NCBI GenBank assembly: GCA_002401455.1
Contig: NVTE01000004.1
Coordinates: forward strand, 62,001 to 126,000
DNA length: 64,000 nt
Origin: Alphaproteobacteria bacterium
GTDB taxonomy: Bacteria > Pseudomonadota > Alphaproteobacteria > Sphingomonadales > Emcibacteraceae
Reading direction: 5' to 3'
This document shows positions 1 to 64,000 of this stretch, one piece after another (positions within the stretch are counted from its first letter, which is position 1; the number at the start of each line of letters is the position of its first letter). The translations under genes were made by a program, and so were the position numbers. The notes beneath the pieces were generated by a model. The model did not search any database and had not been told where the DNA came from. It saw only the letters and a list, made by a program, of their open reading frames with translations.

Positions 1-1
1 G

Positions 2-322
2 GTCAAGGTCCTGCCCGGGGCGGAAAATGCCCGCAACTTCACCCAGTGTGACAGCCTGCTGATCGGCGACCTCTGCGGTGCTCATACGGTGCCCTATATT
101 GAAATTAAAAACCCCACCGCTCAGGTCGAGCATGAAGCCACCACCTCCAAGATCAGTGATGAGCAGTTATTTTACTGTCTGCAGCGCGGCCTTGAAGTGG
201 AAGATGCCGTTGCCTTGATTGTCAACGGTTTCTGTAAGGACGTGATGCAGAACCTGCCCATGGAATTCGCCGTGGAAGCCCAGAAATTACTCGGCATCAG
301 CCTCGAAGGCAGTGTTGGTTAA
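2..322 (+). CDS. sufB: SufB, Fe-S cluster assembly scaffold subunit (3' end only)
   Basis: The open frame enters from the left edge and ends at a TAA at 320-322, so only about the last 106 residues of a protein of roughly 480 are present. The visible part carries the conserved SufB end: an [11 protein letters not shown] segment with the cysteine thought to take part in cluster assembly, then [16 protein letters not shown] and a [10 protein letters not shown] segment. SufB forms the SufBC2D complex that builds Fe-S clusters in the cytoplasm. It lies 24 bases upstream of sufC on the same strand and is clearly the same operon. The true start is outside the window. The in-frame GTG at 89 is internal and should not be used as a start. 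Confidence 0.95.
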
Positions 323-346
323 GACAACTTAAAGAGATTAAAAGAA

Positions 347-1102
347 ATGTTGGAAATTAAGAATTTACATGTATCTGTCGGCGGCAAGGAAATCCTCAAA
401 GGGGTCAACCTGACCATGAAATCGGGTGAAGTTCACGCGATCATGGGGCCCAATGGTGCCGGTAAAAGTACCCTGTCCTATGCCATCTGTGGCAAAGACG
501 GTTATGAGATCACAGAAGGCACTGTCACCTATAACGGTAAGGACTTACTGGATATGGAACCCGATCAGCGGGCCGGCGAAGGCTTGTTCCTGGGCTTTCA
601 GTATCCGGTGGAAATCCCCGGTGTCTCAAACATGAATTTCCTACGTTCGGCCCTCAACAGCCAGCGCCGTTATCGGGGTGGTAAGGATATGCCGGCGGTG
701 GAATTTTTGAAACTTGTTCGGGCCAAGGCCAAAGAACTGGATATGGATGCTGAAATGCTGAAGCGTCCGGTCAATGTTGGCTTTTCCGGCGGCGAAAAGA
801 AACGCAACGAAATGGTTCAGATGGCGGTGCTCAACCCGAGCCTGGCGGTGCTGGATGAGACCGATTCCGGGCTCGATATTGATGCCTTGAAAGTTGTTTC
901 CGATGGTATCAATCGCCTGCGTAGTCCGGAAAACTCCATCCTGATGATCACCCACTACCAGCGGCTTCTGGACTATGTGGTGCCGGACTTTGTTCATATC
1001 ATGGCCGATGGCAAGATCGTCAGAACCGGGGACAAGACCCTGGCGATTGACCTGGAAGAAAAGGGCTATGTCGGTCTGGGTATCACGGAAAACGCGGCGT
1101 AA
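347..1102 (+). CDS. sufC: SufC, Fe-S assembly ATPase
   Basis: A 251-residue ABC-type ATPase that powers the SufBC2D scaffold. Visible motifs are the Walker A loop GPNGAGKST (residues 34-42), the ABC signature FSGGE (146-150), Walker B ending in LDETDSGLD (169-177) and the switch histidine in ITHY (203). SufC has no membrane domain and acts in the cytoplasm, unlike transporter ATPases; the FSGGEKKRNE segment is typical of SufC rather than of importers. The length matches the family. A purine-rich stretch (AAAGAGATTAAAAGAA) precedes the ATG. It sits between sufB and sufD, with 5 bases to the next gene, so the identification is strengthened by context. Confidence 0.97.
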   Translation: MLEIKNLHVSVGGKEILKGVNLTMKSGEVHAIMGPNGAGKSTLSYAICGKDGYEITEGTVTYNGKDLLDMEPDQRAGEGLFLGFQYPVEIPGVSNMNFLRSALNSQRRYRGGKDMPAVEFLKLVRAKAKELDMDAEMLKRPVNVGFSGGEKKRNEMVQMAVLNPSLAVLDETDSGLDIDALKVVSDGINRLRSPENSILMITHYQRLLDYVVPDFVHIMADGKIVRTGDKTLAIDLEEKGYVGLGITENAA

Positions 1103-1107
1103 TTGAT

Positions 1108-2424
1108 ATGGTAAAAATCTTACATTTGCATAACCCTGAGATAGGGAAACATTTTGAAGGTATTCGGTCATCACTTACCGGGGCCGACCAGGCGTGGCTG
1201 GGCGCTGTGCGAGAGGAGGCCATGACTCGCTTCACCAATACCGGTATTCCCGGCCCTAAGGTGGAAGAATGGAAATATACCAATCTGGGGTTTTTGGCCA
1301 ATGAGAATTTCGCGGTCGGAACAAAGGCTGACCAGACTTCGGAAATCAAGGCGTTTTATGACGCGGCCTATCTGGCGGACATCGCTGGTCCGGTAGTGGT
1401 CTTTGTTAATGGCCATATCTATCCGGCGCTGTCGTCTTATCCAGATGAAGAGGGGGTAGAGTTCAGTGTCTTCTCCGAAAATACATCTGCTTTCCGGGAT
1501 ACATTGGAAAGCTCAGATCAGGCTAGTTCCCTTAATGATTTGAACCGGGCGATGGTCACGGACGGTTATCGTCTGGATATTGCGGCGGGGGTTCAGGTCA
1601 GACAGCCGATTCAGATAATCCATATTGTCACCTCAGCCACGGATATGAAACTGATTCCGGTCCGTTCCCAGGTCACGGCCAGCAAAGGGGCGAAAGCCCG
1701 GATCATTGAAACCTTCATTGGCGCAGAAAATGAGCGCTATTGGGGTCATATGATCAGCGAGACAACTTTGCACGACGCGGCGGACATTTCCCTGATTCAG
1801 TTCCAGCTCCAGGGTAAGCAGGCCATCCATATGACCGAGCTCCATACCACAGTGGCGGAAAAAGCCAACTTTAGCCATATGAGTTTACAGCTCGGGGCTG
1901 AGATCAGCCGGACCGAGCTGATCAACAGCTTCACCGGTGAATATGCTCATATTGACCTGCGCGGGGCCTATCTTGGCCGGGTCAAGCAATCCCATGATAT
2001 CTATACCCGCATCAATCATGACCAGCCCAACTGTCAGAGCAATCAGCTCTACCGGGGGGTTCTGGATGAGGGCGGAAAGTCGGCTTTTCAGGGTAAAGTC
2101 GTGGTCGCCCGCGATGCCCAGAAAACCAATGCCGATCAGTCAAACAAAAACTTGCTGCTCAGCCGCAAGGCCGAGGCCAATGCCAAGCCGGAACTGCTGA
2201 TCTATGCCGATGATGTCAAATGCTCCCATGGGGCGACGGTCGGCGAGATGGATGCGAACCAGCTGTTTTACCTGCGGTCCCGGGGTCTGGATGAGGTCGC
2301 GGCAAAGGGGCTTCTGGTTGAAGCCTTTGTGGCGGAAGTCTTTGATGACATGGATGACGAAATCCTGCGCGATGCCTTCAAGGCCAAAGCCGCTGGCTGG
2401 CTCAGCAGGGAGGAGAGGGCATGA
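1108..2424 (+). CDS. sufD: SufD, Fe-S cluster assembly scaffold subunit
   Basis: A 438-residue SufD, partner of SufB in the SufBC2D scaffold. The N-terminal third is helical and variable (it includes a GPKVEEWKYTNL segment, a common SufD signature). The rest is the beta-helix core, ending with KCSHGATVGEMDANQLFYLRSRGL around residues 371-394, where His374 corresponds to the conserved SufD histidine implicated in cluster assembly. The Shine-Dalgarno before the ATG is weak, so translation is probably coupled to sufC. The stop overlaps the sufS start by 4 bases (ATGA). Confidence 0.95.
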   Translation: MVKILHLHNPEIGKHFEGIRSSLTGADQAWLGAVREEAMTRFTNTGIPGPKVEEWKYTNLGFLANENFAVGTKADQTSEIKAFYDAAYLADIAGPVVVFVNGHIYPALSSYPDEEGVEFSVFSENTSAFRDTLESSDQASSLNDLNRAMVTDGYRLDIAAGVQVRQPIQIIHIVTSATDMKLIPVRSQVTASKGAKARIIETFIGAENERYWGHMISETTLHDAADISLIQFQLQGKQAIHMTELHTTVAEKANFSHMSLQLGAEISRTELINSFTGEYAHIDLRGAYLGRVKQSHDIYTRINHDQPNCQSNQLYRGVLDEGGKSAFQGKVVVARDAQKTNADQSNKNLLLSRKAEANAKPELLIYADDVKCSHGATVGEMDANQLFYLRSRGLDEVAAKGLLVEAFVAEVFDDMDDEILRDAFKAKAAGWLSREERA

Positions 2425-3674
2425 CGACACAAACTGCAACCCTCGACCGGCTAAATGCTTATGATGTGGAGGCGATCCGCAAGGAATTTCCGATCTTTGA
2501 GCAGAAGATTTATGGCAAACCGCTGACCTTTCTCGACAGCGGTGCCAGTGCCCAGAAGCCCCGGCAAGTGCTCGACGTGATGCAGACCTATTATACTACG
2601 GAATATGCCAATATTCACCGCGGGGTTTATTACCTGTCTCAGGTTGGCACTCAGAAATATGAAGATGCCCGGGTCAAGGTTCAGAAATTCATTAATGCCA
2701 AAAGCCCCAACGAAATCATTTTTGTCCGCGGCGCGACCGAAGCCATCAACCTGGTGGCCGCAAGCTGGGGCCGTAAATTTCTGGGTGCTGGCGACGAAGT
2801 TGTCCTGAGCCGCATGGAGCATCATTCCAATATTGTGCCGTGGCAGATGTTGCGCGATGAAAAAGATATCGTGCTGACCGTAGCGCCGATCGATGATAAA
2901 GCCAACTTTCTGTTCGAGGAGTATGAAAAACTTCTCACCGAAAATGTCAAGCTGGTGGCGATCACCCATATTTCCAATGCCCTGGGCACGATAACCCCGA
3001 TCAAAAAAATCATTGAGGCCGCCCATAAAGTTGGGGCAAAGGTTCTGGTCGATGGTTGTCAAGCCGTCCCTCATATGCGGGTCGACATGCAGGATCTGGG
3101 CGCGGACTTTTATGTTTTTTCCAGCCATAAGCTCTATGGCCCGACCGGCGTTGGGGTGCTGTATGCCAAGGAAGACCTGCTCAATGCCATGCCGCCGTAT
3201 CAGGGCGGTGGCGACATGATCCGCTCCGTGACCTTTGAGAAGACGGTCTATAATGACCTGCCCCATAAATTTGAGGCCGGCACGCCGCATATCGTCGGCG
3301 GTATTGGTCTGGGCGCGGCAATTGATTACGTGGAAAATATCGGCTTTGATCAGATATCGGCTCATGAAGATCACCTGCTGGCCTATACCCTGGATAAAAT
3401 TCAGGCGGTTAAGGGCCTTCGGCTGATCAGCCGGGCGGACACTATGGCGGGAATCGTGTCCTTTACCATGGATCTCGCCCACCCTCATGACATTGGCACG
3501 ATCCTTGATCAAGATGGCATTGCCATTCGTACGGGCCACCATTGTGCCCAGCCGGTGATGGATTTCTTTGATGTCTCGTCAACGGCCCGCCTGTCGCTGG
3601 CCTTATATAATACTGAACTGGATATAGACCGTCTGGTTGAGGGCCTGCACAAGGTTAACCGGATTTTTTCCTGA
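2421..3674 (+). CDS. sufS: SufS, group II cysteine desulfurase
   Basis: A 417-residue pyridoxal-phosphate enzyme that removes sulfur from cysteine and passes it as persulfide to the SUF scaffold. The PLP lysine is Lys237 in SSHKLYGPTGVGVLY and the catalytic cysteine is Cys375 in RTGHHCAQP, the short-loop arrangement of group II (SufS/CsdA) desulfurases. The EHHSNIVPW segment (133-141) and DGCQAVPH (211-218) are also typical. It starts at an ATG overlapping the sufD stop. I see no sufE or sufU gene in the visible part of the operon; a sulfur acceptor may be encoded elsewhere. Confidence 0.96.
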   Translation: MTTQTATLDRLNAYDVEAIRKEFPIFEQKIYGKPLTFLDSGASAQKPRQVLDVMQTYYTTEYANIHRGVYYLSQVGTQKYEDARVKVQKFINAKSPNEIIFVRGATEAINLVAASWGRKFLGAGDEVVLSRMEHHSNIVPWQMLRDEKDIVLTVAPIDDKANFLFEEYEKLLTENVKLVAITHISNALGTITPIKKIIEAAHKVGAKVLVDGCQAVPHMRVDMQDLGADFYVFSSHKLYGPTGVGVLYAKEDLLNAMPPYQGGGDMIRSVTFEKTVYNDLPHKFEAGTPHIVGGIGLGAAIDYVENIGFDQISAHEDHLLAYTLDKIQAVKGLRLISRADTMAGIVSFTMDLAHPHDIGTILDQDGIAIRTGHHCAQPVMDFFDVSSTARLSLALYNTELDIDRLVEGLHKVNRIFS

Positions 3675-3687
3675 AAGTGAGAAACAG

Positions 3688-4116
3688 ATGAGCTTTCTGG
3701 ATAGATTTTTAACGAACGAACAGGATGTAGAAGTGAACAGCAGCGAACAACAGCCCGTTACACCAGCCGCCCCGGCGCAGGATTTTTCGACTCCGTTATC
3801 TGAGGACACCCGTAAGGTCCTGCAGGAACAGATCATCGAGCGCCTGCGACTTATCTTTGACCCGGAAATTCCGGTGAATATTTATGAGATGGGCCTGATT
3901 TATGAGGTTAATGTGGCCGAGGATGCCAATGTTGAAATTATTATGACCCTGACCACGCCCAATTGTCCAGTCGCCGAATCCATGCCTGGCGATGTCCAGT
4001 TGCAGGCCGGTGATGTGGACGGCGTTCGGGACGTCAATGTGGAACTGGTTTGGGACCCACCGTGGAGCATCTATATGATGGGTGAAGCCGCGCGTCTTGA
4101 AATGGGATTTATGTAG
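3688..4116 (+). CDS. sufT: SufT-like DUF59/MIP18 protein of the SUF operon
   Basis: A 142-residue protein. A low-complexity N-terminal stretch rich in Gln, Pro and Ala (about 15-38) is followed by a DUF59/PaaD-like domain (about 40-138) with DPEIPVNIYEMGLIYEV and LTTPNCPVAESMP, where Cys93 is the conserved cysteine. Proteins of this type in suf operons are called SufT and are linked to maturation or delivery of Fe-S clusters; the exact chemistry is not established. I start it at the ATG at 3688, which has GAGAAACAG just upstream. A longer in-frame start at 3637 lies inside sufS and would add non-conserved residues. Confidence 0.88.
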   Translation: MSFLDRFLTNEQDVEVNSSEQQPVTPAAPAQDFSTPLSEDTRKVLQEQIIERLRLIFDPEIPVNIYEMGLIYEVNVAEDANVEIIMTLTTPNCPVAESMPGDVQLQAGDVDGVRDVNVELVWDPPWSIYMMGEAARLEMGFM

Positions 4117-4134
4117 GATTTTAAGGGTATGACT

Positions 4135-4467
4135 ATGCAAGCAGCGATCACCATCACCGATGCGGCCGCGGACCGGATCAAGACTATTGTCGACGGCCGC
4201 GGTTCCGCCTGCCATGGGGTGCGCTTGGGCACCTCGACCAAGGGCTGCAATGGCCTGTCCTATACGGTCGACTATGTGGACGAGATTGATCCGTCCGATG
4301 AGAAAATTGAGGATAAAGGCGTGACGCTGTTTGTCGATGCCATGTCCCTGATTTACTTGATCGGCAGCGAGATGGATTATAAGGACGAGCGATTCCAGAG
4401 CGGATTCACCTTCTCCAATCCCAACGAAAAGGGCCGCTGCGGCTGCGGGGAAAGTTTTACTGTTTAG
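4135..4467 (+). CDS. sufA: HesB/IscA-family A-type carrier (SufA-like)
   Basis: A 110-residue A-type Fe-S carrier protein that accepts or passes on clusters or iron. The three ligand cysteines are present: Cys38 in TKGCNGLSY, and Cys102 and Cys104 in GRCGCGESF near the C terminus. I chose the ATG at 4135 because AAGGG (4123-4127) is at normal distance from it; the ATG at 4129 is only one base from AAGGG. It is the last gene of the suf operon and its 3' end overlaps by 4 bases the end of the convergent patatin-like gene. It could equally be called iscA or erpA; the operon context favours sufA. Confidence 0.92.
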   Translation: MQAAITITDAAADRIKTIVDGRGSACHGVRLGTSTKGCNGLSYTVDYVDEIDPSDEKIEDKGVTLFVDAMSLIYLIGSEMDYKDERFQSGFTFSNPNEKGRCGCGESFTV

Positions 4468-6998
4468 AGTTTTGCCACTTTTTCCCGAAGCTCTGCCAGC
4501 AGGACGGGGACCTCTTGTAGGTATTCCTCCTCTACATCCAGGATGGCGGTGAAGGCGCGTTTCTTCAGGGCGACCACATCCAGCTTATGGCTGAGCCCGG
4601 ATATTTCAGCCTGATTATACAGCAGATCAATTAGCCGTTCGGCGCTGTTGAACCGTCCCCAGAGATAATCATTCTCTCGGTCCTTGCGGCTGAAGAAAGC
4701 CCCGAAGCCAGCCATGGCCGTGCCGTGCAGCGGCATCTCATCATCATCATCGCGCAGAACAGAGGTATCTTTGGGGCTGATCCTGTTGACTTTTATCTCA
4801 TTGAATTCGCCCAGCTCCTTGGAGCCCATAATTGAAAAGGTCGTCACATCCCAAAAGGAAAAGCCGATATAGCTGATGGCCAGGCTGCGGGTCAGGTCGC
4901 TTTCCCAGGTGATGGCATATTGATCAGCAATCAGTTGGTCGGCCGCAGATTTATAATGATCAAGATGCAGGGTATCTGCCAGGTAGTTCAGGGCCAGTTT
5001 GAGGGCCGGCAAGTGATCTGTCAGCATGTGGTCGACAAGCTGTTCCGGCATATCATCATCAATGTCCAGAGTGATCACCGGGGTAAAGGCGTCTCGAAGA
5101 ACTTTCTGGACCTTTTCCGGTATGGCCTCGGGGTTGGCGCAATTACCGATGTCTTCAAGGATATCATAGAGTGATCGTTTAAGGTTATCGAGTTTCCGGG
5201 CATCACGGGGGTGGTGGGAATAATGGGTGTTGAGGTCCTTGATGACAAACAGAAGCCGTCGGCGCTGATATTTAATATCAAATTTGGTCAGAAAATAACC
5301 CCAGGACGGCAAGGGGTCGATGTTGGCTTCTTTCTGAACCAGCGTCTGGACCCAGGTTATCAGACGGGATTGTTTATGTTTTTCCAGCCGCTGGGAATAA
5401 GACGAGAAATCGAATTTATCCCTGAAAGCCATGTTATGCAGGACGGTGAACAGCCGCCGCCGCCGACGAGACCCAGCACTAAAACCACAGATGTCACCGA
5501 TAAGGTTGGTCAGGTTGGCCACCGTGTTCCGTACCTTCAGGCGGGCATAACCGCCGTAAGAAAATCCGGCCCCGGTGACGGTCTTGATATTAGCGATGAT
5601 CCGTAGGTAGGTGATTTGTCCGGCATCGGTAATATTATCCAGCGAGTTGCCGGAGATTTCAGCCACCAGCTCTTCAATCTCCGGCTTGGCATGGTCGATG
5701 ACCGTCCGGATGGTTCTGATCTGTTGGTTATAGACCTGAATATCGGTCAGGTCATCATGCATAGGCTCATTCATGGGAATATTGGACATGGCCCCCCGGA
5801 TGGTATTAAGCAGTGAGGGCGGGGCACCGGTCGGGGGGATCGTTAATCGTTCTGGATTGGGATCAATATAGATAATCCGCCGGTCAACCTCCCGGAAGGC
5901 CGGCCGTCCCTGAATGGCGGATATGGCTTGATCAAAGGGTTTGTTGTTGAGGATACTGCCGTCCAGGAACGACGTCAGATGGGGGTCCAGGCCAGCTTTG
6001 GTATAGTCGGCGAAATTAGACTTAAGAAAGTCGTCTTTTTTAACCCAACTTTTGTCCAGGCTTTTAAGGAAGCTGTCTACTTCGCGCAGTTGTGCCGGGG
6101 GGAAGGCACCGGGATAACTGGCGGTGGCCCGGGCGGCAAAGCTTAACGCCGGGATATCGAGCACCTGAAAATCAGACATGATGGTACTCTGTGGCGATGG
6201 AGTATCATTTCCGTTATGGGCCCCATTATGGCCGTTTTTCTTGTTCAGATAAGAGAAATGAAAATTATGCCGATGTTCCTGTTCCCGAATGAACGGCGGA
6301 TCATTAAGCGGGATCACCCGCTGAAAACCGTAATAGTCGGTGACAGTGACATAGAGGTCGAGCCGGTGGCCGTAAGGCATCAGGGAATGATCATTGGCCC
6401 GGCCCATCTGATCGAGGCCCTTATACATCAGGCTGAGAAAATGTTTGCCGTCAAAAGGTGGCTTCAATTTCCAGATATTCATCAGGGCGGGCAGCTTCTG
6501 CTGAACCTGGGCCGCCAGGGCGGTATCACCGAGATATTTCCGGCTTAGGTATTTGACGATCGGCTTTGAAAATACTTTATCCAGGGTTCCAGGCGGCTTT
6601 TTATCCCCGACCAGGCGGCTGACATCGGCCTCTTCCAGCCAGTGATGGCGCAGGTGGTCCATGCTCAGGTCGTGGGCCAGTGCCCGGCCCAGGAAGATGC
6701 TGTTCATACCGCCGGCAGAGGCCCCGGCGATGACATCGACAATCACACGAAGCTCAAGTTCCGGGGACAGGGCTTTGAGGATATCAAAATACACCAGTTC
6801 GGTATCGGGCTTATCCAGCAGGTGTTCATTGGGATAGATATAGTTTGTGCGGCTGGGGGCATTGATATCGGGGTCACTGTGAAAGGCCTTGGACGCCCGG
6901 ACCAGCTTCAGGATTTCCTTGGAGGTGCCATGGATATAGACAGCGAGGGAAACCCCGCCAAAACACACCAGTGCTAATCTTAACTCTTTTTCCTGCAT
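4464..6998 (-). CDS. Large patatin-like phospholipase-family protein
   Basis: An 844-residue protein from the ATG at 6998; a TTG at 7082 would add 28 poorly supported residues. The N-terminal part is a patatin lipase domain: the oxyanion loop GGVSLAVY (14-21), the nucleophile elbow GASAGG with Ser94, and the DG of the Ser-Asp dyad at Asp346-Gly347 (FLDGS). The protein is much longer than simple patatins and resembles the patatin-related family TIGR03607, in which a long C-terminal region of unknown role follows the hydrolase. No signal peptide or clear membrane segment is visible, so it is probably cytoplasmic. The substrate cannot be told. It converges on the suf operon. Confidence 0.85.
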   Translation of the reverse strand: MQEKELRLALVCFGGVSLAVYIHGTSKEILKLVRASKAFHSDPDINAPSRTNYIYPNEHLLDKPDTELVYFDILKALSPELELRVIVDVIAGASAGGMNSIFLGRALAHDLSMDHLRHHWLEEADVSRLVGDKKPPGTLDKVFSKPIVKYLSRKYLGDTALAAQVQQKLPALMNIWKLKPPFDGKHFLSLMYKGLDQMGRANDHSLMPYGHRLDLYVTVTDYYGFQRVIPLNDPPFIREQEHRHNFHFSYLNKKNGHNGAHNGNDTPSPQSTIMSDFQVLDIPALSFAARATASYPGAFPPAQLREVDSFLKSLDKSWVKKDDFLKSNFADYTKAGLDPHLTSFLDGSILNNKPFDQAISAIQGRPAFREVDRRIIYIDPNPERLTIPPTGAPPSLLNTIRGAMSNIPMNEPMHDDLTDIQVYNQQIRTIRTVIDHAKPEIEELVAEISGNSLDNITDAGQITYLRIIANIKTVTGAGFSYGGYARLKVRNTVANLTNLIGDICGFSAGSRRRRRLFTVLHNMAFRDKFDFSSYSQRLEKHKQSRLITWVQTLVQKEANIDPLPSWGYFLTKFDIKYQRRRLLFVIKDLNTHYSHHPRDARKLDNLKRSLYDILEDIGNCANPEAIPEKVQKVLRDAFTPVITLDIDDDMPEQLVDHMLTDHLPALKLALNYLADTLHLDHYKSAADQLIADQYAITWESDLTRSLAISYIGFSFWDVTTFSIMGSKELGEFNEIKVNRISPKDTSVLRDDDDEMPLHGTAMAGFGAFFSRKDRENDYLWGRFNSAERLIDLLYNQAEISGLSHKLDVVALKKRAFTAILDVEEEYLQEVPVLLAELREKVAKL

Positions 6999-7128
6999 GG
7001 AGGTCTGTCCGTTCCTGTAACTGCGATTAATGAAGTGTCGGTAATAAAAAATAAAGAGGTGGTAAGAATGAAGTATTGCCAATTATTTAGGCTATTTTTA
7101 GGCAAAGCGGTTCGTCTGGGCGGCGGTT

Positions 7129-7624
7129 TTATTTGTCTAAGGACATGATCATATCAAAAAGTTGTCCGGTGTGACTTTTCAGCTGAGACCAGTCGGTGAT
7201 GTCAAAGTCCATGATGGTCATCATACCGGGCGGATATTTCAGGCTGCGCTCGTCCTGGGGCGGATTATGGACCAGATCCTGGAAGAGTTGGCATATGCCG
7301 GGATTATGGCCAACGATCATCGGGGCAGTGATCGTGGTGTCTAAATTTTGCAGCATTCGCATCATATGGCGGGATGGGGCCAGGTATAAGTCGGCCTGGA
7401 AGCTGGTGGCGGGGCTGGATTCAGCGGCGCTTAAAAGATGGTCCAGAGTTTCCCGGGTCCGGGTGGCGGTCGAACATAAAATATGGTCAGGCAGCAGGTC
7501 GCGGTCTTTCAGGATCCGGCCAAGCCAAAAGGCATCTTGATGGCCGCGGGGGGGCCAGGGGCCGCACCTGATCCCTGGTGGCAAAGCCTGCCTTGGCATG
7601 CCGGAGGAGGAATAGTCTTTTCAT
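7129..7624 (-). CDS. SixA-like histidine phosphatase, interrupted by an apparent frameshift
   Basis: Reading from the ATG at 7624 gives MKRLFLLRHAKAGFATRDQV, the normal start of a histidine phosphatase with the catalytic RHA motif. After RPLAP the frame is lost: a run of seven C on the coding strand (7548-7554) should be six to continue into RGHQDAFWLGRIL. The rest is intact in the other frame, with the SixA-type segments CSTATRTRET and IVGHNPG and the stop at 7129. So the gene is either a one-base pseudogene, phase variable, or a sequencing error in a homopolymer. A start at 7599 in the downstream frame would lack the catalytic histidine and looks artificial. SixA enzymes dephosphorylate phosphohistidine on signalling proteins; the substrate here is unknown. 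Confidence 0.8.
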
Positions 7625-7657
7625 AAACCCCTTTTTGGTTTTCGGTTAAGTCATCGA

Positions 7658-7822
7658 TTAAAAGTCGGAAGCGATACCATTATTTTCCCAGTCACCATAT
7701 CTGGTCGGTTCCGGTCCTTTGCGTCCGCCGACCTCAAGAGGCCGTACCGGGGCTTTTTTGGGGACTTCTGGGGCAGTTGAGTTCGCCGGGGCGTCTTCTG
7801 CGGTGTTTTTTTTGTCGGTCAT
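7658..7822 (-). CDS. DUF1674 / SDHAF4-like small protein
   Basis: A 54-residue protein starting at the ATG at 7822 and ending at a TAA at 7658. The C-terminal half reads [20 protein letters not shown] followed by IASDF, which matches the highly conserved signature of the DUF1674 family; its mitochondrial relative SDHAF4 helps assemble the flavoprotein subunit of succinate dehydrogenase. The N-terminal half is a charged, alanine- and proline-rich, probably disordered segment. It lies just upstream of the SixA-like gene on the same strand and divergent from rsmB. The role in bacterial succinate dehydrogenase maturation is an inference from the eukaryotic family. Confidence 0.88.
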
Positions 7823-7950
7823 GGAACATAGCCTTGCTAATCTGTCTGGTTAATTACATATATAGCAGTATTAGGGGCCCGCTGGCCAGTGGTGATAACG
7901 TATAGATAAACCGCCGGCGAGCTTATGCAGGAATAAGGATACAGACAACG

Positions 7951-9258
7951 ATGGCAAATGATTTGATAGGGCGCTGGGCGGCGCTGGCTTTTCTGGAAAA
8001 GATTCTCGACGATCATTTGCCCTTGGATCAGGCCTTTGACCAGACTTGTCGCCAGTTCGGCGATAAATTAACGGCCCAGGACCGAGGCTTTGTTCGTCAT
8101 CTGGGCACGACCTGTCTGCGTCACCTGGGCCAGCTTGATGCCATGATCAATCACTGCACCGAGAAAAAGATCACCGGCAAGCAGAAAGTCGTGCGCAATA
8201 TCCTGCGCCTCGGCATCACCCAATTGCTTCATATGCAGGTGCCGGCCCATGCGGCAGTAAATTCGGCGGTCAAAATGACCGATAAACAGAAAGACTCCAC
8301 CGATCGTCATGCCAAGGGTATGGTCAATGCCATCCTGCGCCGCATCGACCGGGAGCATGAAAAATTCTCGACCCGTTTTTCGCCGAACCTGAATATCCCA
8401 AAATGGCTACAGGAAAACTGGAAAGCCCGCTTCGGGGCCGAGGAATGTGAAAAAATTGCCATCGCCCTGTTGGATGAACCGCCGCTGGATTTCAGCCTGA
8501 AGCCCGACTGTGATGGCGCGGAGTGGGCCGACAAGCTCGGCGGTATTTTGCTGGCCAATGGCTCGGTCCGGGTCCAGAAGACCGGTATCGTGAAAAATCT
8601 GGCCGGCTATGATGAAGGTGTCTGGTGGGTTCAGGATATGGCGGCCAGCCTGCCGGCGACCCTGCTCGGGGCCAAGCCCGGCGACCGGGTATTGGAGCTC
8701 TGCGCGGCCCCCGGTGGCAAGACCGCCCAGACCGCAGCCAAGGGCTGCCTGGTGACAGCGGTTGATCGTTCAGAAAGACGCCAGCGGCGCTTGCAGGAGA
8801 ATATGGCGAGGCTGAATCTTGAGTGCGATGTCGTGACGTCAGATGCCGTTACCTATCAATCGGAACAAGCCTTTAACTATATCCTGCTGGACGCACCCTG
8901 TTCATCGACCGGCACCCTGCGCCGTCATCCGGACGTCAGCCGGGCCCGGGGTCCAAAGGATATTGCGTCTCTGGCTGAAATTCAGACCCGACTGCTGGAT
9001 GCGGCGGTGGCCTTGCTGCCGGTGGGCGGCATATTGGTCTATTGTGTCTGCTCGATGCAGAGCCAGGAAGGCCCGGAGCAGATAAAGGCTTTACTGGACC
9101 GCAATGGAACGGTAAAAAGACAAGAGATAACCCTTGGGGAATTACCCGGATTTGAACGCGCCTGCCTTGACACTGGCGATGTTCAGACGTTGCCCCATCA
9201 TAGTGCCGGCGGTATGGATGGATTTTTTATCAGTCGCCTGAAAAAAGTATCAGCTTAA
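7951..9258 (+). CDS. rsmB: RsmB, 16S rRNA m5C967 methyltransferase
   Basis: A 435-residue RNA methyltransferase. The N-terminal part (about 5-140) is a NusB-like RNA-binding domain; the C-terminal Rossmann domain has the SAM motif [13 protein letters not shown] (near 248-260), the motif [17 protein letters not shown] with Cys317, and the motif VI cysteine Cys367 in YCVCSM, which forms the covalent intermediate in this family. It uses SAM to methylate a cytosine in 16S rRNA (C967 in E. coli numbering). AAGGAT lies about 13 bases upstream of the ATG. It is followed by rpe after 34 bases. A related family member with another target cannot be excluded, but the NusB domain favours RsmB. Confidence 0.92.
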
Positions 9259-9292
9259 AACGTTTCAGCTTAAAGTTAATTCAAGGACTTCC

Positions 9293-9955
9293 ATGCAACA
9301 GAAAACCAGAATAGCCCCGTCCATCCTGTCCGCCGACTTTGCCCGTTTGGGTGAAGAAATTGCCGCCATTGATGCGGCCGGGGCGGATTATATTCATGTG
9401 GATGTGATGGATGGCCATTTTGTCCCCAACATCAGCATTGGCCCGGCGGTGGTCAAGGCGATCCGGCCCTTCAGCAAAAAAATCTTTGATGTTCATCTGA
9501 TGATTTCTCCGGTCGACCAATATATCGCCGACTTTGCCGCGGCCGGCAGTGACATTATCACCATCCACGCCGAAGCCACGCCGCATTTTCACCGGACCAT
9601 CCAGCTGATCAAGTCCCTGGGTAAGAAGGCAGGCATTTCCCTCAACCCCGGTACCCCGGTCGAGATGCTTGATAATGTTATGGATATGGTCGACCTGATT
9701 TTGGTGATGAGTGTCAACCCGGGCTTTGGCGGTCAGAAATTTATCACAAGTCAGTTGGATAAAATTAGCCGTATCCGCAAGATGATTGACGCAACCGGCC
9801 GGACCATCGACCTGCAGGTTGATGGCGGCGTCACCACGGAGACCGCCAAACTGGTGGTTGCCGCTGGGGCCGACCTTCTGGTGGCCGGCACCGCGACCTT
9901 CACCGGCGGGCCGTCCCAGTATGAGACTAATATTCGCAACCTGCGTGGTGATTAA
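9293..9955 (+). CDS. rpe: Ribulose-phosphate 3-epimerase
   Basis: A 220-residue TIM-barrel enzyme that interconverts ribulose 5-phosphate and xylulose 5-phosphate in the pentose phosphate pathway. Family hallmarks are [15 protein letters not shown] at the start, [12 protein letters not shown] (metal and catalytic residues), [12 protein letters not shown] and the second catalytic aspartate in DLQVDGGV. Length is normal. AAGGAC sits 6 bases before the ATG. The gene stops two bases before the heparinase-like gene begins, so the two are very probably translated from one message. Confidence 0.97.
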
Positions 9956-9957
9956 AT

Positions 9958-11757
9958 ATGTCGCAGATTCGCCGTCAGTCCGTCCCGCCCCTGTCCGAGA
10001 AGGTGCAAAAACGACTGAAACAAATGGTGAAGAAGGCGCGCTATGGCAGTCGCCTCCATGAATATCGCCTGAAAGGCAAACATCCTCTGCGCCTTCTGGG
10101 CACGCCGAAAGACCCCTGGGCCGGATCGGTGGCGGCGGGATCCCATATCCTGGCCAACCGGTTTTATTGTGAGGGTCATATTCTGCGGAATCCTGGCCCC
10201 GATTCTGGTGATGAAAAAGGCGACTGGCCGGACGGATCGGTGTGGCAGGCAACAGACCTGAGTCTGCATTGGCAAAGGCATCTGCAGTCCTTCAGCTGGC
10301 TGCGCGACCTGAACCGGGCCGTTGACCGCAAGGCAGCCCGCGATAAGGCTATGGCCCTGACCGGTGGCTGGCTGGAGAAGTTTGATACCTGGCAGGAGCT
10401 GGCCTGGGCCCCGGATATTCTTGGCCAGCGTCTGGTCCACTGGATGGCCTATGCGCCGCTGATCCTGGACAGTACAGATCTGGTTTATCGTAGCACATTG
10501 CTGAACTGTCTGGCCCGTCAGGCCCGTCATCTGTATCAGGCGGCAGATGATCCCCTGCGTGGCCTGGCCCGCTTTCAGGCCATTGGTGGCCTGGTTATGG
10601 CCGGACTATATGTGCCCTACGGTGAAAGTTGGCTTAAAAAAGGGACAACTTTACTGAAGGCGGCCCTGGCCCAGGAAATATTGGCCGATGGAGGCCTGCG
10701 CAGTCGTAATCCGGAAGACCTGTACCAGGTGTTGCGGGTTTTGTTGCTGGTCCGGGCGTCTTATCGCCGCATGGGCCACGCTATTCCAGACCCGTTGGCG
10801 GCGGCGTTGCCCCGGATGATAGCCCTGCTGAAAAGCCTGCTTCTCGGCGATGGCCGGTTGGCGTCCTTTAATGGCAGCCGTCCCCAAAGCGCCCGGGATA
10901 TGGCGGACTTGCTGGATTTTGCTACTGACATAAATGAAACTCCCCCCCAACTGGACGCTGAGAAAAGTGGTTTCAGACGGCTTCATCAGGGAACAACGGT
11001 GGTGATTCTGGACAGTGGTCCGCCCGCAGACCGGGATTTCAGTCCGGCCTGCCATGCGGGAACCCTGTCCTTTGAAATGAGTTCCGGTAAACAGAGGCTC
11101 ATTGTCAATTGCGGCAGCGCCGGCCCCCTGGGGGGCGGGGCTGAGGCAGATATCGTCCGCCTGTCCCGATCCACAGCAGCCCATTCCACCCTGATCCTCA
11201 ATGATAAAAATTCTAGTGAGATCTGCCCCGATGGTCTGATCGGTTACGGCCCGTCCCTGGTCAGCAGCCTGCGGACGGTGACCGACGGTCATAGTTTATT
11301 GGAAACCAGTCATGATGGCTACCTTGGCCGTTTTGGCCTAATGCATTACCGGACCCTCTATATGAATGAGGCCGGGGATGACATTCGCGGCGAAGATGTT
11401 GTGGAACGGCAGAAAAATTCCGGAAAATTTGCCGCTATGACGCCAAAATTTGATCTGCGGTTTCATCTACATCCCGGGGTTACGGTGACCCGCCAGGGGA
11501 CGGCAGAGGGGGCGGCAGACCGATTGTTGTTATCCTTGTCTGGATTTGGATCTGGGCCTGGATCTGAACTCGGATCTGGAAGACAGTCCGAATTTTGGCA
11601 GTTTCACTGTTCAGGGGCTGAGCTTGCGGTTGAGGAAAGTCTTTATCTGGGGCAGGGCGCTCGTCGCCAGAGCAGCCGTCAAATTGTGCTGTCGGGCCGG
11701 GTTCGTGATATAAAAACCGTCATAAAATGGTCCCTGCACAGAATAGATCATCAATAG
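9958..11757 (+). CDS. Heparinase II/III-like family protein
   Basis: A 599-residue protein with the two-part layout of this family: an alpha-helical toroid in the first half (about 20-310; it contains WLRDLNRAVDRKAAR and LGQRLVHWM) and a beta-sandwich heparinase II/III-like domain after about 330 (SFEMSSGKQRLIVNCGS, then RSTAAHSTLILND). Members may act as uronate lyases, but I see no proof of a substrate, and this subfamily near purH in alphaproteobacteria is uncharacterised as far as I know. No signal peptide is evident, odd for a polysaccharide lyase. Near residues 530-543 a Gly-Ser stretch is encoded by repeated GGATCTG units. The ATG follows the rpe stop by two bases. Confidence 0.8.
   Translation: MSQIRRQSVPPLSEKVQKRLKQMVKKARYGSRLHEYRLKGKHPLRLLGTPKDPWAGSVAAGSHILANRFYCEGHILRNPGPDSGDEKGDWPDGSVWQATDLSLHWQRHLQSFSWLRDLNRAVDRKAARDKAMALTGGWLEKFDTWQELAWAPDILGQRLVHWMAYAPLILDSTDLVYRSTLLNCLARQARHLYQAADDPLRGLARFQAIGGLVMAGLYVPYGESWLKKGTTLLKAALAQEILADGGLRSRNPEDLYQVLRVLLLVRASYRRMGHAIPDPLAAALPRMIALLKSLLLGDGRLASFNGSRPQSARDMADLLDFATDINETPPQLDAEKSGFRRLHQGTTVVILDSGPPADRDFSPACHAGTLSFEMSSGKQRLIVNCGSAGPLGGGAEADIVRLSRSTAAHSTLILNDKNSSEICPDGLIGYGPSLVSSLRTVTDGHSLLETSHDGYLGRFGLMHYRTLYMNEAGDDIRGEDVVERQKNSGKFAAMTPKFDLRFHLHPGVTVTRQGTAEGAADRLLLSLSGFGSGPGSELGSGRQSEFWQFHCSGAELAVEESLYLGQGARRQSSRQIVLSGRVRDIKTVIKWSLHRIDHQ
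11539..11582 (+). repeat. GGATCTG microrepeat inside the heparinase-like gene
   Basis: The heptamer GGATCTG (and one GGATTTG variant) recurs four times within about 44 bases and encodes a Gly-Ser-rich insert in the beta-sandwich domain. It is in frame and likely a slippage-generated expansion. Confidence 0.6.
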
Positions 11758-11784
11758 ATTATAATTACGGGGCTTAGGACTAAT

Positions 11785-11812
11785 TTTTCCTTGCGCCCAA
11801 ATTTTCCTTGCG
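11785..11812 (+). repeat. Direct repeat upstream of purH
   Basis: TTTTCCTTGCG occurs at 11785-11795 and again at 11802-11812, 17 bases apart, in the 113-base gap before purH. The spacing is near one and a half helical turns. It may be a regulator site or a local duplication; nothing in the sequence decides. Confidence 0.4.
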
Positions 11813-11870
11813 AAAGCCGGCCTGATCCATTAGGTCGTAGACCTATCAATTCACCCAATAGGATAGCGTT

Positions 11871-13466
11871 ATGAGCGATACCAGCATGGCACCCATCAAA
11901 CGGGCATTATTGTCCGTCTCAGACAAGACCGGACTAATAGAATTTGGCCAGTTTCTGGCCGGGCAGGGCGTTGAAATCCTGTCCACCGGCGGCACGGCAA
12001 AGGCCCTTGCGGACGCCGGGGTTGCGGTGACGGAAGTTTCCGACCATACCGGTTTCCCGGAAATGATGGACGGTCGGGTGAAAACCCTACATCCGAAAAT
12101 CCACGGCGGCCTACTGGCCCTGCGCGATAATGACGCCCACCTCGCCGCCATGGCCGACCATGACATTGCCCCGATCGACCTGCTGGTGGTCAACCTCTAC
12201 CCGTTTGAGGAAACTGTAGCCAAGGGTGCTGATTTCGCCACCTGTATTGAGAATATCGACATTGGCGGCCCGGCGATGATCCGCTCGGCCTCAAAGAACC
12301 ACACATTTGTTACCGTTGTTGTCGACGCGGTTGATTATGACGCGGTCAAGGCCTCTATGCTGGACAACAACGGCGCAACCTCACCGGAACTGCGCCGTCG
12401 TCTGGCCGCCACGGCCTTTGGCCGCACCGGTGCCTATGACGCCGCCATCGGCGCCTGGTTTGCCGCGCAACAGGGCGAAACCTATCCGGAACGCCTGACC
12501 ATCACCGCCACCCGTCAGGAAACTCTGCGCTACGGCGAAAACCCCCATCAGGACGCGGCCTTCTATGTCAGTGGCACCAAACGCCCCGGCATCGCTACCG
12601 CCCGTCAGGTTCAGGGTAAGGCGTTGAGCTATAATAACCTCAATGACACCGATGCCGCTTTTGAGCTGGTTAGTGAATTTGATCCGGCCCAGGGGGCGGC
12701 GGTGGCCATTATCAAACATGCCAATCCGTGCGGGGTTGCCCAGGGCGCGACCATGGTTGAGGCCTATAAGCAGGCGTTGATCTGTGATCCTACCAGTGCT
12801 TTTGGTGGCATCATTGCCCTGAATGGCACTCTGGACGGCGCAACGGCGGCCGAAATTACCAAGGTCTTCACCGAAGTTGTTATTGCCCCGGACGCCGATG
12901 AACAGGCGCTGGAAATTATGGCAGCCAAGAAAAACCTGCGCCTGCTGCTGACCGGCGGCCTGGCTGACCCCAGCACCGTGGGTCAGACCATCAAGTCGGT
13001 GGCCGGCGGCTATCTGCTGCAGGGCCGGGACAATGGTAAAGTCACCCTCGACGATCTGACCGTGGTCACCGAACGCCAGCCGACGGAACAGGAATTGCAG
13101 GACCTGTTGTTTGCCTTCACGGTCTGTAAGCATGTGAAATCAAACGCGATCATCTATGTCAAAGACGGCCGGACGGTCGGTATCGGCGCTGGACAGATGA
13201 GCCGGCTCGACAGTGCCCGGGTCGCGGTGCGTAAAGCCGAAGATGCCAGCGCGACTGCGGGCCTGACCGAGAATATGACCATAGGATCTGTGGTTGCTTC
13301 TGACGCCTTTTTCCCCTTCGCTGATGGCCTGATCAGTGCGGCGGAAGCCGGGGTCACCGCCGTGATCCAGCCTGGTGGGTCAATTCGGGATGACGAAGTG
13401 ATCGCCGCTGCCAACGAGCGTGGCCTGGCCATGGTCATGACCGGCATGCGCCACTTCCGTCACTAA
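11871..13466 (+). CDS. purH: PurH, bifunctional AICAR transformylase / IMP cyclohydrolase
   Basis: A 531-residue enzyme that carries out the last two steps of purine synthesis, from AICAR to FAICAR and on to IMP. The N-terminal cyclohydrolase domain (about 1-200) opens with [17 protein letters not shown] and has the [10 protein letters not shown] segment; the transformylase domain (about 205-531) has the [10 protein letters not shown] motif carrying the catalytic Lys-His pair. Length is typical. AGGATAG precedes the ATG. The gene is monocistronic by appearance: 113 bases separate it from the heparinase-like gene and a strong terminator follows. Confidence 0.97.
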
Positions 13467-13490
13467 GTCCCCATCACCTGAAAATGTAAA

Positions 13491-13520
13491 ATCCCTGGAG
13501 GGTTTCTCCAGGGATTTTTT
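13491..13520 (+). terminator. Rho-independent terminator after purH
   Basis: A perfect 10-base-pair stem, ATCCCTGGAG (13491-13500) with CTCCAGGGAT (13506-13515), a 5-base loop and a run of six T. It also lies before the end of the convergent glutamate dehydrogenase gene. Confidence 0.93.
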
Positions 13521-13560
13521 AGTTGGGCCAGGGGGAAGATTAACCCCCTTAATAAAAACA

Positions 13561-16500
13561 TCAGTCGATGATCACATTCCTGATCTGACGGGCGGCGAAG
13601 CCAAGCTTGGTTACATTGACCCGGCCGGAAGTCTGGAAATCATGGATCAGTTTCTGGATGCGGTTGGTGGAGCTTTCCACCTTGCCGAGCCAGCTTTTCG
13701 CCGCATCAATACTGTCACCGCCATTGAGGTCTGTGAGCGCGGAGCGGGTCAGGTTCTTCTGCTGATCCAGAAGGTCGGCGACCACGCTGTTGACCGCTAG
13801 ACGGTCCCAGTGATCGGCCGGTCCCACCAGTTCGGCCTCTGACCGCAGCCAGTCAAAGCCGATCTTGTCGCCGAGCATAAAGTAGGCCTGGGCAACGTCT
13901 TTGACGTCGATCTTCATTTCATCGGCGACCATGACAATATCACAGGCGGCAACTTTAAGTTCCAGATTGGAGATATGGGTGGCCAGTTCTTCGCCTACAT
14001 TCTGCTCGCAGTACATGGCAACCTTGAATTTCAGGCTGTCATCATAATGTTCCTGAACGGCGGCATCTTCGCTGAACAACTTCTGGATGCCAGGCTTGAA
14101 TTGGTCAATGACGTCCTGGATCGGCCGGTTGGCATCGGTGTTATTGAGGAACCAGATGGTCTGGCGGTGGGCAAAGGCTTCTACATCCATCAGCATCAGG
14201 ATCTGAATGGTCGCTGGTACCTTATAGTCAAGATTCTCAATCCGTTCATTAAGATTATTGAGGCCAAAGACCTCGGCCGCGAGCAGGGAAGCGCGGGCGA
14301 TTTCTGCGGCCATGGCCCCGGTTTCTTCCTTGATGGCCTGAATGCCGCCGCGGTTGACGATTTCATTACAGACTTCCTTGGCAATGATGTCGCGCTTCAG
14401 TTGGTGATTGCAGATATCTTGAGCATAGTTTTCTCGAAGCTGGGCCGGGAAAGCCCGGATGAGATATTTATCCATATAGGGATCATCAAGAATATCACTT
14501 TTCATCAATTCGTCATACAGGCCCATTTTGGAATAGGCGATCAACACAGCGATTTCCGGCCGGGTCAGGCCCAGCTCTTCTTCGGCCCGGTCGATAAGTT
14601 CTTCATCGGAGGGCAGGAATTCAAGTTCCCGGTCCAGATGGGCGGTTTTTTCAAGATCCGCCATGAAGCGCACGAAGCTGTCAAGTTCGCGAATGCTGCT
14701 GGAGCGGGCCAGGCTGATGGCCTGAGTCTGTAGGTAATTGTCATTGAGCACAATCTTGCTGACCTCTTCGGTCATGTCGACCAGCAGGGCATCGCGCTGC
14801 TGAGGCGTCAGCTTACCTTCCTGAACCAGGGCATTGAGCAGGATCTTGATATTGACCTCATTGTCGGAGCAATCAACCCCGGCGGAATTATCGACCGCGT
14901 CGGTGTTGATCAGCCCGCCGTTCAGGCAATATTCGATCCGGCCCGTCTGGGTGCAGGCCAGGTTACCGCCTTCGGCCACAACCTGACATTTCAGGTCCCG
15001 GCCATTGATCCGGATGGCGTCATTGGCCCGGTCGCCGACCTGGGAATTGCTTTCCCGGGACGATTTGACATAAGTGCCGATGCCGCCAAACCACAGCAGG
15101 TCGGTTGGCGAGGTCAGGATCGCTTTCATGACCTCGTTCGGGGTGGCGGTGTCTTCGGACCCGTCAAATCCAAGCAGGTCTTTCATTTCCGGGCTCAGCT
15201 TAATAGCCTTGGATCTGCGGCTGAAAATACCGCCGCCCTTGGACATTAGTTTCTGGTTATAATCCTGCCAGCTGGAGCGGGGCAGGTCGAACAGGCGCTG
15301 GCGCTCATCAAAGCTTGTGGCCGAATCCGGGTCCGGGTCGATGAAGATATCCCGGTGGTCAAAGGCGGCGACCAGTTTCACCGCTTTGGAGCACAGCAGG
15401 CCATTGCCGAATACATCGCCTGACATGTCCCCGATGCCGGCGATAGTGATGGAGTCGGTTTGGACATTAATGTCCTTCTCGCGGAAGTGACGTTGAACAG
15501 ACACCCAGGCCCCTTTGGCGGTGATGCCCATTTTCTTATGATCATAGCCGTTGGAGCCGCCAGAGGCAAAGGCATCATCAAGCCAAAACCCATACTCCCG
15601 GGCCAGGCCATTGGCAATATCGGAGAAAGTGGCAGTGCCTTTATCGGCGGCCACCACCAGGTAAGGATCATCGCCGTCCAGGCGGGCCACACCCTTGGGC
15701 GGAATAACCTCATTGTCCTTCAGGTTGTCGGTGATGTCGAGCAAGCCGCAAATAAAGATTTTATAACAGGCGATACCTTCGGCCAGCACCTCTTCGCGGT
15801 CAGCTCCGGCGGGGATTTTTTTCGGCACAAAACCGCCCTTGGCCCCGACGGGCACGATGACGGTGTTTTTAACCTGTTGGGCTTTGACCAGGCCGAGGAC
15901 TTCGGTCCGGTAATCTTCGCGCCGGTCGGACCAGCGCAAGCCCCCACGAGCCACAGGGCCAGAGCGCAGATGAACCCCTTCAATGCGGGGAGAATAGACA
16001 AATATTTCGGCGTAGGGCCGGGGCTTTGGTGCTTCCTTGACATCGCGGCTTTTAATCTTGATCGAGACATAGGGCTTGTTGCTGCCATCGGCCTGCATCT
16101 GGTAAAAGTTGGTTCTCAGTGAGCTTGAGACCACGTTGAGATAACTTCTCAGCATGCGGTCCTGGTCCAGGCTATCGACTTTTTCCAGCTGTTTTCGGAT
16201 GCCTTTTTCCAGTGCGGCGGCTTCTTTTTTAGTGTCGGTTTCTTTGGGCAGCCTCAGACAGAAGTTCATCTCGAACAAAGCCACCAGGTCCCGTGAAATT
16301 TCCCAATATTGGGTCAGGGTATCCTGCATATAAATTTCACTGTAGGACAGGTCCAGTTGACGCAGGTATTTGCTGTAGATCCTCAAAATAAGGACCTGGC
16401 GGTAATTCAGGCCGGCGCGGAGCACCAGTTTGTTGAAGCCATCATTGTCAATATTCTCAACCCAGACCTCGCGCAGGGTGTCTTCCAGGCGCCGTTTCAT

Positions 16501-18375
16501 GACCGAAAGGTCCAAAGAAGCCTCTGTCGCATCCTCCATGTAGAAATCATGGATGGCATGGGTGACGGTCTCATCGCCTTCTTCTGTGATGACAGAGAAG
16601 GCAAATTCCTCAATCACCCGCAGGCCGAGATTTTCCAGCATGGGCAGGCAGTCGCTGAGGGCGATGGTCTGGCGGCTGGTATATATCTTCAGGCGGATGG
16701 CATGATCGGAATCTTCGGCCAGCCGATAGAAATTAAACTGGATATTCTGGCTTTCCGGCAGTTTCTCCAGTTTTTCCACATCGGTTACCGCAAAGCGGGC
16801 GTCAAAATGTTCCCGGTAGGAGGTGGAAAAGGATCGGTTATATTTCCGGAACAGGGTAGTGCCAATCTCTTCGCCCCAGCGGTCATTGAGCACTTCCTGC
16901 AAATGATCATTCCAGCGCTGGGCCACTTCGGCCAGACGCTTGTTGATGCTGGAGGAATCGGGGTTTGGCACATTACCGGGGGTGGTGCGAATAATGAAAT
17001 GCCAGCGGGCGATGCGCTCGTTGCTTAGTTGAGCATAATGGGAAGAAATTTCGCCATTATAGGCCTCGCACAGGATTCTTTCCACTTTGGTGCGCAGGGT
17101 CGAATCATACATGTCACGGGGGACAAAAACCAGGGCCGAGACATAGCGTTCAAAGCGGTCTTTGCGGACAAAAGCCTTGCAGCGGGGCATGACTTTCAGA
17201 TGGAGGATGCCCATGGCGGTGTCGAGCAGCTGCTCTTCTTCTATCTGGAACAATTCGTCCCGGGGCAGGGTTTCCAGGATATGCATCAGAGCCCGGCCAT
17301 CATGGCTGTCGGCGGCAAAACCGGACGCCTCGACCACATGGCGAACTTTACGGTCCAGGAAGGGCACGGTTTCAGCCCGCTGATTATAAGACTGGGCGGT
17401 GAACAGGCCTATGAACCGGACTTCGCTGATCACTTTGCCTTTTTTGTCATATTTCTTGAAGCCGATATAGTCCATATGAACCACCCGGTGGACCAGGGAT
17501 TTCACATTGGCCTTTGTGATCAGCATCACCTGGGGTTGTTCCATGAAATATTCAATTTCCGGCGAGATTGGAACCAATCCGCTCGGGCCTTTCAGGATAT
17601 AAACATTCGGGTCCCGCAGAATACCGTATCCATCGGCCTGGGTGATTTTATTATCCTGCCCATCGTGGAAATATTCCCGCTGGCCGAGAATGGTGAAATT
17701 ATCATCTTTCAGCCAGGCGAGAAATTTTATCGCTTCTTCGGTCTGTTTCGGGTCGACAGCGGATTTCGACACCGCTGCCAAATTTTTGCTCACATCATCC
17801 ATTTTGCCGAGCATTATTTTCCAATCGTCAATGGCGGCGCTGATAAAGTCCAGAACCGTATTGAGTTTGGCGGTTAGGGCGGCAATCTGTTTCGGGTCCG
17901 TCATGGCGGTAATTTCAATATGCATGATGGATTCGGTGAGCTTCAGACCCTTGGTATCTGTGGTTAGACGGCCGTTCTTATCCCGTCGGTTTTTGATGAT
18001 CGGATGAACCAGCATATGCAGGTCATTGCCATCCTCCAGCAGGTTTGACGTGATGCTGTCCAGAAGAAACGGCATATCGTCAATGATGATCTGAATGATG
18101 GTATGGGCGGCGGGCCAGCCATGTTCTTCGAGGGTGGGATTAAACACCCTGATTTTGCAGGTCCCAGCCTCGCGTTTTTCACTATATTTCCACAGGGAAA
18201 GCGCGGCGGCATAGAGCTCATCAAGCGGCCGGTTGGCTAAATCTTCGGGCGAGGCATATTTATACATCTCCCGTATAAATCCGGTGAATTCGGTGTCTTT
18301 GGCTGATTTTAGTCTTTCAGCGGCAAAATCGGTGATGGCGTCAATTCTTAATTTCTTTTGCGTCCAACTTGTCAC
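13561..18375 (-). CDS. gdhB: NAD-specific glutamate dehydrogenase, large (about 180 kDa) type
   Basis: A 1,604-residue enzyme that oxidatively deaminates glutamate to 2-oxoglutarate with NAD. Length and sequence match the L-GDH class of Proteobacteria and actinomycetes. The catalytic core lies at about 780-1260: GGLRWSDRREDYRTEVLGL, then PVGAKGGFV with the catalytic lysine, then GGSNGYDHKKMGIT and the NAD-binding region. The long N-terminal part has ACT-like regulatory domains in the family, consistent with control by amino acids. It starts with GTG at 18375, supported by AAAGGACAG 5 bases upstream. It faces purH tail to tail. The gdhB symbol is a common choice; gdh2 is also used. Confidence 0.94.
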   Translation of the reverse strand: MTSWTQKKLRIDAITDFAAERLKSAKDTEFTGFIREMYKYASPEDLANRPLDELYAAALSLWKYSEKREAGTCKIRVFNPTLEEHGWPAAHTIIQIIIDDMPFLLDSITSNLLEDGNDLHMLVHPIIKNRRDKNGRLTTDTKGLKLTESIMHIEITAMTDPKQIAALTAKLNTVLDFISAAIDDWKIMLGKMDDVSKNLAAVSKSAVDPKQTEEAIKFLAWLKDDNFTILGQREYFHDGQDNKITQADGYGILRDPNVYILKGPSGLVPISPEIEYFMEQPQVMLITKANVKSLVHRVVHMDYIGFKKYDKKGKVISEVRFIGLFTAQSYNQRAETVPFLDRKVRHVVEASGFAADSHDGRALMHILETLPRDELFQIEEEQLLDTAMGILHLKVMPRCKAFVRKDRFERYVSALVFVPRDMYDSTLRTKVERILCEAYNGEISSHYAQLSNERIARWHFIIRTTPGNVPNPDSSSINKRLAEVAQRWNDHLQEVLNDRWGEEIGTTLFRKYNRSFSTSYREHFDARFAVTDVEKLEKLPESQNIQFNFYRLAEDSDHAIRLKIYTSRQTIALSDCLPMLENLGLRVIEEFAFSVITEEGDETVTHAIHDFYMEDATEASLDLSVMKRRLEDTLREVWVENIDNDGFNKLVLRAGLNYRQVLILRIYSKYLRQLDLSYSEIYMQDTLTQYWEISRDLVALFEMNFCLRLPKETDTKKEAAALEKGIRKQLEKVDSLDQDRMLRSYLNVVSSSLRTNFYQMQADGSNKPYVSIKIKSRDVKEAPKPRPYAEIFVYSPRIEGVHLRSGPVARGGLRWSDRREDYRTEVLGLVKAQQVKNTVIVPVGAKGGFVPKKIPAGADREEVLAEGIACYKIFICGLLDITDNLKDNEVIPPKGVARLDGDDPYLVVAADKGTATFSDIANGLAREYGFWLDDAFASGGSNGYDHKKMGITAKGAWVSVQRHFREKDINVQTDSITIAGIGDMSGDVFGNGLLCSKAVKLVAAFDHRDIFIDPDPDSATSFDERQRLFDLPRSSWQDYNQKLMSKGGGIFSRRSKAIKLSPEMKDLLGFDGSEDTATPNEVMKAILTSPTDLLWFGGIGTYVKSSRESNSQVGDRANDAIRINGRDLKCQVVAEGGNLACTQTGRIEYCLNGGLINTDAVDNSAGVDCSDNEVNIKILLNALVQEGKLTPQQRDALLVDMTEEVSKIVLNDNYLQTQAISLARSSSIRELDSFVRFMADLEKTAHLDRELEFLPSDEELIDRAEEELGLTRPEIAVLIAYSKMGLYDELMKSDILDDPYMDKYLIRAFPAQLRENYAQDICNHQLKRDIIAKEVCNEIVNRGGIQAIKEETGAMAAEIARASLLAAEVFGLNNLNERIENLDYKVPATIQILMLMDVEAFAHRQTIWFLNNTDANRPIQDVIDQFKPGIQKLFSEDAAVQEHYDDSLKFKVAMYCEQNVGEELATHISNLELKVAACDIVMVADEMKIDVKDVAQAYFMLGDKIGFDWLRSEAELVGPADHWDRLAVNSVVADLLDQQKNLTRSALTDLNGGDSIDAAKSWLGKVESSTNRIQKLIHDFQTSGRVNVTKLGFAARQIRNVIID

Positions 18376-18452
18376 AATACTGTCCTTTAAGTCACATTAT
18401 GCCTGTCAGGTTTCCCCTGTTAAGCGGTGTTATTTTTCGCATGTGTTATTTT

Positions 18453-19673
18453 TCAGGGATCATTGGAAATGTCTTGCAGAATTGGTCCCAAGACCGACTC
18501 ATCCTGTTTTAATATTTTAATGACTTCTATGCGCGACCCGTTTCGACGGGCAAGAAGCAGGCATATTTGATCATCATTGTCATGATTTTCATCTATCTCA
18601 AAGCCGGCAAGGGCCGTCATGTTTTCTATGGCTTCCCGACAATCTTCCAGGGTAATTTTTACCTTCTTTACCGCCGGCGTGTCTTGGCTATTCTGGCTGG
18701 CGCGTTCAGCCTTCACACAGCCCTTTATCCCACCGGGGTAGCTGTCCAGAAAGTCCGGTAAGCTTGTTCCATTCTGGTGGTTTTTACGGGCAAAAGACAA
18801 GGCGGCGGCATATTCGGTCAGTCGTGTTTTGTCATAGTCCCGGCCAAAACATAATTTTAATGTGGGAGTGAAAGGGGCGCGTTTCTGGGCTTTTAATCCT
18901 TCCGTCTGTAACAGATCACCATAACTGTCGGGGCTGGCCAGACACAGGACGTGAAAATCAAGGACTGCGCCCAGGGTTTCATATAAGGATTTTCGGGATC
19001 GGTTATCTGAGGGACTTTGCCCCTGGACCAGTTGGCGGCAGTCTTCGAGAGACTCCATCAGGCGATCCGGGTCGGCGGTGTCTGCTTCCGGTACAGGGAG
19101 TTCTTCAGCCGTGATGTCGTTAATGGCGCTCTCTGTAATTTCAGAAATCTCTAGGGGTGTTGTGACATCCTCAGCCATAACCGGGGTTTCCTGGGGCGAT
19201 TTTTTGGCTGTAGCCAGGTCTTCCTCACTGATCCAGCGGATAGCCCCCAGAATGAAATTGATCTTGTCCCCATCATCACTGAAGGGCAGAAGAATGCCCC
19301 GGTAGAGAATTTTCTGCCGCTCTTTGTTGTTAAACTCCGCATCAAAGGAGATCGGGCTCTTGTTGCCCAGAACCTCCATATAATGATCGGTAATCCGGCT
19401 GAGCAGGGTGCGGCGGGGAATATCACTGATGGCTTTAAAGCTCAGATCCTGGTCCAGGTCTTCGGCGAGAAGTTGTCCGATAACCTGTAAAGTTGGCTCG
19501 TTGTCCGGGTCGCGCAGGTCGATGAGCACCATATTGCCTTTATAGGGCGCGATATCTTCAGGGGTGAGGGATTTTAGGGGCGGTATGTCACAGTCATGGG
19601 TTAACCCAAACCAATAGTTATACAATTGGAAGGTTATTCTTTGTTCCTGGCCTGTGTAGTCGACAGGATTCAT
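18453..19673 (-). CDS. PAS_5-type PAS domain protein
   Basis: A 406-residue protein. Residues about 10-150 resemble the PAS_5 domain common in alphaproteobacteria (LYNYWFGLTHDCDIPP, then PYKGNMVLIDLRD and a late LPFSDDGDKINFILGAI segment, the usual end of this domain). The middle is acidic and low in complexity; the last 150 residues match nothing I recognise. There is no kinase, GGDEF or DNA-binding domain, so a sensory role is likely but the output is unknown. It lies 77 bases upstream of the glutamate dehydrogenase gene on the same strand; a functional link is possible but unproven. Confidence 0.75.
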   Translation of the reverse strand: MNPVDYTGQEQRITFQLYNYWFGLTHDCDIPPLKSLTPEDIAPYKGNMVLIDLRDPDNEPTLQVIGQLLAEDLDQDLSFKAISDIPRRTLLSRITDHYMEVLGNKSPISFDAEFNNKERQKILYRGILLPFSDDGDKINFILGAIRWISEEDLATAKKSPQETPVMAEDVTTPLEISEITESAINDITAEELPVPEADTADPDRLMESLEDCRQLVQGQSPSDNRSRKSLYETLGAVLDFHVLCLASPDSYGDLLQTEGLKAQKRAPFTPTLKLCFGRDYDKTRLTEYAAALSFARKNHQNGTSLPDFLDSYPGGIKGCVKAERASQNSQDTPAVKKVKITLEDCREAIENMTALAGFEIDENHDNDDQICLLLARRNGSRIEVIKILKQDESVLGPILQDISNDP

Positions 19674-20021
19674 GATCTCGCTACATCTCTGTGAGATGCA
19701 TCCCTCTTTTATTTCTTTGATTCACGGCTGAGACGATGTTCCGACTCAAGCTGTTAAAAAATACTCCTACCAGACAACTTTATCCAGCTAATAGTTAACG
19801 GTAAATCGTAAATAACCTGTAAAGATGTGCTTTGTGGCCTGGGGAAGGAAAAATTTTTGCTTGGCAAAGACCCGGGAATTGTTTTATAGTGCATTTTTAT
19901 AAGTAATATACATTTAAAAGCATTGAACTTTAAAAAGCATTGAACTTTTGGGGGCACAACAAAGATCCCGGGTATATTATTCCCAATAAATGCAACACAC
20001 CAGACTTTAAGGGCTCACGGT
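19674..20021. other. 348-base intergenic region between divergent genes
   Basis: No gene is seen here. It is AT-rich, must hold the promoters of the leftward PAS gene and the rightward cyclase gene, and contains the 17-base-spaced direct repeat listed separately. Confidence 0.7.
19916..19949 (+). repeat. Tandem direct repeat upstream of the cyclase gene
   Basis: AAAAGCATTGAACTTT at 19916-19931 is repeated as AAAAGCATTGAACTTTT at 19933-19949, a period of 17 bases. It lies about 75 bases before the start codon, a position suited to a regulator binding site, though a chance duplication is possible. Confidence 0.6.
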
Positions 20022-20798
20022 ATGACAAATGAAACATTGACTAATCTTGCAAGCGGAATGGCCAGTGGTGCTATTCGGGTGGTAGACCTGACAGTGCCGC
20101 TCAATGAAGACACGCCGGTAATTGGACTGCCGGAAGAATTTGCTCAGTCGCCATCTTTCAAGATGGAAAAGATTTCCCATTTCGATGAGAAGGGTCCGGC
20201 CTGGTACTGGAACAGTTTTTCCTGTGGTGAACATACGGGGACTCATTTTGATGCGCCGGGTCATTGGATCACCGGTAAGGGTTATGCCGATGGCTGTACC
20301 GATACTATTCCGCCGGAAAAGCTGGTCGCCCCGGCAAACGTCATTGATGTCAGTGCCGAGTCGGCGGAAAATGCCGATTACCTGCTGACCCCGGAAAAAC
20401 TCCTGGAGTGGGAAGCAGAGCACGGCAAGATTGAAGCCGGCACCTGGGTTTTGATGCGCACCGACTGGAGCAAGCGGTCGGTTGAAGATTTTCTGAATTA
20501 TGCCGAAGATGGCCCTCATACCCCTGGACCCTCCGCGGCCTGTATGGAATTTCTGGCCAAAGAGCGGGACATCCTGGGCTTTGGTGTTGAAACCATTGGC
20601 ACCGATGCCGGACAGGCCTTTGCCTTTGAACCGGCGTATCCGGCCCATTCCCTGATGCACGGTAATAACAAGCTTGGCCTGGCGTCACTGACCAATCTGG
20701 ATCAGCTGCCGCCAAAGGGTGCGATCATTGTTGCGGCCCCCCTGAAAATCGTTAATGGCTCCGGCAGTCCTCTGCGGGTCATCGCGCTGGCTCCCTAA
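20022..20798 (+). CDS. Cyclase-family metal hydrolase (kynurenine formamidase-like)
   Basis: A 258-residue protein of the PF04199 cyclase family, metal-dependent amidohydrolase-like enzymes that include bacterial kynurenine formamidase and isatin hydrolase. The metal motif HTGTHFDAPGHW is intact, with His71, His75, Asp77 and His81. Its neighbour downstream is indolepyruvate oxidoreductase, so a role in tryptophan or other aromatic breakdown is a reasonable guess, but the specific substrate cannot be read from the sequence. It is followed by a 113-base gap with a possible promoter, so it may not share a transcript with iorA. Confidence 0.82.
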   Translation: MTNETLTNLASGMASGAIRVVDLTVPLNEDTPVIGLPEEFAQSPSFKMEKISHFDEKGPAWYWNSFSCGEHTGTHFDAPGHWITGKGYADGCTDTIPPEKLVAPANVIDVSAESAENADYLLTPEKLLEWEAEHGKIEAGTWVLMRTDWSKRSVEDFLNYAEDGPHTPGPSAACMEFLAKERDILGFGVETIGTDAGQAFAFEPAYPAHSLMHGNNKLGLASLTNLDQLPPKGAIIVAAPLKIVNGSGSPLRVIALAP

Positions 20799-20810
20799 TA
20801 TTCAGAGCCC

Positions 20811-20839
20811 GACAAGATTTATGTAATCTGTGTTATAAT
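20811..20839 (+). promoter_or_regulatory. Possible promoter for iorAB
   Basis: A consensus -10 TATAAT lies at 20834-20839; 17 bases upstream is only a weak -35 (GACAAG, 20811-20816). It lies 73 bases before the iorA ATG, with no other gene between. Confidence 0.4.
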
Positions 20840-20911
20840 ATCCGCCCGGGCGCTGTCCGGGTCGGGTTGGACCATGTGCCGATAGCGGCACTCAAGAGAA
20901 GAGTATGAGAT

Positions 20912-23065
20912 ATGGCTGAGCGTTCCTTCGCCAAAGAAGTGAAAAAACTGCGTCTTGGGGATGGGGAGACTTTTCATGGGGAGGGCATTCTCGCCGTCAC
21001 CAAGGGTCTTCTACAATCCGGGGTCGCCTATGTGGGCGGCTATCAGGGCTCGCCGGTGTCCCATCTGATGGATGTTCTGGCCGATTCCCATGAAATCCTA
21101 TCCGAACTTGGCGTCCATTTTGAAGCCAATGGCTCTGAAGCCACAGCGGCGGCCATGTTATCGGCCTCGATCAGTTATCCCCTGCGGGCGGCGGTGACCT
21201 GGAAATCCACGGTCGGGACCAATGTGGCCTCCGATGCCCTCTCAAACCTGGCCTCGGCCGGTGTCATTGGCGGTACGGTGATCATCCTCGGCGAAGATTA
21301 CGGCGAGGGGGCCAGCATCATGCAGGAACGCTCCCATGCCTTTGCCATGAAATCGCAGATGTGGCTGATCAATCCCCGGCCCAATCTGCCGAAAATGGTC
21401 GATATGCTGGAAAAAAGCTTCCAGCTGTCTGAGGCCAGTAACACGCCGCTGTTCTTCCAGCTGCGCATACGGGCCTGTCATCTTCATGGCCAGTTTGTGG
21501 CCAAGGACAATCTGAAACCGGCCTTCACGGTCCGTGATGCCCTGGAAAACCCGAAACGGGAAGCCGACAAGATCATTCTGCCGCCGTTTACTTTCCTCCA
21601 TGAAAAGCAAAAAATTGAACAGCGTTGGCCGGCAGCGGTCAAATTTATTAAAGACCATGAGCTCAATGAAATCTTTGACGGAGCCGAAGGCGATGTGGGT
21701 ATCATCTTCGAAGGCGGGCTTTATAATGTGGTGATTCGCGCCCTGCAGATGCTTGGCCTGGCTGATAGTCTGGGTGAAACTGATATTCCGCTTTATGTGA
21801 TGAATGTGACCTATCCGCTGGTCGATGACCATCTGGTCGAATTTGCCAAGGACAAAAAAGCCGTTCTGATGGTCGAGGAAGGCCAGCCCAACTATATTGA
21901 GCAGGCCCTGAACAAGGTCTTCAATGATGCGGAGCTCACCTGCAAGATTTCGGGCAAGGATGTGCTGCCGGTCTCGGGCGAATATACCGGTCAGGTCATG
22001 AAAGAGGGTATCAAGGGATTTCTGGAAAAATTTAAACCGGACCTGGTTAAATTTGATGATCAGGCAGCCTCTATCGCCAGCCTGTCTCAGGTGACGGTGA
22101 CGGCGGAAGCCCTAGATGTCGCCATTCCGGCCCGGCCTCCTGGATTATGTACCGGTTGCCCCGAACGGCCATTTTTCGCCGCCATGAAGATGCTGGAAAA
22201 AGACTATGGTGAGATCCATATTTCGGCTGACATCGGCTGTAATTCCTTCGGTACCCTACCGCCGTTCCAGATCGGTAATACCATCATGGGCTACGGCCTG
22301 AGCGCGGCCAGCTCCTCGGCCTTCAGTTCCGTGCGCGGCAAGCGGGCGATTTCGATCATGGGTGACGGGGGGTTTTGGCATAATGGCCTGACTAGCGGCA
22401 TCGGCAGTGCGGTCTATAACAACAGTGATAATGTTTTTATCATCGTCGACAATGGCTACGCGGCGGCGACCGGCGGTCAGTATATCCAGTCCTCGGCCCG
22501 GACCCTGAAAGAGGATGAACGTAAAGCCCGGATTCAGGAAGCGGTTCAGGGCGTCGGCGTCAAATGGGTGCGGACCATAAATTCCTATGACATTGCCGAT
22601 GTCAAAGCGCTGGTTCGTGAAGCCATGACGTCACATTTTATCGGACCGAAAGTGATCGTGATCGAGGGCGAGTGTATGCTCAACCGTCAGCGTCGGGAAA
22701 AACCGATCAAGGCGAAAAGGATCAAGGCTGGCAAGCGCGAGGTCAAGGAGCGCTTCTATGTGGAAAGCGAAACCTGTACCGGCGACCATGCCTGTATCCG
22801 CCTGTCGGGCTGTCCGTCCCTGACGATCAAGCCGTCACCGGATATCCTGCGCGAGGACCCGGTGGCCTATGTGGATAACAGCTGTGTTGGCTGTGGTGTC
22901 TGCGGCGAAAATGTCCATGCCGCCGTCTTATGTCCGTCCTTCTCCCGGGCGGAACTGATTTTCAACCCCTCAGGCTGGGACCGCCTGAAACATGTTGTCC
23001 GTCAGGGGGCCATCGGCTTCCTGCAAAGACGTTCAGATAACAAACGGGCGAGGGTATCCCTATGA
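20912..23065 (+). CDS. iorA: Indolepyruvate:ferredoxin oxidoreductase, alpha subunit
   Basis: A 717-residue thiamine-diphosphate enzyme subunit that decarboxylates aryl pyruvates to aryl-acetyl-CoA, reducing ferredoxin. An N-terminal pyrimidine-binding domain (about 20-200) is followed by a TPP domain with CTGCPERPFF near 410 and MGDGGFWHNG near 482. The C terminus is a ferredoxin-like domain with two cysteine clusters (CTGDHACIRLSGCP and CVGCGVCGENVHAAVLCP), fit for 4Fe-4S centres although the first is looser than the usual CxxCxxC. It overlaps the beta subunit gene by 4 bases. Confidence 0.92.
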   Translation: MAERSFAKEVKKLRLGDGETFHGEGILAVTKGLLQSGVAYVGGYQGSPVSHLMDVLADSHEILSELGVHFEANGSEATAAAMLSASISYPLRAAVTWKSTVGTNVASDALSNLASAGVIGGTVIILGEDYGEGASIMQERSHAFAMKSQMWLINPRPNLPKMVDMLEKSFQLSEASNTPLFFQLRIRACHLHGQFVAKDNLKPAFTVRDALENPKREADKIILPPFTFLHEKQKIEQRWPAAVKFIKDHELNEIFDGAEGDVGIIFEGGLYNVVIRALQMLGLADSLGETDIPLYVMNVTYPLVDDHLVEFAKDKKAVLMVEEGQPNYIEQALNKVFNDAELTCKISGKDVLPVSGEYTGQVMKEGIKGFLEKFKPDLVKFDDQAASIASLSQVTVTAEALDVAIPARPPGLCTGCPERPFFAAMKMLEKDYGEIHISADIGCNSFGTLPPFQIGNTIMGYGLSAASSSAFSSVRGKRAISIMGDGGFWHNGLTSGIGSAVYNNSDNVFIIVDNGYAAATGGQYIQSSARTLKEDERKARIQEAVQGVGVKWVRTINSYDIADVKALVREAMTSHFIGPKVIVIEGECMLNRQRREKPIKAKRIKAGKREVKERFYVESETCTGDHACIRLSGCPSLTIKPSPDILREDPVAYVDNSCVGCGVCGENVHAAVLCPSFSRAELIFNPSGWDRLKHVVRQGAIGFLQRRSDNKRARVSL

Positions 23066-24552
23066 GTAACACGCGTATCAAGCCAACCACAATCGTCATT
23101 TCCGCCCTCGGCGGCCAAGGCGGCGGCGTGCTGACCAACTGGCTGGTCAATATGGCCGAGCAGAATGACTATTTCGCTCAGTCGACGTCGGTTCCCGGGG
23201 TCGCCCAGCGGACTGGCGCGACGATCTATTATCTGGAAATGTTCCCAAAATCAGAGGTCAAGGACCTGACGGTCCCACCGGTTATGGCGCTGATGCCCAT
23301 GGCGGGTGATGTGGATCTGGTGGTGGCAGCCGAACTGATGGAGGCCGGACGCGCCGTCCAGCGGCAATTTGTCACCCCGTTAAAAACCACCCTGATCGCC
23401 TCGACCCACCGGGTGTTCTCCATTGCGGAGAAAATGGTCCTGGGCGACGGTACCGGCGATTCCGACACCGTGCTCAAGGCGGCGCATCAGGCGGCAAAGA
23501 CTTTTGTCGCTTTTGATATGGAAAGCCTGGCCGCTGAGATGAGCTGCGTGATCAGCTCGATTATGTTTGGCGCCATTGCTGGCTCCAAGAAATTGCCGTT
23601 TTCCCGGGAGAAATTTGAAGACGCTATCCGGGCCGAGGGCAAGATGGTCGAGGCCAATCTGCGTGGCTTTAACGCCGGCTACCAGGCGGCGGAGACCCCT
23701 TACGTTCCGGAACAGGCCAGCGATACGGATGTGCCTTTTGGCAAGATTGAAGGCACAGCCAATACCCCGGCGGCCCAGGCGCTGATTGACCGCATCAACG
23801 GCCTGCCGGACCCGGCCCGTGAATTTGCCTATGCCGGTGCGACGAAGTTGCTCGACTATCAGGACCTGGACTATGCCGAGGCCTATATCGCCGAACTGGA
23901 AGCCTTTGCCGCCACCGACAAAGCGCCGTTCGACCTGACCCATGAGTTGGCGCGCTATCTGGCGCTATGGATGGCCTTTGACGACACGATCAAGGTCGCG
24001 GATATCAAGACCCGGTCCGAACGGGTGAAAAAATATCGCCAAGAAGTCCGCGCCGGAAAAGACCAGATTGTCCATATGGTCGAATTCATGCACCCGCGCC
24101 TGGAAGAGATTGTCGGCACTATGCCGGTGGGTATGGCTAGATTTGTTCTGAAGTCACCTTTCCTGACCCGGTTCTTCGAGAAATTCACCGGCCCCCGGCT
24201 GTCAGACACGACAAAGGTTTCGTCGTTCCTGATGCTGTATTTTATGGCCTCCCTGCGCTTCATGCGCCGCAAGACCCTGCGCTATGCCGAGGAACATGCC
24301 GAGATTAAAAGCTGGCTCGACCGGGTACGGACGACCGTGGCCACGGATTATGACCTGGCGGTGGAGATTGTTCGTTGTCAGCGCTTGATCAAAGGCTACG
24401 GCGAGACTCACGAGCGGGGACTGGGCAATTTCAAGACCATCATGGCAGCCCTTGATAACGGCTCTGTCACACCAGCTAAAGTCAGCGAGCTGCGCACCGC
24501 GGCCCTGGAAGATGAAGACGGTAAAGCCTTTAAAAAGGCCCTTGCTGCCTAA
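23062..24552 (+). CDS. iorB: Indolepyruvate oxidoreductase, beta subunit (long form)
   Basis: A 496-residue subunit. The first 200 residues are the gamma-type domain of 2-oxoacid ferredoxin oxidoreductases (ISALGGQGGGVLTNWL, then SVPGVAQRTGATIYYLEM). The last 300 residues form the extra domain seen in the long IorB proteins of Proteobacteria; archaeal IorB is only about 200 residues. It is translationally coupled to iorA by an ATGA overlap. Together the pair would convert the transamination products of tryptophan, phenylalanine or tyrosine to acyl-CoA. A strong bidirectional terminator closes the operon. Confidence 0.9.
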   Translation: MSNTRIKPTTIVISALGGQGGGVLTNWLVNMAEQNDYFAQSTSVPGVAQRTGATIYYLEMFPKSEVKDLTVPPVMALMPMAGDVDLVVAAELMEAGRAVQRQFVTPLKTTLIASTHRVFSIAEKMVLGDGTGDSDTVLKAAHQAAKTFVAFDMESLAAEMSCVISSIMFGAIAGSKKLPFSREKFEDAIRAEGKMVEANLRGFNAGYQAAETPYVPEQASDTDVPFGKIEGTANTPAAQALIDRINGLPDPAREFAYAGATKLLDYQDLDYAEAYIAELEAFAATDKAPFDLTHELARYLALWMAFDDTIKVADIKTRSERVKKYRQEVRAGKDQIVHMVEFMHPRLEEIVGTMPVGMARFVLKSPFLTRFFEKFTGPRLSDTTKVSSFLMLYFMASLRFMRRKTLRYAEEHAEIKSWLDRVRTTVATDYDLAVEIVRCQRLIKGYGETHERGLGNFKTIMAALDNGSVTPAKVSELRTAALEDEDGKAFKKALAA

Positions 24553-24573
24553 TTATAGAAGATACTAAATGAA

Positions 24574-24610
24574 AAAGCCCCCCTGCTATGATCAATAGCA
24601 GGGGGGCTTT
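24574..24610. terminator. Bidirectional terminator between iorB and feoB
   Basis: A perfect 16-base-pair stem, 24574-24589 with 24595-24610 around the loop GATCA, has a T-rich tail on the plus strand and five T (24572-24576 complement) on the minus strand. It serves both convergent operons. Confidence 0.93.
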
Positions 24611-24627
24611 ATTTCTGTCTGATAACC

Positions 24628-26517
24628 TTAGGCGAGGAAGGCCGTCGTAATCTTGTTGACGCCGTACGCCGCCACATAGGCCAGGATAAAAAGATACCCG
24701 GTCATGAAGCTGGTCCAGCCCCAGCTGTTGGTTTCCCGGCGCACGGTGGCGATGGTGGCAAAACACTGGGGCGCAAAGACATACCAGGCCAGGAAAGCAA
24801 AGGCCGTCGGCAGTGACCAGCTGTTCTGGATCACGGCGCGCATACCCTGTTCAATCTGGTCCTCATTACCCTGCAGGGCGTAGACCGTGCCGAGTGCGCC
24901 AATGGCGACCTCACGGGCGGCCATGCCCGGGATCAGGGCGATGGACATTTCCCAGTTAAAGCCAAGGGGCTCAAAGATATACTGCAGATAGCGACCCAGG
25001 GTGCCGGCGAAGCTGTAATAAATATCGGGCTCGGTCGCGCCAATGGGTTTCTTGGGATATTGCGCCAGGGCCCACAGCGCGATGGAGGAATAAAGAATGA
25101 TTGTGCCTGCGCGTTTCAGGAAGGCCCGGGCTCGTTCCCACAGGTTGATCAGCAGATGTTTCAGTACCGGCAGTTGATATTTGGGCAGTTCCATCATGAA
25201 CGGCTGGGCGACCCCCTTGGTCAGGGTCTTCTTGAGCACCGCCGCGACAATCAACGCGCTGACAATACCGACCAGATACAAGCCAAACAGCACTAGGCCC
25301 TGGAGGCCGAACAGGCCAAAAAATACTGATTTATTAGGCACCACGGCACCGATCAGCAGGGCATAGACCGGAATCCGTGCGGAACAGGTCATCAGGGGCG
25401 CGATCATGATCGTCGTGATTCGGTCCCGGTGATGTTCGATGGTCCGGGTGGCCATGATGCCGGGAATGGCGCAGGCAAAACTGGACATCAGGGGGATGAA
25501 GGCCCGGCCATTGAGGCCAACCATGGCCATTAGCCGGTCCATGATAAAGGCGGCCCGGGCCATATATCCGGTGGCCTCGAGCAGCAGGATGAAGGTAAAG
25601 AGAATGACAATCTGCGGCAGGAAGACCAGCACACTGCCGACCCCCGCAATGATGCCATGGATCAACAGGCTGCGGAACCAGTTGTCAGGCAGGTAGGTGC
25701 TGATCAGCCCCTGAAGGGCGCGAAAGCCGTCCTCGATCAGGGTCATCGGCGCTTCGGCCCAGAAATAAACCAGCTGGAACATGCCGAACAGGGTAATGAA
25801 AAAGATGATAATGCCGAGCACAGGGTGCAAGAGGACTCTGTCCAACTGGCGGGTGATCTTATGGTGGGTGCCCTCAGAGATAATGGCGACATCGGCAATC
25901 TTACGGGCGCGTCTCTGCAGTTCCCGGGTGCCCGGGGCCGCGACCGCATCCTGGGCCGGGGCTAAATTGGTGATCGATTTAGCCAGTTGGGTTTTCAGGG
26001 CATCAAGGCTACCTTTACGCACCGCAATCGTGGTGACCACCGGAATGCCCAGCTCCCGGGACAGAACTTTCGGGTCAATGGTGATACCGTCCCGTTTAGC
26101 CAGGTCCTGCATGTTCAGGGCCAGAATAACCGGCAGGCCCAGATGTTTCATTTCCAGCACCAGCCGCAGATGAACCCTAAGGTTGGTGCTGTCGGCAACA
26201 CAGAGCAGGATGTCAGGCCGGCTTTCACTTTGATGGACGCCGGTAATCACTTCCCGGCTGACCCGCTCGTCCAGGGTCCGGTCTTTCAGGCTGTAAATGC
26301 CCGGCAGGTCAATGAGTAGGATATTCTGGTTATCTTCGGTGACATATTTACCGCTGCGTCGCTCGACGGTGACACCGGGATAATTGGCCACTTTCTGGCT
26401 GCTGCCGGTCAGGCTGTTAAACAGGGAGCTTTTGCCACAATTGGGACTGCCGACCAGGGCAACTTTAATTTCCCGGGGCGTGGCGGTTGTGGTATTGAGG
26501 GGGGCTGAAGTATTCAT
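24628..26517 (-). CDS. feoB: FeoB, ferrous iron transporter
   Basis: A 629-residue inner-membrane ferrous iron transporter. The N-terminal G domain has the P-loop GSPNCGKS (23-30), G3 DLPGIYSL and G4 NMQD, and is followed by about eight to ten hydrophobic segments forming the transport domain, including the Gate regions around FAWFVFAP-like residues. It is shorter than the E. coli protein (773), as is common in alphaproteobacteria. The start overlaps the feoA stop by 4 bases (26514-26517), so the two are coupled. It takes up Fe2+ under oxygen-poor or iron-poor conditions; iron regulation is suggested by the AT-rich palindromic region upstream of feoA. Confidence 0.95.
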   Translation of the reverse strand: MNTSAPLNTTTATPREIKVALVGSPNCGKSSLFNSLTGSSQKVANYPGVTVERRSGKYVTEDNQNILLIDLPGIYSLKDRTLDERVSREVITGVHQSESRPDILLCVADSTNLRVHLRLVLEMKHLGLPVILALNMQDLAKRDGITIDPKVLSRELGIPVVTTIAVRKGSLDALKTQLAKSITNLAPAQDAVAAPGTRELQRRARKIADVAIISEGTHHKITRQLDRVLLHPVLGIIIFFITLFGMFQLVYFWAEAPMTLIEDGFRALQGLISTYLPDNWFRSLLIHGIIAGVGSVLVFLPQIVILFTFILLLEATGYMARAAFIMDRLMAMVGLNGRAFIPLMSSFACAIPGIMATRTIEHHRDRITTIMIAPLMTCSARIPVYALLIGAVVPNKSVFFGLFGLQGLVLFGLYLVGIVSALIVAAVLKKTLTKGVAQPFMMELPKYQLPVLKHLLINLWERARAFLKRAGTIILYSSIALWALAQYPKKPIGATEPDIYYSFAGTLGRYLQYIFEPLGFNWEMSIALIPGMAAREVAIGALGTVYALQGNEDQIEQGMRAVIQNSWSLPTAFAFLAWYVFAPQCFATIATVRRETNSWGWTSFMTGYLFILAYVAAYGVNKITTAFLA

Positions 26518-26780
26518 TCTGTTCCGGAACTGATTTTCACGGCGGCGGCTTCCATGCGGCGTAGGGCCACGGTCATTTGACCGATACGGACGGCGATGGG
26601 ATCGCGGGAGATGGGACCTTCATGTAGGATTGTGACCTCAAGGCCTTCTTCAAAGCCAATTTCAAGCAGGCGATCTTCCAGGTCACGGGCAAACTCACTA
26701 TCTTTGCAGCGTGCTGCTTCGAACCCGAGGATGGTGGCCTGGTCCCCTTTGGCTAAATCATTTAAATACCGTGTGCTCAT
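26514..26780 (-). CDS. feoA: FeoA, ferrous iron transport accessory protein
   Basis: An 88-residue SH3-like FeoA domain protein, with the usual LLEIGFEEGLEVTILHEGPI segment and a DPIAVRIG stretch near the C terminus. FeoA is a cytoplasmic partner needed for FeoB activity. It is first in the feoAB operon. Length and position are typical; a free-standing DtxR-type SH3 domain is an unlikely alternative because of the feoB overlap. Confidence 0.92.
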   Translation of the reverse strand: MSTRYLNDLAKGDQATILGFEAARCKDSEFARDLEDRLLEIGFEEGLEVTILHEGPISRDPIAVRIGQMTVALRRMEAAAVKISSGTE

Positions 26781-26789
26781 AAATCTAAC

Positions 26790-26826
26790 TAATAATAATT
26801 ATCAATAACAATGATTACCTGATAAT
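26790..26826 (-). promoter_or_regulatory. Possible Fur-type operator upstream of feoA
   Basis: On the coding strand the region contains ATTGATAATTATTATTAG and, further up, ATTATCAGGTAATCATTG. These share several GATAAT/ATTATC hexamer units with the Fur box but do not form a complete 19-base match. It lies 10-46 bases before the ATG, so it would overlap the promoter. Confidence 0.4.
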
Positions 26827-26965
26827 GGTACTTTTGTAAATGGTCAATACGCGAAAATAATACTTATTACAATTTAATTGATTTGTGTTAAGAATTACGG
26901 AGTTAAAACGATCGTATGAATTTTAATCGCCCAATGAATACCACAAAATGAAAAGGAATAAACAG

Positions 26966-27880
26966 ATGCCCTATGATTTTACCGGACAGGTTGCCATTAT
27001 TACCGGATCAGGCGGGGGACTTGGCCGCGCCCATGCGTTGGCGTTTGCCCGGCGGGGCGCGATGGTGGTGATTAATGACCTGGGCGGTGCCCGGGACGGG
27101 GCCTCAGCCGATGGCAGCTCTCTCAGCCCGGCCCAGAAAGTCGTTCAGGAAATCACGGATCTGGGCGGCAAGGCGATCGCCAATGGTGGCAATGTGACCT
27201 CGGAAACCGATATGCAGGCCATGGTGGAGCAGACCCTGTCCGCCTTTGGCCGCATCGATATTCTGGTCAATAATGCCGGTATTCTGCGCGACAAGACCTT
27301 CAGCAAGATGACGGTTGAGGATTTCAAGATGGTGATGGACGTGCATCTGATGGGTAGCGTCATTGCCACCCGGGCGGTGTTGCCGACCATGAAGGATCAG
27401 GGTTACGGCCGGATTGTCATGACCACGTCGTCCAGCGGCCTTTACGGCAATTTCGGCCAGAGTAATTACGGGGCGGCCAAGCTGGGCCTGATCGGCCTGA
27501 CCAATACCCTGAAGTTGGAGCTGTTTAAGTCGGGCATCCGGGTCAATGCCTTGGCACCGGTGGCCGCGACCCGCATGACCGACGATATCATGCCGCCGCA
27601 GATGCTCGACCTGCTGACCCCGGACAGTGTTTCGCCGGCGGTACTTTATCTTTGTGGCAAGGACGCCCCGACCGGGGAGATCATCACCGCCGGGGCTGGT
27701 ACCTTTGCCCGGGCACAGATATTGGAAAGTGAAGGGGTATTTCTCGGGCCTGACGCGACCCCGGAAATGATCGCCGACCAGTGGGACAGCCTGTCCGACA
27801 TGTCGACGGCCAAACCGTACCGGCAGGGCTCGGACCAGAGCCAGAAATTCGTTGCCAACGCCTTCGAGGATAAAGCGTAG
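26966..27880 (+). CDS. Short-chain dehydrogenase, MFE-2/(3R)-hydroxyacyl-CoA dehydrogenase-like
   Basis: A 304-residue SDR with TGSGGGLG (13-20) for NAD binding, the NNAGI motif (102-106) and the catalytic serine plus Tyr168-x3-Lys172. The opening GQVAIITGSGGGLGRAHAL and the VINDLGG segment resemble the dehydrogenase part of multifunctional enzyme type 2, which acts on (3R)-hydroxyacyl-CoA; the true substrate is not certain. I use the ATG at 26966 because AAAAGGAATAAACAG precedes it; the ATG at 26948 lies upstream of that Shine-Dalgarno. It is the last GC-rich gene before the AT-rich island. Confidence 0.87.
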   Translation: MPYDFTGQVAIITGSGGGLGRAHALAFARRGAMVVINDLGGARDGASADGSSLSPAQKVVQEITDLGGKAIANGGNVTSETDMQAMVEQTLSAFGRIDILVNNAGILRDKTFSKMTVEDFKMVMDVHLMGSVIATRAVLPTMKDQGYGRIVMTTSSSGLYGNFGQSNYGAAKLGLIGLTNTLKLELFKSGIRVNALAPVAATRMTDDIMPPQMLDLLTPDSVSPAVLYLCGKDAPTGEIITAGAGTFARAQILESEGVFLGPDATPEMIADQWDSLSDMSTAKPYRQGSDQSQKFVANAFEDKA

Positions 27881-28058
27881 TATCGGGAAAATTACATTAT
27901 TTTAAAGGAATATTAAAAATTTATACCTCAAATAGGTGCTTATTTGTAGTTTAATTGCTATTTAAGCTTGTAAAGGTATTTTTTTATTGTATCGAGAATC
28001 CAAATCTGATTCAATAGAACAAAATATGCTTGTCTTTTGGGCTGGGAAGAGAAAAATA

Positions 28059-28865
28059 ATGGAATTGCCAAGACCACATTTTGAAAACCCTCCTATCAAT
28101 GAGGTGGCGGTTTGTGTAGTTTTTAAAAAAATTGATGGGTTTCAAGCTGTACATTTTGGAGAGTTTTGGACAAAAATTAGAAGACACTTTCCCAAAACCC
28201 AGGATGTTGCGCCTTTGGATCATGTCAGTACAGCAGGTGGTAATGGTGTTGAAATTCAAATTTCAGCAAAACCACCGCTACCCCGAGTTTGGTTTGAAGG
28301 CATTTCGCGTCATGAGCTTATCCAATTACAAGATGATCGGTTTATATTTAATTGGAGAAAACTTGAAGATGGCCTTTACCCTAGGTTTGAAGAAGTTTTT
28401 AATAATTTCAAAAAATATTGGGACTTATTTGTACAATATATAAGTGAAAGTGGGTTGGGAAATATTTCAATCACTCAATATGAGTTAACGTATATTAATA
28501 TTATTAATTTGAAAAAAACCCCCTTAACAGTAATTGATCTTGCGAATGTTTTTAATGGCAATGCCTTGATAGGGCATAAGGATTGTTTTTTGCCCAGTCC
28601 TTCGGGGTTTAATTGGCAAACATTTTATCCATTTCCTGATAATCAAGGTTCATTAAACATTAATGCGATCAGTGGGCTCTCTCAGGAGAATAAATCTATA
28701 GTAGCGCGTTTAGACATGGTTGCCAGAGGTACTCCGCAAGAGAAAGAGAATATTGAAGCGGGGCTTGAAGAGTGGTTTAATATGGCTCATTTATGGATTG
28801 TGAATGGGTTTGTGGCCATTACGACTGAAAATGCTCAACGTGAATTATGGGGAAGAGTGGAATGA
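28059..28865 (+). CDS. TIGR04255-like protein, first gene of an AT-rich three-gene module
   Basis: A 268-residue protein. The start LPRPHFENPPINEVAVCVVF and the later YPRFEEVFNNFKKYW segment resemble TIGR04255, a sporadically distributed family of about 260 residues with no known function. No signal peptide or membrane segment is seen. The ATG at 28059 follows GGGAAGAG by 9 bases; a TTG at 27987 would add 24 residues. The stop overlaps the next gene by 4 bases (ATGA), so the two are translationally coupled. Base composition is far below that of the neighbours (13 G/C in 60 bases at 28381-28440), a sign of recent transfer. Function unknown. Confidence 0.75.
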   Translation: MELPRPHFENPPINEVAVCVVFKKIDGFQAVHFGEFWTKIRRHFPKTQDVAPLDHVSTAGGNGVEIQISAKPPLPRVWFEGISRHELIQLQDDRFIFNWRKLEDGLYPRFEEVFNNFKKYWDLFVQYISESGLGNISITQYELTYINIINLKKTPLTVIDLANVFNGNALIGHKDCFLPSPSGFNWQTFYPFPDNQGSLNINAISGLSQENKSIVARLDMVARGTPQEKENIEAGLEEWFNMAHLWIVNGFVAITTENAQRELWGRVE

Positions 28866-29431
28866 AAATGCAAAGAGAAAGTAGTATTTCAGACAATAGG
28901 TTCATACCTATCAAAGAGATGAATATAATAGCTTCATCTTCTGTGGGATATTTTCCACAGACAACTCCTGAAATAAATTCTTTAAAAAGGCGAACTAAAG
29001 ATACGCCGAAGTATTATTCTGATGATATTACAGGTACAGGTTGGACCCCTTTAGAAATGAAGACTTTAACTCCACATGATTTGGACCATTATCGTACAAA
29101 AAGTAAACTTACAGACTTGATTCAAAAATTTAAAAGAGTGCCCTTTTTTCATGATTCTGATCAATGTGCAAATAAAGGGGCTGCTGATAACGCGCTTAAA
29201 TTACTTTGTCAGATGGATGAAAAATTGTTACCGAAAGTGGCGGTTGATGAAGATGGTGAAATCATTTTTGCTTGGAATGTGGAAGAGCGCAATATAGTTC
29301 TTACTTTTGAAGAAAATTTGTGGCATTTTTTTGAGAAAGAAGGGTCTAACCCCCCAAATTATTATGATGAGGAGTCTTATGTGAATGGTGAAATTCCAAA
29401 TTTTGTATGGGAAAAAATACCAACAAAATAG
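28862..29431 (+). CDS. Unrecognised protein, second gene of the AT-rich module
   Basis: A 189-residue protein that I cannot assign to a family. It starts at an ATG overlapping the previous stop, with GGGGAAGAG a few bases upstream. The N-terminal 60 residues look polar and possibly unstructured; then come LTPHDLDHYRTKSKLTDLIQ and a short domain with VAVDEDGEIIFAWNVEERNI, a strand-rich pattern. There is no membrane segment or nuclease motif. One of three coupled genes with the same low GC; it probably works with the TIGR04255-like protein. Not previously described as far as I can tell from sequence alone. Confidence 0.6.
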   Translation: MKMQRESSISDNRFIPIKEMNIIASSSVGYFPQTTPEINSLKRRTKDTPKYYSDDITGTGWTPLEMKTLTPHDLDHYRTKSKLTDLIQKFKRVPFFHDSDQCANKGAADNALKLLCQMDEKLLPKVAVDEDGEIIFAWNVEERNIVLTFEENLWHFFEKEGSNPPNYYDEESYVNGEIPNFVWEKIPTK

Positions 29432-29441
29432 GGGGTAACTA

Positions 29442-29909
29442 GTGAGCGAAGATGAACAATCTATACCTGCTTCACATCATATAAGCCGACACATATTCTT
29501 TCCAATTATGTATGATAGTGATCAGAATTTAGTTTGGGGTAATATTTTTATGTTCCAGCAAAAATATGATTATTGTGAATCTGTTGTTTGGCGAAAGTAT
29601 GCGACATTAGAAGAAGTGCATGAATTAGGTTGTGCCAAAGCCGAACGTGACAGAAATATAAATAATAAGGATAGAAAATACGGGGGTGCTTCCACAGCTA
29701 AAGTAGGTTCTGCACGAGAGATTGTTGTTCTTGATAGTAATGCTTCAATTGAAGTAGAGCATGATCCTAGTGAAAACCAAGGTATACATCATGCCCATAT
29801 TAGATTGCTGTTGCCAGTTGGAGTCAGAAAATTAAAACCAAGCGAGAAAACAGAGTTAAGGTTGATATTATCTGATGTTTTTTCAGATTTTGATCCATAC
29901 CCTTTGTGA
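29442..29909 (+). CDS. Unrecognised protein, third gene of the AT-rich module
   Basis: A 155-residue protein starting at GTG (29442), preceded by GGGGGTAAC. I do not recognise a family. The C-terminal half holds the segment QGIHHAHIRLLLPVGVRKL, with an HHxH cluster that could bind metal, and ends with an acidic DVFSDFDPYPL tail. No signal peptide. It begins 10 bases after the second gene, the last of the module; the next gene is on the same strand but 169 bases away and has ordinary GC, which marks the right border near 29910. Confidence 0.6.
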   Translation: MSEDEQSIPASHHISRHIFFPIMYDSDQNLVWGNIFMFQQKYDYCESVVWRKYATLEEVHELGCAKAERDRNINNKDRKYGGASTAKVGSAREIVVLDSNASIEVEHDPSENQGIHHAHIRLLLPVGVRKLKPSEKTELRLILSDVFSDFDPYPL

Positions 29910-30078
29910 TTTGACACCTCATTACTGCCACAGTATTTCTATTATCTGAATCTTCCCCGATATAAATAAAATTAAACGTTTGTTTAAATACAAATTAGAG
30001 TTAAGCTTTTTCTCAGTGTAAAAGGGGTCAAAGGGTGGGGCTTCTTTCCGTGTAACAGAATATTGGGAGTATAGTTCA

Positions 30079-32493
30079 GTGAAAAAGAATATCGGTTTAT
30101 GGGGCGCGAGCCTGTTGGTGGTGGCGGGGCTGCTCGGCTCCTGTGCGGAACAGAAAGCACCGGAAGATACCTACCGGGCCGAGGTGGTGCGCACCAGCTT
30201 TGGCATTCCCCATATCACGGCCGATGATTTTGGCAGTCTGGGATTTGGCGAAGGCTTTGTGGCGGCGGAGGATCATGTCTGCAATATCGCCCACAGCATC
30301 GTTGTTGCCCGGGGCGAACGGGCGCTGTATCACGGCGTGGGGGAAAAAAACAAACATCTGATGAGCGATATGGTCATTCGGGCCCTGGGTATTCCGGCCA
30401 ACGCGGCCGAGGATTTTGCCGCTCAGTCGAAGGAAAACCAGCAATGGATCACCGGCTATACCGAAGGCTATAACAAATATATCCGCGAGGTCGGGGTCGA
30501 TAACATCACCTCATGGTGCAAAGGCGCCGACTGGGTCCGGGAAATCACGCCGGAAGATCTCTTTTCCCGCTTTCAGGTGCTGGCCCAGACTGCGCCCCGG
30601 GTCGCCGGCATGATTGTCTCAGCCAAACCGCCGGCAGATAAAGCTGACGCAGCGGCTCTTGAAGTACCCGTTCAGACCTTTGCCGAAATGGCTGATGACC
30701 TGCGCGCCAGCCAGATGGGCTCTAACGGCTGGGCCTTTGGCAAGGACCGGACCGAGAATGGCCGGGGCATGCTGTTGGGCAACCCCCATTACCCCTGGAC
30801 CGGCACCAGCCGTTTCTGGGAAAAACATCTGATCATTCCGGGCAAGATGAATATTTACGGGGCCCATTTGATCGGTGCGCCGGGGGTGGCCATTGGCTTT
30901 AACGAGAATATTGGCTGGACCCATACGGTGTCCAATAGTGAGCGGGTGGTGTTCTACAAGCTGGACCTGGTGCCCGGCGACCCGACCAGCTATTATTATG
31001 ACGGCGAGCCACGCAAGATGACCGCCCGCAAGATGACAATTTCCGTCAAGGGCGAGGACGGCACCGTGACCGAGCAGGAGCAGAGTGTCTGGTTCAGTCA
31101 TTATGGCCCCATGGTCAGCCTGCCCAATGCGCCCTGGACTGAAAAACAGGCGTTGACCATGCGCGATGCCAATGCCGGCAACCAGAATCTGCTCGACCAG
31201 TGGAAAGCCATGGATCTGGCGCAGGATATGGACGCCTTTAAAGACGCCCACCGTAAATGGAATGCCCTGCCCTGGGTTAATACCATGGCCACCAGCAAGG
31301 ACGGCCGGGCAGTGTTTATCGACGGCTCCAATGTGGGACGCCTGAGTGCTGAGGCCATTGCTCTGTGGCAGGAGAGGACCAAAAGCGACCCGCTGACAGG
31401 GGAATTTTTCAACGGCATGGGTCTGATCCTGCTCGACGGCAGCGATAGCCAGTTCGAATGGCAGGCGCATCCGGAGGCCCGGGTTCCTGGTATCGTGCCC
31501 TATGTGGAACAGCCAAAATATGACCGCAGTGACTATATCTTCAACGCCAACGACAGCCATTGGCTGACCCATGTTGAAGAACCCCTGAACGGCTATTCCC
31601 CGCTGTTTGGCTCGGAACAGGCGGCCCGAAGCCTGCGGACCCGGATCAATGCCAAGCTGGTCAGTGATACTTCACCGGACGGCCCGGCGGGGGTTGACGG
31701 TAAATTCTCCCTGAAGGAAATGCAGCAGGCGCTGTTTTCCAACCGCAGCCTGACGGCGGAATTGCTGCTCGATGAGGTGGTCGCTGCCTGTACAAAGGTA
31801 ACGTCGGTAATTGTTGACGGTGAAGAGGTTGACCTTGCAGGAGCCTGCACGGCTCTGAAGGGCTATAACAAACACCTTGATCTGGATAGCACGGGTGCGG
31901 TTCTGTTCCGGGAATGGATCACTCAGTATAAATATACCGAAACCTTTAAAAACGATAAGCTGTTCAAGTTGGCGTTTGATCCGGCCGATCCGGTCAATAC
32001 CCCCCGGGGTCTGGCGGACGAGGGTCTGGCTCTGAAAAATCTGGCCAAAGCGGTTCAGGTGATGACCCGGGCGGGTCTGGCGCTTGACAGCAGTCTTGGT
32101 GAGGCTCAGTTTGTCTACCGGGGGGCAGACCGAATTGCGGTTCATGGTGGGGAAAATGCCGAGGGCATTGCCAATATTATGGCTCAACGGATTTATGACA
32201 CCCAGGCTCATCAGCAGAGGGGAGCCAAGGTTGAGGGCAGTAAAATGCTCACCGACAAGGGCTATCTGGTCACCCATGGTGCCAGCTTCTTGCTGAGCCT
32301 GAGCTATACCGATGATGGTCCGGTGGCGGAAGCTTTCCTGACCTACGGCCAGTCCGGCGACCCGACGTCTGTCCATTATACCGACCAGACCAAATTGTTT
32401 TCCCAGAAGCAATGGCGTCCGGTGCGCTTTACAAAACAGGATATCGCCAAGGATATGAAATCATCCCGGGTTCTGACCGGCCCCCGGAAATAA
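30079..32493 (+). CDS. Penicillin acylase-family lipoprotein (N-acyl amide hydrolase)
   Basis: An 804-residue Ntn-hydrolase precursor. The start is GTG at 30079 with TTGGGAG upstream. Residues 1-22 form a lipoprotein signal with the lipobox LGSC (Cys22), so the mature protein should be membrane anchored and outside the inner membrane. The chain is expected to self-cleave between Gly213 and Ser214 in QMGSNGWAFG, exposing the catalytic serine; GNPHYPW follows. PvdQ-type and AHL acylases belong to this family, so acyl-homoserine-lactone or another N-acyl amide may be the substrate; this cannot be decided here. Length is usual. It lies just beyond the AT-rich island. Confidence 0.87.
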   Translation: MKKNIGLWGASLLVVAGLLGSCAEQKAPEDTYRAEVVRTSFGIPHITADDFGSLGFGEGFVAAEDHVCNIAHSIVVARGERALYHGVGEKNKHLMSDMVIRALGIPANAAEDFAAQSKENQQWITGYTEGYNKYIREVGVDNITSWCKGADWVREITPEDLFSRFQVLAQTAPRVAGMIVSAKPPADKADAAALEVPVQTFAEMADDLRASQMGSNGWAFGKDRTENGRGMLLGNPHYPWTGTSRFWEKHLIIPGKMNIYGAHLIGAPGVAIGFNENIGWTHTVSNSERVVFYKLDLVPGDPTSYYYDGEPRKMTARKMTISVKGEDGTVTEQEQSVWFSHYGPMVSLPNAPWTEKQALTMRDANAGNQNLLDQWKAMDLAQDMDAFKDAHRKWNALPWVNTMATSKDGRAVFIDGSNVGRLSAEAIALWQERTKSDPLTGEFFNGMGLILLDGSDSQFEWQAHPEARVPGIVPYVEQPKYDRSDYIFNANDSHWLTHVEEPLNGYSPLFGSEQAARSLRTRINAKLVSDTSPDGPAGVDGKFSLKEMQQALFSNRSLTAELLLDEVVAACTKVTSVIVDGEEVDLAGACTALKGYNKHLDLDSTGAVLFREWITQYKYTETFKNDKLFKLAFDPADPVNTPRGLADEGLALKNLAKAVQVMTRAGLALDSSLGEAQFVYRGADRIAVHGGENAEGIANIMAQRIYDTQAHQQRGAKVEGSKMLTDKGYLVTHGASFLLSLSYTDDGPVAEAFLTYGQSGDPTSVHYTDQTKLFSQKQWRPVRFTKQDIAKDMKSSRVLTGPRK

Positions 32494-32534
32494 CCGGGGC
32501 CTGATCAGGGTAATTTAAGATCAGAAGAACTTAA

Positions 32535-32576
32535 AGTCCGGAGGGGTCAGGTTTGGTTACCTGACCCCGCCGGACT
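32535..32576. terminator. Hairpin between the acylase and MCP genes
   Basis: AGTCCGG-A-GGGGTCAGGT (32535-32552) pairs with ACCTGACCCC-G-CCGGACT (32559-32576): 17 pairs with one mismatch and a 6-base loop. The T tract after it is poor, so it may be a terminator for both convergent genes or simply an RNA-stabilising stem. Confidence 0.6.
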
Positions 32577-32601
32577 ATGTTTAGGGTTATATTAGTCTGT
32601 C

Positions 32602-34749
32602 TTAAAGGCTACTGATGTTGGTCAGGAAGCCATTGATCACAGTTGATATTTTTTTGACATTAGTGTTCACTTCATTGGCGGCACCATTGATACCCTCCGC
32701 GATGGTTTTGGTTTCTGAAGCTCCGGTGGAGACGTCAACAATAACTACGGTGACTTCCTGCGACCCTTTTGCCGCTTCCTGAACGTTTCTGGCGATCTCT
32801 GCGGTGGCGGCACTCTGTTCTTCGACGGCGGCGGCAATAGTTGTGGCAACCTCATTGGTTTCATCAATGATATTACGGATATTTTCAACGGCGTCGACGG
32901 CCTCCTGTGACGAGGCCTGTACCGCTGCCACATGACCACTGATTTCTTCGGTGGCTTTGGAGGTCTGGGTGGCCAGGGCTTTGACTTCACTGGCAACAAC
33001 CGCAAACCCTTTCCCCGCATCGCCGGCTCTGGCGGCTTCAATAGTCGCGTTAAGGGCCAGAAGGTTGGTTTGCTCGGCAATATCATTGATCAGATTGACA
33101 ACGTCGGCGATCAGGGAGGTGGTCTGGGACAGGGAGGTCATTTTGTCTTTGGTCTCTCCCGCCTGACTGACGGCGCGTCGGGTAATTTCGGTCGAATGGC
33201 TCAGTTGACGGTTAATTTCACCGACCGAGGCCGACATTTCTTCGGAGGCCGAAGCCACCGTATTGATATTTGAGGTTGCCTGTTCAGCGGCCGCGGCGGC
33301 GGTTGTACTCGAGATTCCTGTCTGTTCGGCAATCCCGGCCATGCGGCCAGATGAACTCAGAAGCTGGGTCGAGGTGGCCGACATATTTTGTAGGGCGGAT
33401 GAAATATCTGTTTCGAAGTTTAAGATTAGGGCTTGCATTTGTTCCCCACGGGCGGCCTGCTGTTCCATCTCAGCCCGCTCTCTGGCCATTTTTTCTTGGC
33501 GCATGCGGTTTTGTCTTTCTTCGGCTTCTTGCTCCATTTCCCGTTGACGGACTTCCGCTTCCCGGGCGTCGGCTTCAAGTTTTTTATGGCGGATGGCCCC
33601 TTGCTGAAAGCTCAGCACATTATTGGCCATGATACCAATTTCACTACCGTAATCAGAATAGCGGACTTCGACGTCCAGATTTCCTTCTGACAATTGGCCC
33701 ATGGTTTCCTGAATGTCCTGAAGTGGGTCCGTAATGGAATGGGAAATTTTTAAAGATAACAGGCCCAGGCCCAGGCCAGCGATGGCGGTTAGGATCAGAA
33801 GTTGCCAGAAACTTGCGTTAGCATCGGTGGCTAAATCTTTGGCCTGGTCCCCAATATCTTGTGAAAATTTATTTTCGACCCTGTGGTAAAGATCTATTTT
33901 CCTGGTGATGGTATCGAACCATTGGCTGCCAGAGACTCCACTGGCGGAGACATCTCGATAATCCTTAAAGACAAGGGCGCGCATGCGATTGACATCGTCC
34001 ATAACAGGGCCGGTCATGGTCTTGGTAAAATAGGCTTTGATATCCCCATTGACATTGGCCTGAAAAGTGGTGAGGAAAGCTTCCTGTTGGGCAATCAGAC
34101 CGACAAATTTTTTGTAGATCACATCGCGGAAACTGCCGGCGGCAAAGCCATTAGCACCCATGGCCCGTTCCTGACCGGCCCGCTCCTTGGCTTCCAGCAG
34201 CGCAATATAGCCGGTAATTTCCCGCAACAGATCGGGGTTGTCCGTAATATTGCCGACGACCTTGATCATATCAAGCATCTTGGAGATGGTGCCGGTATAA
34301 TATTTTGCCATTTCGCTTACGGTTAGGGTCATTGCCATGACGTCTGTGCGACTCTGCTCCAATTGGTTCAGGGCGGTCATGGCCAGAGCGGTTTTTTTGA
34401 CCAGGTCATCATTGATCGCAGCCAGGTCAATGGCAGAGACGGCGGTGTTGAAGGTTGCCTGCTTTTTATCGCTTTCGTTATGCTGACCTAAAATCTTAGT
34501 GGTAAAAGCCTGTGAGGCCTGTGAGCCGATAAAACCGGCCGATGTTCCACGTTCTTTTTGCAGTTCATGAATCAGGTTACCAATCTTTGGCGTGAATTCG
34601 GTGAGTTTCTGCAGGGTATTCATTTGTCCGGACATCTGATAATAACCGATCATTTTATCGGCAGAGAACATCAGGAACAAGATAAAGGTTAGCGAAATTG
34701 CGGTCAGAATCCTCAGGCTGATCCCGTAATTATTAAGCCATTTAAGCAT
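32602..34749 (-). CDS. Methyl-accepting chemotaxis protein with a NIT sensor domain
   Basis: A 715-residue chemoreceptor. A transmembrane segment at about 12-31 and another at 314-334 bracket a helical sensor with the [15 protein letters not shown] stretch typical of the NIT (nitrate/nitrite sensing) domain. A HAMP domain (about 335-388), a charged coiled coil (about 390-440) and the MCP signalling domain follow; the highly conserved hairpin tip reads [20 protein letters not shown]. The ligand is not certain; NIT domains can bind nitrate or nitrite in characterised cases. It sits alone, with no cheA or cheW near. Confidence 0.92.
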
Positions 34750-35057
34750 GGTGAGGTCCTATTTGTTGGTGAATAATATATTTCCAGAGCATAAGGATTA
34801 TGCCAAATGGGGTATTTGATCTGTATCAATAAAAAAAATCTTTATTTATCAGTAAGTTAACTAAAAATTAAGTTTTTTCAGAAACCGGTTTTGATTGTGA
34901 GGGTTTTGTAATTACTGTTGTGGAGGGGGTCGTCGGGGCAGGGGCAGATGTTTTTTCGTCCCCCCGGGAGCCACCGCTCAACGGGCGCGGTGGCCCTAAA
35001 GAGTTGACGTAACCCTGAAAGGGTTTTATCAAGGCCACCTAATTAAAGGAAAAAAAT
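34750..35057. other. 308-base divergent region upstream of lysS
   Basis: No gene is visible. The left part is AT-rich and should hold the promoter of the leftward MCP gene; the right part forms the structured leader of lysS described separately. Confidence 0.65.
34968..35050 (+). promoter_or_regulatory. lysS leader with mutually exclusive stems
   Basis: GCCACCGC (34970-34977) can pair with GCGGTGGC (34987-34994). The same 3' arm, as GGTGGCC (34989-34995), can instead pair with GGCCACC (35033-35039), which lies 5 bases before the AAAGGA ribosome site. A small stem AACCCT-GAA-AGGGTT (35011-35025) fits inside the second form. Such switching would change access to the ribosome site, so it may be an attenuator or sensor. 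Confidence 0.4.
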
Positions 35058-36641
35058 ATGTCATCATCTTCGGACCTTACCCAACTGGCACTGGACAGCA
35101 AAGCCTGGCCCTTTCAGGAAGCCCGTAATCTGCTCAAACGGCTGGAGAAGTCTGGGAATGATAAAGGCTATGTGCTGTTTGAAACCGGCTATGGCCCCAG
35201 CGGTCTTCCTCATATCGGCACCTTTGGGGAAGTGGCGCGGACCACTATGGTGCGTCAGGCTTTTCAGCGCCTCAGTGAGATACCGACAAAATTGATCGCT
35301 TTTTCCGATGATATGGATGGCCTGCGCAAAGTGCCGACCAATCTGCCAAATCAGGATATGCTGGCCAAATATATTGGCCAGCCCCTGACCAAGGTCCCTG
35401 ACCCCTTTGGCACCCATGAGAGCTTTGCCCATCATAATAATGCCAGGTTGTGTAATTTTCTGGACAGCTTTGGTTTTGATTATGAATTCAAAAGCGCTAC
35501 TGAGGTCTATACCAGCGGCGAAATGGACGCGACCCTGCTGCGTATGCTCGGGGCTTATGACAAGATTATGAAAGTGATTCTGCCCACATTGGGCGCTGAG
35601 CGTCAGGCCACCTACAGTCCGTTTCTACCCTTGTGCCCGCGCACCGGTATGGTGTTGCAGGTGCCGATTGTTGACCGGGACCTTTCCGCAGGCACGGTGA
35701 CTTACCGGGATGAGGAAACCAGCAAGCTTGTCGAGGTTCCCGTCACTGGCGGTGGCTGTAAAATGCAGTGGAAAGCCGACTGGGCCATGCGTTGGGTCGG
35801 GCTGGGCGTTGATTATGAAATGGCCGGCAAAGACCTGATGGAATCGGTCAAGCTGTCCAGTGCCATCACCCGTATTTTGGGCAGTGTGCCGCCGGAAGGC
35901 TTCAGCTATGAATTGTTTCTGGATGAAAATGGCGAAAAAATCTCTAAATCCAAAGGCAATGGCCTGACCATGGAAGACTGGCTGAAATACGGGACACCGG
36001 AAAGCCTGTCGATGTATATGTTCCAGTCTCCGCGCAAAGCGAAAAAGCTGTTTTTTGATGTCATTCCGAAAACCGTCGATGAGTATATCACTCATCTGGC
36101 CAAATTCAGTGATCAGGAAGACAAGCTGAAACTGACCAATCCGGTTTGGCATGTTCATAACGGCACCCCGCCGGAGCAGACCCTGCCGGTCACCTTTGCC
36201 CTGTTGTTAAACCTGGTCAGTGCCAGTGACGCCCATGACAAGGCCACCCTGTGGGGCTTTATCAGCAATTATGCCGATGGGACCACGGCGGAAAAATTTC
36301 CCCTGCTGGATCAGCTTGTGGGCTATGCCTTGGTCTATTATGAAAATTTTGTCAAACCCCATAAAAATTATCGCGTCCCGACGACTAAAGAAGTTGTCGC
36401 GCTGGAAAGTCTGGTCGAGAAGTTGGAAAACCTGGACGATATGCTGCCGGCATCTGACTATCAGAATGTGGTTTTTGCCGTGGGCAATGACCAGGGATAT
36501 GACAATCTCCGCGATTGGTTCGGGGCCCTGTATGAAATTCTACTGGGTCAGAAACAGGGGCCGCGCATGGGATCGTTCATTGCTCTTTATGGACGTCAGA
36601 AAACCATAGATCTCATTCGGTCCACCCTCTCGGGAAGCTGA
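35058..36641 (+). CDS. lysS: Class I lysyl-tRNA synthetase
   Basis: A 527-residue LysRS of the class I (archaeal-type) family, which charges tRNA-Lys. The Rossmann signatures are GLPHIGTFGE with the HIGH-like HIGT at 52-55 and KISKS at 294-298 for the KMSKS loop. Class I LysRS is usual in alphaproteobacteria, in place of the class II enzyme of most bacteria. AAAGGA lies 7 bases before the ATG. It is often named lysK or lysS. Two convergent structures in its leader may regulate it. Confidence 0.94.
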   Translation: MSSSSDLTQLALDSKAWPFQEARNLLKRLEKSGNDKGYVLFETGYGPSGLPHIGTFGEVARTTMVRQAFQRLSEIPTKLIAFSDDMDGLRKVPTNLPNQDMLAKYIGQPLTKVPDPFGTHESFAHHNNARLCNFLDSFGFDYEFKSATEVYTSGEMDATLLRMLGAYDKIMKVILPTLGAERQATYSPFLPLCPRTGMVLQVPIVDRDLSAGTVTYRDEETSKLVEVPVTGGGCKMQWKADWAMRWVGLGVDYEMAGKDLMESVKLSSAITRILGSVPPEGFSYELFLDENGEKISKSKGNGLTMEDWLKYGTPESLSMYMFQSPRKAKKLFFDVIPKTVDEYITHLAKFSDQEDKLKLTNPVWHVHNGTPPEQTLPVTFALLLNLVSASDAHDKATLWGFISNYADGTTAEKFPLLDQLVGYALVYYENFVKPHKNYRVPTTKEVVALESLVEKLENLDDMLPASDYQNVVFAVGNDQGYDNLRDWFGALYEILLGQKQGPRMGSFIALYGRQKTIDLIRSTLSGS

Positions 36642-36677
36642 CAACCATGCTGAGTTGAGCACGGGGGGGTATGACAA

Positions 36678-36709
36678 AATTATTAATCTTTAAGGATTGA
36701 TTAATTTTT
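36678..36709 (+). terminator. AT-rich terminator after lysS
   Basis: AATTATTAATC (36678-36688) pairs imperfectly with GATTGATTAATT (36695-36706), with one bulged T, and is followed by TTTC. The stem is weak in GC, so confidence is moderate. Confidence 0.5.
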
Positions 36710-36916
36710 CATTTGATTCTTCTGATGTAAAATGTTACTTCAGGTTGCAGGCTTAAGTGTATGAATTGTAATTAGATTTATGGTGCTTGACTTTGAACTT
36801 TTTGGGGGCCGTCGTGGCAGAGTGTTGCCGCCTTTCAAACAATTTTTGATTTAGATTAATCTTGCATTAACCTTAAGGGGTTAAAACAAGAAAAAACGAC
36901 TATGACGAGGAAGTGC

Positions 36917-37561
36917 ATGTTAGGGATTACATATAAAGCAGTCTGGAAACGGCTTCTGGACATTGTGGGTTCACTGCTCCTTATTATATTACTGTCTCCT
37001 CTACTGCTGGGTGTGGTGGTGCTGGTACGTCTGAAATTAGGCAGCCCCATATTTTTTACTCAGGAGAGGCTGGGCCTGAACGGAAAGTCTTTCACCATCT
37101 GGAAATTCCGCAGTATGACCAATTGTCGGGATGAGAATGGGGATTTTCTGGCCGATGAATATCGGTTAACAAGATTTGGCAAATTGCTCCGTGACATTAG
37201 CGTCGACGAACTGCCCCAGCTGTGGAATGTTCTGATCGGCGATATGAGCCTGATTGGCCCCCGGCCATTCATCGCTGAATATGGGGCCCGTTATACCACG
37301 GAACAAATGCGCCGTCATGAAGTGCGGCCGGGCATTAGTGGCTGGGCTCAGGTGATGGGTCGTAATTCCATCAGCTGGAATCAGAAGTTTATTCTGGATG
37401 TCTGGTATGTGGATAATTGTGGTCTGCTGACAGATATAAGGATTTTATTGCGCACTATCCCTATTGTCCTCGGCCGGGCCGGGGTTTCAGCAGAAAATCA
37501 TGTGACCATGCCAGAATGGGCAAATTCAGAAGTGCCCGTCGAAAAGATTCCTTCCGAATAG
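36917..37561 (+). CDS. Sugar-phosphate transferase, polyprenyl-phosphate type
   Basis: A 214-residue bacterial sugar transferase (PF02397). A hydrophobic segment near residues 15-40 is followed by GSPIFFTQERLGLNGKSFTIWKFRSM and DELPQLWNVLIGDMSLIGPRP, the standard core motifs. Such enzymes move a sugar-1-phosphate from a nucleotide sugar to undecaprenyl phosphate and start an exopolysaccharide or O-antigen unit at the inner membrane. I use the ATG at 36917, with GAGGAAG upstream; an ATG at 36902 lies above that site. It stands alone: no glycan-assembly genes are near. Confidence 0.88.
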   Translation: MLGITYKAVWKRLLDIVGSLLLIILLSPLLLGVVVLVRLKLGSPIFFTQERLGLNGKSFTIWKFRSMTNCRDENGDFLADEYRLTRFGKLLRDISVDELPQLWNVLIGDMSLIGPRPFIAEYGARYTTEQMRRHEVRPGISGWAQVMGRNSISWNQKFILDVWYVDNCGLLTDIRILLRTIPIVLGRAGVSAENHVTMPEWANSEVPVEKIPSE

Positions 37562-37615
37562 GTCGAGAGTGTTAAATAATATAAAAAAATATAAAGATTG
37601 ATTAGGTCTGAGGTT

Positions 37616-37636
37616 AAAAAGCTTCAGGCTTTTTTT
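37616..37636 (+). terminator. Short terminator before metK
   Basis: AAAAAGC (37616-37622) pairs with GCTTTTT (37628-37634) around a 5-base loop, and T continues after. The stem is short and AT-rich, so confidence is modest. Confidence 0.55.
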
Positions 37637-37793
37637 GTCTTTACCGGGGGTGAAACTCAGCCTTTCTGTCAAGAGAGGTCAGGGACAGGTAGAAAGTATT
37701 TATTCATATTAATAAAATATAAAGGTTTCTTTATATAAATGATATGTTATATATTAATCAAGATACTTGAATTTAACTGCCGGAGCGTTATCC

Positions 37794-38957
37794 ATGTCGA
37801 GAAAAAATTATTTATTTACCAGTGAGTCCGTATCCGAAGGTCACCCAGATAAAGTTTCCGATTGTATTTCTGATGCGATTGTTGATTTGTTTCTGGCTGC
37901 GGAGCCCGAGGCTCGGGTTGCAGTTGAAACCCTGACCACGACAAATCGTGTGGTTCTTGCCGGTGAGGTCAGAGGCCCCGCCTCTGTAGGTGCAGAGCAA
38001 ATGGAGGCTGCCGCCCGCCGGGTGGTCCGGCAAATTGGTTATGAGCAGGATGGGTTTCACTGGAAAGATATGGCGGTTGAAATCTATGTTCATGGGCAGT
38101 CTGCGGACATTGCCATGGGTGTGGATAGTGGGGCTAATAAAGAAGAAGGGGCCGGCGACCAGGGCATTATGTTTGGCTATGCCACCGATGAAACCGATGT
38201 TTATATGCCGGCACCGCTGCATTATTCTCATTTGATCTTGAAATCCCTGGCGGCGGCTCGTCACGGGGGGGTGACGGAGCTTGGTCCGGATTCAAAAAGC
38301 CAGGTGACCCTGCAATATGAAGATGGGGTTCCGGTTCGGGCCGCTTCAGTTGTGGTCTCGACCCAGCATGGGGCCGATGTCACTCAGGAGCAGGTCCGGG
38401 AAATTGTCCTTGGCCATATTGAAAAAAGCCTGCCCAGTGGCTGGATGTGCCCTGAAGAAGAACTCTATATCAATCCGACCGGAAATTTCGTCATTGGCGG
38501 TCCGGACGGCGATGCCGGGTTGACCGGACGCAAAATTATTGTCGATACTTACGGCGGTGCGGCCCCGCATGGCGGCGGCGCTTTCTCGGGCAAGGATCCG
38601 ACAAAGGTGGATCGGTCAGCGGCCTATGCTTCCCGTTATCTGGCTAAAAATGTGGTGGCGGCTGGTTTGGCCCGTCGTTGTACGATACAGCTGGCCTATG
38701 CTATCGGCGTGTCTCATCCATTGTCCCTCTATGTGGACTTCCATAACACCGGTGAAGTTGATCCGGCGGTTCTGGAAAAAGTCCTGTTTGAAATTATGAA
38801 TTTAAGTCCCCGAGGTATCCGCGAGCACTTGGACCTGAACCGGCCGATCTATGAGCGGACGGCAGCTTATGGTCACTTTGGCCGCGCACCTGAGGCCGAT
38901 GGCGGCTTCTCATGGGAAAAACTGGATCTGGTGGATAGCCTTAAGGGTCATTTCTAA
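37794..38957 (+). CDS. metK: S-adenosylmethionine synthetase
   Basis: A 387-residue MetK, which makes SAM from methionine and ATP. Signature segments are [13 protein letters not shown] at the start, [12 protein letters not shown] and [16 protein letters not shown], holding the ATP, metal and phosphate residues. I start at the ATG at 37794, with CGGAGCG upstream; a longer frame from 37767 adds nine residues before the conserved MSRKNYLF. The 232-base leader is AT-rich and contains no SAM riboswitch that I recognise. trmB follows 5 bases later, so the two share a transcript. Confidence 0.97.
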
Positions 38958-38962
38958 GTCTG

Positions 38963-39664
38963 ATGCGTAATCTTGAAGATATCAAAGGTAGCCGGGTGTA
39001 TGGTCGGCGACAGGGCCAGGCCCTGTCCGCCGCCCGTCAGGCCCGGTTGGATAAGTGGCTGCCGAATATTGAAATTCCTTTGGACGGGCTGGTGCCTACA
39101 GGTCCTTCGGGACATTTTGACAGCGCCCTGGCGGATCATTGGCTCGAGATTGGTTTTGGCAAGGGCGAGCATCTGGCGGCCCAGGCAAAATCCCATCCTG
39201 ATATTGGTGTTATCGGCTGCGAACCTTTTCTCAACGGCGTGTCCGGTCTGGTCGACATCGTGGATCAGGAAAACCTGACCAACGTTCGCATCTTCATGGA
39301 TGATGCCAGATTGTTGATGGACAGTCTGCCGGACCAGTCCATTGGCCGGGCTTTTATCCTGTTTCCAGACCCCTGGCCCAAGGCGCGCCACCATAAGCGC
39401 CGCATCGTCAGCGCTGGCAATATAAAGGTCCTGTCCCGGATTCTGAAAGACGGGGCTGAATTGCGCATTGGCACGGACCATATGGAGTATTGCCGCTGGA
39501 TAATGGCTCATATGCTGGAAAATCCCGATTTTAACTGGCTGTCGGATAGCCCGGAAAACTGGCGGAATCGTCCCGATGACTGGCCGGCCAGTCGTTATGA
39601 AATAAAGTCCAGGGAACAAGGCCGAATAAGCAGTTATCTGCGCTTTATCCGTTGTCAAAGGTAG
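38963..39664 (+). CDS. trmB: TrmB, tRNA (guanine-N7-)-methyltransferase
   Basis: A 233-residue SAM enzyme that methylates G46 in the tRNA variable loop. The SAM site reads LEIGFGKGEHLAAQA and the substrate-binding motif DPWPKARHHKRRIV is complete. Length is typical. It follows metK by 5 bases, so the SAM supply enzyme and a SAM-using enzyme are cotranscribed. Confidence 0.95.
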   Translation: MRNLEDIKGSRVYGRRQGQALSAARQARLDKWLPNIEIPLDGLVPTGPSGHFDSALADHWLEIGFGKGEHLAAQAKSHPDIGVIGCEPFLNGVSGLVDIVDQENLTNVRIFMDDARLLMDSLPDQSIGRAFILFPDPWPKARHHKRRIVSAGNIKVLSRILKDGAELRIGTDHMEYCRWIMAHMLENPDFNWLSDSPENWRNRPDDWPASRYEIKSREQGRISSYLRFIRCQR

Positions 39665-39737
39665 GCTTCGGGCATGCTCTAGACAAGCTATATTCAGGCT
39701 TCAGCAGAGCCTTAGTATTAAACGGCGTACTATTCGC

Positions 39738-39767
39738 TTGAAGTTCTCATCTTTTCGACTATATATA
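39738..39767 (+). promoter_or_regulatory. Candidate promoter for the rimP-nusA operon
   Basis: A -35-like TTGAAG at 39738-39743 and a TATATA -10 at 39760-39767 (two registers possible, spacing 16 or 18). It is downstream of trmB and about 100 bases before rimP, with a terminator hairpin in between. Confidence 0.5.
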
Positions 39768-39799
39768 GAGCAACCGAATCACTTGAAAAAATTAAAAGT

Positions 39800-39830
39800 G
39801 CGGGCAAGTGTTTCACTGGCCTGCTTTTTT
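39800..39830 (+). terminator. Terminator hairpin in the rimP leader
   Basis: GCGGGCAAGTG (39800-39810) pairs with CACTGGCCTGC (39814-39824), with one G-T and one A-G mismatch, and is followed by six T (39825-39830). It could end trmB transcription, but it lies between the candidate promoter and rimP, so it may be an attenuator of the operon. Confidence 0.8.
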
Positions 39831-39870
39831 ATTTGGTGAAAGCCGGAGCTAAAACTTAAGTGGAATTAAT

Positions 39871-40362
39871 GTGTCGTCACAGTTAAAAACATTGCATGAT
39901 ATTATCGACCCTGTTGCTGAGGCATTGGGCTATGAAATCATCCGCATTGCTCTGCAAAATTCAGCCAGGGGCGGGGCGGTGACGCTGCAGATCATGGCCG
40001 AGAGGCCTGATGGCACCATGTTGGTTGAGGATTGTGCCGCACTCAGCCGAGAGGTTTCTGTTATCCTGGATGTTGATGACCCGATCTCGGGGGAATATGT
40101 CCTGGAAGTCAGTACAGCGGGCATTGATCGGCCGTTGACCCGGCGCAAGGATTTTGCCAATTATGCCGGAAATGTTGCTAAGATAGAATTGTCGGTTCCT
40201 GACAATGGCCGGCGGCGTTATCGCGGAAAATTGCTGGGCATCGAGGGTGATGTGGTAAAGATTGAAGTGGATGGTGAGGTTTTTGACGTGGACTTCGATA
40301 ACATCAACCGGTCCAAACTTGTCTTGACCGATGAATTATTGGCGGCGGCGACTAAGCAGTAA
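39871..40362 (+). CDS. rimP: RimP, ribosome maturation factor
   Basis: A 163-residue protein needed for 30S subunit maturation. N- and C-terminal domains of the family are both visible: EALGYEIIRIAL with VEDCAALSREVSVILDVDDPI and EVSTAGIDRPL; the C-terminal part is an SH3-like fold. The start is GTG at 39871. It is the first gene of the operon running through pnp. Confidence 0.92.
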   Translation: MSSQLKTLHDIIDPVAEALGYEIIRIALQNSARGGAVTLQIMAERPDGTMLVEDCAALSREVSVILDVDDPISGEYVLEVSTAGIDRPLTRRKDFANYAGNVAKIELSVPDNGRRRYRGKLLGIEGDVVKIEVDGEVFDVDFDNINRSKLVLTDELLAAATKQ

Positions 40363-40459
40363 AAGATGGGTCAGAAATTTTGGCCAGATTGAGTGACTTG
40401 AGACTATAAAATTGAATTGAGAATAGAATGCTTAAACGGGCATGGATGGAGTTCAAGGT

Positions 40460-42040
40460 ATGACAACGGCGGTAAGTGCGAACAGGATTGAATTGCTGCA
40501 AATTGCAGATGCGGTTGCACGGGAAAAGAATATTGACAAGGAAATCGTCCTAGAAGCTTTGGAAGAAGCCATTCAGAAGGCGGCCCGGTCACGCTATGGC
40601 GCAGAAAATGAAATCAAGGCCCATATTGACCGTAAAAATGGCGATATCAAACTGTACCGGGTTCTGGAAGTGGTGGAGCATGTGGAAAATCATGCGACCG
40701 AACTGACCTTGAAAGATGCGACAAAGCTCAAGAAGGAAGCCGTGATCGGCGACCTGCTGGCTGACGAACTGCCGCCAATAGATTTTGGCCGGGTTGCTGC
40801 CCAGACCGCCAAGCAGGTCATTGTTCAGAAAGTACGTGACGCCGAACGTCAACGCCAGTTTGATGAATATCAGGATCGCATTGGTGAGATCATTAATGGG
40901 GTTGTTAAGCGGATCGAATACGGTAATGTGATCGTTGATGTGGGTCAGGCTGAAGCTGTGATCCGCCGCGATCAGATGATCCCGCGGGAGCATATGCGCA
41001 ACGGTGACCGGATCCGGGCCTATATCGCTGATGTGCGGCGGGAAGTCAGGGGGCCTCAGATCTTCCTGTCCCGGTCTCACCCGGACTTCATGTCCAAGCT
41101 GTTCACCCAGGAAGTGCCGGAAATCTATGACGGTGTTATCGAGATTATTGGTGTCGCTCGCGATCCGGGCAGCCGGGCAAAAATCGCCGTGGTGAGTTCC
41201 GATGGTTCCATTGATCCAGTTGGCGCTTGTGTTGGTATGCGCGGTAGCCGGGTTCAGGCGGTGGTTAATGAACTGGCCGGAGAGAAAATTGATATCATTC
41301 AGTGGTCTGCGGACCCGGCAACGCTGATCATCAGCGCCCTGGCCCCGGCCGAGGTGTCCAAGGTGGTTCTGGATGAAGACAGAAAACGCATTGATGTTGT
41401 TGTCGCCGAAGACCAGCTCAGTCTGGCTATTGGCCGGCGCGGACAGAATGTGCGTCTGGCGTCACAGTTGAGTGGCTGGCAGGTGGACATCATGACCGAA
41501 GCCGCTGAATCTGAAAAACGTCAGGCTGAATATAAAGTCCGCACAGACTTGTTTGTCAGTCAGCTGGATGTGGATGAAACCCTGGCCCTGTTGCTGGTGG
41601 CTGAAGGCTTCCGCAATATGGAAGAAGTGGCCTATGTGGCGCCAGAGGAATTTGCCGGAATCGAAGGCTTTGACACGGATCTGGTGGCTGAACTGCAAAA
41701 CCGGGCCCGTGAGTCCCTGGACCGCCAGGCGGTGAAGTCTGAGAAAGCCCGGGTTAAACTTGGTGTTTCTGATGAGGTTGCTGCCATTGATGGCCTGACA
41801 TCGGCCATGCTGGTGTTGTTGGGTGATGCGGAGATCAAGACACTGGATGATCTGGGTGACTTGGCGGCAGATGAGCTGACCAGCCGGGAAGATGGCATTC
41901 TGCGGACCACTGGCTTGACGGAAGAAAAAGCCAATGAGATTATCATGGCTGCTCGGGCACATTGGTTTGAAGACGAAGAAACAGAAGAAACAGAAGAAAC
42001 GACTGAAGAGGCTGTTGCAGAACAGGCGGAAGCGGAATAA
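40460..42040 (+). CDS. nusA: NusA, transcription termination/antitermination factor
   Basis: A 526-residue NusA. The N-terminal RNA-polymerase-binding domain (about 1-125) is followed by an S1 domain (about 130-200), two KH domains (about 205-345) and two helical C-terminal AR-like repeats (about 360-500), the arrangement found in Proteobacteria. The tail is an acidic repeat of EET units encoded by tandem GAAGAAACA. I start at the ATG at 40460, with AAGG four bases away; an ATG at 40442 would add six residues. Like E. coli NusA it may control its own operon; the leader terminator would suit that. Confidence 0.95.
   Translation: MTTAVSANRIELLQIADAVAREKNIDKEIVLEALEEAIQKAARSRYGAENEIKAHIDRKNGDIKLYRVLEVVEHVENHATELTLKDATKLKKEAVIGDLLADELPPIDFGRVAAQTAKQVIVQKVRDAERQRQFDEYQDRIGEIINGVVKRIEYGNVIVDVGQAEAVIRRDQMIPREHMRNGDRIRAYIADVRREVRGPQIFLSRSHPDFMSKLFTQEVPEIYDGVIEIIGVARDPGSRAKIAVVSSDGSIDPVGACVGMRGSRVQAVVNELAGEKIDIIQWSADPATLIISALAPAEVSKVVLDEDRKRIDVVVAEDQLSLAIGRRGQNVRLASQLSGWQVDIMTEAAESEKRQAEYKVRTDLFVSQLDVDETLALLLVAEGFRNMEEVAYVAPEEFAGIEGFDTDLVAELQNRARESLDRQAVKSEKARVKLGVSDEVAAIDGLTSAMLVLLGDAEIKTLDDLGDLAADELTSREDGILRTTGLTEEKANEIIMAARAHWFEDEETEETEETTEEAVAEQAEAE
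41975..42001 (+). repeat. Tandem 9-base repeat in the nusA 3' end
   Basis: Three in-frame copies of GAAGAAAC(A/G) encode the acidic EET repeat of the NusA tail. The unit length of 9 keeps the frame, so the copy number can vary without breaking the gene. Confidence 0.75.
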
Positions 42041-42082
42041 TATACCGTGGTGCTGGCTGTGCCTGAAGTGAATGGAAAGTGA

Positions 42083-42829
42083 GTGTCCCAGAACCCTGGT
42101 TTAAAGGATCGCAGACCCAAGAAAGCCCGGACAGCAAAGTCCAGGACCAAAAAGGTCAACAAAAAGGCCCGGGAAAGAAAGTGCCTGGTGACCGGCGAGA
42201 CATATGCGGCCCATAAGCTGATTCGGTTTGTGCTTGATCCCGAGGGCAATGTAATCCCGGATGTGGCGGCAAAGCTGCCTGGACGCGGGGGCTGGATTTT
42301 GGCAGAAGGCAAGGTGCTGGATAGCGCCATGAAGAAAAAGATATTTGTCCGGTTTGGGCATAAGGTTTTGGCTTCATCAGGCCGTAAAATGGTTGATGTG
42401 GCAACGCTGGAGGATCAGGACGCAAGTCCAGACGCGGCGACAGGTAAACAACAGCGGGTCAGGGTGGATGAAAATCTGCCGGATCTGGTGGCCCAGTTGC
42501 TTCGGCAAAGATGCCTAAATTATCTGGGCCTTGTCAATCGGGCCGGACTTTTGGTGTCAGGGTTTGAAAAGGTTCGAGCCGCTTTAAAGGCGGGGAAGGG
42601 CCGGGCTCTGGTGACAGCGGAAGATGCCGCAGAGGGTGGGCGTAGTAAAATATGCTCTGGTCTGGGGATTGTTCTTGAAAAACTGCCGGTGATTGATATG
42701 TTCACCCGCGAAGAGTTGGGACAAACCTTGGGTTTGTTTAATGCAGTCCATGTGACAATATTGTCGGGTGGTATGACGGAAAGCTTTCTGAAAGAGTTTT
42801 CCCGGTACGAAGGTGTTGTTATGCGCTGA
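42083..42829 (+). CDS. YlxR (DUF448) – L7Ae-like fusion, RNA-binding protein
   Basis: A 248-residue protein. Residues about 30-115 are a YlxR/DUF448 domain (RKCLVTGETYAAHKLIRFV, then PGRGGWI). Residues about 140-235 resemble the L7Ae/L30e RNA-binding fold (LGLVNRAGLLVSGFEKVRAALKAGKG). In many bacteria these are two genes, ylxR and a small L7Ae protein, between nusA and infB; in alphaproteobacteria they are fused. The N-terminal tail is very basic. The start is GTG at 42083 with GGAAAGTGA upstream. The family is believed to act in RNA processing or RNase P regulation, but the role here is inference. Confidence 0.88.
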   Translation: MSQNPGLKDRRPKKARTAKSRTKKVNKKARERKCLVTGETYAAHKLIRFVLDPEGNVIPDVAAKLPGRGGWILAEGKVLDSAMKKKIFVRFGHKVLASSGRKMVDVATLEDQDASPDAATGKQQRVRVDENLPDLVAQLLRQRCLNYLGLVNRAGLLVSGFEKVRAALKAGKGRALVTAEDAAEGGRSKICSGLGIVLEKLPVIDMFTREELGQTLGLFNAVHVTILSGGMTESFLKEFSRYEGVVMR

Positions 42830-42879
42830 TAAAATGCATGACGGGCCTTATTATTTAAGTGGCTGAAGGCGAATATAGA

Positions 42880-45426
42880 ATGAGTGACGATAAGGACACA
42901 AAAAAACCATTGTCGGTTTCCGGCAGAAAAACGTTGCAACTGAAGCCATCGACGGCAGCACCTGCTGTCGTGCGGGCCCCAGGCGGCGTGGTTGTCCAGC
43001 GCAAGAAAAAACTTATGCTGAAACCGGGGGAAAAACCCGCTGCAGCACCAACGGCTCCCGCACCCTCTGCTGGATTTGCCAAAAAGAAAAGCTTGTCGTC
43101 GGGTCCGACCCGAAAGAGATCGGTCGTTTCTGATGGACGTCAGTTGACCGACAGTGAAATGAAGGCCCGGCTCCAGGCATTGGAGATGGCCAAGATTGAG
43201 ACTGAAAAGCGGGCGGCCGTCGAAGCCGAAGCCGCCAAGAGACGGGCTGTGGAAGAGGCTGCCCGGGCAGAGTCCGATAAAGAACAGGCCGTCAAGGATG
43301 CCGAGAGTGCTAAAAAAGCGGCGACGGACGATGCTAAATTCAAAGCCGATATGGAAACTAAGAAGAAGGTCGAGTCGGAGCTGAAGGCGCAGTCTGATCT
43401 GGAAGAAGAACAGGTAGCCGCCAAGGCAAAAGCCAAGACTGCCGCCGCACCGGCCCCGAAAAAACATGGGCCAGCCGCCAAACCGGCAGAAGTCAAGCGC
43501 CCTGCTGTCAAGCCAACCCGCCGCGGTGAACCTGCCCGTCGTACCGGTCGTCTGACCGTGACCCAGGCTCTGTCTGGTGGGGGGCAAGAGCGTCAACGCA
43601 GCTTTGCGGCCCTGAAACGGGCCCGGGCCAAGGAAAAGCGTAAAGGCGGTAAAGGCATTCAGGAAAAAGTTTTCCGTGAAGTTATTATTCCTGACATGAT
43701 TACGGTGGCGGAACTGTCCAACCGGATGACGGAAAAAACCGTTGATGTGATCCGCTCCCTGATGAAAATGGATGTGATGGCAACCGCCGCTGAGGAAATC
43801 GATCAGGATACAGCAGAACTGATTGTTGAAGAATTTGGTCATACGGTCAGACGGATCAGCGCCGCTGATGTGGAAATTGACCTGTCCGGACCAGAGGATC
43901 TTGAAGCAGATATGACCACCCGGGCACCCGTTGTCACGGTCATGGGTCATGTCGATCATGGTAAAACATCGATCCTTGATGCCTTCCGAAAATCTTCTGT
44001 GGTCACCGGTGAAGCCGGCGGCATTACCCAGCATATCGGCTCCTATCAGGTGCGGATGAAAAGTGGCGACAAGGTCACCTTCCTCGATACACCAGGCCAT
44101 GCGGCCTTCTCCGCCATGCGGTCCCGTGGGGCCAAGGCGACGGATATCGTGATCCTTGTGGTTGCCGCTGATGACAGCATCATGCCCCAGACTATTGAGG
44201 CCATCAGCCATGCCAAGGCGGCCGAAGTGCCGATCATTGTGGCGATCAATAAAATCGACAAGCCGGGCGCTAATGCGGACAAGGTTCGTCAGGACCTGCT
44301 GCAGCATGAAGTCTTTGTCGAAAGCATGGGCGGTGAAATTCTTGATGTGGAAGTTTCCGCACTCAAAGGCACCAACCTGGACAAATTGGCCGAGGCCATC
44401 CAGCTTCAGTCCGAAATGCTTGACCTGAAAGTCAATAAAAACCGTAACGCCGATGGTGTTGTCGTCGAATCCCGCCTCGATAAAGGACAGGGCTCTGTGG
44501 CCACTATCCTGATTCAGCGCGGGACATTGAAAGTCGGTGATATCTTTGTCTGTGGTAACGAATGGGGCCGGGCTCGGGCCCTGCTCAATGACCGGGGCAA
44601 GAATGTGAAAAAAGCCGGTCCATCGGTTCCTGTGGAAGTTCTGGGCCTCAATGGCATGCCACGGTCCGGTGACAGTTTCATCGTGGTCGATACCGAAGCC
44701 AAGGCCCGTGAGGTTTCCGAATTCCGTAAAAACCGCGAACGTCTGGAGAAAGAGGCAGCACCTAAAGCAACTCTTGAAGCCATGTTCGAGAAGCTGAGCA
44801 CCAAACAGGCCGAGATTGTGCCGCTGGTGATCAAGTCTGATGTTCAGGGCTCTTCCGAAGCCATTACCGGCGCGTTGGAAGCCATGAATACTGATGAAGT
44901 CCGGGCTAAGATCCTGCATTCAGCGGTCGGTGGTATTTCCGAATCCGATGTGACCCTGGCGGTCGCCTCCGGGGCGCCAATTCTGGGCTTCAATGTTCGG
45001 GCCAGCCGTAAGGCGGACGAGCTTGCCCGTCAGGAAGGCGTGGAAATCCGGTATTATTCCGTGATCTATGACCTGGTGGATGACATCAAAGCGGTCATGT
45101 CCGGCAAACTGGCACCTGAACTCAGAGAAACCATTCTTGGCTCTGCGGAAATCCGCGATATCTTCTCTGCGGGTAAAACCGGTAAGGCTGCCGGGTGTCT
45201 GGTGCTCAACGGGGTTATGCGCAAAGGCGCTAAAGCCCGCTTGCTCCGGGATGACGTGGTGGTCTTTGAAGGCGACCTCGGCTCTCTGCGCCGGTTCAAG
45301 GATGATGTTGAAGAAGTTATATCCGGCACTGAGTGCGGCATGAACTTTGCCAGCTATAACGACCTTAAAAAGGGTGATGTCATTGAATGTTACGAGGTTG
45401 AGTCAATTGAACGGGCCTTGGCGTAA
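42880..45426 (+). CDS. infB: Translation initiation factor IF-2
   Basis: An 848-residue IF-2. A long, charged, Ala/Lys/Glu-rich N-terminal region (about 20-240) precedes the IF2N-type domain, then the G domain with GHVDHGKTS at 356-364 (G1), DTPGHAAF (G3) and NKIDKPGA (G4), and finally the initiator-tRNA-binding C-terminal domains. It places fMet-tRNA on the 30S subunit. I use the ATG at 42880, since [11 protein letters not shown] is a common IF-2 start; a GTG at 42859 is in frame but unlikely. The large antisense open frame opposite it is a shadow. Confidence 0.97.
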
Positions 45427-45475
45427 CGCCAGGACCGCTTCGATATTAATCTCTCTCATTAGGTAGGATACAGGT

Positions 45476-45916
45476 ATGTCCAGATTACATGGTGATGACT
45501 TAGAAAATGATGACCGCGGCCCTAGTCACCGGTTGCTCAGGGTCGGCGAAAACCTTCGCCATGCCCTGTCAGAAATTTTCACCCGTGGTGAAATCCGTGA
45601 CCCGTCCCTGGACGGGGTATCGGTCACCGTGACCGAGGTCCGCTGTAGCCCGGACCTACGCAATGCAACTATCTTTGTCATGCCGCTGGGCGGCACCAAT
45701 GCCCGGGATGTTGTTGACGCGCTAACCCGGAACAGTAAATATATCCGCGGCCAGTTGTCGCGCATGGTCACCATGAAATATCTGCCCAACCTGAAATTCA
45801 CCAGTGACAGCAGCTTTGGTGAGGCCGGCCATATCGAGAAACTGCTCCGTAGCCCCCATGTGGCCCAGGACCTGGGGCCCGACACCGATGATGATCCTGA
45901 TCTGAAGGACGACTGA
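45476..45916 (+). CDS. rbfA: RbfA, ribosome-binding factor A
   Basis: A 146-residue single KH-like domain protein needed for late 16S rRNA maturation and cold adaptation. The N-terminal segment VGENLRHALSEIF and the late YLPNLKFTSDSSFGEAGHIEKLL motif are typical. An acidic tail of about 15 residues (GPDTDDDPDLKDD) extends the domain. Operon position between infB and truB is conserved. Confidence 0.94.
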   Translation: MSRLHGDDLENDDRGPSHRLLRVGENLRHALSEIFTRGEIRDPSLDGVSVTVTEVRCSPDLRNATIFVMPLGGTNARDVVDALTRNSKYIRGQLSRMVTMKYLPNLKFTSDSSFGEAGHIEKLLRSPHVAQDLGPDTDDDPDLKDD

Positions 45917-45919
45917 CCC

Positions 45920-46828
45920 TTGGGCCGAAAGCGTAAAGGGATCAAGCTCGACGGGTGGCTGGTGATCGACAAGCCACTGGGCATGGGATCAACTCAAGTG
46001 GTCGGGAAATGCCGCTGGCTGACCAAGGCTCAGAAGGTCGGCCATGGCGGAACTCTTGATCCGCTGGCGACCGGCATTCTGCCCATTGCCTTTGGTGAGG
46101 CGACAAAAACCATTCCTTTCATCATGGATGCCCGTAAAACATACGAATTCACCGTGACCTTTGGCGAAAGCCGGTCGACAGATGACGGCGAGGGCGAAGT
46201 GACCGCCACCAGTGACCATCGTCCGTCCGAGGCTGAAATATTGGCGATACTGCCCGACTTTATGGGTCATATCACTCAAATTCCGCCCAAATACAGCGCC
46301 CTGAAGATTGATGGAAAACGGGCTTATGACCTGGCGCGAGCTGGCGAAGAAGTGGTGATGAAATCCCGCGAAGTTGACATTTTTAGCCTCGAGCTTATGT
46401 CTTATGACGGGACGCTGGCAAGCCTGCGTACCAGTTGCGGAAAGGGCACTTATATCCGGTCTCTGGCCCGTGATATGGCGCTGAAATTGGGCACGGTTGG
46501 CTATGTATCAACCCTGCGGCGAACCCGGGTTGGTTCATTTGATTTAAAAGCGTCGATTTCACTGGAAAAGCTAGAGGAATTAAGCCATAGTGCGCCGCCT
46601 GAGGATTGGATTCTCCCCGTGGTGACCGTGCTGGACGACATCTTGGCACTGGCCGTTACGGAAGAGCAAGCAAAGCTTCTGTCCCATGGACAACAGCTGA
46701 GCATCCCGGAGCAGATTGCACCGGGGATCGTCAGGGCCATGGCTGGCACACGCTTAGTCGCATTGTGTCAGGTCGAAGATGGCCCGGAACAGACGATCCT
46801 GAAACCGGTGCGGGTGTTTAATATTTAA
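45920..46828 (+). CDS. truB: TruB, tRNA pseudouridine-55 synthase
   Basis: A 302-residue enzyme converting U55 of tRNA to pseudouridine. The catalytic aspartate is Asp47 in KVGHGGTLDPLATG. It begins with TTG (45920), 4 bases after the rbfA stop; the first residues (GRKRKGIKLDGWLVIDKP) match the family start, and no downstream ATG would keep it, so a TTG start is very probable. Such a rare start codon together with the close spacing implies translation coupled to rbfA. Confidence 0.93.
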   Translation: MGRKRKGIKLDGWLVIDKPLGMGSTQVVGKCRWLTKAQKVGHGGTLDPLATGILPIAFGEATKTIPFIMDARKTYEFTVTFGESRSTDDGEGEVTATSDHRPSEAEILAILPDFMGHITQIPPKYSALKIDGKRAYDLARAGEEVVMKSREVDIFSLELMSYDGTLASLRTSCGKGTYIRSLARDMALKLGTVGYVSTLRRTRVGSFDLKASISLEKLEELSHSAPPEDWILPVVTVLDDILALAVTEEQAKLLSHGQQLSIPEQIAPGIVRAMAGTRLVALCQVEDGPEQTILKPVRVFNI

Positions 46829-46849
46829 TTTTTTTTAAAGGAGACTACG

Positions 46850-47119
46850 ATGTCGATTACAGCTGAAAAGAAACAGGAACTGATTAAAGAATTCGCTACA
46901 GGCGAAGGCGATACAGGTTCCCCCGAAGTACAGGTTGCCATTCTGACCACCAGAATTCTGAACCTGACAGAACATTTCAAAACTCATAAAAAAGATAACC
47001 ATTCACGTCGCGGTCTGTTGATGCTTGTCAACAAACGTCGCAGCCTGTTGAGCTATCTGAGCACTACAAACCAAGCCCGTTATCAGACTCTGATCAAGCG
47101 TCTTGGTTTGCGTAAGTAA
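46850..47119 (+). CDS. rpsO: 30S ribosomal protein S15
   Basis: An 89-residue S15, with the canonical [20 protein letters not shown] and [18 protein letters not shown] segments and the ending [12 protein letters not shown]. It binds 16S rRNA early in 30S assembly. AAAGGAGAC precedes the ATG, the strongest ribosome site of this operon. In E. coli it represses its own translation by binding its mRNA; whether that applies here cannot be read from the leader. Confidence 0.97.
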
Positions 47120-47130
47120 TAAAAAATACC

Positions 47131-47151
47131 GCATAGCCATAGGGGTTATGC
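47131..47151 (+). promoter_or_regulatory. Stem-loop in the rpsO-pnp spacer
   Basis: GCATAGCC (47131-47138) pairs with GGTTATGC (47144-47151) around a 5-base loop. No T run follows, so it is not a simple terminator. In E. coli the pnp leader holds an RNase III-cleaved stem used in autocontrol; a similar role here is only a guess. Confidence 0.4.
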
Positions 47152-47229
47152 ACAAGGTTTTCGATAAGCTCTGGTTTGGGATGGGCCCAGATCAGAGCTC
47201 GGAATCCGTAGGTTAAGGATAAGATATAT

Positions 47230-49356
47230 ATGTTTGAAATACATAGAAAAGAAATTAACTGGGGCGGTCGTACGCTGGTTCTTGAAACCGGCCGGATTGC
47301 ACGCCAGGCAAATGGGGCCGTTATGGTCACTTACGGCGAAACATCCTGCTTGACGGCAGTGACCGCTGCTAAGACCCCAAAAGTCGGTATCGACTTTTTC
47401 CCCCTCACCGTAAATTATCAAGAACGCGCTTATTCCGCCGGTAAAATACCAGGCGGTTTTTTTAAACGCGAAGGCCGTCCAGGCGAAGCTGAGACATTAA
47501 CCTGTCGCCTGATTGACCGTCCAATCCGTCCTTTGTTCGTCAAAGGCTTTAAGAATGAAACCCAGGTTGTCTGTACGGTCATGTCCCATGACCTGGAAAA
47601 CAACCCGGATATCACGGCCCTGATCGGCACATCAGCGGCGCTGACCATTTCCGGTCTGCCGTTCATGGGTCCCATTGGTGCGGCGCGTGTCGGTTACATC
47701 GACGGCGAATATATTCTGAACCCAACATTTGAAGAGCTGGAAACATCCGATCTTGATCTGGTTGTTGCCGGTACCCGCGATGCGGTTCTGATGGTTGAAT
47801 CAGAAGCCAATGAGCTGACTGAAGAAGTCATGCTTGGCGCGGTTATGTTCGGTCATGAGCAGATGCAGGTGGTCATTGATATGATTATCGAACTGGCTGA
47901 ACTGGCGGCAAAAGAGCCAATGGAAATGCCTGAGCCGGAAGATCATTCCGAGCTGGCTGCCAAGATTACCAAAATGGCTGAAGCTGACCTGCGGGCCGCT
48001 TATGGCGAAATCGTCAAACAGGTTCGGTCCACTCAGCTGTCTGCTGTAAAGGCCCGTGTTTTGGCTGACCTGATCGAAGCTGATGAAAATGTCGACACCG
48101 GTGTTGTTGCTGATCTGTTGAAAAACCTCGAAAAGAACATTGTTCGTGGCGATATCATCAAAACCGGCAAGCGGATTGATGGTCGTGCCCTTGATAAGGT
48201 CCGGGCGATTGATTCCCAGGTTAATATCCTGCCCCGGACCCATGGTTCTGCGCTGTTCACCCGCGGTGAAACACAGGCAACTGTCGTGACCACATTGGGT
48301 ACTGGCGATGATGAGCAGTTCATTGATGCCCTGACCGGCACCTATAAAGAACGCTTCATGCTGCATTATAACTTCCCGCCCTATTCTGTTGGTGAAACGG
48401 GTCGCATGATGGGTACAAGCCGTCGGGAAACCGGCCATGGTAAATTGGCCTGGCGCGCTCTGCGGGCTGTTCTGCCAAGCAAAGAAGAATTCCCTTACAC
48501 CATTCGTCTGGTGTCTGAGATCACTGAATCCAACGGTTCCTCCTCCATGGCGTCTGTCTGTGGTGGCTCTCTGTCGTTGATGGATGCTGGTGTACCTCTG
48601 AAGCGTCCGGTTTCTGGTATTGCCATGGGCCTGATCAAAGAAGGCGACGACTATGCGGTTCTGTCCGACATTCTGGGTGATGAAGATCATCTGGGCGACA
48701 TGGACTTTAAAGTGGCCGGGACCTCCAAGGGTCTGACTTCTTTGCAGATGGACATCAAGATCACTGGCATTACCCAGGAGATCATGGAAATTGCCCTGAA
48801 GCAGGCTTCTGCTGGCCGGGCTTATATCCTTGCCGAAATGGAAAAAGCCCTGTCCGGTGCCCGTGAAGAAATGAGTGATCATGCACCGCGCATCGAAACC
48901 ATCAAGATCAACCGCGAAAAAATCCGCGAAGTGATCGGGACCGGTGGTAAGGTTATTCGGGAAATCTGTGAAGTGACTGGTGCCAAGGTTGACATCGAAG
49001 ACGACGGAACCATCAAGGTTTCCTCTTCTGACCTGTCTGCCATTGAAGCCGCTCTGAAATGGATTGAAGGTATTGTCGCCGAACCTGAAGTTGGCAAGAT
49101 CTACGAAGGCAAGGTTGTTAAAACTGTTGACTTCGGCGCTTTTGTTAACTTCCTGGGTAGCCGTGATGGTCTGGTTCACATCAGTGAATTGGAAGATTAC
49201 CGGGTGAAACAGGTTACCGATGTGATCAAAGAAGGTGACATCATCAAGGTCAAAGTTCTTGGTATTGATGACCGCGGTAAGGTTCGCCTGAGCCGCCGGG
49301 TGGTTGACCAGGAAACTGGTGAAGACATTCAGGAAAAAAAGACTGAAGAGGAATAA
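47230..49356 (+). CDS. pnp: Polynucleotide phosphorylase
   Basis: A 708-residue exoribonuclease of the RNA degradosome; it degrades RNA 3' to 5' with phosphate. Two RNase PH-like domains (about 5-230 and 300-540), a KH domain (about 550-615, [20 protein letters not shown]) and an S1 domain (about 620-690, [20 protein letters not shown]) are all present. The length is typical. It closes the rimP operon; a long hairpin follows it. A complementary frame of over 500 codons opposite it is a shadow. Confidence 0.97.
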
Positions 49357-49376
49357 TTTCCGCTTCATAATTTATC

Positions 49377-49450
49377 GGCCGGATGGCCTTGTGTTCCTTG
49401 TAATAGGGGGTTCAGACCCCATATAAGGGACACATCCATCCGGCCTCATT
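49377..49450 (+). terminator. Long hairpin with T tail after pnp
   Basis: GGCCGGATGG (49377-49386) pairs with CCATCCGGCC (49436-49445); inside it GTGTTCCTT (49391-49399) pairs with AAGGGACAC (49425-49433), and GGGG with CCCC at the top around TTCAGA. TCATTTTTA follows. It is larger than an ordinary terminator and may also be a stable small RNA or the 3' end of the transcript. Confidence 0.75.
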
Positions 49451-49501
49451 TTTATAGATGCCGGCAAAGGGGTCTGGCTGTTTTGTAGGGTAAGAACCGT
49501 T

Positions 49502-50899
49502 ATGAGTTTACTTGAACCGTTGATGATGTCAGGAAAAGAAGTCCTGCCACTTGTGGAGGGCGGCAAGGGGATTTCTGCCACTAATGGCATCAGTGCTGGC
49601 GCGTGGGCTGCGGCCGGAGGGGTCGGTACCGTCAGCTGTGTCAATGCGGACAGTTTTGATGGCCAGGGAAATGTCATTCCCCAGATTTATCACGGTAAAA
49701 CAAGAATTGAACGCCATCAGGAACTGATAGAATACGCCATCAATGGCGGTCTTACCCAGGTTCGGGATGCTCATGACCTGGCCGGCGGCCAGGGCCGTAT
49801 TCATATCAATGTCCTGTGGGAAATGGGTGGCGCAGAAGCCATTCTTGAAGGCGTGCTGACCAAAGCCAAGGGCCTTGTACATGGTGTGACCTGTGGCGCA
49901 GGCATGCCCTATAAGCTCAGCGAAATTGCCGCCAAACATGAAGTTTTTTATCATCCGATTATTTCATCGGCCCGGGCTTTCGGCATTCTGTGGAAACGGG
50001 CCTACAAAAAACATGGTGATTGGCTGGGCAGTGTGGTCTATGAAGATCCGTGGCTTGCCGGTGGCCATAATGGCCTGACCAATGCTGAAGACCCCCGCGA
50101 GCCTCAGGACCCCTACCCCCGGGTAGCCGCGCTGCGGACCATGATGAATAAATTTGGCCTGCAGCATGTTCCGATCATCATGGCCGGTGGAGTCTGGTAC
50201 TTACGGGACTGGACCAACTGGCTCAATAACCCGGAAATTGGCCTGATCGCCTTTCAGTATGGCACTCGGCCTTTGCTGACCAAGGAAAGCCCGATTCCAA
50301 AAATCTGGAAAGATGCCCTGACCACCTTGAAGGAAGGCGATATTCTTCTTCATCGCTTCAGCCCGACCGGATTTTATTCGTCAGCGGTCAAGACCCGGTT
50401 CCTGCGCGAGCTGCAAGGCCGTTCTGACCGTCAGGTGACCTTCAGTGGCAAGCAGACCGAGGAATTTTCCGCTGAAATTCAGGCGGGAAAAAGAAAATAT
50501 TTTGTTCAGCCTGAAGATAAACCAAAAGCAGACCTGTGGATTGCCGACGGATTTTCCGAGGCTCTGAAGACACCCGACGGGACCTTGGTCTTTGATACCC
50601 CGGCCCAGGCCCTGGACATCCGCAAGGATCAGAAAGACTGCATGGGTTGTCTCAGCCAGTGTAAATTTTCCAATTGGTCCCAGAATGAGGACGCAAATTA
50701 TTCCACCGGACGGGGCGCAGATCCGCGCAGCTTCTGTATTCAGAAAACCCTGATGGACATTTCTCATGGCGGCGCATTGGAAGATAATCTGATGTTTGCC
50801 GGCCATGCAGCGTTTAATTTCTCGACCGACCCTTTCTTCAGCAACGGCTTTGTGCCAACGGTGAAAGAATTGTTTGAACGTATTTTAACCGGGGATTAA
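49502..50899 (+). CDS. Nitronate monooxygenase-like flavin oxidoreductase with cysteine cluster
   Basis: A 465-residue FMN-dependent TIM-barrel protein of the 2-nitropropane dioxygenase / NAD(P)H-dependent flavin oxidoreductase family. GISAGAWAAAGGVGTVSCVNADSF is near the start and VPIIMAGGVWYLRDW (about 222-236) forms a phosphate-binding loop. The last 90 residues contain CMGCLSQC (Cys380, Cys383, Cys387) and a further Cys412, an arrangement suited to Fe-S or zinc. Most short family members lack such a cluster. Substrate unknown. The gene stands alone between the pnp hairpin and irr. Confidence 0.82.
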   Translation: MSLLEPLMMSGKEVLPLVEGGKGISATNGISAGAWAAAGGVGTVSCVNADSFDGQGNVIPQIYHGKTRIERHQELIEYAINGGLTQVRDAHDLAGGQGRIHINVLWEMGGAEAILEGVLTKAKGLVHGVTCGAGMPYKLSEIAAKHEVFYHPIISSARAFGILWKRAYKKHGDWLGSVVYEDPWLAGGHNGLTNAEDPREPQDPYPRVAALRTMMNKFGLQHVPIIMAGGVWYLRDWTNWLNNPEIGLIAFQYGTRPLLTKESPIPKIWKDALTTLKEGDILLHRFSPTGFYSSAVKTRFLRELQGRSDRQVTFSGKQTEEFSAEIQAGKRKYFVQPEDKPKADLWIADGFSEALKTPDGTLVFDTPAQALDIRKDQKDCMGCLSQCKFSNWSQNEDANYSTGRGADPRSFCIQKTLMDISHGGALEDNLMFAGHAAFNFSTDPFFSNGFVPTVKELFERILTGD

Positions 50900-51002
50900 A
50901 GGCAGTTTTTAGCAAAATTGTCCCATCGCCCCCAGAGATTATTTCATTATTTCGTCATTATGGAGTATTGTCGGGGGAGCGAATGGAGTTGATGGACATC
51001 CC

Positions 51003-51455
51003 ATGTCAGACCAAGTCAAAACGAACCATAAAACAACAGCCAAAGAAAGGCCTTTTGCCCGGGCCATTCAGACCCTACGGAATGTGGGTTTGCGGCCTAC
51101 CCGTCAGCGTATGGCTTTGGCAAAAATCCTCTTTGATGGGGCCAATCGCCATGTGACGGCCGACAGTCTTCATGAGGAAATTGACAAAGCCAATATTACC
51201 ATCTCCCGGGCGACCATCTATAACACCCTGCATCAATTCACCGATGTGGGCCTCCTGCGGGAAGTGGTGGTGGATTCTGGCCGGACCTATTTTGATACCA
51301 ACGTTACGGATCACCATCATTATTTTCTCGAAGAGGAAGGCTGTCTGCAGGATATCCCTGACGGGGCGTTAACAATTGGCCTGCTGCCGGAAGTGCCCCC
51401 GGGAAAGAAATTCTCCCGGGTTGAGGTGATCATTCATGTGGCGAAAGACAGTTAA
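51003..51455 (+). CDS. irr: Irr, iron response regulator (Fur family)
   Basis: A 150-residue Fur-superfamily regulator. The winged helix spans about 20-90 (LRPTRQRMALAKILF, then SRATIYNTLHQFTDVGLL), and the dimer domain has FDTNVTDHHHYFLEEEG with the three-histidine stretch at 104-106, typical of Irr rather than Fur. Only one cysteine is seen (114), so no zinc-binding CxxC. In alphaproteobacteria Irr senses heme and iron and controls uptake, Fe-S and heme genes through ICE sites; the feo and suf genes in this window are likely targets. Its last 4 bases overlap the convergent SH3 gene. Confidence 0.9.
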   Translation: MSDQVKTNHKTTAKERPFARAIQTLRNVGLRPTRQRMALAKILFDGANRHVTADSLHEEIDKANITISRATIYNTLHQFTDVGLLREVVVDSGRTYFDTNVTDHHHYFLEEEGCLQDIPDGALTIGLLPEVPPGKKFSRVEVIIHVAKDS

Positions 51456-51964
51456 TCAAGATTTTCTTCGTCGAGAGTACCCCAGAAACTGCCCTGTTTC
51501 AGCCAGCCTTTGAAACCATTGAGGTCCAGCTCGCACCATCCCCCGGCACAGCGGCGTATTTTCCCAATCACGCCGGCTTCAGCAATCACAGCCACCGACT
51601 GATCCGGGTCTGGGCCTTTCAATAGATTTTGCTGTTCTGCAATGATCAGGGCGGTACGTTTGCTGGATAACAACGGCCCCCAGATCCAACCAGTGGCTCC
51701 CTCGGAGTCAACTATTTTGCGCCAGTTTTCATATTCGGCAATGATCTTTACCGGCAGGTGTCTTTTTTTGAAGACCCAGGTAATGGGATATTTTCCGTCT
51801 GGACCGGTTCTGACATTGACGGTCTTTTTGGCCAGAGAGACATATCTGGGCACCAGTAGCCCGCTCTTACCCACGATGGTCCGTTCCTGTGCCGCATCTG
51901 AAAGGTCTGGCAGGGCCAAAAGCATGAGGCTGGTTATGAGGCATATCAAGCGACGGGAGGCCAT
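51452..51964 (-). CDS. Secreted SH3-domain protein
   Basis: A 170-residue protein. I start at the ATG at 51964 because AGAGGAAAAAA precedes it and the sequence MASRRLICLITSLMLLALPD forms a signal peptide (about 1-24); a much longer frame from 52084 would bury that. The mature protein has two bacterial SH3 (SH3_3/DUF1058-like) modules: NVRTGPDGKYPITWVFKKRH (about 51-70) and GPDPDQSVAVIAEAGVIGKI (about 118-137). Such domains bind cell-wall peptide or proteins in the periplasm. Role unknown. Confidence 0.8.
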   Translation of the reverse strand: MASRRLICLITSLMLLALPDLSDAAQERTIVGKSGLLVPRYVSLAKKTVNVRTGPDGKYPITWVFKKRHLPVKIIAEYENWRKIVDSEGATGWIWGPLLSSKRTALIIAEQQNLLKGPDPDQSVAVIAEAGVIGKIRRCAGGWCELDLNGFKGWLKQGSFWGTLDEENLD

Positions 51965-52126
51965 TGTGTTTTTTCCTCTGGCTGGGGGTGATTTTTTTGG
52001 ATTATGTGCCGAATATTGACTGAGATGTTTGAATACGGTCGTGCTTTCTGCTAGACATGATAAAGAATGGAAAGGCGACCACAAGCCTTTTTATGTGCCC
52101 AATGATAATAAAAACCGGAATTCTGA

Positions 52127-53113
52127 ATGACGTCAAAGAAACCACTGGTAATCGTTACAAGAAAATTGCCTGACATTATTGAAACGCGGATGATGGAATT
52201 ATTTAATGTCCGCCTTAATCTGGATGATCATGCCTTTGGCGCCGCCGAAATGGCCGCTGCCGTTAAAGAGGCGGATGTTCTGGTGCCGACAGTGACCGAC
52301 CGGCTGGATGCCAGAATTCTGGCCCAGGCCGGACCTAATTTGAAGTTGATTGCCAATTTTGGCGCCGGCGTCGATCATATTGACCTGGCCTCTGCCCGAC
52401 AGCGCAGTATTACCGTTACCAATACGCCGGGTGTCCTGACCGAGGATACCGCCGATATGACCTTGGCCCTGATTCTGGCGGTGCCGCGTCGCCTGCTCGA
52501 AGGGGAAAGACTGCTGCAAAGCGGTGAATGGACCGGATGGTCCCCGACCGGCATGACCGGCTCCCGCATTTGGGGCAAGCGGCTGGGCATCATTGGTATG
52601 GGCCGCATTGGCCAGGCCGTCGCCCGTCGGGCCAAAGCCTTTGGTATGTCCATTCATTATCATAACCGCCACCGGGCAGGCGCGGATGTTGAGGAAGAGC
52701 TTGAGGCAACCTATTGGGAAAGCCTGGATCAGATGTTGGCGCGGATGGATATTATTTCCGTCAATTGCCCCCATACACCGGCGACCTACCATCTGTTGTC
52801 AGCCCGTCGTCTGAAACTGATGCAAAAACATGCCTTTGTCATTAACACCTCTCGCGGAGAAGTTATTGACGAAAATGCTCTGATCAGGATGCTGGTGGCT
52901 GGCGAACTGGCCGGGGCCGGACTGGACGTGTTTGAAAATGAACCGGCGGTCAATCCAAAACTTCTGGAAATGCCTAACGTGGTGGCTCTGCCTCATATGG
53001 GGTCCGCGACCAAGGAAGGCCGTAATGACATGGGTGAGAAAGTCCTGATCAATATCAAGACCTTTGCCGATGGTCATAATCCGCCAGACCGGGTATTGGA
53101 AGACTGGGTATAA
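52127..53113 (+). CDS. D-2-hydroxyacid dehydrogenase (glyoxylate/hydroxypyruvate reductase-like)
   Basis: A 328-residue NAD(P)-dependent dehydrogenase that reduces 2-oxoacids to D-2-hydroxyacids or the reverse. The substrate domain begins at about 1-100 and 290-328 flanks the NAD domain with GIIGMGRIGQAVA (Rossmann). Catalytic Arg is in NTSRGEVIDENAL, the Glu follows in FENEPAV, and His in LPHMGSAT. The sequence is close to glyoxylate/hydroxypyruvate reductases; the exact substrate is not decided. It starts 42 bases from the divergent SH3 gene's upstream region and stands alone. Confidence 0.87.
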   Translation: MTSKKPLVIVTRKLPDIIETRMMELFNVRLNLDDHAFGAAEMAAAVKEADVLVPTVTDRLDARILAQAGPNLKLIANFGAGVDHIDLASARQRSITVTNTPGVLTEDTADMTLALILAVPRRLLEGERLLQSGEWTGWSPTGMTGSRIWGKRLGIIGMGRIGQAVARRAKAFGMSIHYHNRHRAGADVEEELEATYWESLDQMLARMDIISVNCPHTPATYHLLSARRLKLMQKHAFVINTSRGEVIDENALIRMLVAGELAGAGLDVFENEPAVNPKLLEMPNVVALPHMGSATKEGRNDMGEKVLINIKTFADGHNPPDRVLEDWV

Positions 53114-53164
53114 GATTTTTCAGGATCTGACCCTGAACACTGGTATCCTTAATATCCAGAGTGG

Positions 53165-53191
53165 TACCGGTATTTATCTCCGGTAATTATT
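53165..53191. terminator. Weak hairpin between convergent genes
   Basis: TACCGG (53165-53170) pairs with CCGGTA (53180-53185) around a 9-base loop, with AT-rich flanks. It may end the dehydrogenase gene, but the short stem makes this tentative. Confidence 0.4.
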
Positions 53192-53942
53192 TAACCGATC
53201 CACAGGCTGGGCACCCCGGATCTTTGGGCAGTCGGATGGTCCGACTGGTGGCGCTGAGCGCATCATAGAGCACCAGCTTTCCGGCCAGGCTGTCCCCGAG
53301 CTCAAGCAGTTCCTTCAGAACCTCAACCGCCTGCATGGTGCCGAGCACGCCGGCGACCGCGCCCAATATGCCGGCCTCAGCACAATTACCCACCGCCCCC
53401 GGATGGTTTGGGATGAAACAGCGGTAACAGGGTTTATCGCTAAGATAGCCCTTAAAGGTGCTGATCTGGCCGTCAAACTGACTAAGGGCCGCAGAGACCA
53501 GAGGCTTTTTCAGCTTCAGGCAGACATCATTGATCAGAAACCGGGTGTCAAAATTATCACAGCCATCAGCGACAATGTCATAGTCCGCAACCAGACTTTC
53601 AGCATTGGCCGCCGTTAGTCGTTCCGGTACCTCAATGATCTTCACGTCCGGGTTAATCTGCTGGATCATATGCCGGGCGCTATGGGTTTTCAGGTTACCG
53701 ATCTGCTCTGTGGTATGCAGGACTTGGCGCTGAAGGTTGCTGAGATCAACCACATCATCATCGATGACGCCGATGGTCCCGACCCCGGCGGCGGCAAGAT
53801 AGAGAATCAGGGGGCTGCCCAATCCTCCGGCCCCGACCACCAGAACCCGAGAGGCCAGCAGTTTTTGCTGTCCAGCCCCGCCGACCTGCTTCAGGATGAT
53901 ATGGCGGGCATAACGGTCCAGCTGTTGGTCATTAAGCATCAT
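53187..53942 (-). CDS. MoeB/ThiF-like E1 adenylating enzyme
   Basis: A 251-residue E1-like protein that adenylates the C terminus of a small beta-grasp protein in sulfur transfer (molybdopterin, thiamine or cysteine-type pathways). The ATP loop GAGGLG is at 38-43, the zinc cysteines are at 172, 175, 244 and 247, and Cys187 corresponds to the conserved active-site area. It starts with ATGATG at 53942 (or 53939) and overlaps the end of the beta-grasp gene by 11 bases, so the two are coupled. The exact pathway is unclear: the MoaD-like partner lacks the Gly-Gly end such enzymes need. Confidence 0.85.
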   Translation of the reverse strand: MMLNDQQLDRYARHIILKQVGGAGQQKLLASRVLVVGAGGLGSPLILYLAAAGVGTIGVIDDDVVDLSNLQRQVLHTTEQIGNLKTHSARHMIQQINPDVKIIEVPERLTAANAESLVADYDIVADGCDNFDTRFLINDVCLKLKKPLVSAALSQFDGQISTFKGYLSDKPCYRCFIPNHPGAVGNCAEAGILGAVAGVLGTMQAVEVLKELLELGDSLAGKLVLYDALSATSRTIRLPKDPGCPACGSVK

Positions 53943-54222
53943 GGTTGCCGTTGTTGTCCGGGGCGTCTTCGGGGTCGTCATCGGAATCGTTGGCCACATC
54001 AACAGTAATTTCCACATCCTCATAATCGGCTGGCAGGATCACGAAGACATCATTCTCCTGAACGACCAGCTCGTCGGGATTGATCACTTCCTCGCCATTA
54101 CGCATGACGGCAAATTCCTTCAGGCCGACCGCCCGGGCCTCGGCCAGGATGCGGTCAATGGTAAGCTCTGTCACCAGAAGAGTGGATTCGGCGCCCTGCA
54201 CCCTGAGAAGCACTGTTGCCAT
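53932..54222 (-). CDS. Beta-grasp (MoaD/ThiS-like) protein without C-terminal Gly-Gly
   Basis: A 96-residue protein from the ATG at 54222. Residues 1-65 have a MoaD/ThiS-like pattern (VTELTIDRILAEARAVGL, then EFAVMRNGEEVINPDELV and NDVFVILP). It does not end in the Gly-Gly that sulfur carriers use; instead it carries an acidic, low-complexity tail (DSDDDPEDAPDNNGNHDA). It follows cysK by 4 bases and overlaps the MoeB-like gene, which suggests it belongs to their pathway. It could be a degenerate carrier, a carrier that is proteolytically trimmed, or a beta-grasp protein with another role. Confidence 0.75.
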   Translation of the reverse strand: MATVLLRVQGAESTLLVTELTIDRILAEARAVGLKEFAVMRNGEEVINPDELVVQENDVFVILPADYEDVEITVDVANDSDDDPEDAPDNNGNHDA

Positions 54223-54226
54223 AATC

Positions 54227-55192
54227 TTATAGCCCGTCAAACATAGGGGTGGACAGATAGCGTTCGGCGAAAGACGGGATGATGACAACAATTACTTTGC
54301 CTTTCATGTCATCCCGTTCTGCCAGCTCAAGCGCGGCGGCGACGGCGGCTCCTGATGAAATACCCACCGGAATACCTTCTTTTCTTGCGATAAGACGGGC
54401 GGTTTCGAAGGAGGTTTCATTGCCGATGGTCAGCACTTCGTCAATAAATTGGGTGTCGAGGATTTCCGGGATGAAACCGGCGCCAATGCCTTGAATTTTG
54501 TGAGGGCCGGGTTGGCCACCGGACAGGATCGGGCTGTCTTCCGGCTCGACGGCAACAATATAGAGGCTGCCCTTCTTGGGTTTTAGGGCGCGGGCGATGC
54601 CGGTGATGGTGCCGCCGGTGCCGACGCCTGACACAATGACATCGACCTTACCATTGGTATCATTCCAGATTTCATTGGCAGTGGTAATCTCGTGAATCGC
54701 AGGGTTGGCAGGGTTGGCGAATTGTTGGGGCATGACCGCATTATCGGACGCATCGACCATTTCCTGGGCCCGGGCGATAGCGCCCTTCATGCCCAGTTCC
54801 GCCGGGGACAGCTCAAGCTTGGCCCCGAGGATCAGCAGCATTTTGCGCCGTTCCATGGACATGCTTTCGGGCATCACCAGGGTCAGGTCATAGCCTTTGG
54901 CCGCACAGACAAAGGCCAGGGAAATCCCGGTATTACCTGACGTTGGCTCAATGATCATGGTGCCGGGCTTGATTTTTCCCTGCTTTTCCAGGGCGGCAAT
55001 CATGGCGGCGCCGATGCGATCCTTGACCGAGGCCAGGGGGTTGAAGAATTCCAGTTTCAGCAGAATCTCTGCGCCAAGGTCACGCCCCATGCGGTTCATG
55101 CGGACCAGGGGGGTATTGCCCATGGTTTCAATGATCGTGTCGTAAATTCTGCCGCGGCCTTGGGTACCAGTGTCAGTAACAGTATCGGTCAT
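54227..55192 (-). CDS. cysK: Cysteine synthase (O-acetylserine sulfhydrylase)
   Basis: A 321-residue PLP enzyme that makes cysteine from O-acetylserine and sulfide. The PLP lysine is Lys57 in ASVKDRIG, and [13 protein letters not shown] and a [14 protein letters not shown] loop hold the cofactor. I start at the ATG at 55192, with GCAGGAGAT upstream; a longer frame from 55258 overlaps the regulator gene's end. It is next to an Rrf2-type regulator and upstream of the MoaD-like and MoeB-like genes. CysM-type activity cannot be excluded. Confidence 0.93.
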
Positions 55193-55208
55193 ATGATATC
55201 TCCTGCGG

Positions 55209-55664
55209 TTATATGGTAAATGTGAAATCTTTAGCGGAATTTGTCTCGACGCCTTCACTCATGGCCTGCTGACATAAATCCTGTAAAGTAATTGTGTTAA
55301 GTTGTTCGACAATACTGGCGTTTAAATTTTCAATCAGGGGATTGATTACTTTTATGCCCAGGGGCGATTGGGACAGGGCGTCTTTTTGGTCTTTTTTATT
55401 ATCCATATTATTGACCACCTGCACAATCTCACCCACGGAAACCCGACGTCTTTCCCGGGCCAGATTATAGCCGCCTTTGGGACCTCTGACGCCTTTTAAT
55501 ATGCCGGCCCGGACCAATTGCTGCATGACCTGTTCCAGATAACGCTGGGGAATGCCTTGCCGATGGGTGATATCCCGGGACTGGACGGGCCCTGTGCGGC
55601 CATTATAGGCCACATCGACCACGGCTTCCAAGGCATATATCATTTTCTTTGTCAGTCGAAACAT
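55209..55664 (-). CDS. Rrf2-family regulator without Fe-S cysteines (CymR-like)
   Basis: A 151-residue Rrf2 winged-helix regulator. The DNA-binding part is visible as [14 protein letters not shown], then [34 protein letters not shown]. Unlike IscR or NsrR there is no three-cysteine cluster; only one cysteine is present (Cys in LQDLCQQA), so an Fe-S sensor is unlikely. CymR in Firmicutes has the same features, represses cysteine genes and acts with CysK. Here the gene is directly upstream of cysK on the same strand, so control of cysteine synthesis is a good guess but not proven. Confidence 0.85.
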
Positions 55665-55681
55665 GTCAGTTCTCTTTAAAA

Positions 55682-56137
55682 TTAGCTTTGGGTTCCTGTG
55701 GAGCCGAATCCGCCGGCCCCGCGTACGGTCTCATCAAGATTTTCGCGCACATCCCAGGTGATCTGGGTGACGGGCGCGATGATCATCTGGGCGATGCGCA
55801 TGCCCCGGGTGAGGGTAAAATCCTCCGTCCCGTGATTGATCAGGATCACTTTTACTTCGCCCCGGTAGTCGGCATCAATGGTGCCCGGGCTGTTAAGTAC
55901 GGTGACGCCGTTTTTCCAGGCCAGACCGGACCGGGGCCGCACCTGGGCCTCGAACCCATGGGGCAGGGCCATGGCAAATCCGGTCGGCACCAGTAGCCGC
56001 TCACCGACCTTGAGGGTTAGCTCCGTGCCTTCGCCCAGGGCCGCCATAAGGTCCATACCGGCCGAATGGATGGTTTCAAATTCCGGGCGTTTAAGTCCCG
56101 CGCCGTGGGGCAGTTGTTGAAAGCCGACGTGTGTCAT
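55682..56137 (-). CDS. dut: dUTP diphosphatase
   Basis: A 151-residue trimeric dUTPase that hydrolyses dUTP to dUMP and keeps uracil out of DNA. All five motifs are in order: [36 protein letters not shown] and [10 protein letters not shown] at the end, which carries the nucleotide-binding glycine-rich segment. It lies between coaBC and the Rrf2 gene on the same strand. Confidence 0.96.
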
Positions 56138-56172
56138 AAAATAATCCAGAAGTTTAGGTAAAAAATTGGGGG

Positions 56173-57396
56173 TTAAGTAAAATACTGTTCAATTTTGTCG
56201 GCCAGCCGTTTGGCGACCTGGTCTTTTGGGGCACTGTCCCAGTCTTCTGTGCCGGTGGCGGTCAGCAGGCTGACCTGATTATGATCACCGCCCATGACCG
56301 ATTGCCCGTTCTTTAACGAGACATCATTGGCGACAATCCAGTCACAGCCTTTGCGGTCCAGCTTGGCCTGGGCATGGGCCGCCACAGTCTCGGTTTCGGC
56401 GGCAAAGCCGATCACCAGGGCCGGACGATTGTCGCCTGGGGTCGCCAGCATTTTCAGAATGTCCGGATTTTCCACCAGGTCCAGCGGCGGCAGGGCACCG
56501 TTTTGTTTCTTTATCTTCTGGTCCATTTCCTGGGAGGTCCGCCAGTCGGCGACGGCAGCAACACAGAGCACCACATCGGCGGGCAGGGCCTTCTCGCAGG
56601 CGGCCAGCATTTCCCGCGCTGATTCGATCTGGATGGTCTCAATACCCGCAGGCTCCGGCAGATTTGTCGGTCCGGAAACCAGGCTGACCCGGGCCCCCAG
56701 ATCCCGCAGTGCCCGGGCGAGGGCATAGCCCTGTTTGCCTGACGAGCGGTTGGCGATATAGCGCACCGGATCTATCGCTTCATAGGTCGGTCCGGCGGTG
56801 ATCAGCACATGTTTGCCCGCCAAGGGTCCGCTGGGCCGGAAAAAAGTCTCCAGCGCCGCGACCATATCGTCCACTTCCGCCAGTCGACCGGCCCCGACTT
56901 CACCGCAGGCCAGCTGACCGCTGCCGGGGGGAATCATCAGAATGCCGTCTTGTTTAAGCTGGGCAATATTGCGCTGGGTCGCCGCATGGTGCCACATCTG
57001 GCTGTTCATGCTCGGGGCTAGCATCACCGGCTTGTCGGTGGCCAGCAGGGCGGTGGTTGCCAGATTGTCAGCGATCCCGGCGGCCATCTTGGCCATCATG
57101 TCGGCGGTGGCCGGGGCAACCAGAACCAGGTCGGCTTCCCGGGATAGGCGGATATGGCCCATTTCTACTTCATCGGTCAGGGAGAAGAGGTCAGTATAGG
57201 TTTTTTCACCGCTCAGACCGCTGATCGACAGGGGGGTGACAAATTGTTCGCCGCTGCGGGTCAGGATCACCCGCACGGTCATGCCGCGCTCACGCAGCCG
57301 CCGGATCAGGTCCAGGCATTTATAGGCCGCAATGCCGCCGCCAATAATCAACAATAAGCGTTTACCGTCCAGGGGACTGATCGAATCTAAGGTCAT
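56173..57396 (-). CDS. coaBC: CoaBC, phosphopantothenoylcysteine synthase/decarboxylase
   Basis: A 407-residue bifunctional enzyme of coenzyme A synthesis. The N-terminal CoaC domain (about 1-185) is a flavoprotein decarboxylase with the catalytic histidine in [31 protein letters not shown] and the cysteine in [13 protein letters not shown]. The C-terminal CoaB domain (about 190-407) begins with [20 protein letters not shown] and [12 protein letters not shown], which binds CTP and phosphopantothenate. Length and order are normal. Confidence 0.95.
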
Positions 57397-57461
57397 GAAA
57401 CTAATGTAGGAATAAAAACTGGTAAAATCAATAGAACTACGGATAAATACTGTTATTTATT

Positions 57462-58997
57462 TTATTGTGCCAAAAAATACAGCAGCAGACTGCCACTGAT
57501 GCCGCCGGCGAGGCCATAGAGGAAAAGCTTCAGGGAACTGCGCCGCCGGTTTTGTCCCAGGTCCTGCTGGGCCTTCTGGGCGGCGGCGGTCAGGGTCTCC
57601 ATATGGTCGAGCAGCCGGGGCAATCGGGCCATGGTATCGAGGGCGGTTTCGGCAAAATCGCGGATTTTGGCCTGGGGTCCCAGATTATCGCGCATCCATT
57701 TCTCGATGATCGGCCGCGAGGCCTCCCACATATTGATCTCGGGATAGAGATTGAGCGCGACGCCCTCCACGGTGACCATGGTTTTCTGCAGCAGAATCAG
57801 CTGGGGCTGGGTCGGCATATTAAAGGTGTCGGTGGTTTCGAACAGCTGGGACAGCAATTTGCCGACGGAAATTTCACTGACCGGTTTGCCGGCGATCGGG
57901 GCACCGATGGCGCGAATCGCCTGCTTGAATTTTTCCAACGACTGATCACTGGGCACATAGCCGATGTCGAAATGGGCCTTGGCGATCAGGTCATAATCCT
58001 GGGTGATAAAGCCATAAAGAATTTCGGCCAGGCAGCGCCGGGTCTTCTGGTCAATGCGGCCCATGATGCCAAAATCGATGGCGGTAATTTTATTGTCGGC
58101 ACAGGCAAACAGATTGCCCTGATGCAAGTCGGCATGGAAAAATCCATCATTGAGCGCTTGGGTCAGGAAGCTATGGACCAGACCCTCGGCGAGGATTTTC
58201 AGGTCATAGCCGGCGTCGATCATCTTATCTTTTTGTGCGAAGGGGATGCCGTCAACCAGAGAGGTACAGAGTACCCGGCGGCTGGTCAGGTCCCAGTCGA
58301 CATCGGGCACAGCATAATCGGCGTTGCCGGCACAATTGTCTTTCAGTTCGGAGGCGGCGGCGGCTTCATAGCGCAGGTCCAGCTCCAGAGCGATACTTTC
58401 GGAAATGGTCTCGACCACCGAGGTTGGTTTCAGGCGCCGGGCCTTGGCCGAAAAGCGCTCGGCAATCCGGGCCAACCACAGGAAACTTTCCAGATCGCGG
58501 GCAAAGGCCTTTTCAATGCCCGGACGCAGCACTTTTATGGCCACTGCCCGGCCATCCTTGGTGGTGGCAAAATGGACCTGGGCAATGGAGGCTGCGGCCA
58601 CCGGTGTGCTGTCAAAGTCGGTGAACAGCTCACTGAGCGGTGCGCCCAGCTCCTGCTCAATGATGCGGACGGCTTCTTCGCCTTCAAAGGCCGGGACTTT
58701 ATCCTGTAATCGGATCAGTTCCTGGGCCATGTCGGGGCCGACGATGTCGGGCCGGGTGGCCATGGCTTGGCCGATCTTGATGAAGCTGGGGCCCAAGGAC
58801 TGAAAGGCCTCGACCAGATTATGATGGCTCGTGGACGTTTCAGGATTTTTTCTTCCCATGCGGCGAAGATTTCTCAAGCGGGTCAGGGCTTTGGGCTGGG
58901 GGCCAAACAGGGACAGAAGGTCCATCAGGGCATCATGGCGCGTGAGGACAAAGCCAACCCGGATCAGGTGACCCATATGACGCAGGCTTTTCAGCAT
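57462..58997 (-). CDS. ubiB: UbiB, ubiquinone biosynthesis atypical kinase
   Basis: A 511-residue ABC1/ADCK-family protein needed for ubiquinone synthesis. The family KxGQ motif is Lys74-Ile-Gly-Gln77 in SFIKIGQ, and the catalytic loop FHADLHQGNLFA is intact. A hydrophobic segment at the very C terminus (LAGGISGSLLLYFLAQ) probably anchors it in the inner membrane. I start at the ATG at 58997, where GGTGGA precedes; a longer frame from 59030 would overlap ubiE. It lies 1 base after the end of ubiE, so they are coupled. Confidence 0.93.
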   Translation of the reverse strand: MLKSLRHMGHLIRVGFVLTRHDALMDLLSLFGPQPKALTRLRNLRRMGRKNPETSTSHHNLVEAFQSLGPSFIKIGQAMATRPDIVGPDMAQELIRLQDKVPAFEGEEAVRIIEQELGAPLSELFTDFDSTPVAAASIAQVHFATTKDGRAVAIKVLRPGIEKAFARDLESFLWLARIAERFSAKARRLKPTSVVETISESIALELDLRYEAAAASELKDNCAGNADYAVPDVDWDLTSRRVLCTSLVDGIPFAQKDKMIDAGYDLKILAEGLVHSFLTQALNDGFFHADLHQGNLFACADNKITAIDFGIMGRIDQKTRRCLAEILYGFITQDYDLIAKAHFDIGYVPSDQSLEKFKQAIRAIGAPIAGKPVSEISVGKLLSQLFETTDTFNMPTQPQLILLQKTMVTVEGVALNLYPEINMWEASRPIIEKWMRDNLGPQAKIRDFAETALDTMARLPRLLDHMETLTAAAQKAQQDLGQNRRRSSLKLFLYGLAGGISGSLLLYFLAQ

Positions 58998-58998
58998 A

Positions 58999-59802
58999 TT
59001 AGATTTTCCACCCGGAGTGCAGGGCGACAACGCCGCCGGTCATATTACGGTAGGTGACGCGGCTGAAGCCGGCCTCACTGATCATGGACTTGAATTTATC
59101 CTGGGTCGGGAACTGGCGAATACTTTCCACCAGATATTGATAGGATTTCCGGTCGCCGGTGATCATCTCGCCAAAGCGCGGCAAAATATGGAAGCTGTAG
59201 CTGTCATAGATTTTGCGCAGGAGCGGTGTATTGACCTTGCTGAATTCCAGGCACAGGAACCGTCCGCCCGGTTTCAGCACCCGGTAGGCTTCGGCCAGGG
59301 CCTTGTCAATATTGGTCACATTACGAATGCCAAAGGCGATGGTATAGACATCAAAGCTGTTGTCGGGAAAGGAAAGGCCTTCGGCATTACCGCACACCCA
59401 GTCGATATTCCTCAGGATGCCCCGGTCGATGGCCCGGTCGCGGCCAACCTCGAGCATGCTGGCATTGATATCACAGACGGTGACCTCGGCGGCGGGGCTG
59501 TCGGCCCTTTCGCGTTTTTTGGCCGCGTCGAGAAAGCGAAAGGCAATATCGCCAGTTCCCCCCGCCACATCGAGCAGGGTCATGCCGGGCTCCGGCCGCA
59601 TCACCCGGATCATGTCATTCTTCCACAACCGGTGCAAGCCGCCGCTCATAACATCATTCATGATGTCATATTTCTCGGCGACACTATCGAAGACATTGCG
59701 TACCAGCGCCTGTTTCGACTGCTTGTCGACGGTCTTAAAACCAAAATGGGTGGTGTCTGCGGTGTCTTTTTGTTTAATTTCGTCTATCATGTGCGGCAAC
59801 AT
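58999..59802 (-). CDS. ubiE: UbiE, ubiquinone/menaquinone C-methyltransferase
   Basis: A SAM-dependent C-methyltransferase (about 263-267 residues) in quinone synthesis. Conserved segments are [26 protein letters not shown] and the SAM loop [13 protein letters not shown], followed by a [11 protein letters not shown] segment and [12 protein letters not shown]. The start is either the ATG at 59802 or 59790; neither has a clear Shine-Dalgarno. A longer open frame reaching 59934 overlaps mutM and is not used. Its promoter must lie in the 52 bases shared with the divergent mutM gene. Confidence 0.93.
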
Positions 59803-59854
59803 AAACCACTGGGCCCTGCTGTGCCAGTATTTTATTGAAAGTATGAGAGAAGTT

Positions 59855-60697
59855 ATGCCCGAATTACCCGAAGTCGAAACCGTTAAAAAGGGCATCATCC
59901 CCCTGCTGGAAGGCCGCCAGCTTTTTCGGGTCATTCAACGGCGGGATACCCTGCGAATCCCGCTGCCGGATAATTTTGCCGCCAGGCTCACCGGCCGGAC
60001 GGTGGAGCGCATCACAAGACGGGCGAAATATCTGCTGCTGCATCTGGACGGCGGTGAAAGCCTGATCTGTCACCTGGGCATGTCGGGCAAGATGACCCTG
60101 AAGGCGGCGGCGGACCGGACGGTGCCTGATGTCTTTGAGAAACATGATCATATCATCCTGGAGACCGACGCCCATGACCTGGTGATTTATAATGATCCGC
60201 GCCGCTTTGGCCTGATGACCCTGTGCCCGACCGATGAGCTGGACCAGCACCGCCTGTTCCGGGATATGGGGCCGGAGCCTCTGGGCAATGAATTTAATGG
60301 TGAATATCTGCTGAAAAAGCTCGAAAAACGCCGTTCTCCGATCAAAAATGTCCTGCTGGATCAGCGAGTCGTTGTCGGTTTGGGCAATATTTATGTCTGT
60401 GAAGCCTTGTTTGTCGCGGGAATGTCACCGGAAAAAAAGGCCTGTGACCTGGACGCCGAAGAGGCCGAGAAAATGGTACCGATCATCCGGGATATCCTGT
60501 TGCGTGCCATTGAGGCGGGCGGCTCAACCCTAAAGGATTATGCGCGTGTTGACGGGGAGCTGGGCTATTTCCAGCATGAGTTCAAAGTCTATGGCCGGGA
60601 GGGGGAACCCTGTGTAAATGCCACCTGTGACAGCAAAATTAAGCGCCTCATTCAAAGCAACCGGTCGACATTCTATTGTCCATCCTGTCAGGATTAG
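59855..60697 (+). CDS. mutM: MutM, formamidopyrimidine-DNA glycosylase
   Basis: A 280-residue base-excision repair enzyme that removes 8-oxoguanine. The protein begins with MPELPEVET, so Pro2 (nucleophile) and Glu3 follow after removal of Met1. A second catalytic lysine is in [10 protein letters not shown]-terminal zinc finger C-x4-C-x16-C-x2-C is present (GEPCVNATC, then YCPSCQD). Start at the ATG at 59855, after GAGAGAAG. A longer frame to the left is antisense to ubiE and should be ignored. Confidence 0.96.
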
Positions 60698-60710
60698 CTA
60701 TTCTTCCCCC

Positions 60711-61133
60711 ATGTTAGAGAAATCACGCCCCTATATGAAAATGCTTTTGGCATTGATGGCCCTGCTTTTGTTAAGTGGCAGGCTGGTGGCCCAGTCCGAT
60801 CCGGCCCCGTTGCTGGTGGATCTGGATATTCCGCTGATGCCGGGGTTTGTGGAAGTTGAAGGCGACCGGGTGGTGTTTGATACCCCTGAAGGCCGGATCG
60901 TCGAGGCCCGGGCCACCGGCCCCCACGGTCGGGATCGGGCGGTGGAGTATTATAAGTTGGTCCTGCCGTCTTTGTCCTGGGCTGCGATCCCGGAACAGCC
61001 CGATGCCTGTAAGGACCAGGCTATGGTCTGCCTTGTGGCTCAGCGGGACGGGGAAATACTGACCCTGAAAATCAGCAAAATAAAAACAGCAAAAGGCGGG
61101 ACCCTGATTCTTTTTTCAGTTAGTCCTGAATAA
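60711..61133 (+). CDS. Small secreted protein of unknown function
   Basis: A 140-residue protein with an N-terminal signal-like sequence (basic KSRPYMK then LLALMALLLLSG, with a possible cleavage after LVAQ). The mature part is about 110 residues, rich in strands, with two cysteines (in DACKDQAMVC) that could form a disulfide in the periplasm. No family is recognised. It starts 13 bases after the mutM stop at an ATG at 60711; ATG at 60735 is an alternative. The position between mutM and an enoyl-CoA hydratase says nothing about function. Confidence 0.55.
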   Translation: MLEKSRPYMKMLLALMALLLLSGRLVAQSDPAPLLVDLDIPLMPGFVEVEGDRVVFDTPEGRIVEARATGPHGRDRAVEYYKLVLPSLSWAAIPEQPDACKDQAMVCLVAQRDGEILTLKISKIKTAKGGTLILFSVSPE

Positions 61134-61249
61134 ACCCCGTGTATACCCTGAAAAAACACTGGCTTGTAAAGTGGCCGCAGACCATATATATCCGGGTAAA
61201 TTTGGTTACTCTAGAGTAAATTATTTAGTACTATTTAAGGAGAAGACAT

Positions 61250-62026
61250 ATGTCCTATAAGATGATTCTGGTTGATTGCAAAGAGCCTGTAGGCCTGATC
61301 ACACTGAACCGCCCAGAAGCCATGAATGCTTTGAACGGTGCGCTTATGGACGAAATCACCCAGGCGCTCCGGGCCTTTGAGGCTGATGAAAAAATCCGCG
61401 CCATCGTGATTACCGGCAGCTCCAAGGCCTTTGCCGCCGGGGCCGATATCAAGGAAATGCAGTCCATGAACTATATGGACGCCTATATGAATGACTTTAT
61501 CACCGCCAACTGGGAAGAGGCGTCGCGTTGTCGTAAGCCGCTCATTGCGGCGGTGGCCGGTTATGCGCTTGGCGGTGGCTGCGAACTGGCCATGATGTGT
61601 GATTTCATTCTGGCGGCGGATAATGCCAAATTCGGTCAGCCGGAAATTAAGCTCGGGGTGATTCCCGGTGCTGGCGGCACTCAACGCCTGACCCGCTTTG
61701 TCGGTAAGTCAAAAGCCATGGAAATGGTGCTGACGGGCCGGATGATGGACGCGGAAGAAGCCGAACGGTCTGGCCTGGTCAGTCGGGTGATCCCTGTGGA
61801 TGACTTGGTGGACGAGGCTCTGAAAGTGGCGCGCAAGATCGCCGACCTGTCCCTGCCGTCCGTGATGATCGCCAAGGAATGCGTCAATAAGGCTTACGAA
61901 ACCACGCTGCGGGAAGGGGTTATGTTTGAACGTCGGGTGTTCCATTCCCTGTTCGCGACAGAGGATCAAAAAGAAGGCATGGCGGCCTTTGCCGAGAAAA
62001 GAACCGCTAAATTTAAGCATAAATAA
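61250..62026 (+). CDS. Enoyl-CoA hydratase
   Basis: A 258-residue crotonase-family protein that hydrates 2-enoyl-CoA in fatty-acid beta-oxidation. The oxyanion loop lies in [11 protein letters not shown] and the two catalytic glutamates are Glu112 (GGGCELAM) and Glu132 (QPEIKLG), spaced as in mammalian enoyl-CoA hydratase. An excellent AAGGAG site precedes the ATG at 61250. Other crotonase activities use different residues, so hydratase is the best call; the chain-length preference is unknown. Confidence 0.93.
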
Positions 62027-62142
62027 GCCCCGGTCACGGCGAAGATCGCTTTTTAGGGAACTATCTTGAAAAGCGAGCTTGACCAATGGGTCGGGCATGG
62101 TTATAAGCCTGCTCGTGAAATTAGATCAAAATAATTCAAAGT

Positions 62143-62190
62143 CCCTGATTCTCCTGAGCCAATATATTCAGTTAGAGAGCAGGGGTTTTT
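62143..62190 (+). terminator. Terminator between the enoyl-CoA hydratase and rpsT
   Basis: CCCTG-A-TTCTC-CTGA pairs with TCAG-TTA-GAGAG-CAGGG, three helical segments broken by small internal loops, then GTTTTT (62185-62190). It lies 24 bases before the rpsT start, so rpsT transcription may begin very close to or inside it. Confidence 0.7.
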
Positions 62191-62213
62191 ACAAAGAAAG
62201 ATAGGCTCCCCTG

Positions 62214-62486
62214 ATGGCTAATACGTTACAGGCTAAAAAAAGAATTCGCGCTAATGCTCGGCGCGCAGAAGTAAACAAATCCCGCAAAAGCCGGATTCGG
62301 ACATTTGTCAAAAATGTTGAAATAGCTCTGGAAAGCGGTAACGCTGAAGAAGCCCGTGTCGCTTTGAAGGCAGCCCAGCCCGAAATGATGCGCGGTGTGA
62401 CCAAAGGCGTGATGCATAAGAAAACCGCATCTCGTAAAGTTTCTCGTCTGGCGAAACGGGTTAAGGCGCTTGCGGCGACTGCCTAA
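62214..62486 (+). CDS. rpsT: 30S ribosomal protein S20
   Basis: A 90-residue, very basic S20, starting [20 protein letters not shown] and containing [20 protein letters not shown]. It binds 16S rRNA and helps early 30S assembly. Its neighbourhood with dnaA downstream is usual in alphaproteobacteria. A terminator follows. Confidence 0.96.
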
Positions 62487-62540
62487 TCGTCGAGTCGCCT
62501 GAACAAATCCGGCGAGTCCCCCGATAAAATAATTTTGAGA

Positions 62541-62570
62541 AAGCTGAATCCTCACCGGTTCGGCTTTTTT
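62541..62570 (+). terminator. Terminator after rpsT
   Basis: AAGCTGAATCC (62541-62551) pairs with GGTTCGGCTT (62557-62566), with one wobble and one bulge, followed by six T (62565-62570). Confidence 0.9.
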
Positions 62571-63003
62571 ATTATCCGGAATTACCTTTGGTCGACAAGA
62601 TTCAGGTTCTCGTTCGACGTGTGCTTATGTGGCAATATTACAACATACCAGATGTAGTATGAACCCGACCAGTCAAGCCATATACTGTCCATAAATTGTG
62701 ATTTTTTTCCGATGAATCGGTTGCCAGAATTTAACATGGGTAGTAGGCTGTCTTCGTCCATGAGGGGATGAACCGATAATAAAACGAGTGAGAAGTTTCA
62801 GGCTGTCTATTCTTTGAGCCTGAGTGTCTCCTTCTTTGTGTTCGGGCCGTTTCCGGGATGCGATATTTTCGATAATTTAAATTGAAATCTGTGATGTGGT
62901 GATTGCGGGCAAGAGAATTTTGCTGTGTAACCAAAGACGTTATATCAGACCAAAAAATTATCATCCAAGAACCAGCAAAGAAGAAAAACAGGAAAAGAAA
63001 AAT
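62571..63003. other. 433-base spacer upstream of the rhodanese and dnaA
   Basis: No convincing gene is visible. It is AT-rich with no cluster of DnaA boxes (a single TGTCCATAA near 62685 is one base off), so I see no origin here. It should hold the promoter of the rhodanese gene and perhaps of dnaA. Confidence 0.6.
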
Positions 63004-63420
63004 ATGAGTTATACGGGTGATGTGACGGTCGAGGACGTCTGGAAAGCACTTTCGCAAGATGAGAAAGCGCTTCTGGTTGATGTGCGTACCCAGGCGGAGT
63101 GGGCTTTTGTTGGCACCTGTGACCTGTCCGGCATCGACAAGGCTCCCCTGTTGGTCAGTTGGCAGAATTTTCCTCATATGGATATCAATAGTGCTTTTGC
63201 CGATGCGATTGTCGACCAGGGTATTTCCAAGGACAGCCCGCTTTATTTCCTGTGTCGGTCCGGGGTGCGGTCCAAGGCGGCCGCCTCGGCAATGATCGCG
63301 GCGGGTTATGAAAATTGTTACAATATTCTGGAGGGATTTGAAGGGAATCCGGACGCGTCGGGGCATCGGGGAACCTGTGGCGGCTGGAAAGCCTCTGGTC
63401 TGCCCTGGACGCAGAACTAA
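63004..63420 (+). CDS. Rhodanese-like sulfurtransferase
   Basis: A 138-residue single-domain rhodanese. The active-site loop is LCRSGVRS with Cys84. The first part (VDVRTQAEWAFVGTCD) and the end (EGFEGNPDASGHRGTCGGWK) are typical of bacterial YgaP/rhodanese-type proteins. It may move sulfane sulfur to a thiophilic acceptor; the partner is unknown. I start at the ATG at 63004, after AGGAAAAG; a longer frame adds 36 residues without conservation. It sits between rpsT and dnaA. Confidence 0.86.
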   Translation: MSYTGDVTVEDVWKALSQDEKALLVDVRTQAEWAFVGTCDLSGIDKAPLLVSWQNFPHMDINSAFADAIVDQGISKDSPLYFLCRSGVRSKAAASAMIAAGYENCYNILEGFEGNPDASGHRGTCGGWKASGLPWTQN

Positions 63421-63487
63421 GCGGGTACAAGGATAAAGCACGGGGGTTAAGCGGCTAAATATTTATATTTAGGGGATGATAAAGATA

Positions 63488-64000
63488 ATGACTATGGTGA
63501 CAGCGTCACAGGAAGAGGCAATGGGAACGGGAATGGAAGCGGAGTGGTCAAGAGTTTTGGACCGACTGAGGTCGGAATTTGACGGCAGCGTTTTCAATAG
63601 TTGGTTCAAGCCATTGGCTTTGGTGAATATTGAGGATGGTTGCGCGGTCATCGCGGCGCCAACGCGATTTATGCGCACCTGGCTGGAATCCAATTATGCC
63701 GATCGTATCAGAAGCGCCTGGAAGTCTGAAAACCCCTCTGTCTCTGACATCAGTTTTATTGTCCTGTCCGGTTTCTCTACCGCTAATCAGAATTCTGGAT
63801 CGGAAGTCCTGACGGAGGGTGGCGGGGCTTCATTGGCCGGCCCGGGCGGAAAGGCGCATCATCCAGCCACGAAAAATCAACCTCAAGCCCAGAAACGGGC
63901 CATTGAGGTCAGATCCGGACCAGAAAATACCAGTAAAAGCACGAGTGAATTTGGCGCGCCGCTGGACCCGCGCTTCACCTTTGACAGCTTTGTGGTGGGC
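63488..64000 (+). CDS. dnaA: DnaA, chromosomal replication initiator (5' part)
   Basis: The first 171 or so residues of DnaA, running off the right edge. Domain I is visible as EAEWSRVLDRLRSEFDGSVF then NSWFKPLALVNIEDGCAVIAAP and FMRTWLESNYADRI, which bind DnaB and regulators. After a low-complexity domain II comes the start of the AAA+ domain (PLDPRFTFDSFVVG). The start is uncertain: ATG at 63488 or 63494 lies about 12-18 bases after AGGGG (63471-63475); an ATG at 63476 touches that site. The full length and the AAA+ ATP-binding motifs are outside the window. Confidence 0.93.
   Translation, partial: MTMVTASQEEAMGTGMEAEWSRVLDRLRSEFDGSVFNSWFKPLALVNIEDGCAVIAAPTRFMRTWLESNYADRIRSAWKSENPSVSDISFIVLSGFSTANQNSGSEVLTEGGGASLAGPGGKAHHPATKNQPQAQKRAIEVRSGPENTSKSTSEFGAPLDPRFTFDSFVVG

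Follow-up and report, generated by a model that had tools for sequence, protein, structure and literature searches.

The window analysed here is a stretch of 64,000 nucleotides, and at positions 28059-29909 it holds three complete genes, all on the plus strand. The first, T (28059-28865), encodes a TIGR04255 family protein of 268 aa that was identified by its NCBIfam match and modelled with AF2. The second, M (28862-29431), encodes a protein of 189 aa with a variable N-terminus and a conserved C-terminal domain (P124, G132, W138), and the third, S (29442-29909), a protein of 155 aa in which an alignment of homologues reveals the near-invariant residues R16, S47 and H117. T and M overlap by 4 bases and the gap between M and S is 10 bases, in agreement with the coupled set of same-strand genes described in an earlier note on this DNA. 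On the left lies an SDR gene (26948-27880, plus strand) and on the right an acylase gene (30079-32493, plus strand), both named from a reading of the sequence alone; the insert extends at most over 27881-30078, the interval between the SDR stop codon and the start of the acylase gene, with no strand assigned.

The composition of the three genes sets them apart from these neighbours: their G+C content is 0.37 (T), 0.34 (M) and 0.36 (S), and at third codon positions it is 0.29, 0.26 and 0.24, against 0.75 in the SDR gene and 0.68 in the acylase gene. Over 1850-base windows of the 64 kb the mean G+C is 0.528 (sd 0.038), the minimum of 0.352, at 27901, falls on the cassette, and the lowest value elsewhere is 0.446. 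The local counts of G/C given in the earlier note, 13 of 60 bases at 28381-28440 and 31 of 60 in the SDR gene at 27241-27300, were right on recount by eye. Neither promoter-like sites (6 observed against 7.6 expected) nor terminator-like sites (0 against 2.0) are in excess.

We compared the locus across 16 genomes of the genus, the window's genome included. TIGR04255 is present in three of them, again counting the window's own, so ordinary vertical inheritance in all close relatives is not what we find. The acylase gene was found in nine: SDR and acylase genes stand side by side without the cassette in four congeners (G106, G104, G041 and G111), G063 and G078 show no SDR gene upstream of the acylase gene, where 4.8 kb and 1.9 kb of sequence are available, and the contig stops inside the acylase gene in G057 and G069. 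A sister trio occupies a different site in two congeners, G106 and G063, where it is flanked by genes for a methyltransferase and for MutT (both named by eye); its identity to the window's proteins is 47-48% for T, 26-28% for M and 42-46% for S. MutT was found in 15 of the 16 genomes, and the methyltransferase-MutT slot holds the trio in two of these, is closed in seven including the window's genome, and holds another insert in three; for the remaining three the stretch shows no methyltransferase gene. Because the SDR-acylase junction is closed in four congeners and the sister site is closed in the window's genome, we have two sites with reciprocal filled and closed states, and the trio entered the SDR-acylase junction as an insert. 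Together with the composition, this supports the lateral gain that had been proposed from the sequence alone. Among the matches listed, no direct repeat of at least 12 bases has one copy in each intergenic flank.

The other inserts in the methyltransferase-MutT slot are also AT-rich. In G081 (L148:3001-4754) the slot holds a gene for a 513-aa anti-phage dCTP deaminase (NF041025, 452 bits against a cut-off of 400) with a 54-aa ORF, and in G098 (L150) and G057 (L151) it holds a gene for a membrane-like protein of 272-286 aa, which in G057 has no NCBIfam or PADLOC match. A small ORF near MutT in G078 (L149) is similar to the 54-aa ORF of G081.

The trio recurs in distant genomes. TIGR04255 itself is found in 20 of 337 genomes of the class and 30 of 398 of the phylum (overlapping samples). 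At 29 of 50 TIGR04255 loci examined an M-like gene lies downstream on the same strand, and 27 of these have an S-like gene there as well, leaving 21 loci without M and 23 without S; these counts use E<0.05, with three M matches at 0.005-0.013 and with profiles partly built from the same loci, and two further TIGR04255 matches of the phylum search that have no locus stand outside the 50. As a check on circularity, all 14 S matches below 1e-3 outside the training set adjoin M. The coupled set of three genes, which the earlier note had advised looking for in distant genomes, is present there, and the second and third genes do occur beside TIGR04255 elsewhere. In 26 aligned loci the gene order is identical, with gaps of -71 to +36 bases (longest ORFs), and the distance matrices of T, M and S correlate (r 0.50, 0.52 and 0.68; permutation p 0.0002 each): the three proteins diverge together. 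Some loci are weak or broken, such as L051 (weak M, no S), L160/L071 (a 93-aa piece of S) and L046 (an internal stop in the T gene).

Scanning named genomes yielded 16 T loci, of which nine have M and seven of these also S; at the two M loci without S the contigs end within 310 bases after M. These T-M loci belong to Alphaproteobacteria, Acidobacteria, Planctomycetota and one unclassified bacterium. Six of the other named loci have a gene for a 'TQACDLE' protein instead, and one has neither. T is part of more than one kind of module: one with M-S, one with the TQACDLE protein, and one with an HTH protein and a 'QTCD' protein.

The TQACDLE protein is encoded at all six loci of its set (L096, L097, L100, L101, L105 and L109), together with a small protein in five. 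The HTH and QTCD proteins accompany TIGR04255 at L035 and L038, and at L036 the HTH protein is seen with the contig end near. At L099:9372-9845 the second gene after the TIGR04255 gene is PIN-domain-like (VapC-like, by eye).

Mobile elements carry the trio as well. On a plasmid of Mycobacterium paragordonae it lies directly after mobF, annotated as TIGR04255 and two hypothetical proteins, and the genes listed after it are one hypothetical and one for type IV secretion; the profile links are 1.9e-10 for M and 4.2e-11 for S. The IMG/VR contig L112 carries the trio beside genes that are phage-like by eye. A search with the window T gave one plasmid record and none in phages, and the T alignment matched none of the viral contigs. 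The window M and S matched nothing in plasmids and viral contigs, and M homologues used as queries matched no viral contig, plasmid or phage; of the S homologue queries one matched two viral contigs and a second none, and none was matched in plasmids. The T-M-S cassette is a genuine mobile unit that recurs across genomes; its role we infer.

One possible explanation is that the trio is a toxin-antitoxin-like module for the addiction or stabilisation of mobile DNA, with M as antitoxin, S as toxin and T as regulator and with no specific role against phage. The position directly after a relaxase gene on a plasmid, the tight coupling of T, M and S seen in the distance matrices, the presence of TIGR04255 in so few genomes of the genus, and trio flanks that are not enriched in defence genes (see below) all fit it. 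However, the sister site in one congener holds an anti-phage enzyme, homologues of M-S stand with HsdM-like genes and an AbiLi-like ATPase, and a TBP-like third partner, as T appears to be, is unusual for addiction modules. On balance we place this explanation somewhat on the unlikely side.

M and S also occur apart from T. A profile of M matches 21 loci in 19 of 259 genomes, and in the stretches fetched S follows M in 19 while T precedes it in six. Since M stands without T at 15 of the 21 loci, and at 13 of those with S, the M-S pair is independent of T. Other partners are found for T as well as for the pair. This bears on a second alternative, in which T would be the effector, binding or processing nucleic acid, and M-S a regulatory or immunity pair that restrains it. 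The several module types of T and its invariant polar residues (see below) would suit such a role, but the independence of M-S from T speaks against it, and we consider this arrangement decidedly improbable.

Some of the first genes that stand before M-S in place of T come from families known, or proposed as candidates, in defence. At L092:881-3339 the gene of an AbiLi-like ATPase (3.1e-77; other ATPase models match too) is followed by the M-S pair; this links the pair with AbiL (PADLOC AbiLi), but the window trio has no ATPase. At L085-L087 an HsdM-like gene (by eye) is followed by PDC-M32A with a C-terminal M domain and then by S, and at L093 the first gene encodes a 242-aa protein that matches nothing in PADLOC or NCBIfam. 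In PADLOC, M relatives hit PDC-M32A in its C-terminal part, at positions 257-370 of 375 (best 1.2e-8), and the S family is linked by profile (6.3e-5) to the gene after PDC-M32A, which we take as PDC-M32B from its position. PDC-M32 is itself a phage defence candidate, named in the literature searched by one paper, in Sinorhizobium prophages (PMC12429752).

For the window's own proteins the connection is less direct. At E<=5 both M and S are without a match in Pfam, NCBIfam and PADLOC, which agrees with the earlier remark that only the first product belongs to a recognisable family; S has no match in PHROGs, where M has two, both at E 0.1. We therefore reject membership of the window proteins in PDC-M32, as well as a fusion of the PDC-M32A N-terminal domain to the window M, which is 189 aa long and whose relatives have matches that start at model position 257 or beyond; in the window trio T stands where PDC-M32A has its N-terminal domain. 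Profile methods, which the note had advised, did find relatives through intermediates: L045 is reached by the window-type profiles of M (3.5e-6) and S (1.8e-23), and so is L053 (0.028 and 2.2e-9). Direct profile comparison is weak (0.005 and 0.02 for Mwin-MP, 0.14 and 0.05 for Swin-SP), and it is by intermediates, gene order and shared columns that the window M and S appear to be tied, indirectly, to the large families. Profiles of M and S homologues found no relative among PDB sequences, one search giving no more than a pair of unrelated rows, at 0.07-0.1.

T clearly belongs to TIGR04255, with 69 bits against a cut-off of 30 over model positions 2-251 of 252. The NCBIfam entry is described merely as 'TIGR04255 family protein', without a function, and the term 'TIGR04255' is absent from the literature searched, which comprised the papers of one library. 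What is added here for the family is the three-gene unit with M and S and the predicted fold. The AF2 model of T (16 sequences; pLDDT 86.4, pTM 0.87) has two repeats of strands and helices, which suggest a duplicated TATA-binding-protein-like (TBP-like) fold. The top five rows of a Foldseek search of the PDB all belong to TATA-binding protein, at prob 0.94-0.99 and E-values between 1.5e-3 and 6.2e-3 (nothing is below E 0.001), where for the complexes 7egb, 7z0o and 7o4i the matched chain was taken as TBP from its length; the TM by target is 0.39-0.42 and the rmsd 12-13. Later rows, among the best 50 of 1428, are mostly helix-grip proteins (PYL, PR-10, aromatase/cyclase). Among viral models in BFVD an unnamed 202-aa protein ranks first (4.7e-8, TM 0.60), ahead of a Marseillevirus TFIID (4.3e-5). 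The T profile found no relative among PDB sequences. Polar residues such as E15, R76, Q89, Q91, N98 and E142 are invariant in 17 aligned T proteins.

TBP-like domains in bacteria are found in proteins that act on nucleic acids: that of RNase HIII binds RNA/DNA hybrids (PMC4132731), and others occur in some RNase LS proteins, RNase LS being treated among RNA-based defence systems (PMC3710099). T differs from both in standing alone, its model comprising two repeats without an additional domain, and we found no sequence link between T and the TBP-like domains of RNase HIII or RNase LS.

In M, conservation is concentrated in the C-terminal domain: W138 (codon at 29273-29275, plus strand) is kept in all 31 aligned proteins, P124 in 30 and G132 in 29, and the next-best polar column, D100, is Asp in 25. 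A search of 196 genomes of the order with the window M returned its own genome, two congeners and G189 (E 0.009), the last of which we take for chance.

In S, the residues R16 (codon 29487-29489), S47 (29580-29582) and H117 (29790-29792), all read on the plus strand, are each kept in 34 of 35 aligned proteins, the exceptions being L037 for R and S and L041 for H. The earlier note had pointed to a possible metal cluster, HHAH, in this protein. The motif is there, but only its second His, H117, is conserved, the first being kept in 5 of 35 proteins and the third in 4, and we reject the cluster. The window-type S profile gives four matches in 337 genomes of the class: the window's own, those in G204 and G255, which adjoin TIGR04255, and one in G386 (E 0.006). 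We attribute this last match, which lies in a 450-codon open frame, to chance; G386 is not among the genomes listed with TIGR04255.

Because alignments of the window S with distant S proteins are visibly wrong in the N-terminal half, a homologue, the S protein of L110, was folded in its place. Its model (five sequences) has a pLDDT of 88, with two of the five models poor (46 and 39). In a Foldseek search of the PDB the first six rows, and seven of the first ten, are ADP-ribosyltransferase-fold proteins, all of them KptA/Tpt1 but one; the matches are not significant (best E 0.78, TM about 0.44). We take 1s21 and KptA to have the ADP-ribosyltransferase fold. Judged from this model of a homologue, S weakly resembles an ADP-ribosyltransferase. 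The KptA/Tpt1 tRNA 2'-phosphotransferases are the best structural matches of the L110 protein (E 0.78, TM 0.44), which is shorter, at 138 residues against about 180, and has no sequence match to them; the active-site residues of KptA differ from R-S-H as well.

Of the purposes considered for the trio, phage defence seems to us the likeliest. How it would act is more tentative: it is possible, and this is the reading we propose with some reserve, that the mobile three-gene cassette defends against phage by growth arrest, with T as sensor, M as antitoxin or adaptor and S as effector. T, if its model is right, would bind a nucleic acid or nucleoprotein made in infection; M would bind S and either keep it inactive or couple it to T; and S, a putative toxic effector, would upon release modify a cellular target and halt growth. 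Other first genes, such as the AbiLi-like ATPase or the PDC-M32A N-terminal domain beside type I restriction-modification, could replace T before M-S. A parallel in working, though one drawn by analogy, is CmdTAC, a set of three genes for an ADP-ribosyltransferase, an antitoxin and an infection-sensing third part (PMC11618068); as that set works, a three-gene scheme of this kind would be feasible. The likeness extends to the number of genes and the manner of working, but CmdC is a chaperone and T is TBP-like in the model, where TBP comes first and no chaperone is named among the best 50 of 1428 PDB matches, and S is only weakly like an ADP-ribosyltransferase.

The neighbourhood of the trio gives a less favourable answer. 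Within about 6 kb of the trio loci, known defence genes are not enriched over control stretches, as judged from 21 trio loci, which supplied 135 flanking proteins, and 13 control stretches, which supplied 131. At 1e-25 the flanks match mad3 (2) and MzaC (1), and the controls match mad3 (3) as well as type III restriction, RtcR and type II methyltransferase. The flanks being no richer than the controls, the trio does not sit in islands of known defence genes in this sample, and we drop the idea of a defence island and with it the expectation that the trio would be found near defence genes. The wider suggestion of a small accessory system, perhaps in defence, stands in part: the dCTP deaminase at the sister site gives it indirect support, as do the AbiLi-like ATPase and PDC-M32, which adjoin M or are fused with it, but the flanks do not. 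The same flanks would suit a trio that takes no part in conflict at all and is a small regulatory or metabolic accessory operon spread horizontally. Such an operon would not be expected to show so patchy an occurrence, with changes of site inside one genus, or to share its slot with a dCTP deaminase, and the other first genes before M-S fall in defence families or candidates; we regard it as unlikely.

Our preferred reading, phage defence by a sensor, an antitoxin or adaptor and an effector, can be carried further. M-S might be a plug-in immune effector pair recruited behind unrelated sensors: T as a TBP-like sensor of nucleic acids, the AbiLi-like ATPase, or the N-terminal domain of PDC-M32A where it stands next to type I restriction-modification. 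S might then represent a new, minimal class of ADP-ribosyltransferases whose active site is R-S-H, and TIGR04255 might serve in immunity as a sensor formed by a complete, duplicated TBP fold. In this extended form the proposal is a speculative one to which we give little credence. The placement of TIGR04255 in a recurrent trio, its predicted TBP-like fold and the ties of its two partners to PDC-M32 and AbiLi neighbours turn three families without a function into one testable system.

Two further arrangements were noticed. At L165 nucleotidyltransferase-like and HEPN-like genes (by eye) come after S and an M gene that is short, and at L111:3206-3646, on a prophage-like contig, a lone S gene stands beside a CI/LexA-like repressor gene (by eye).
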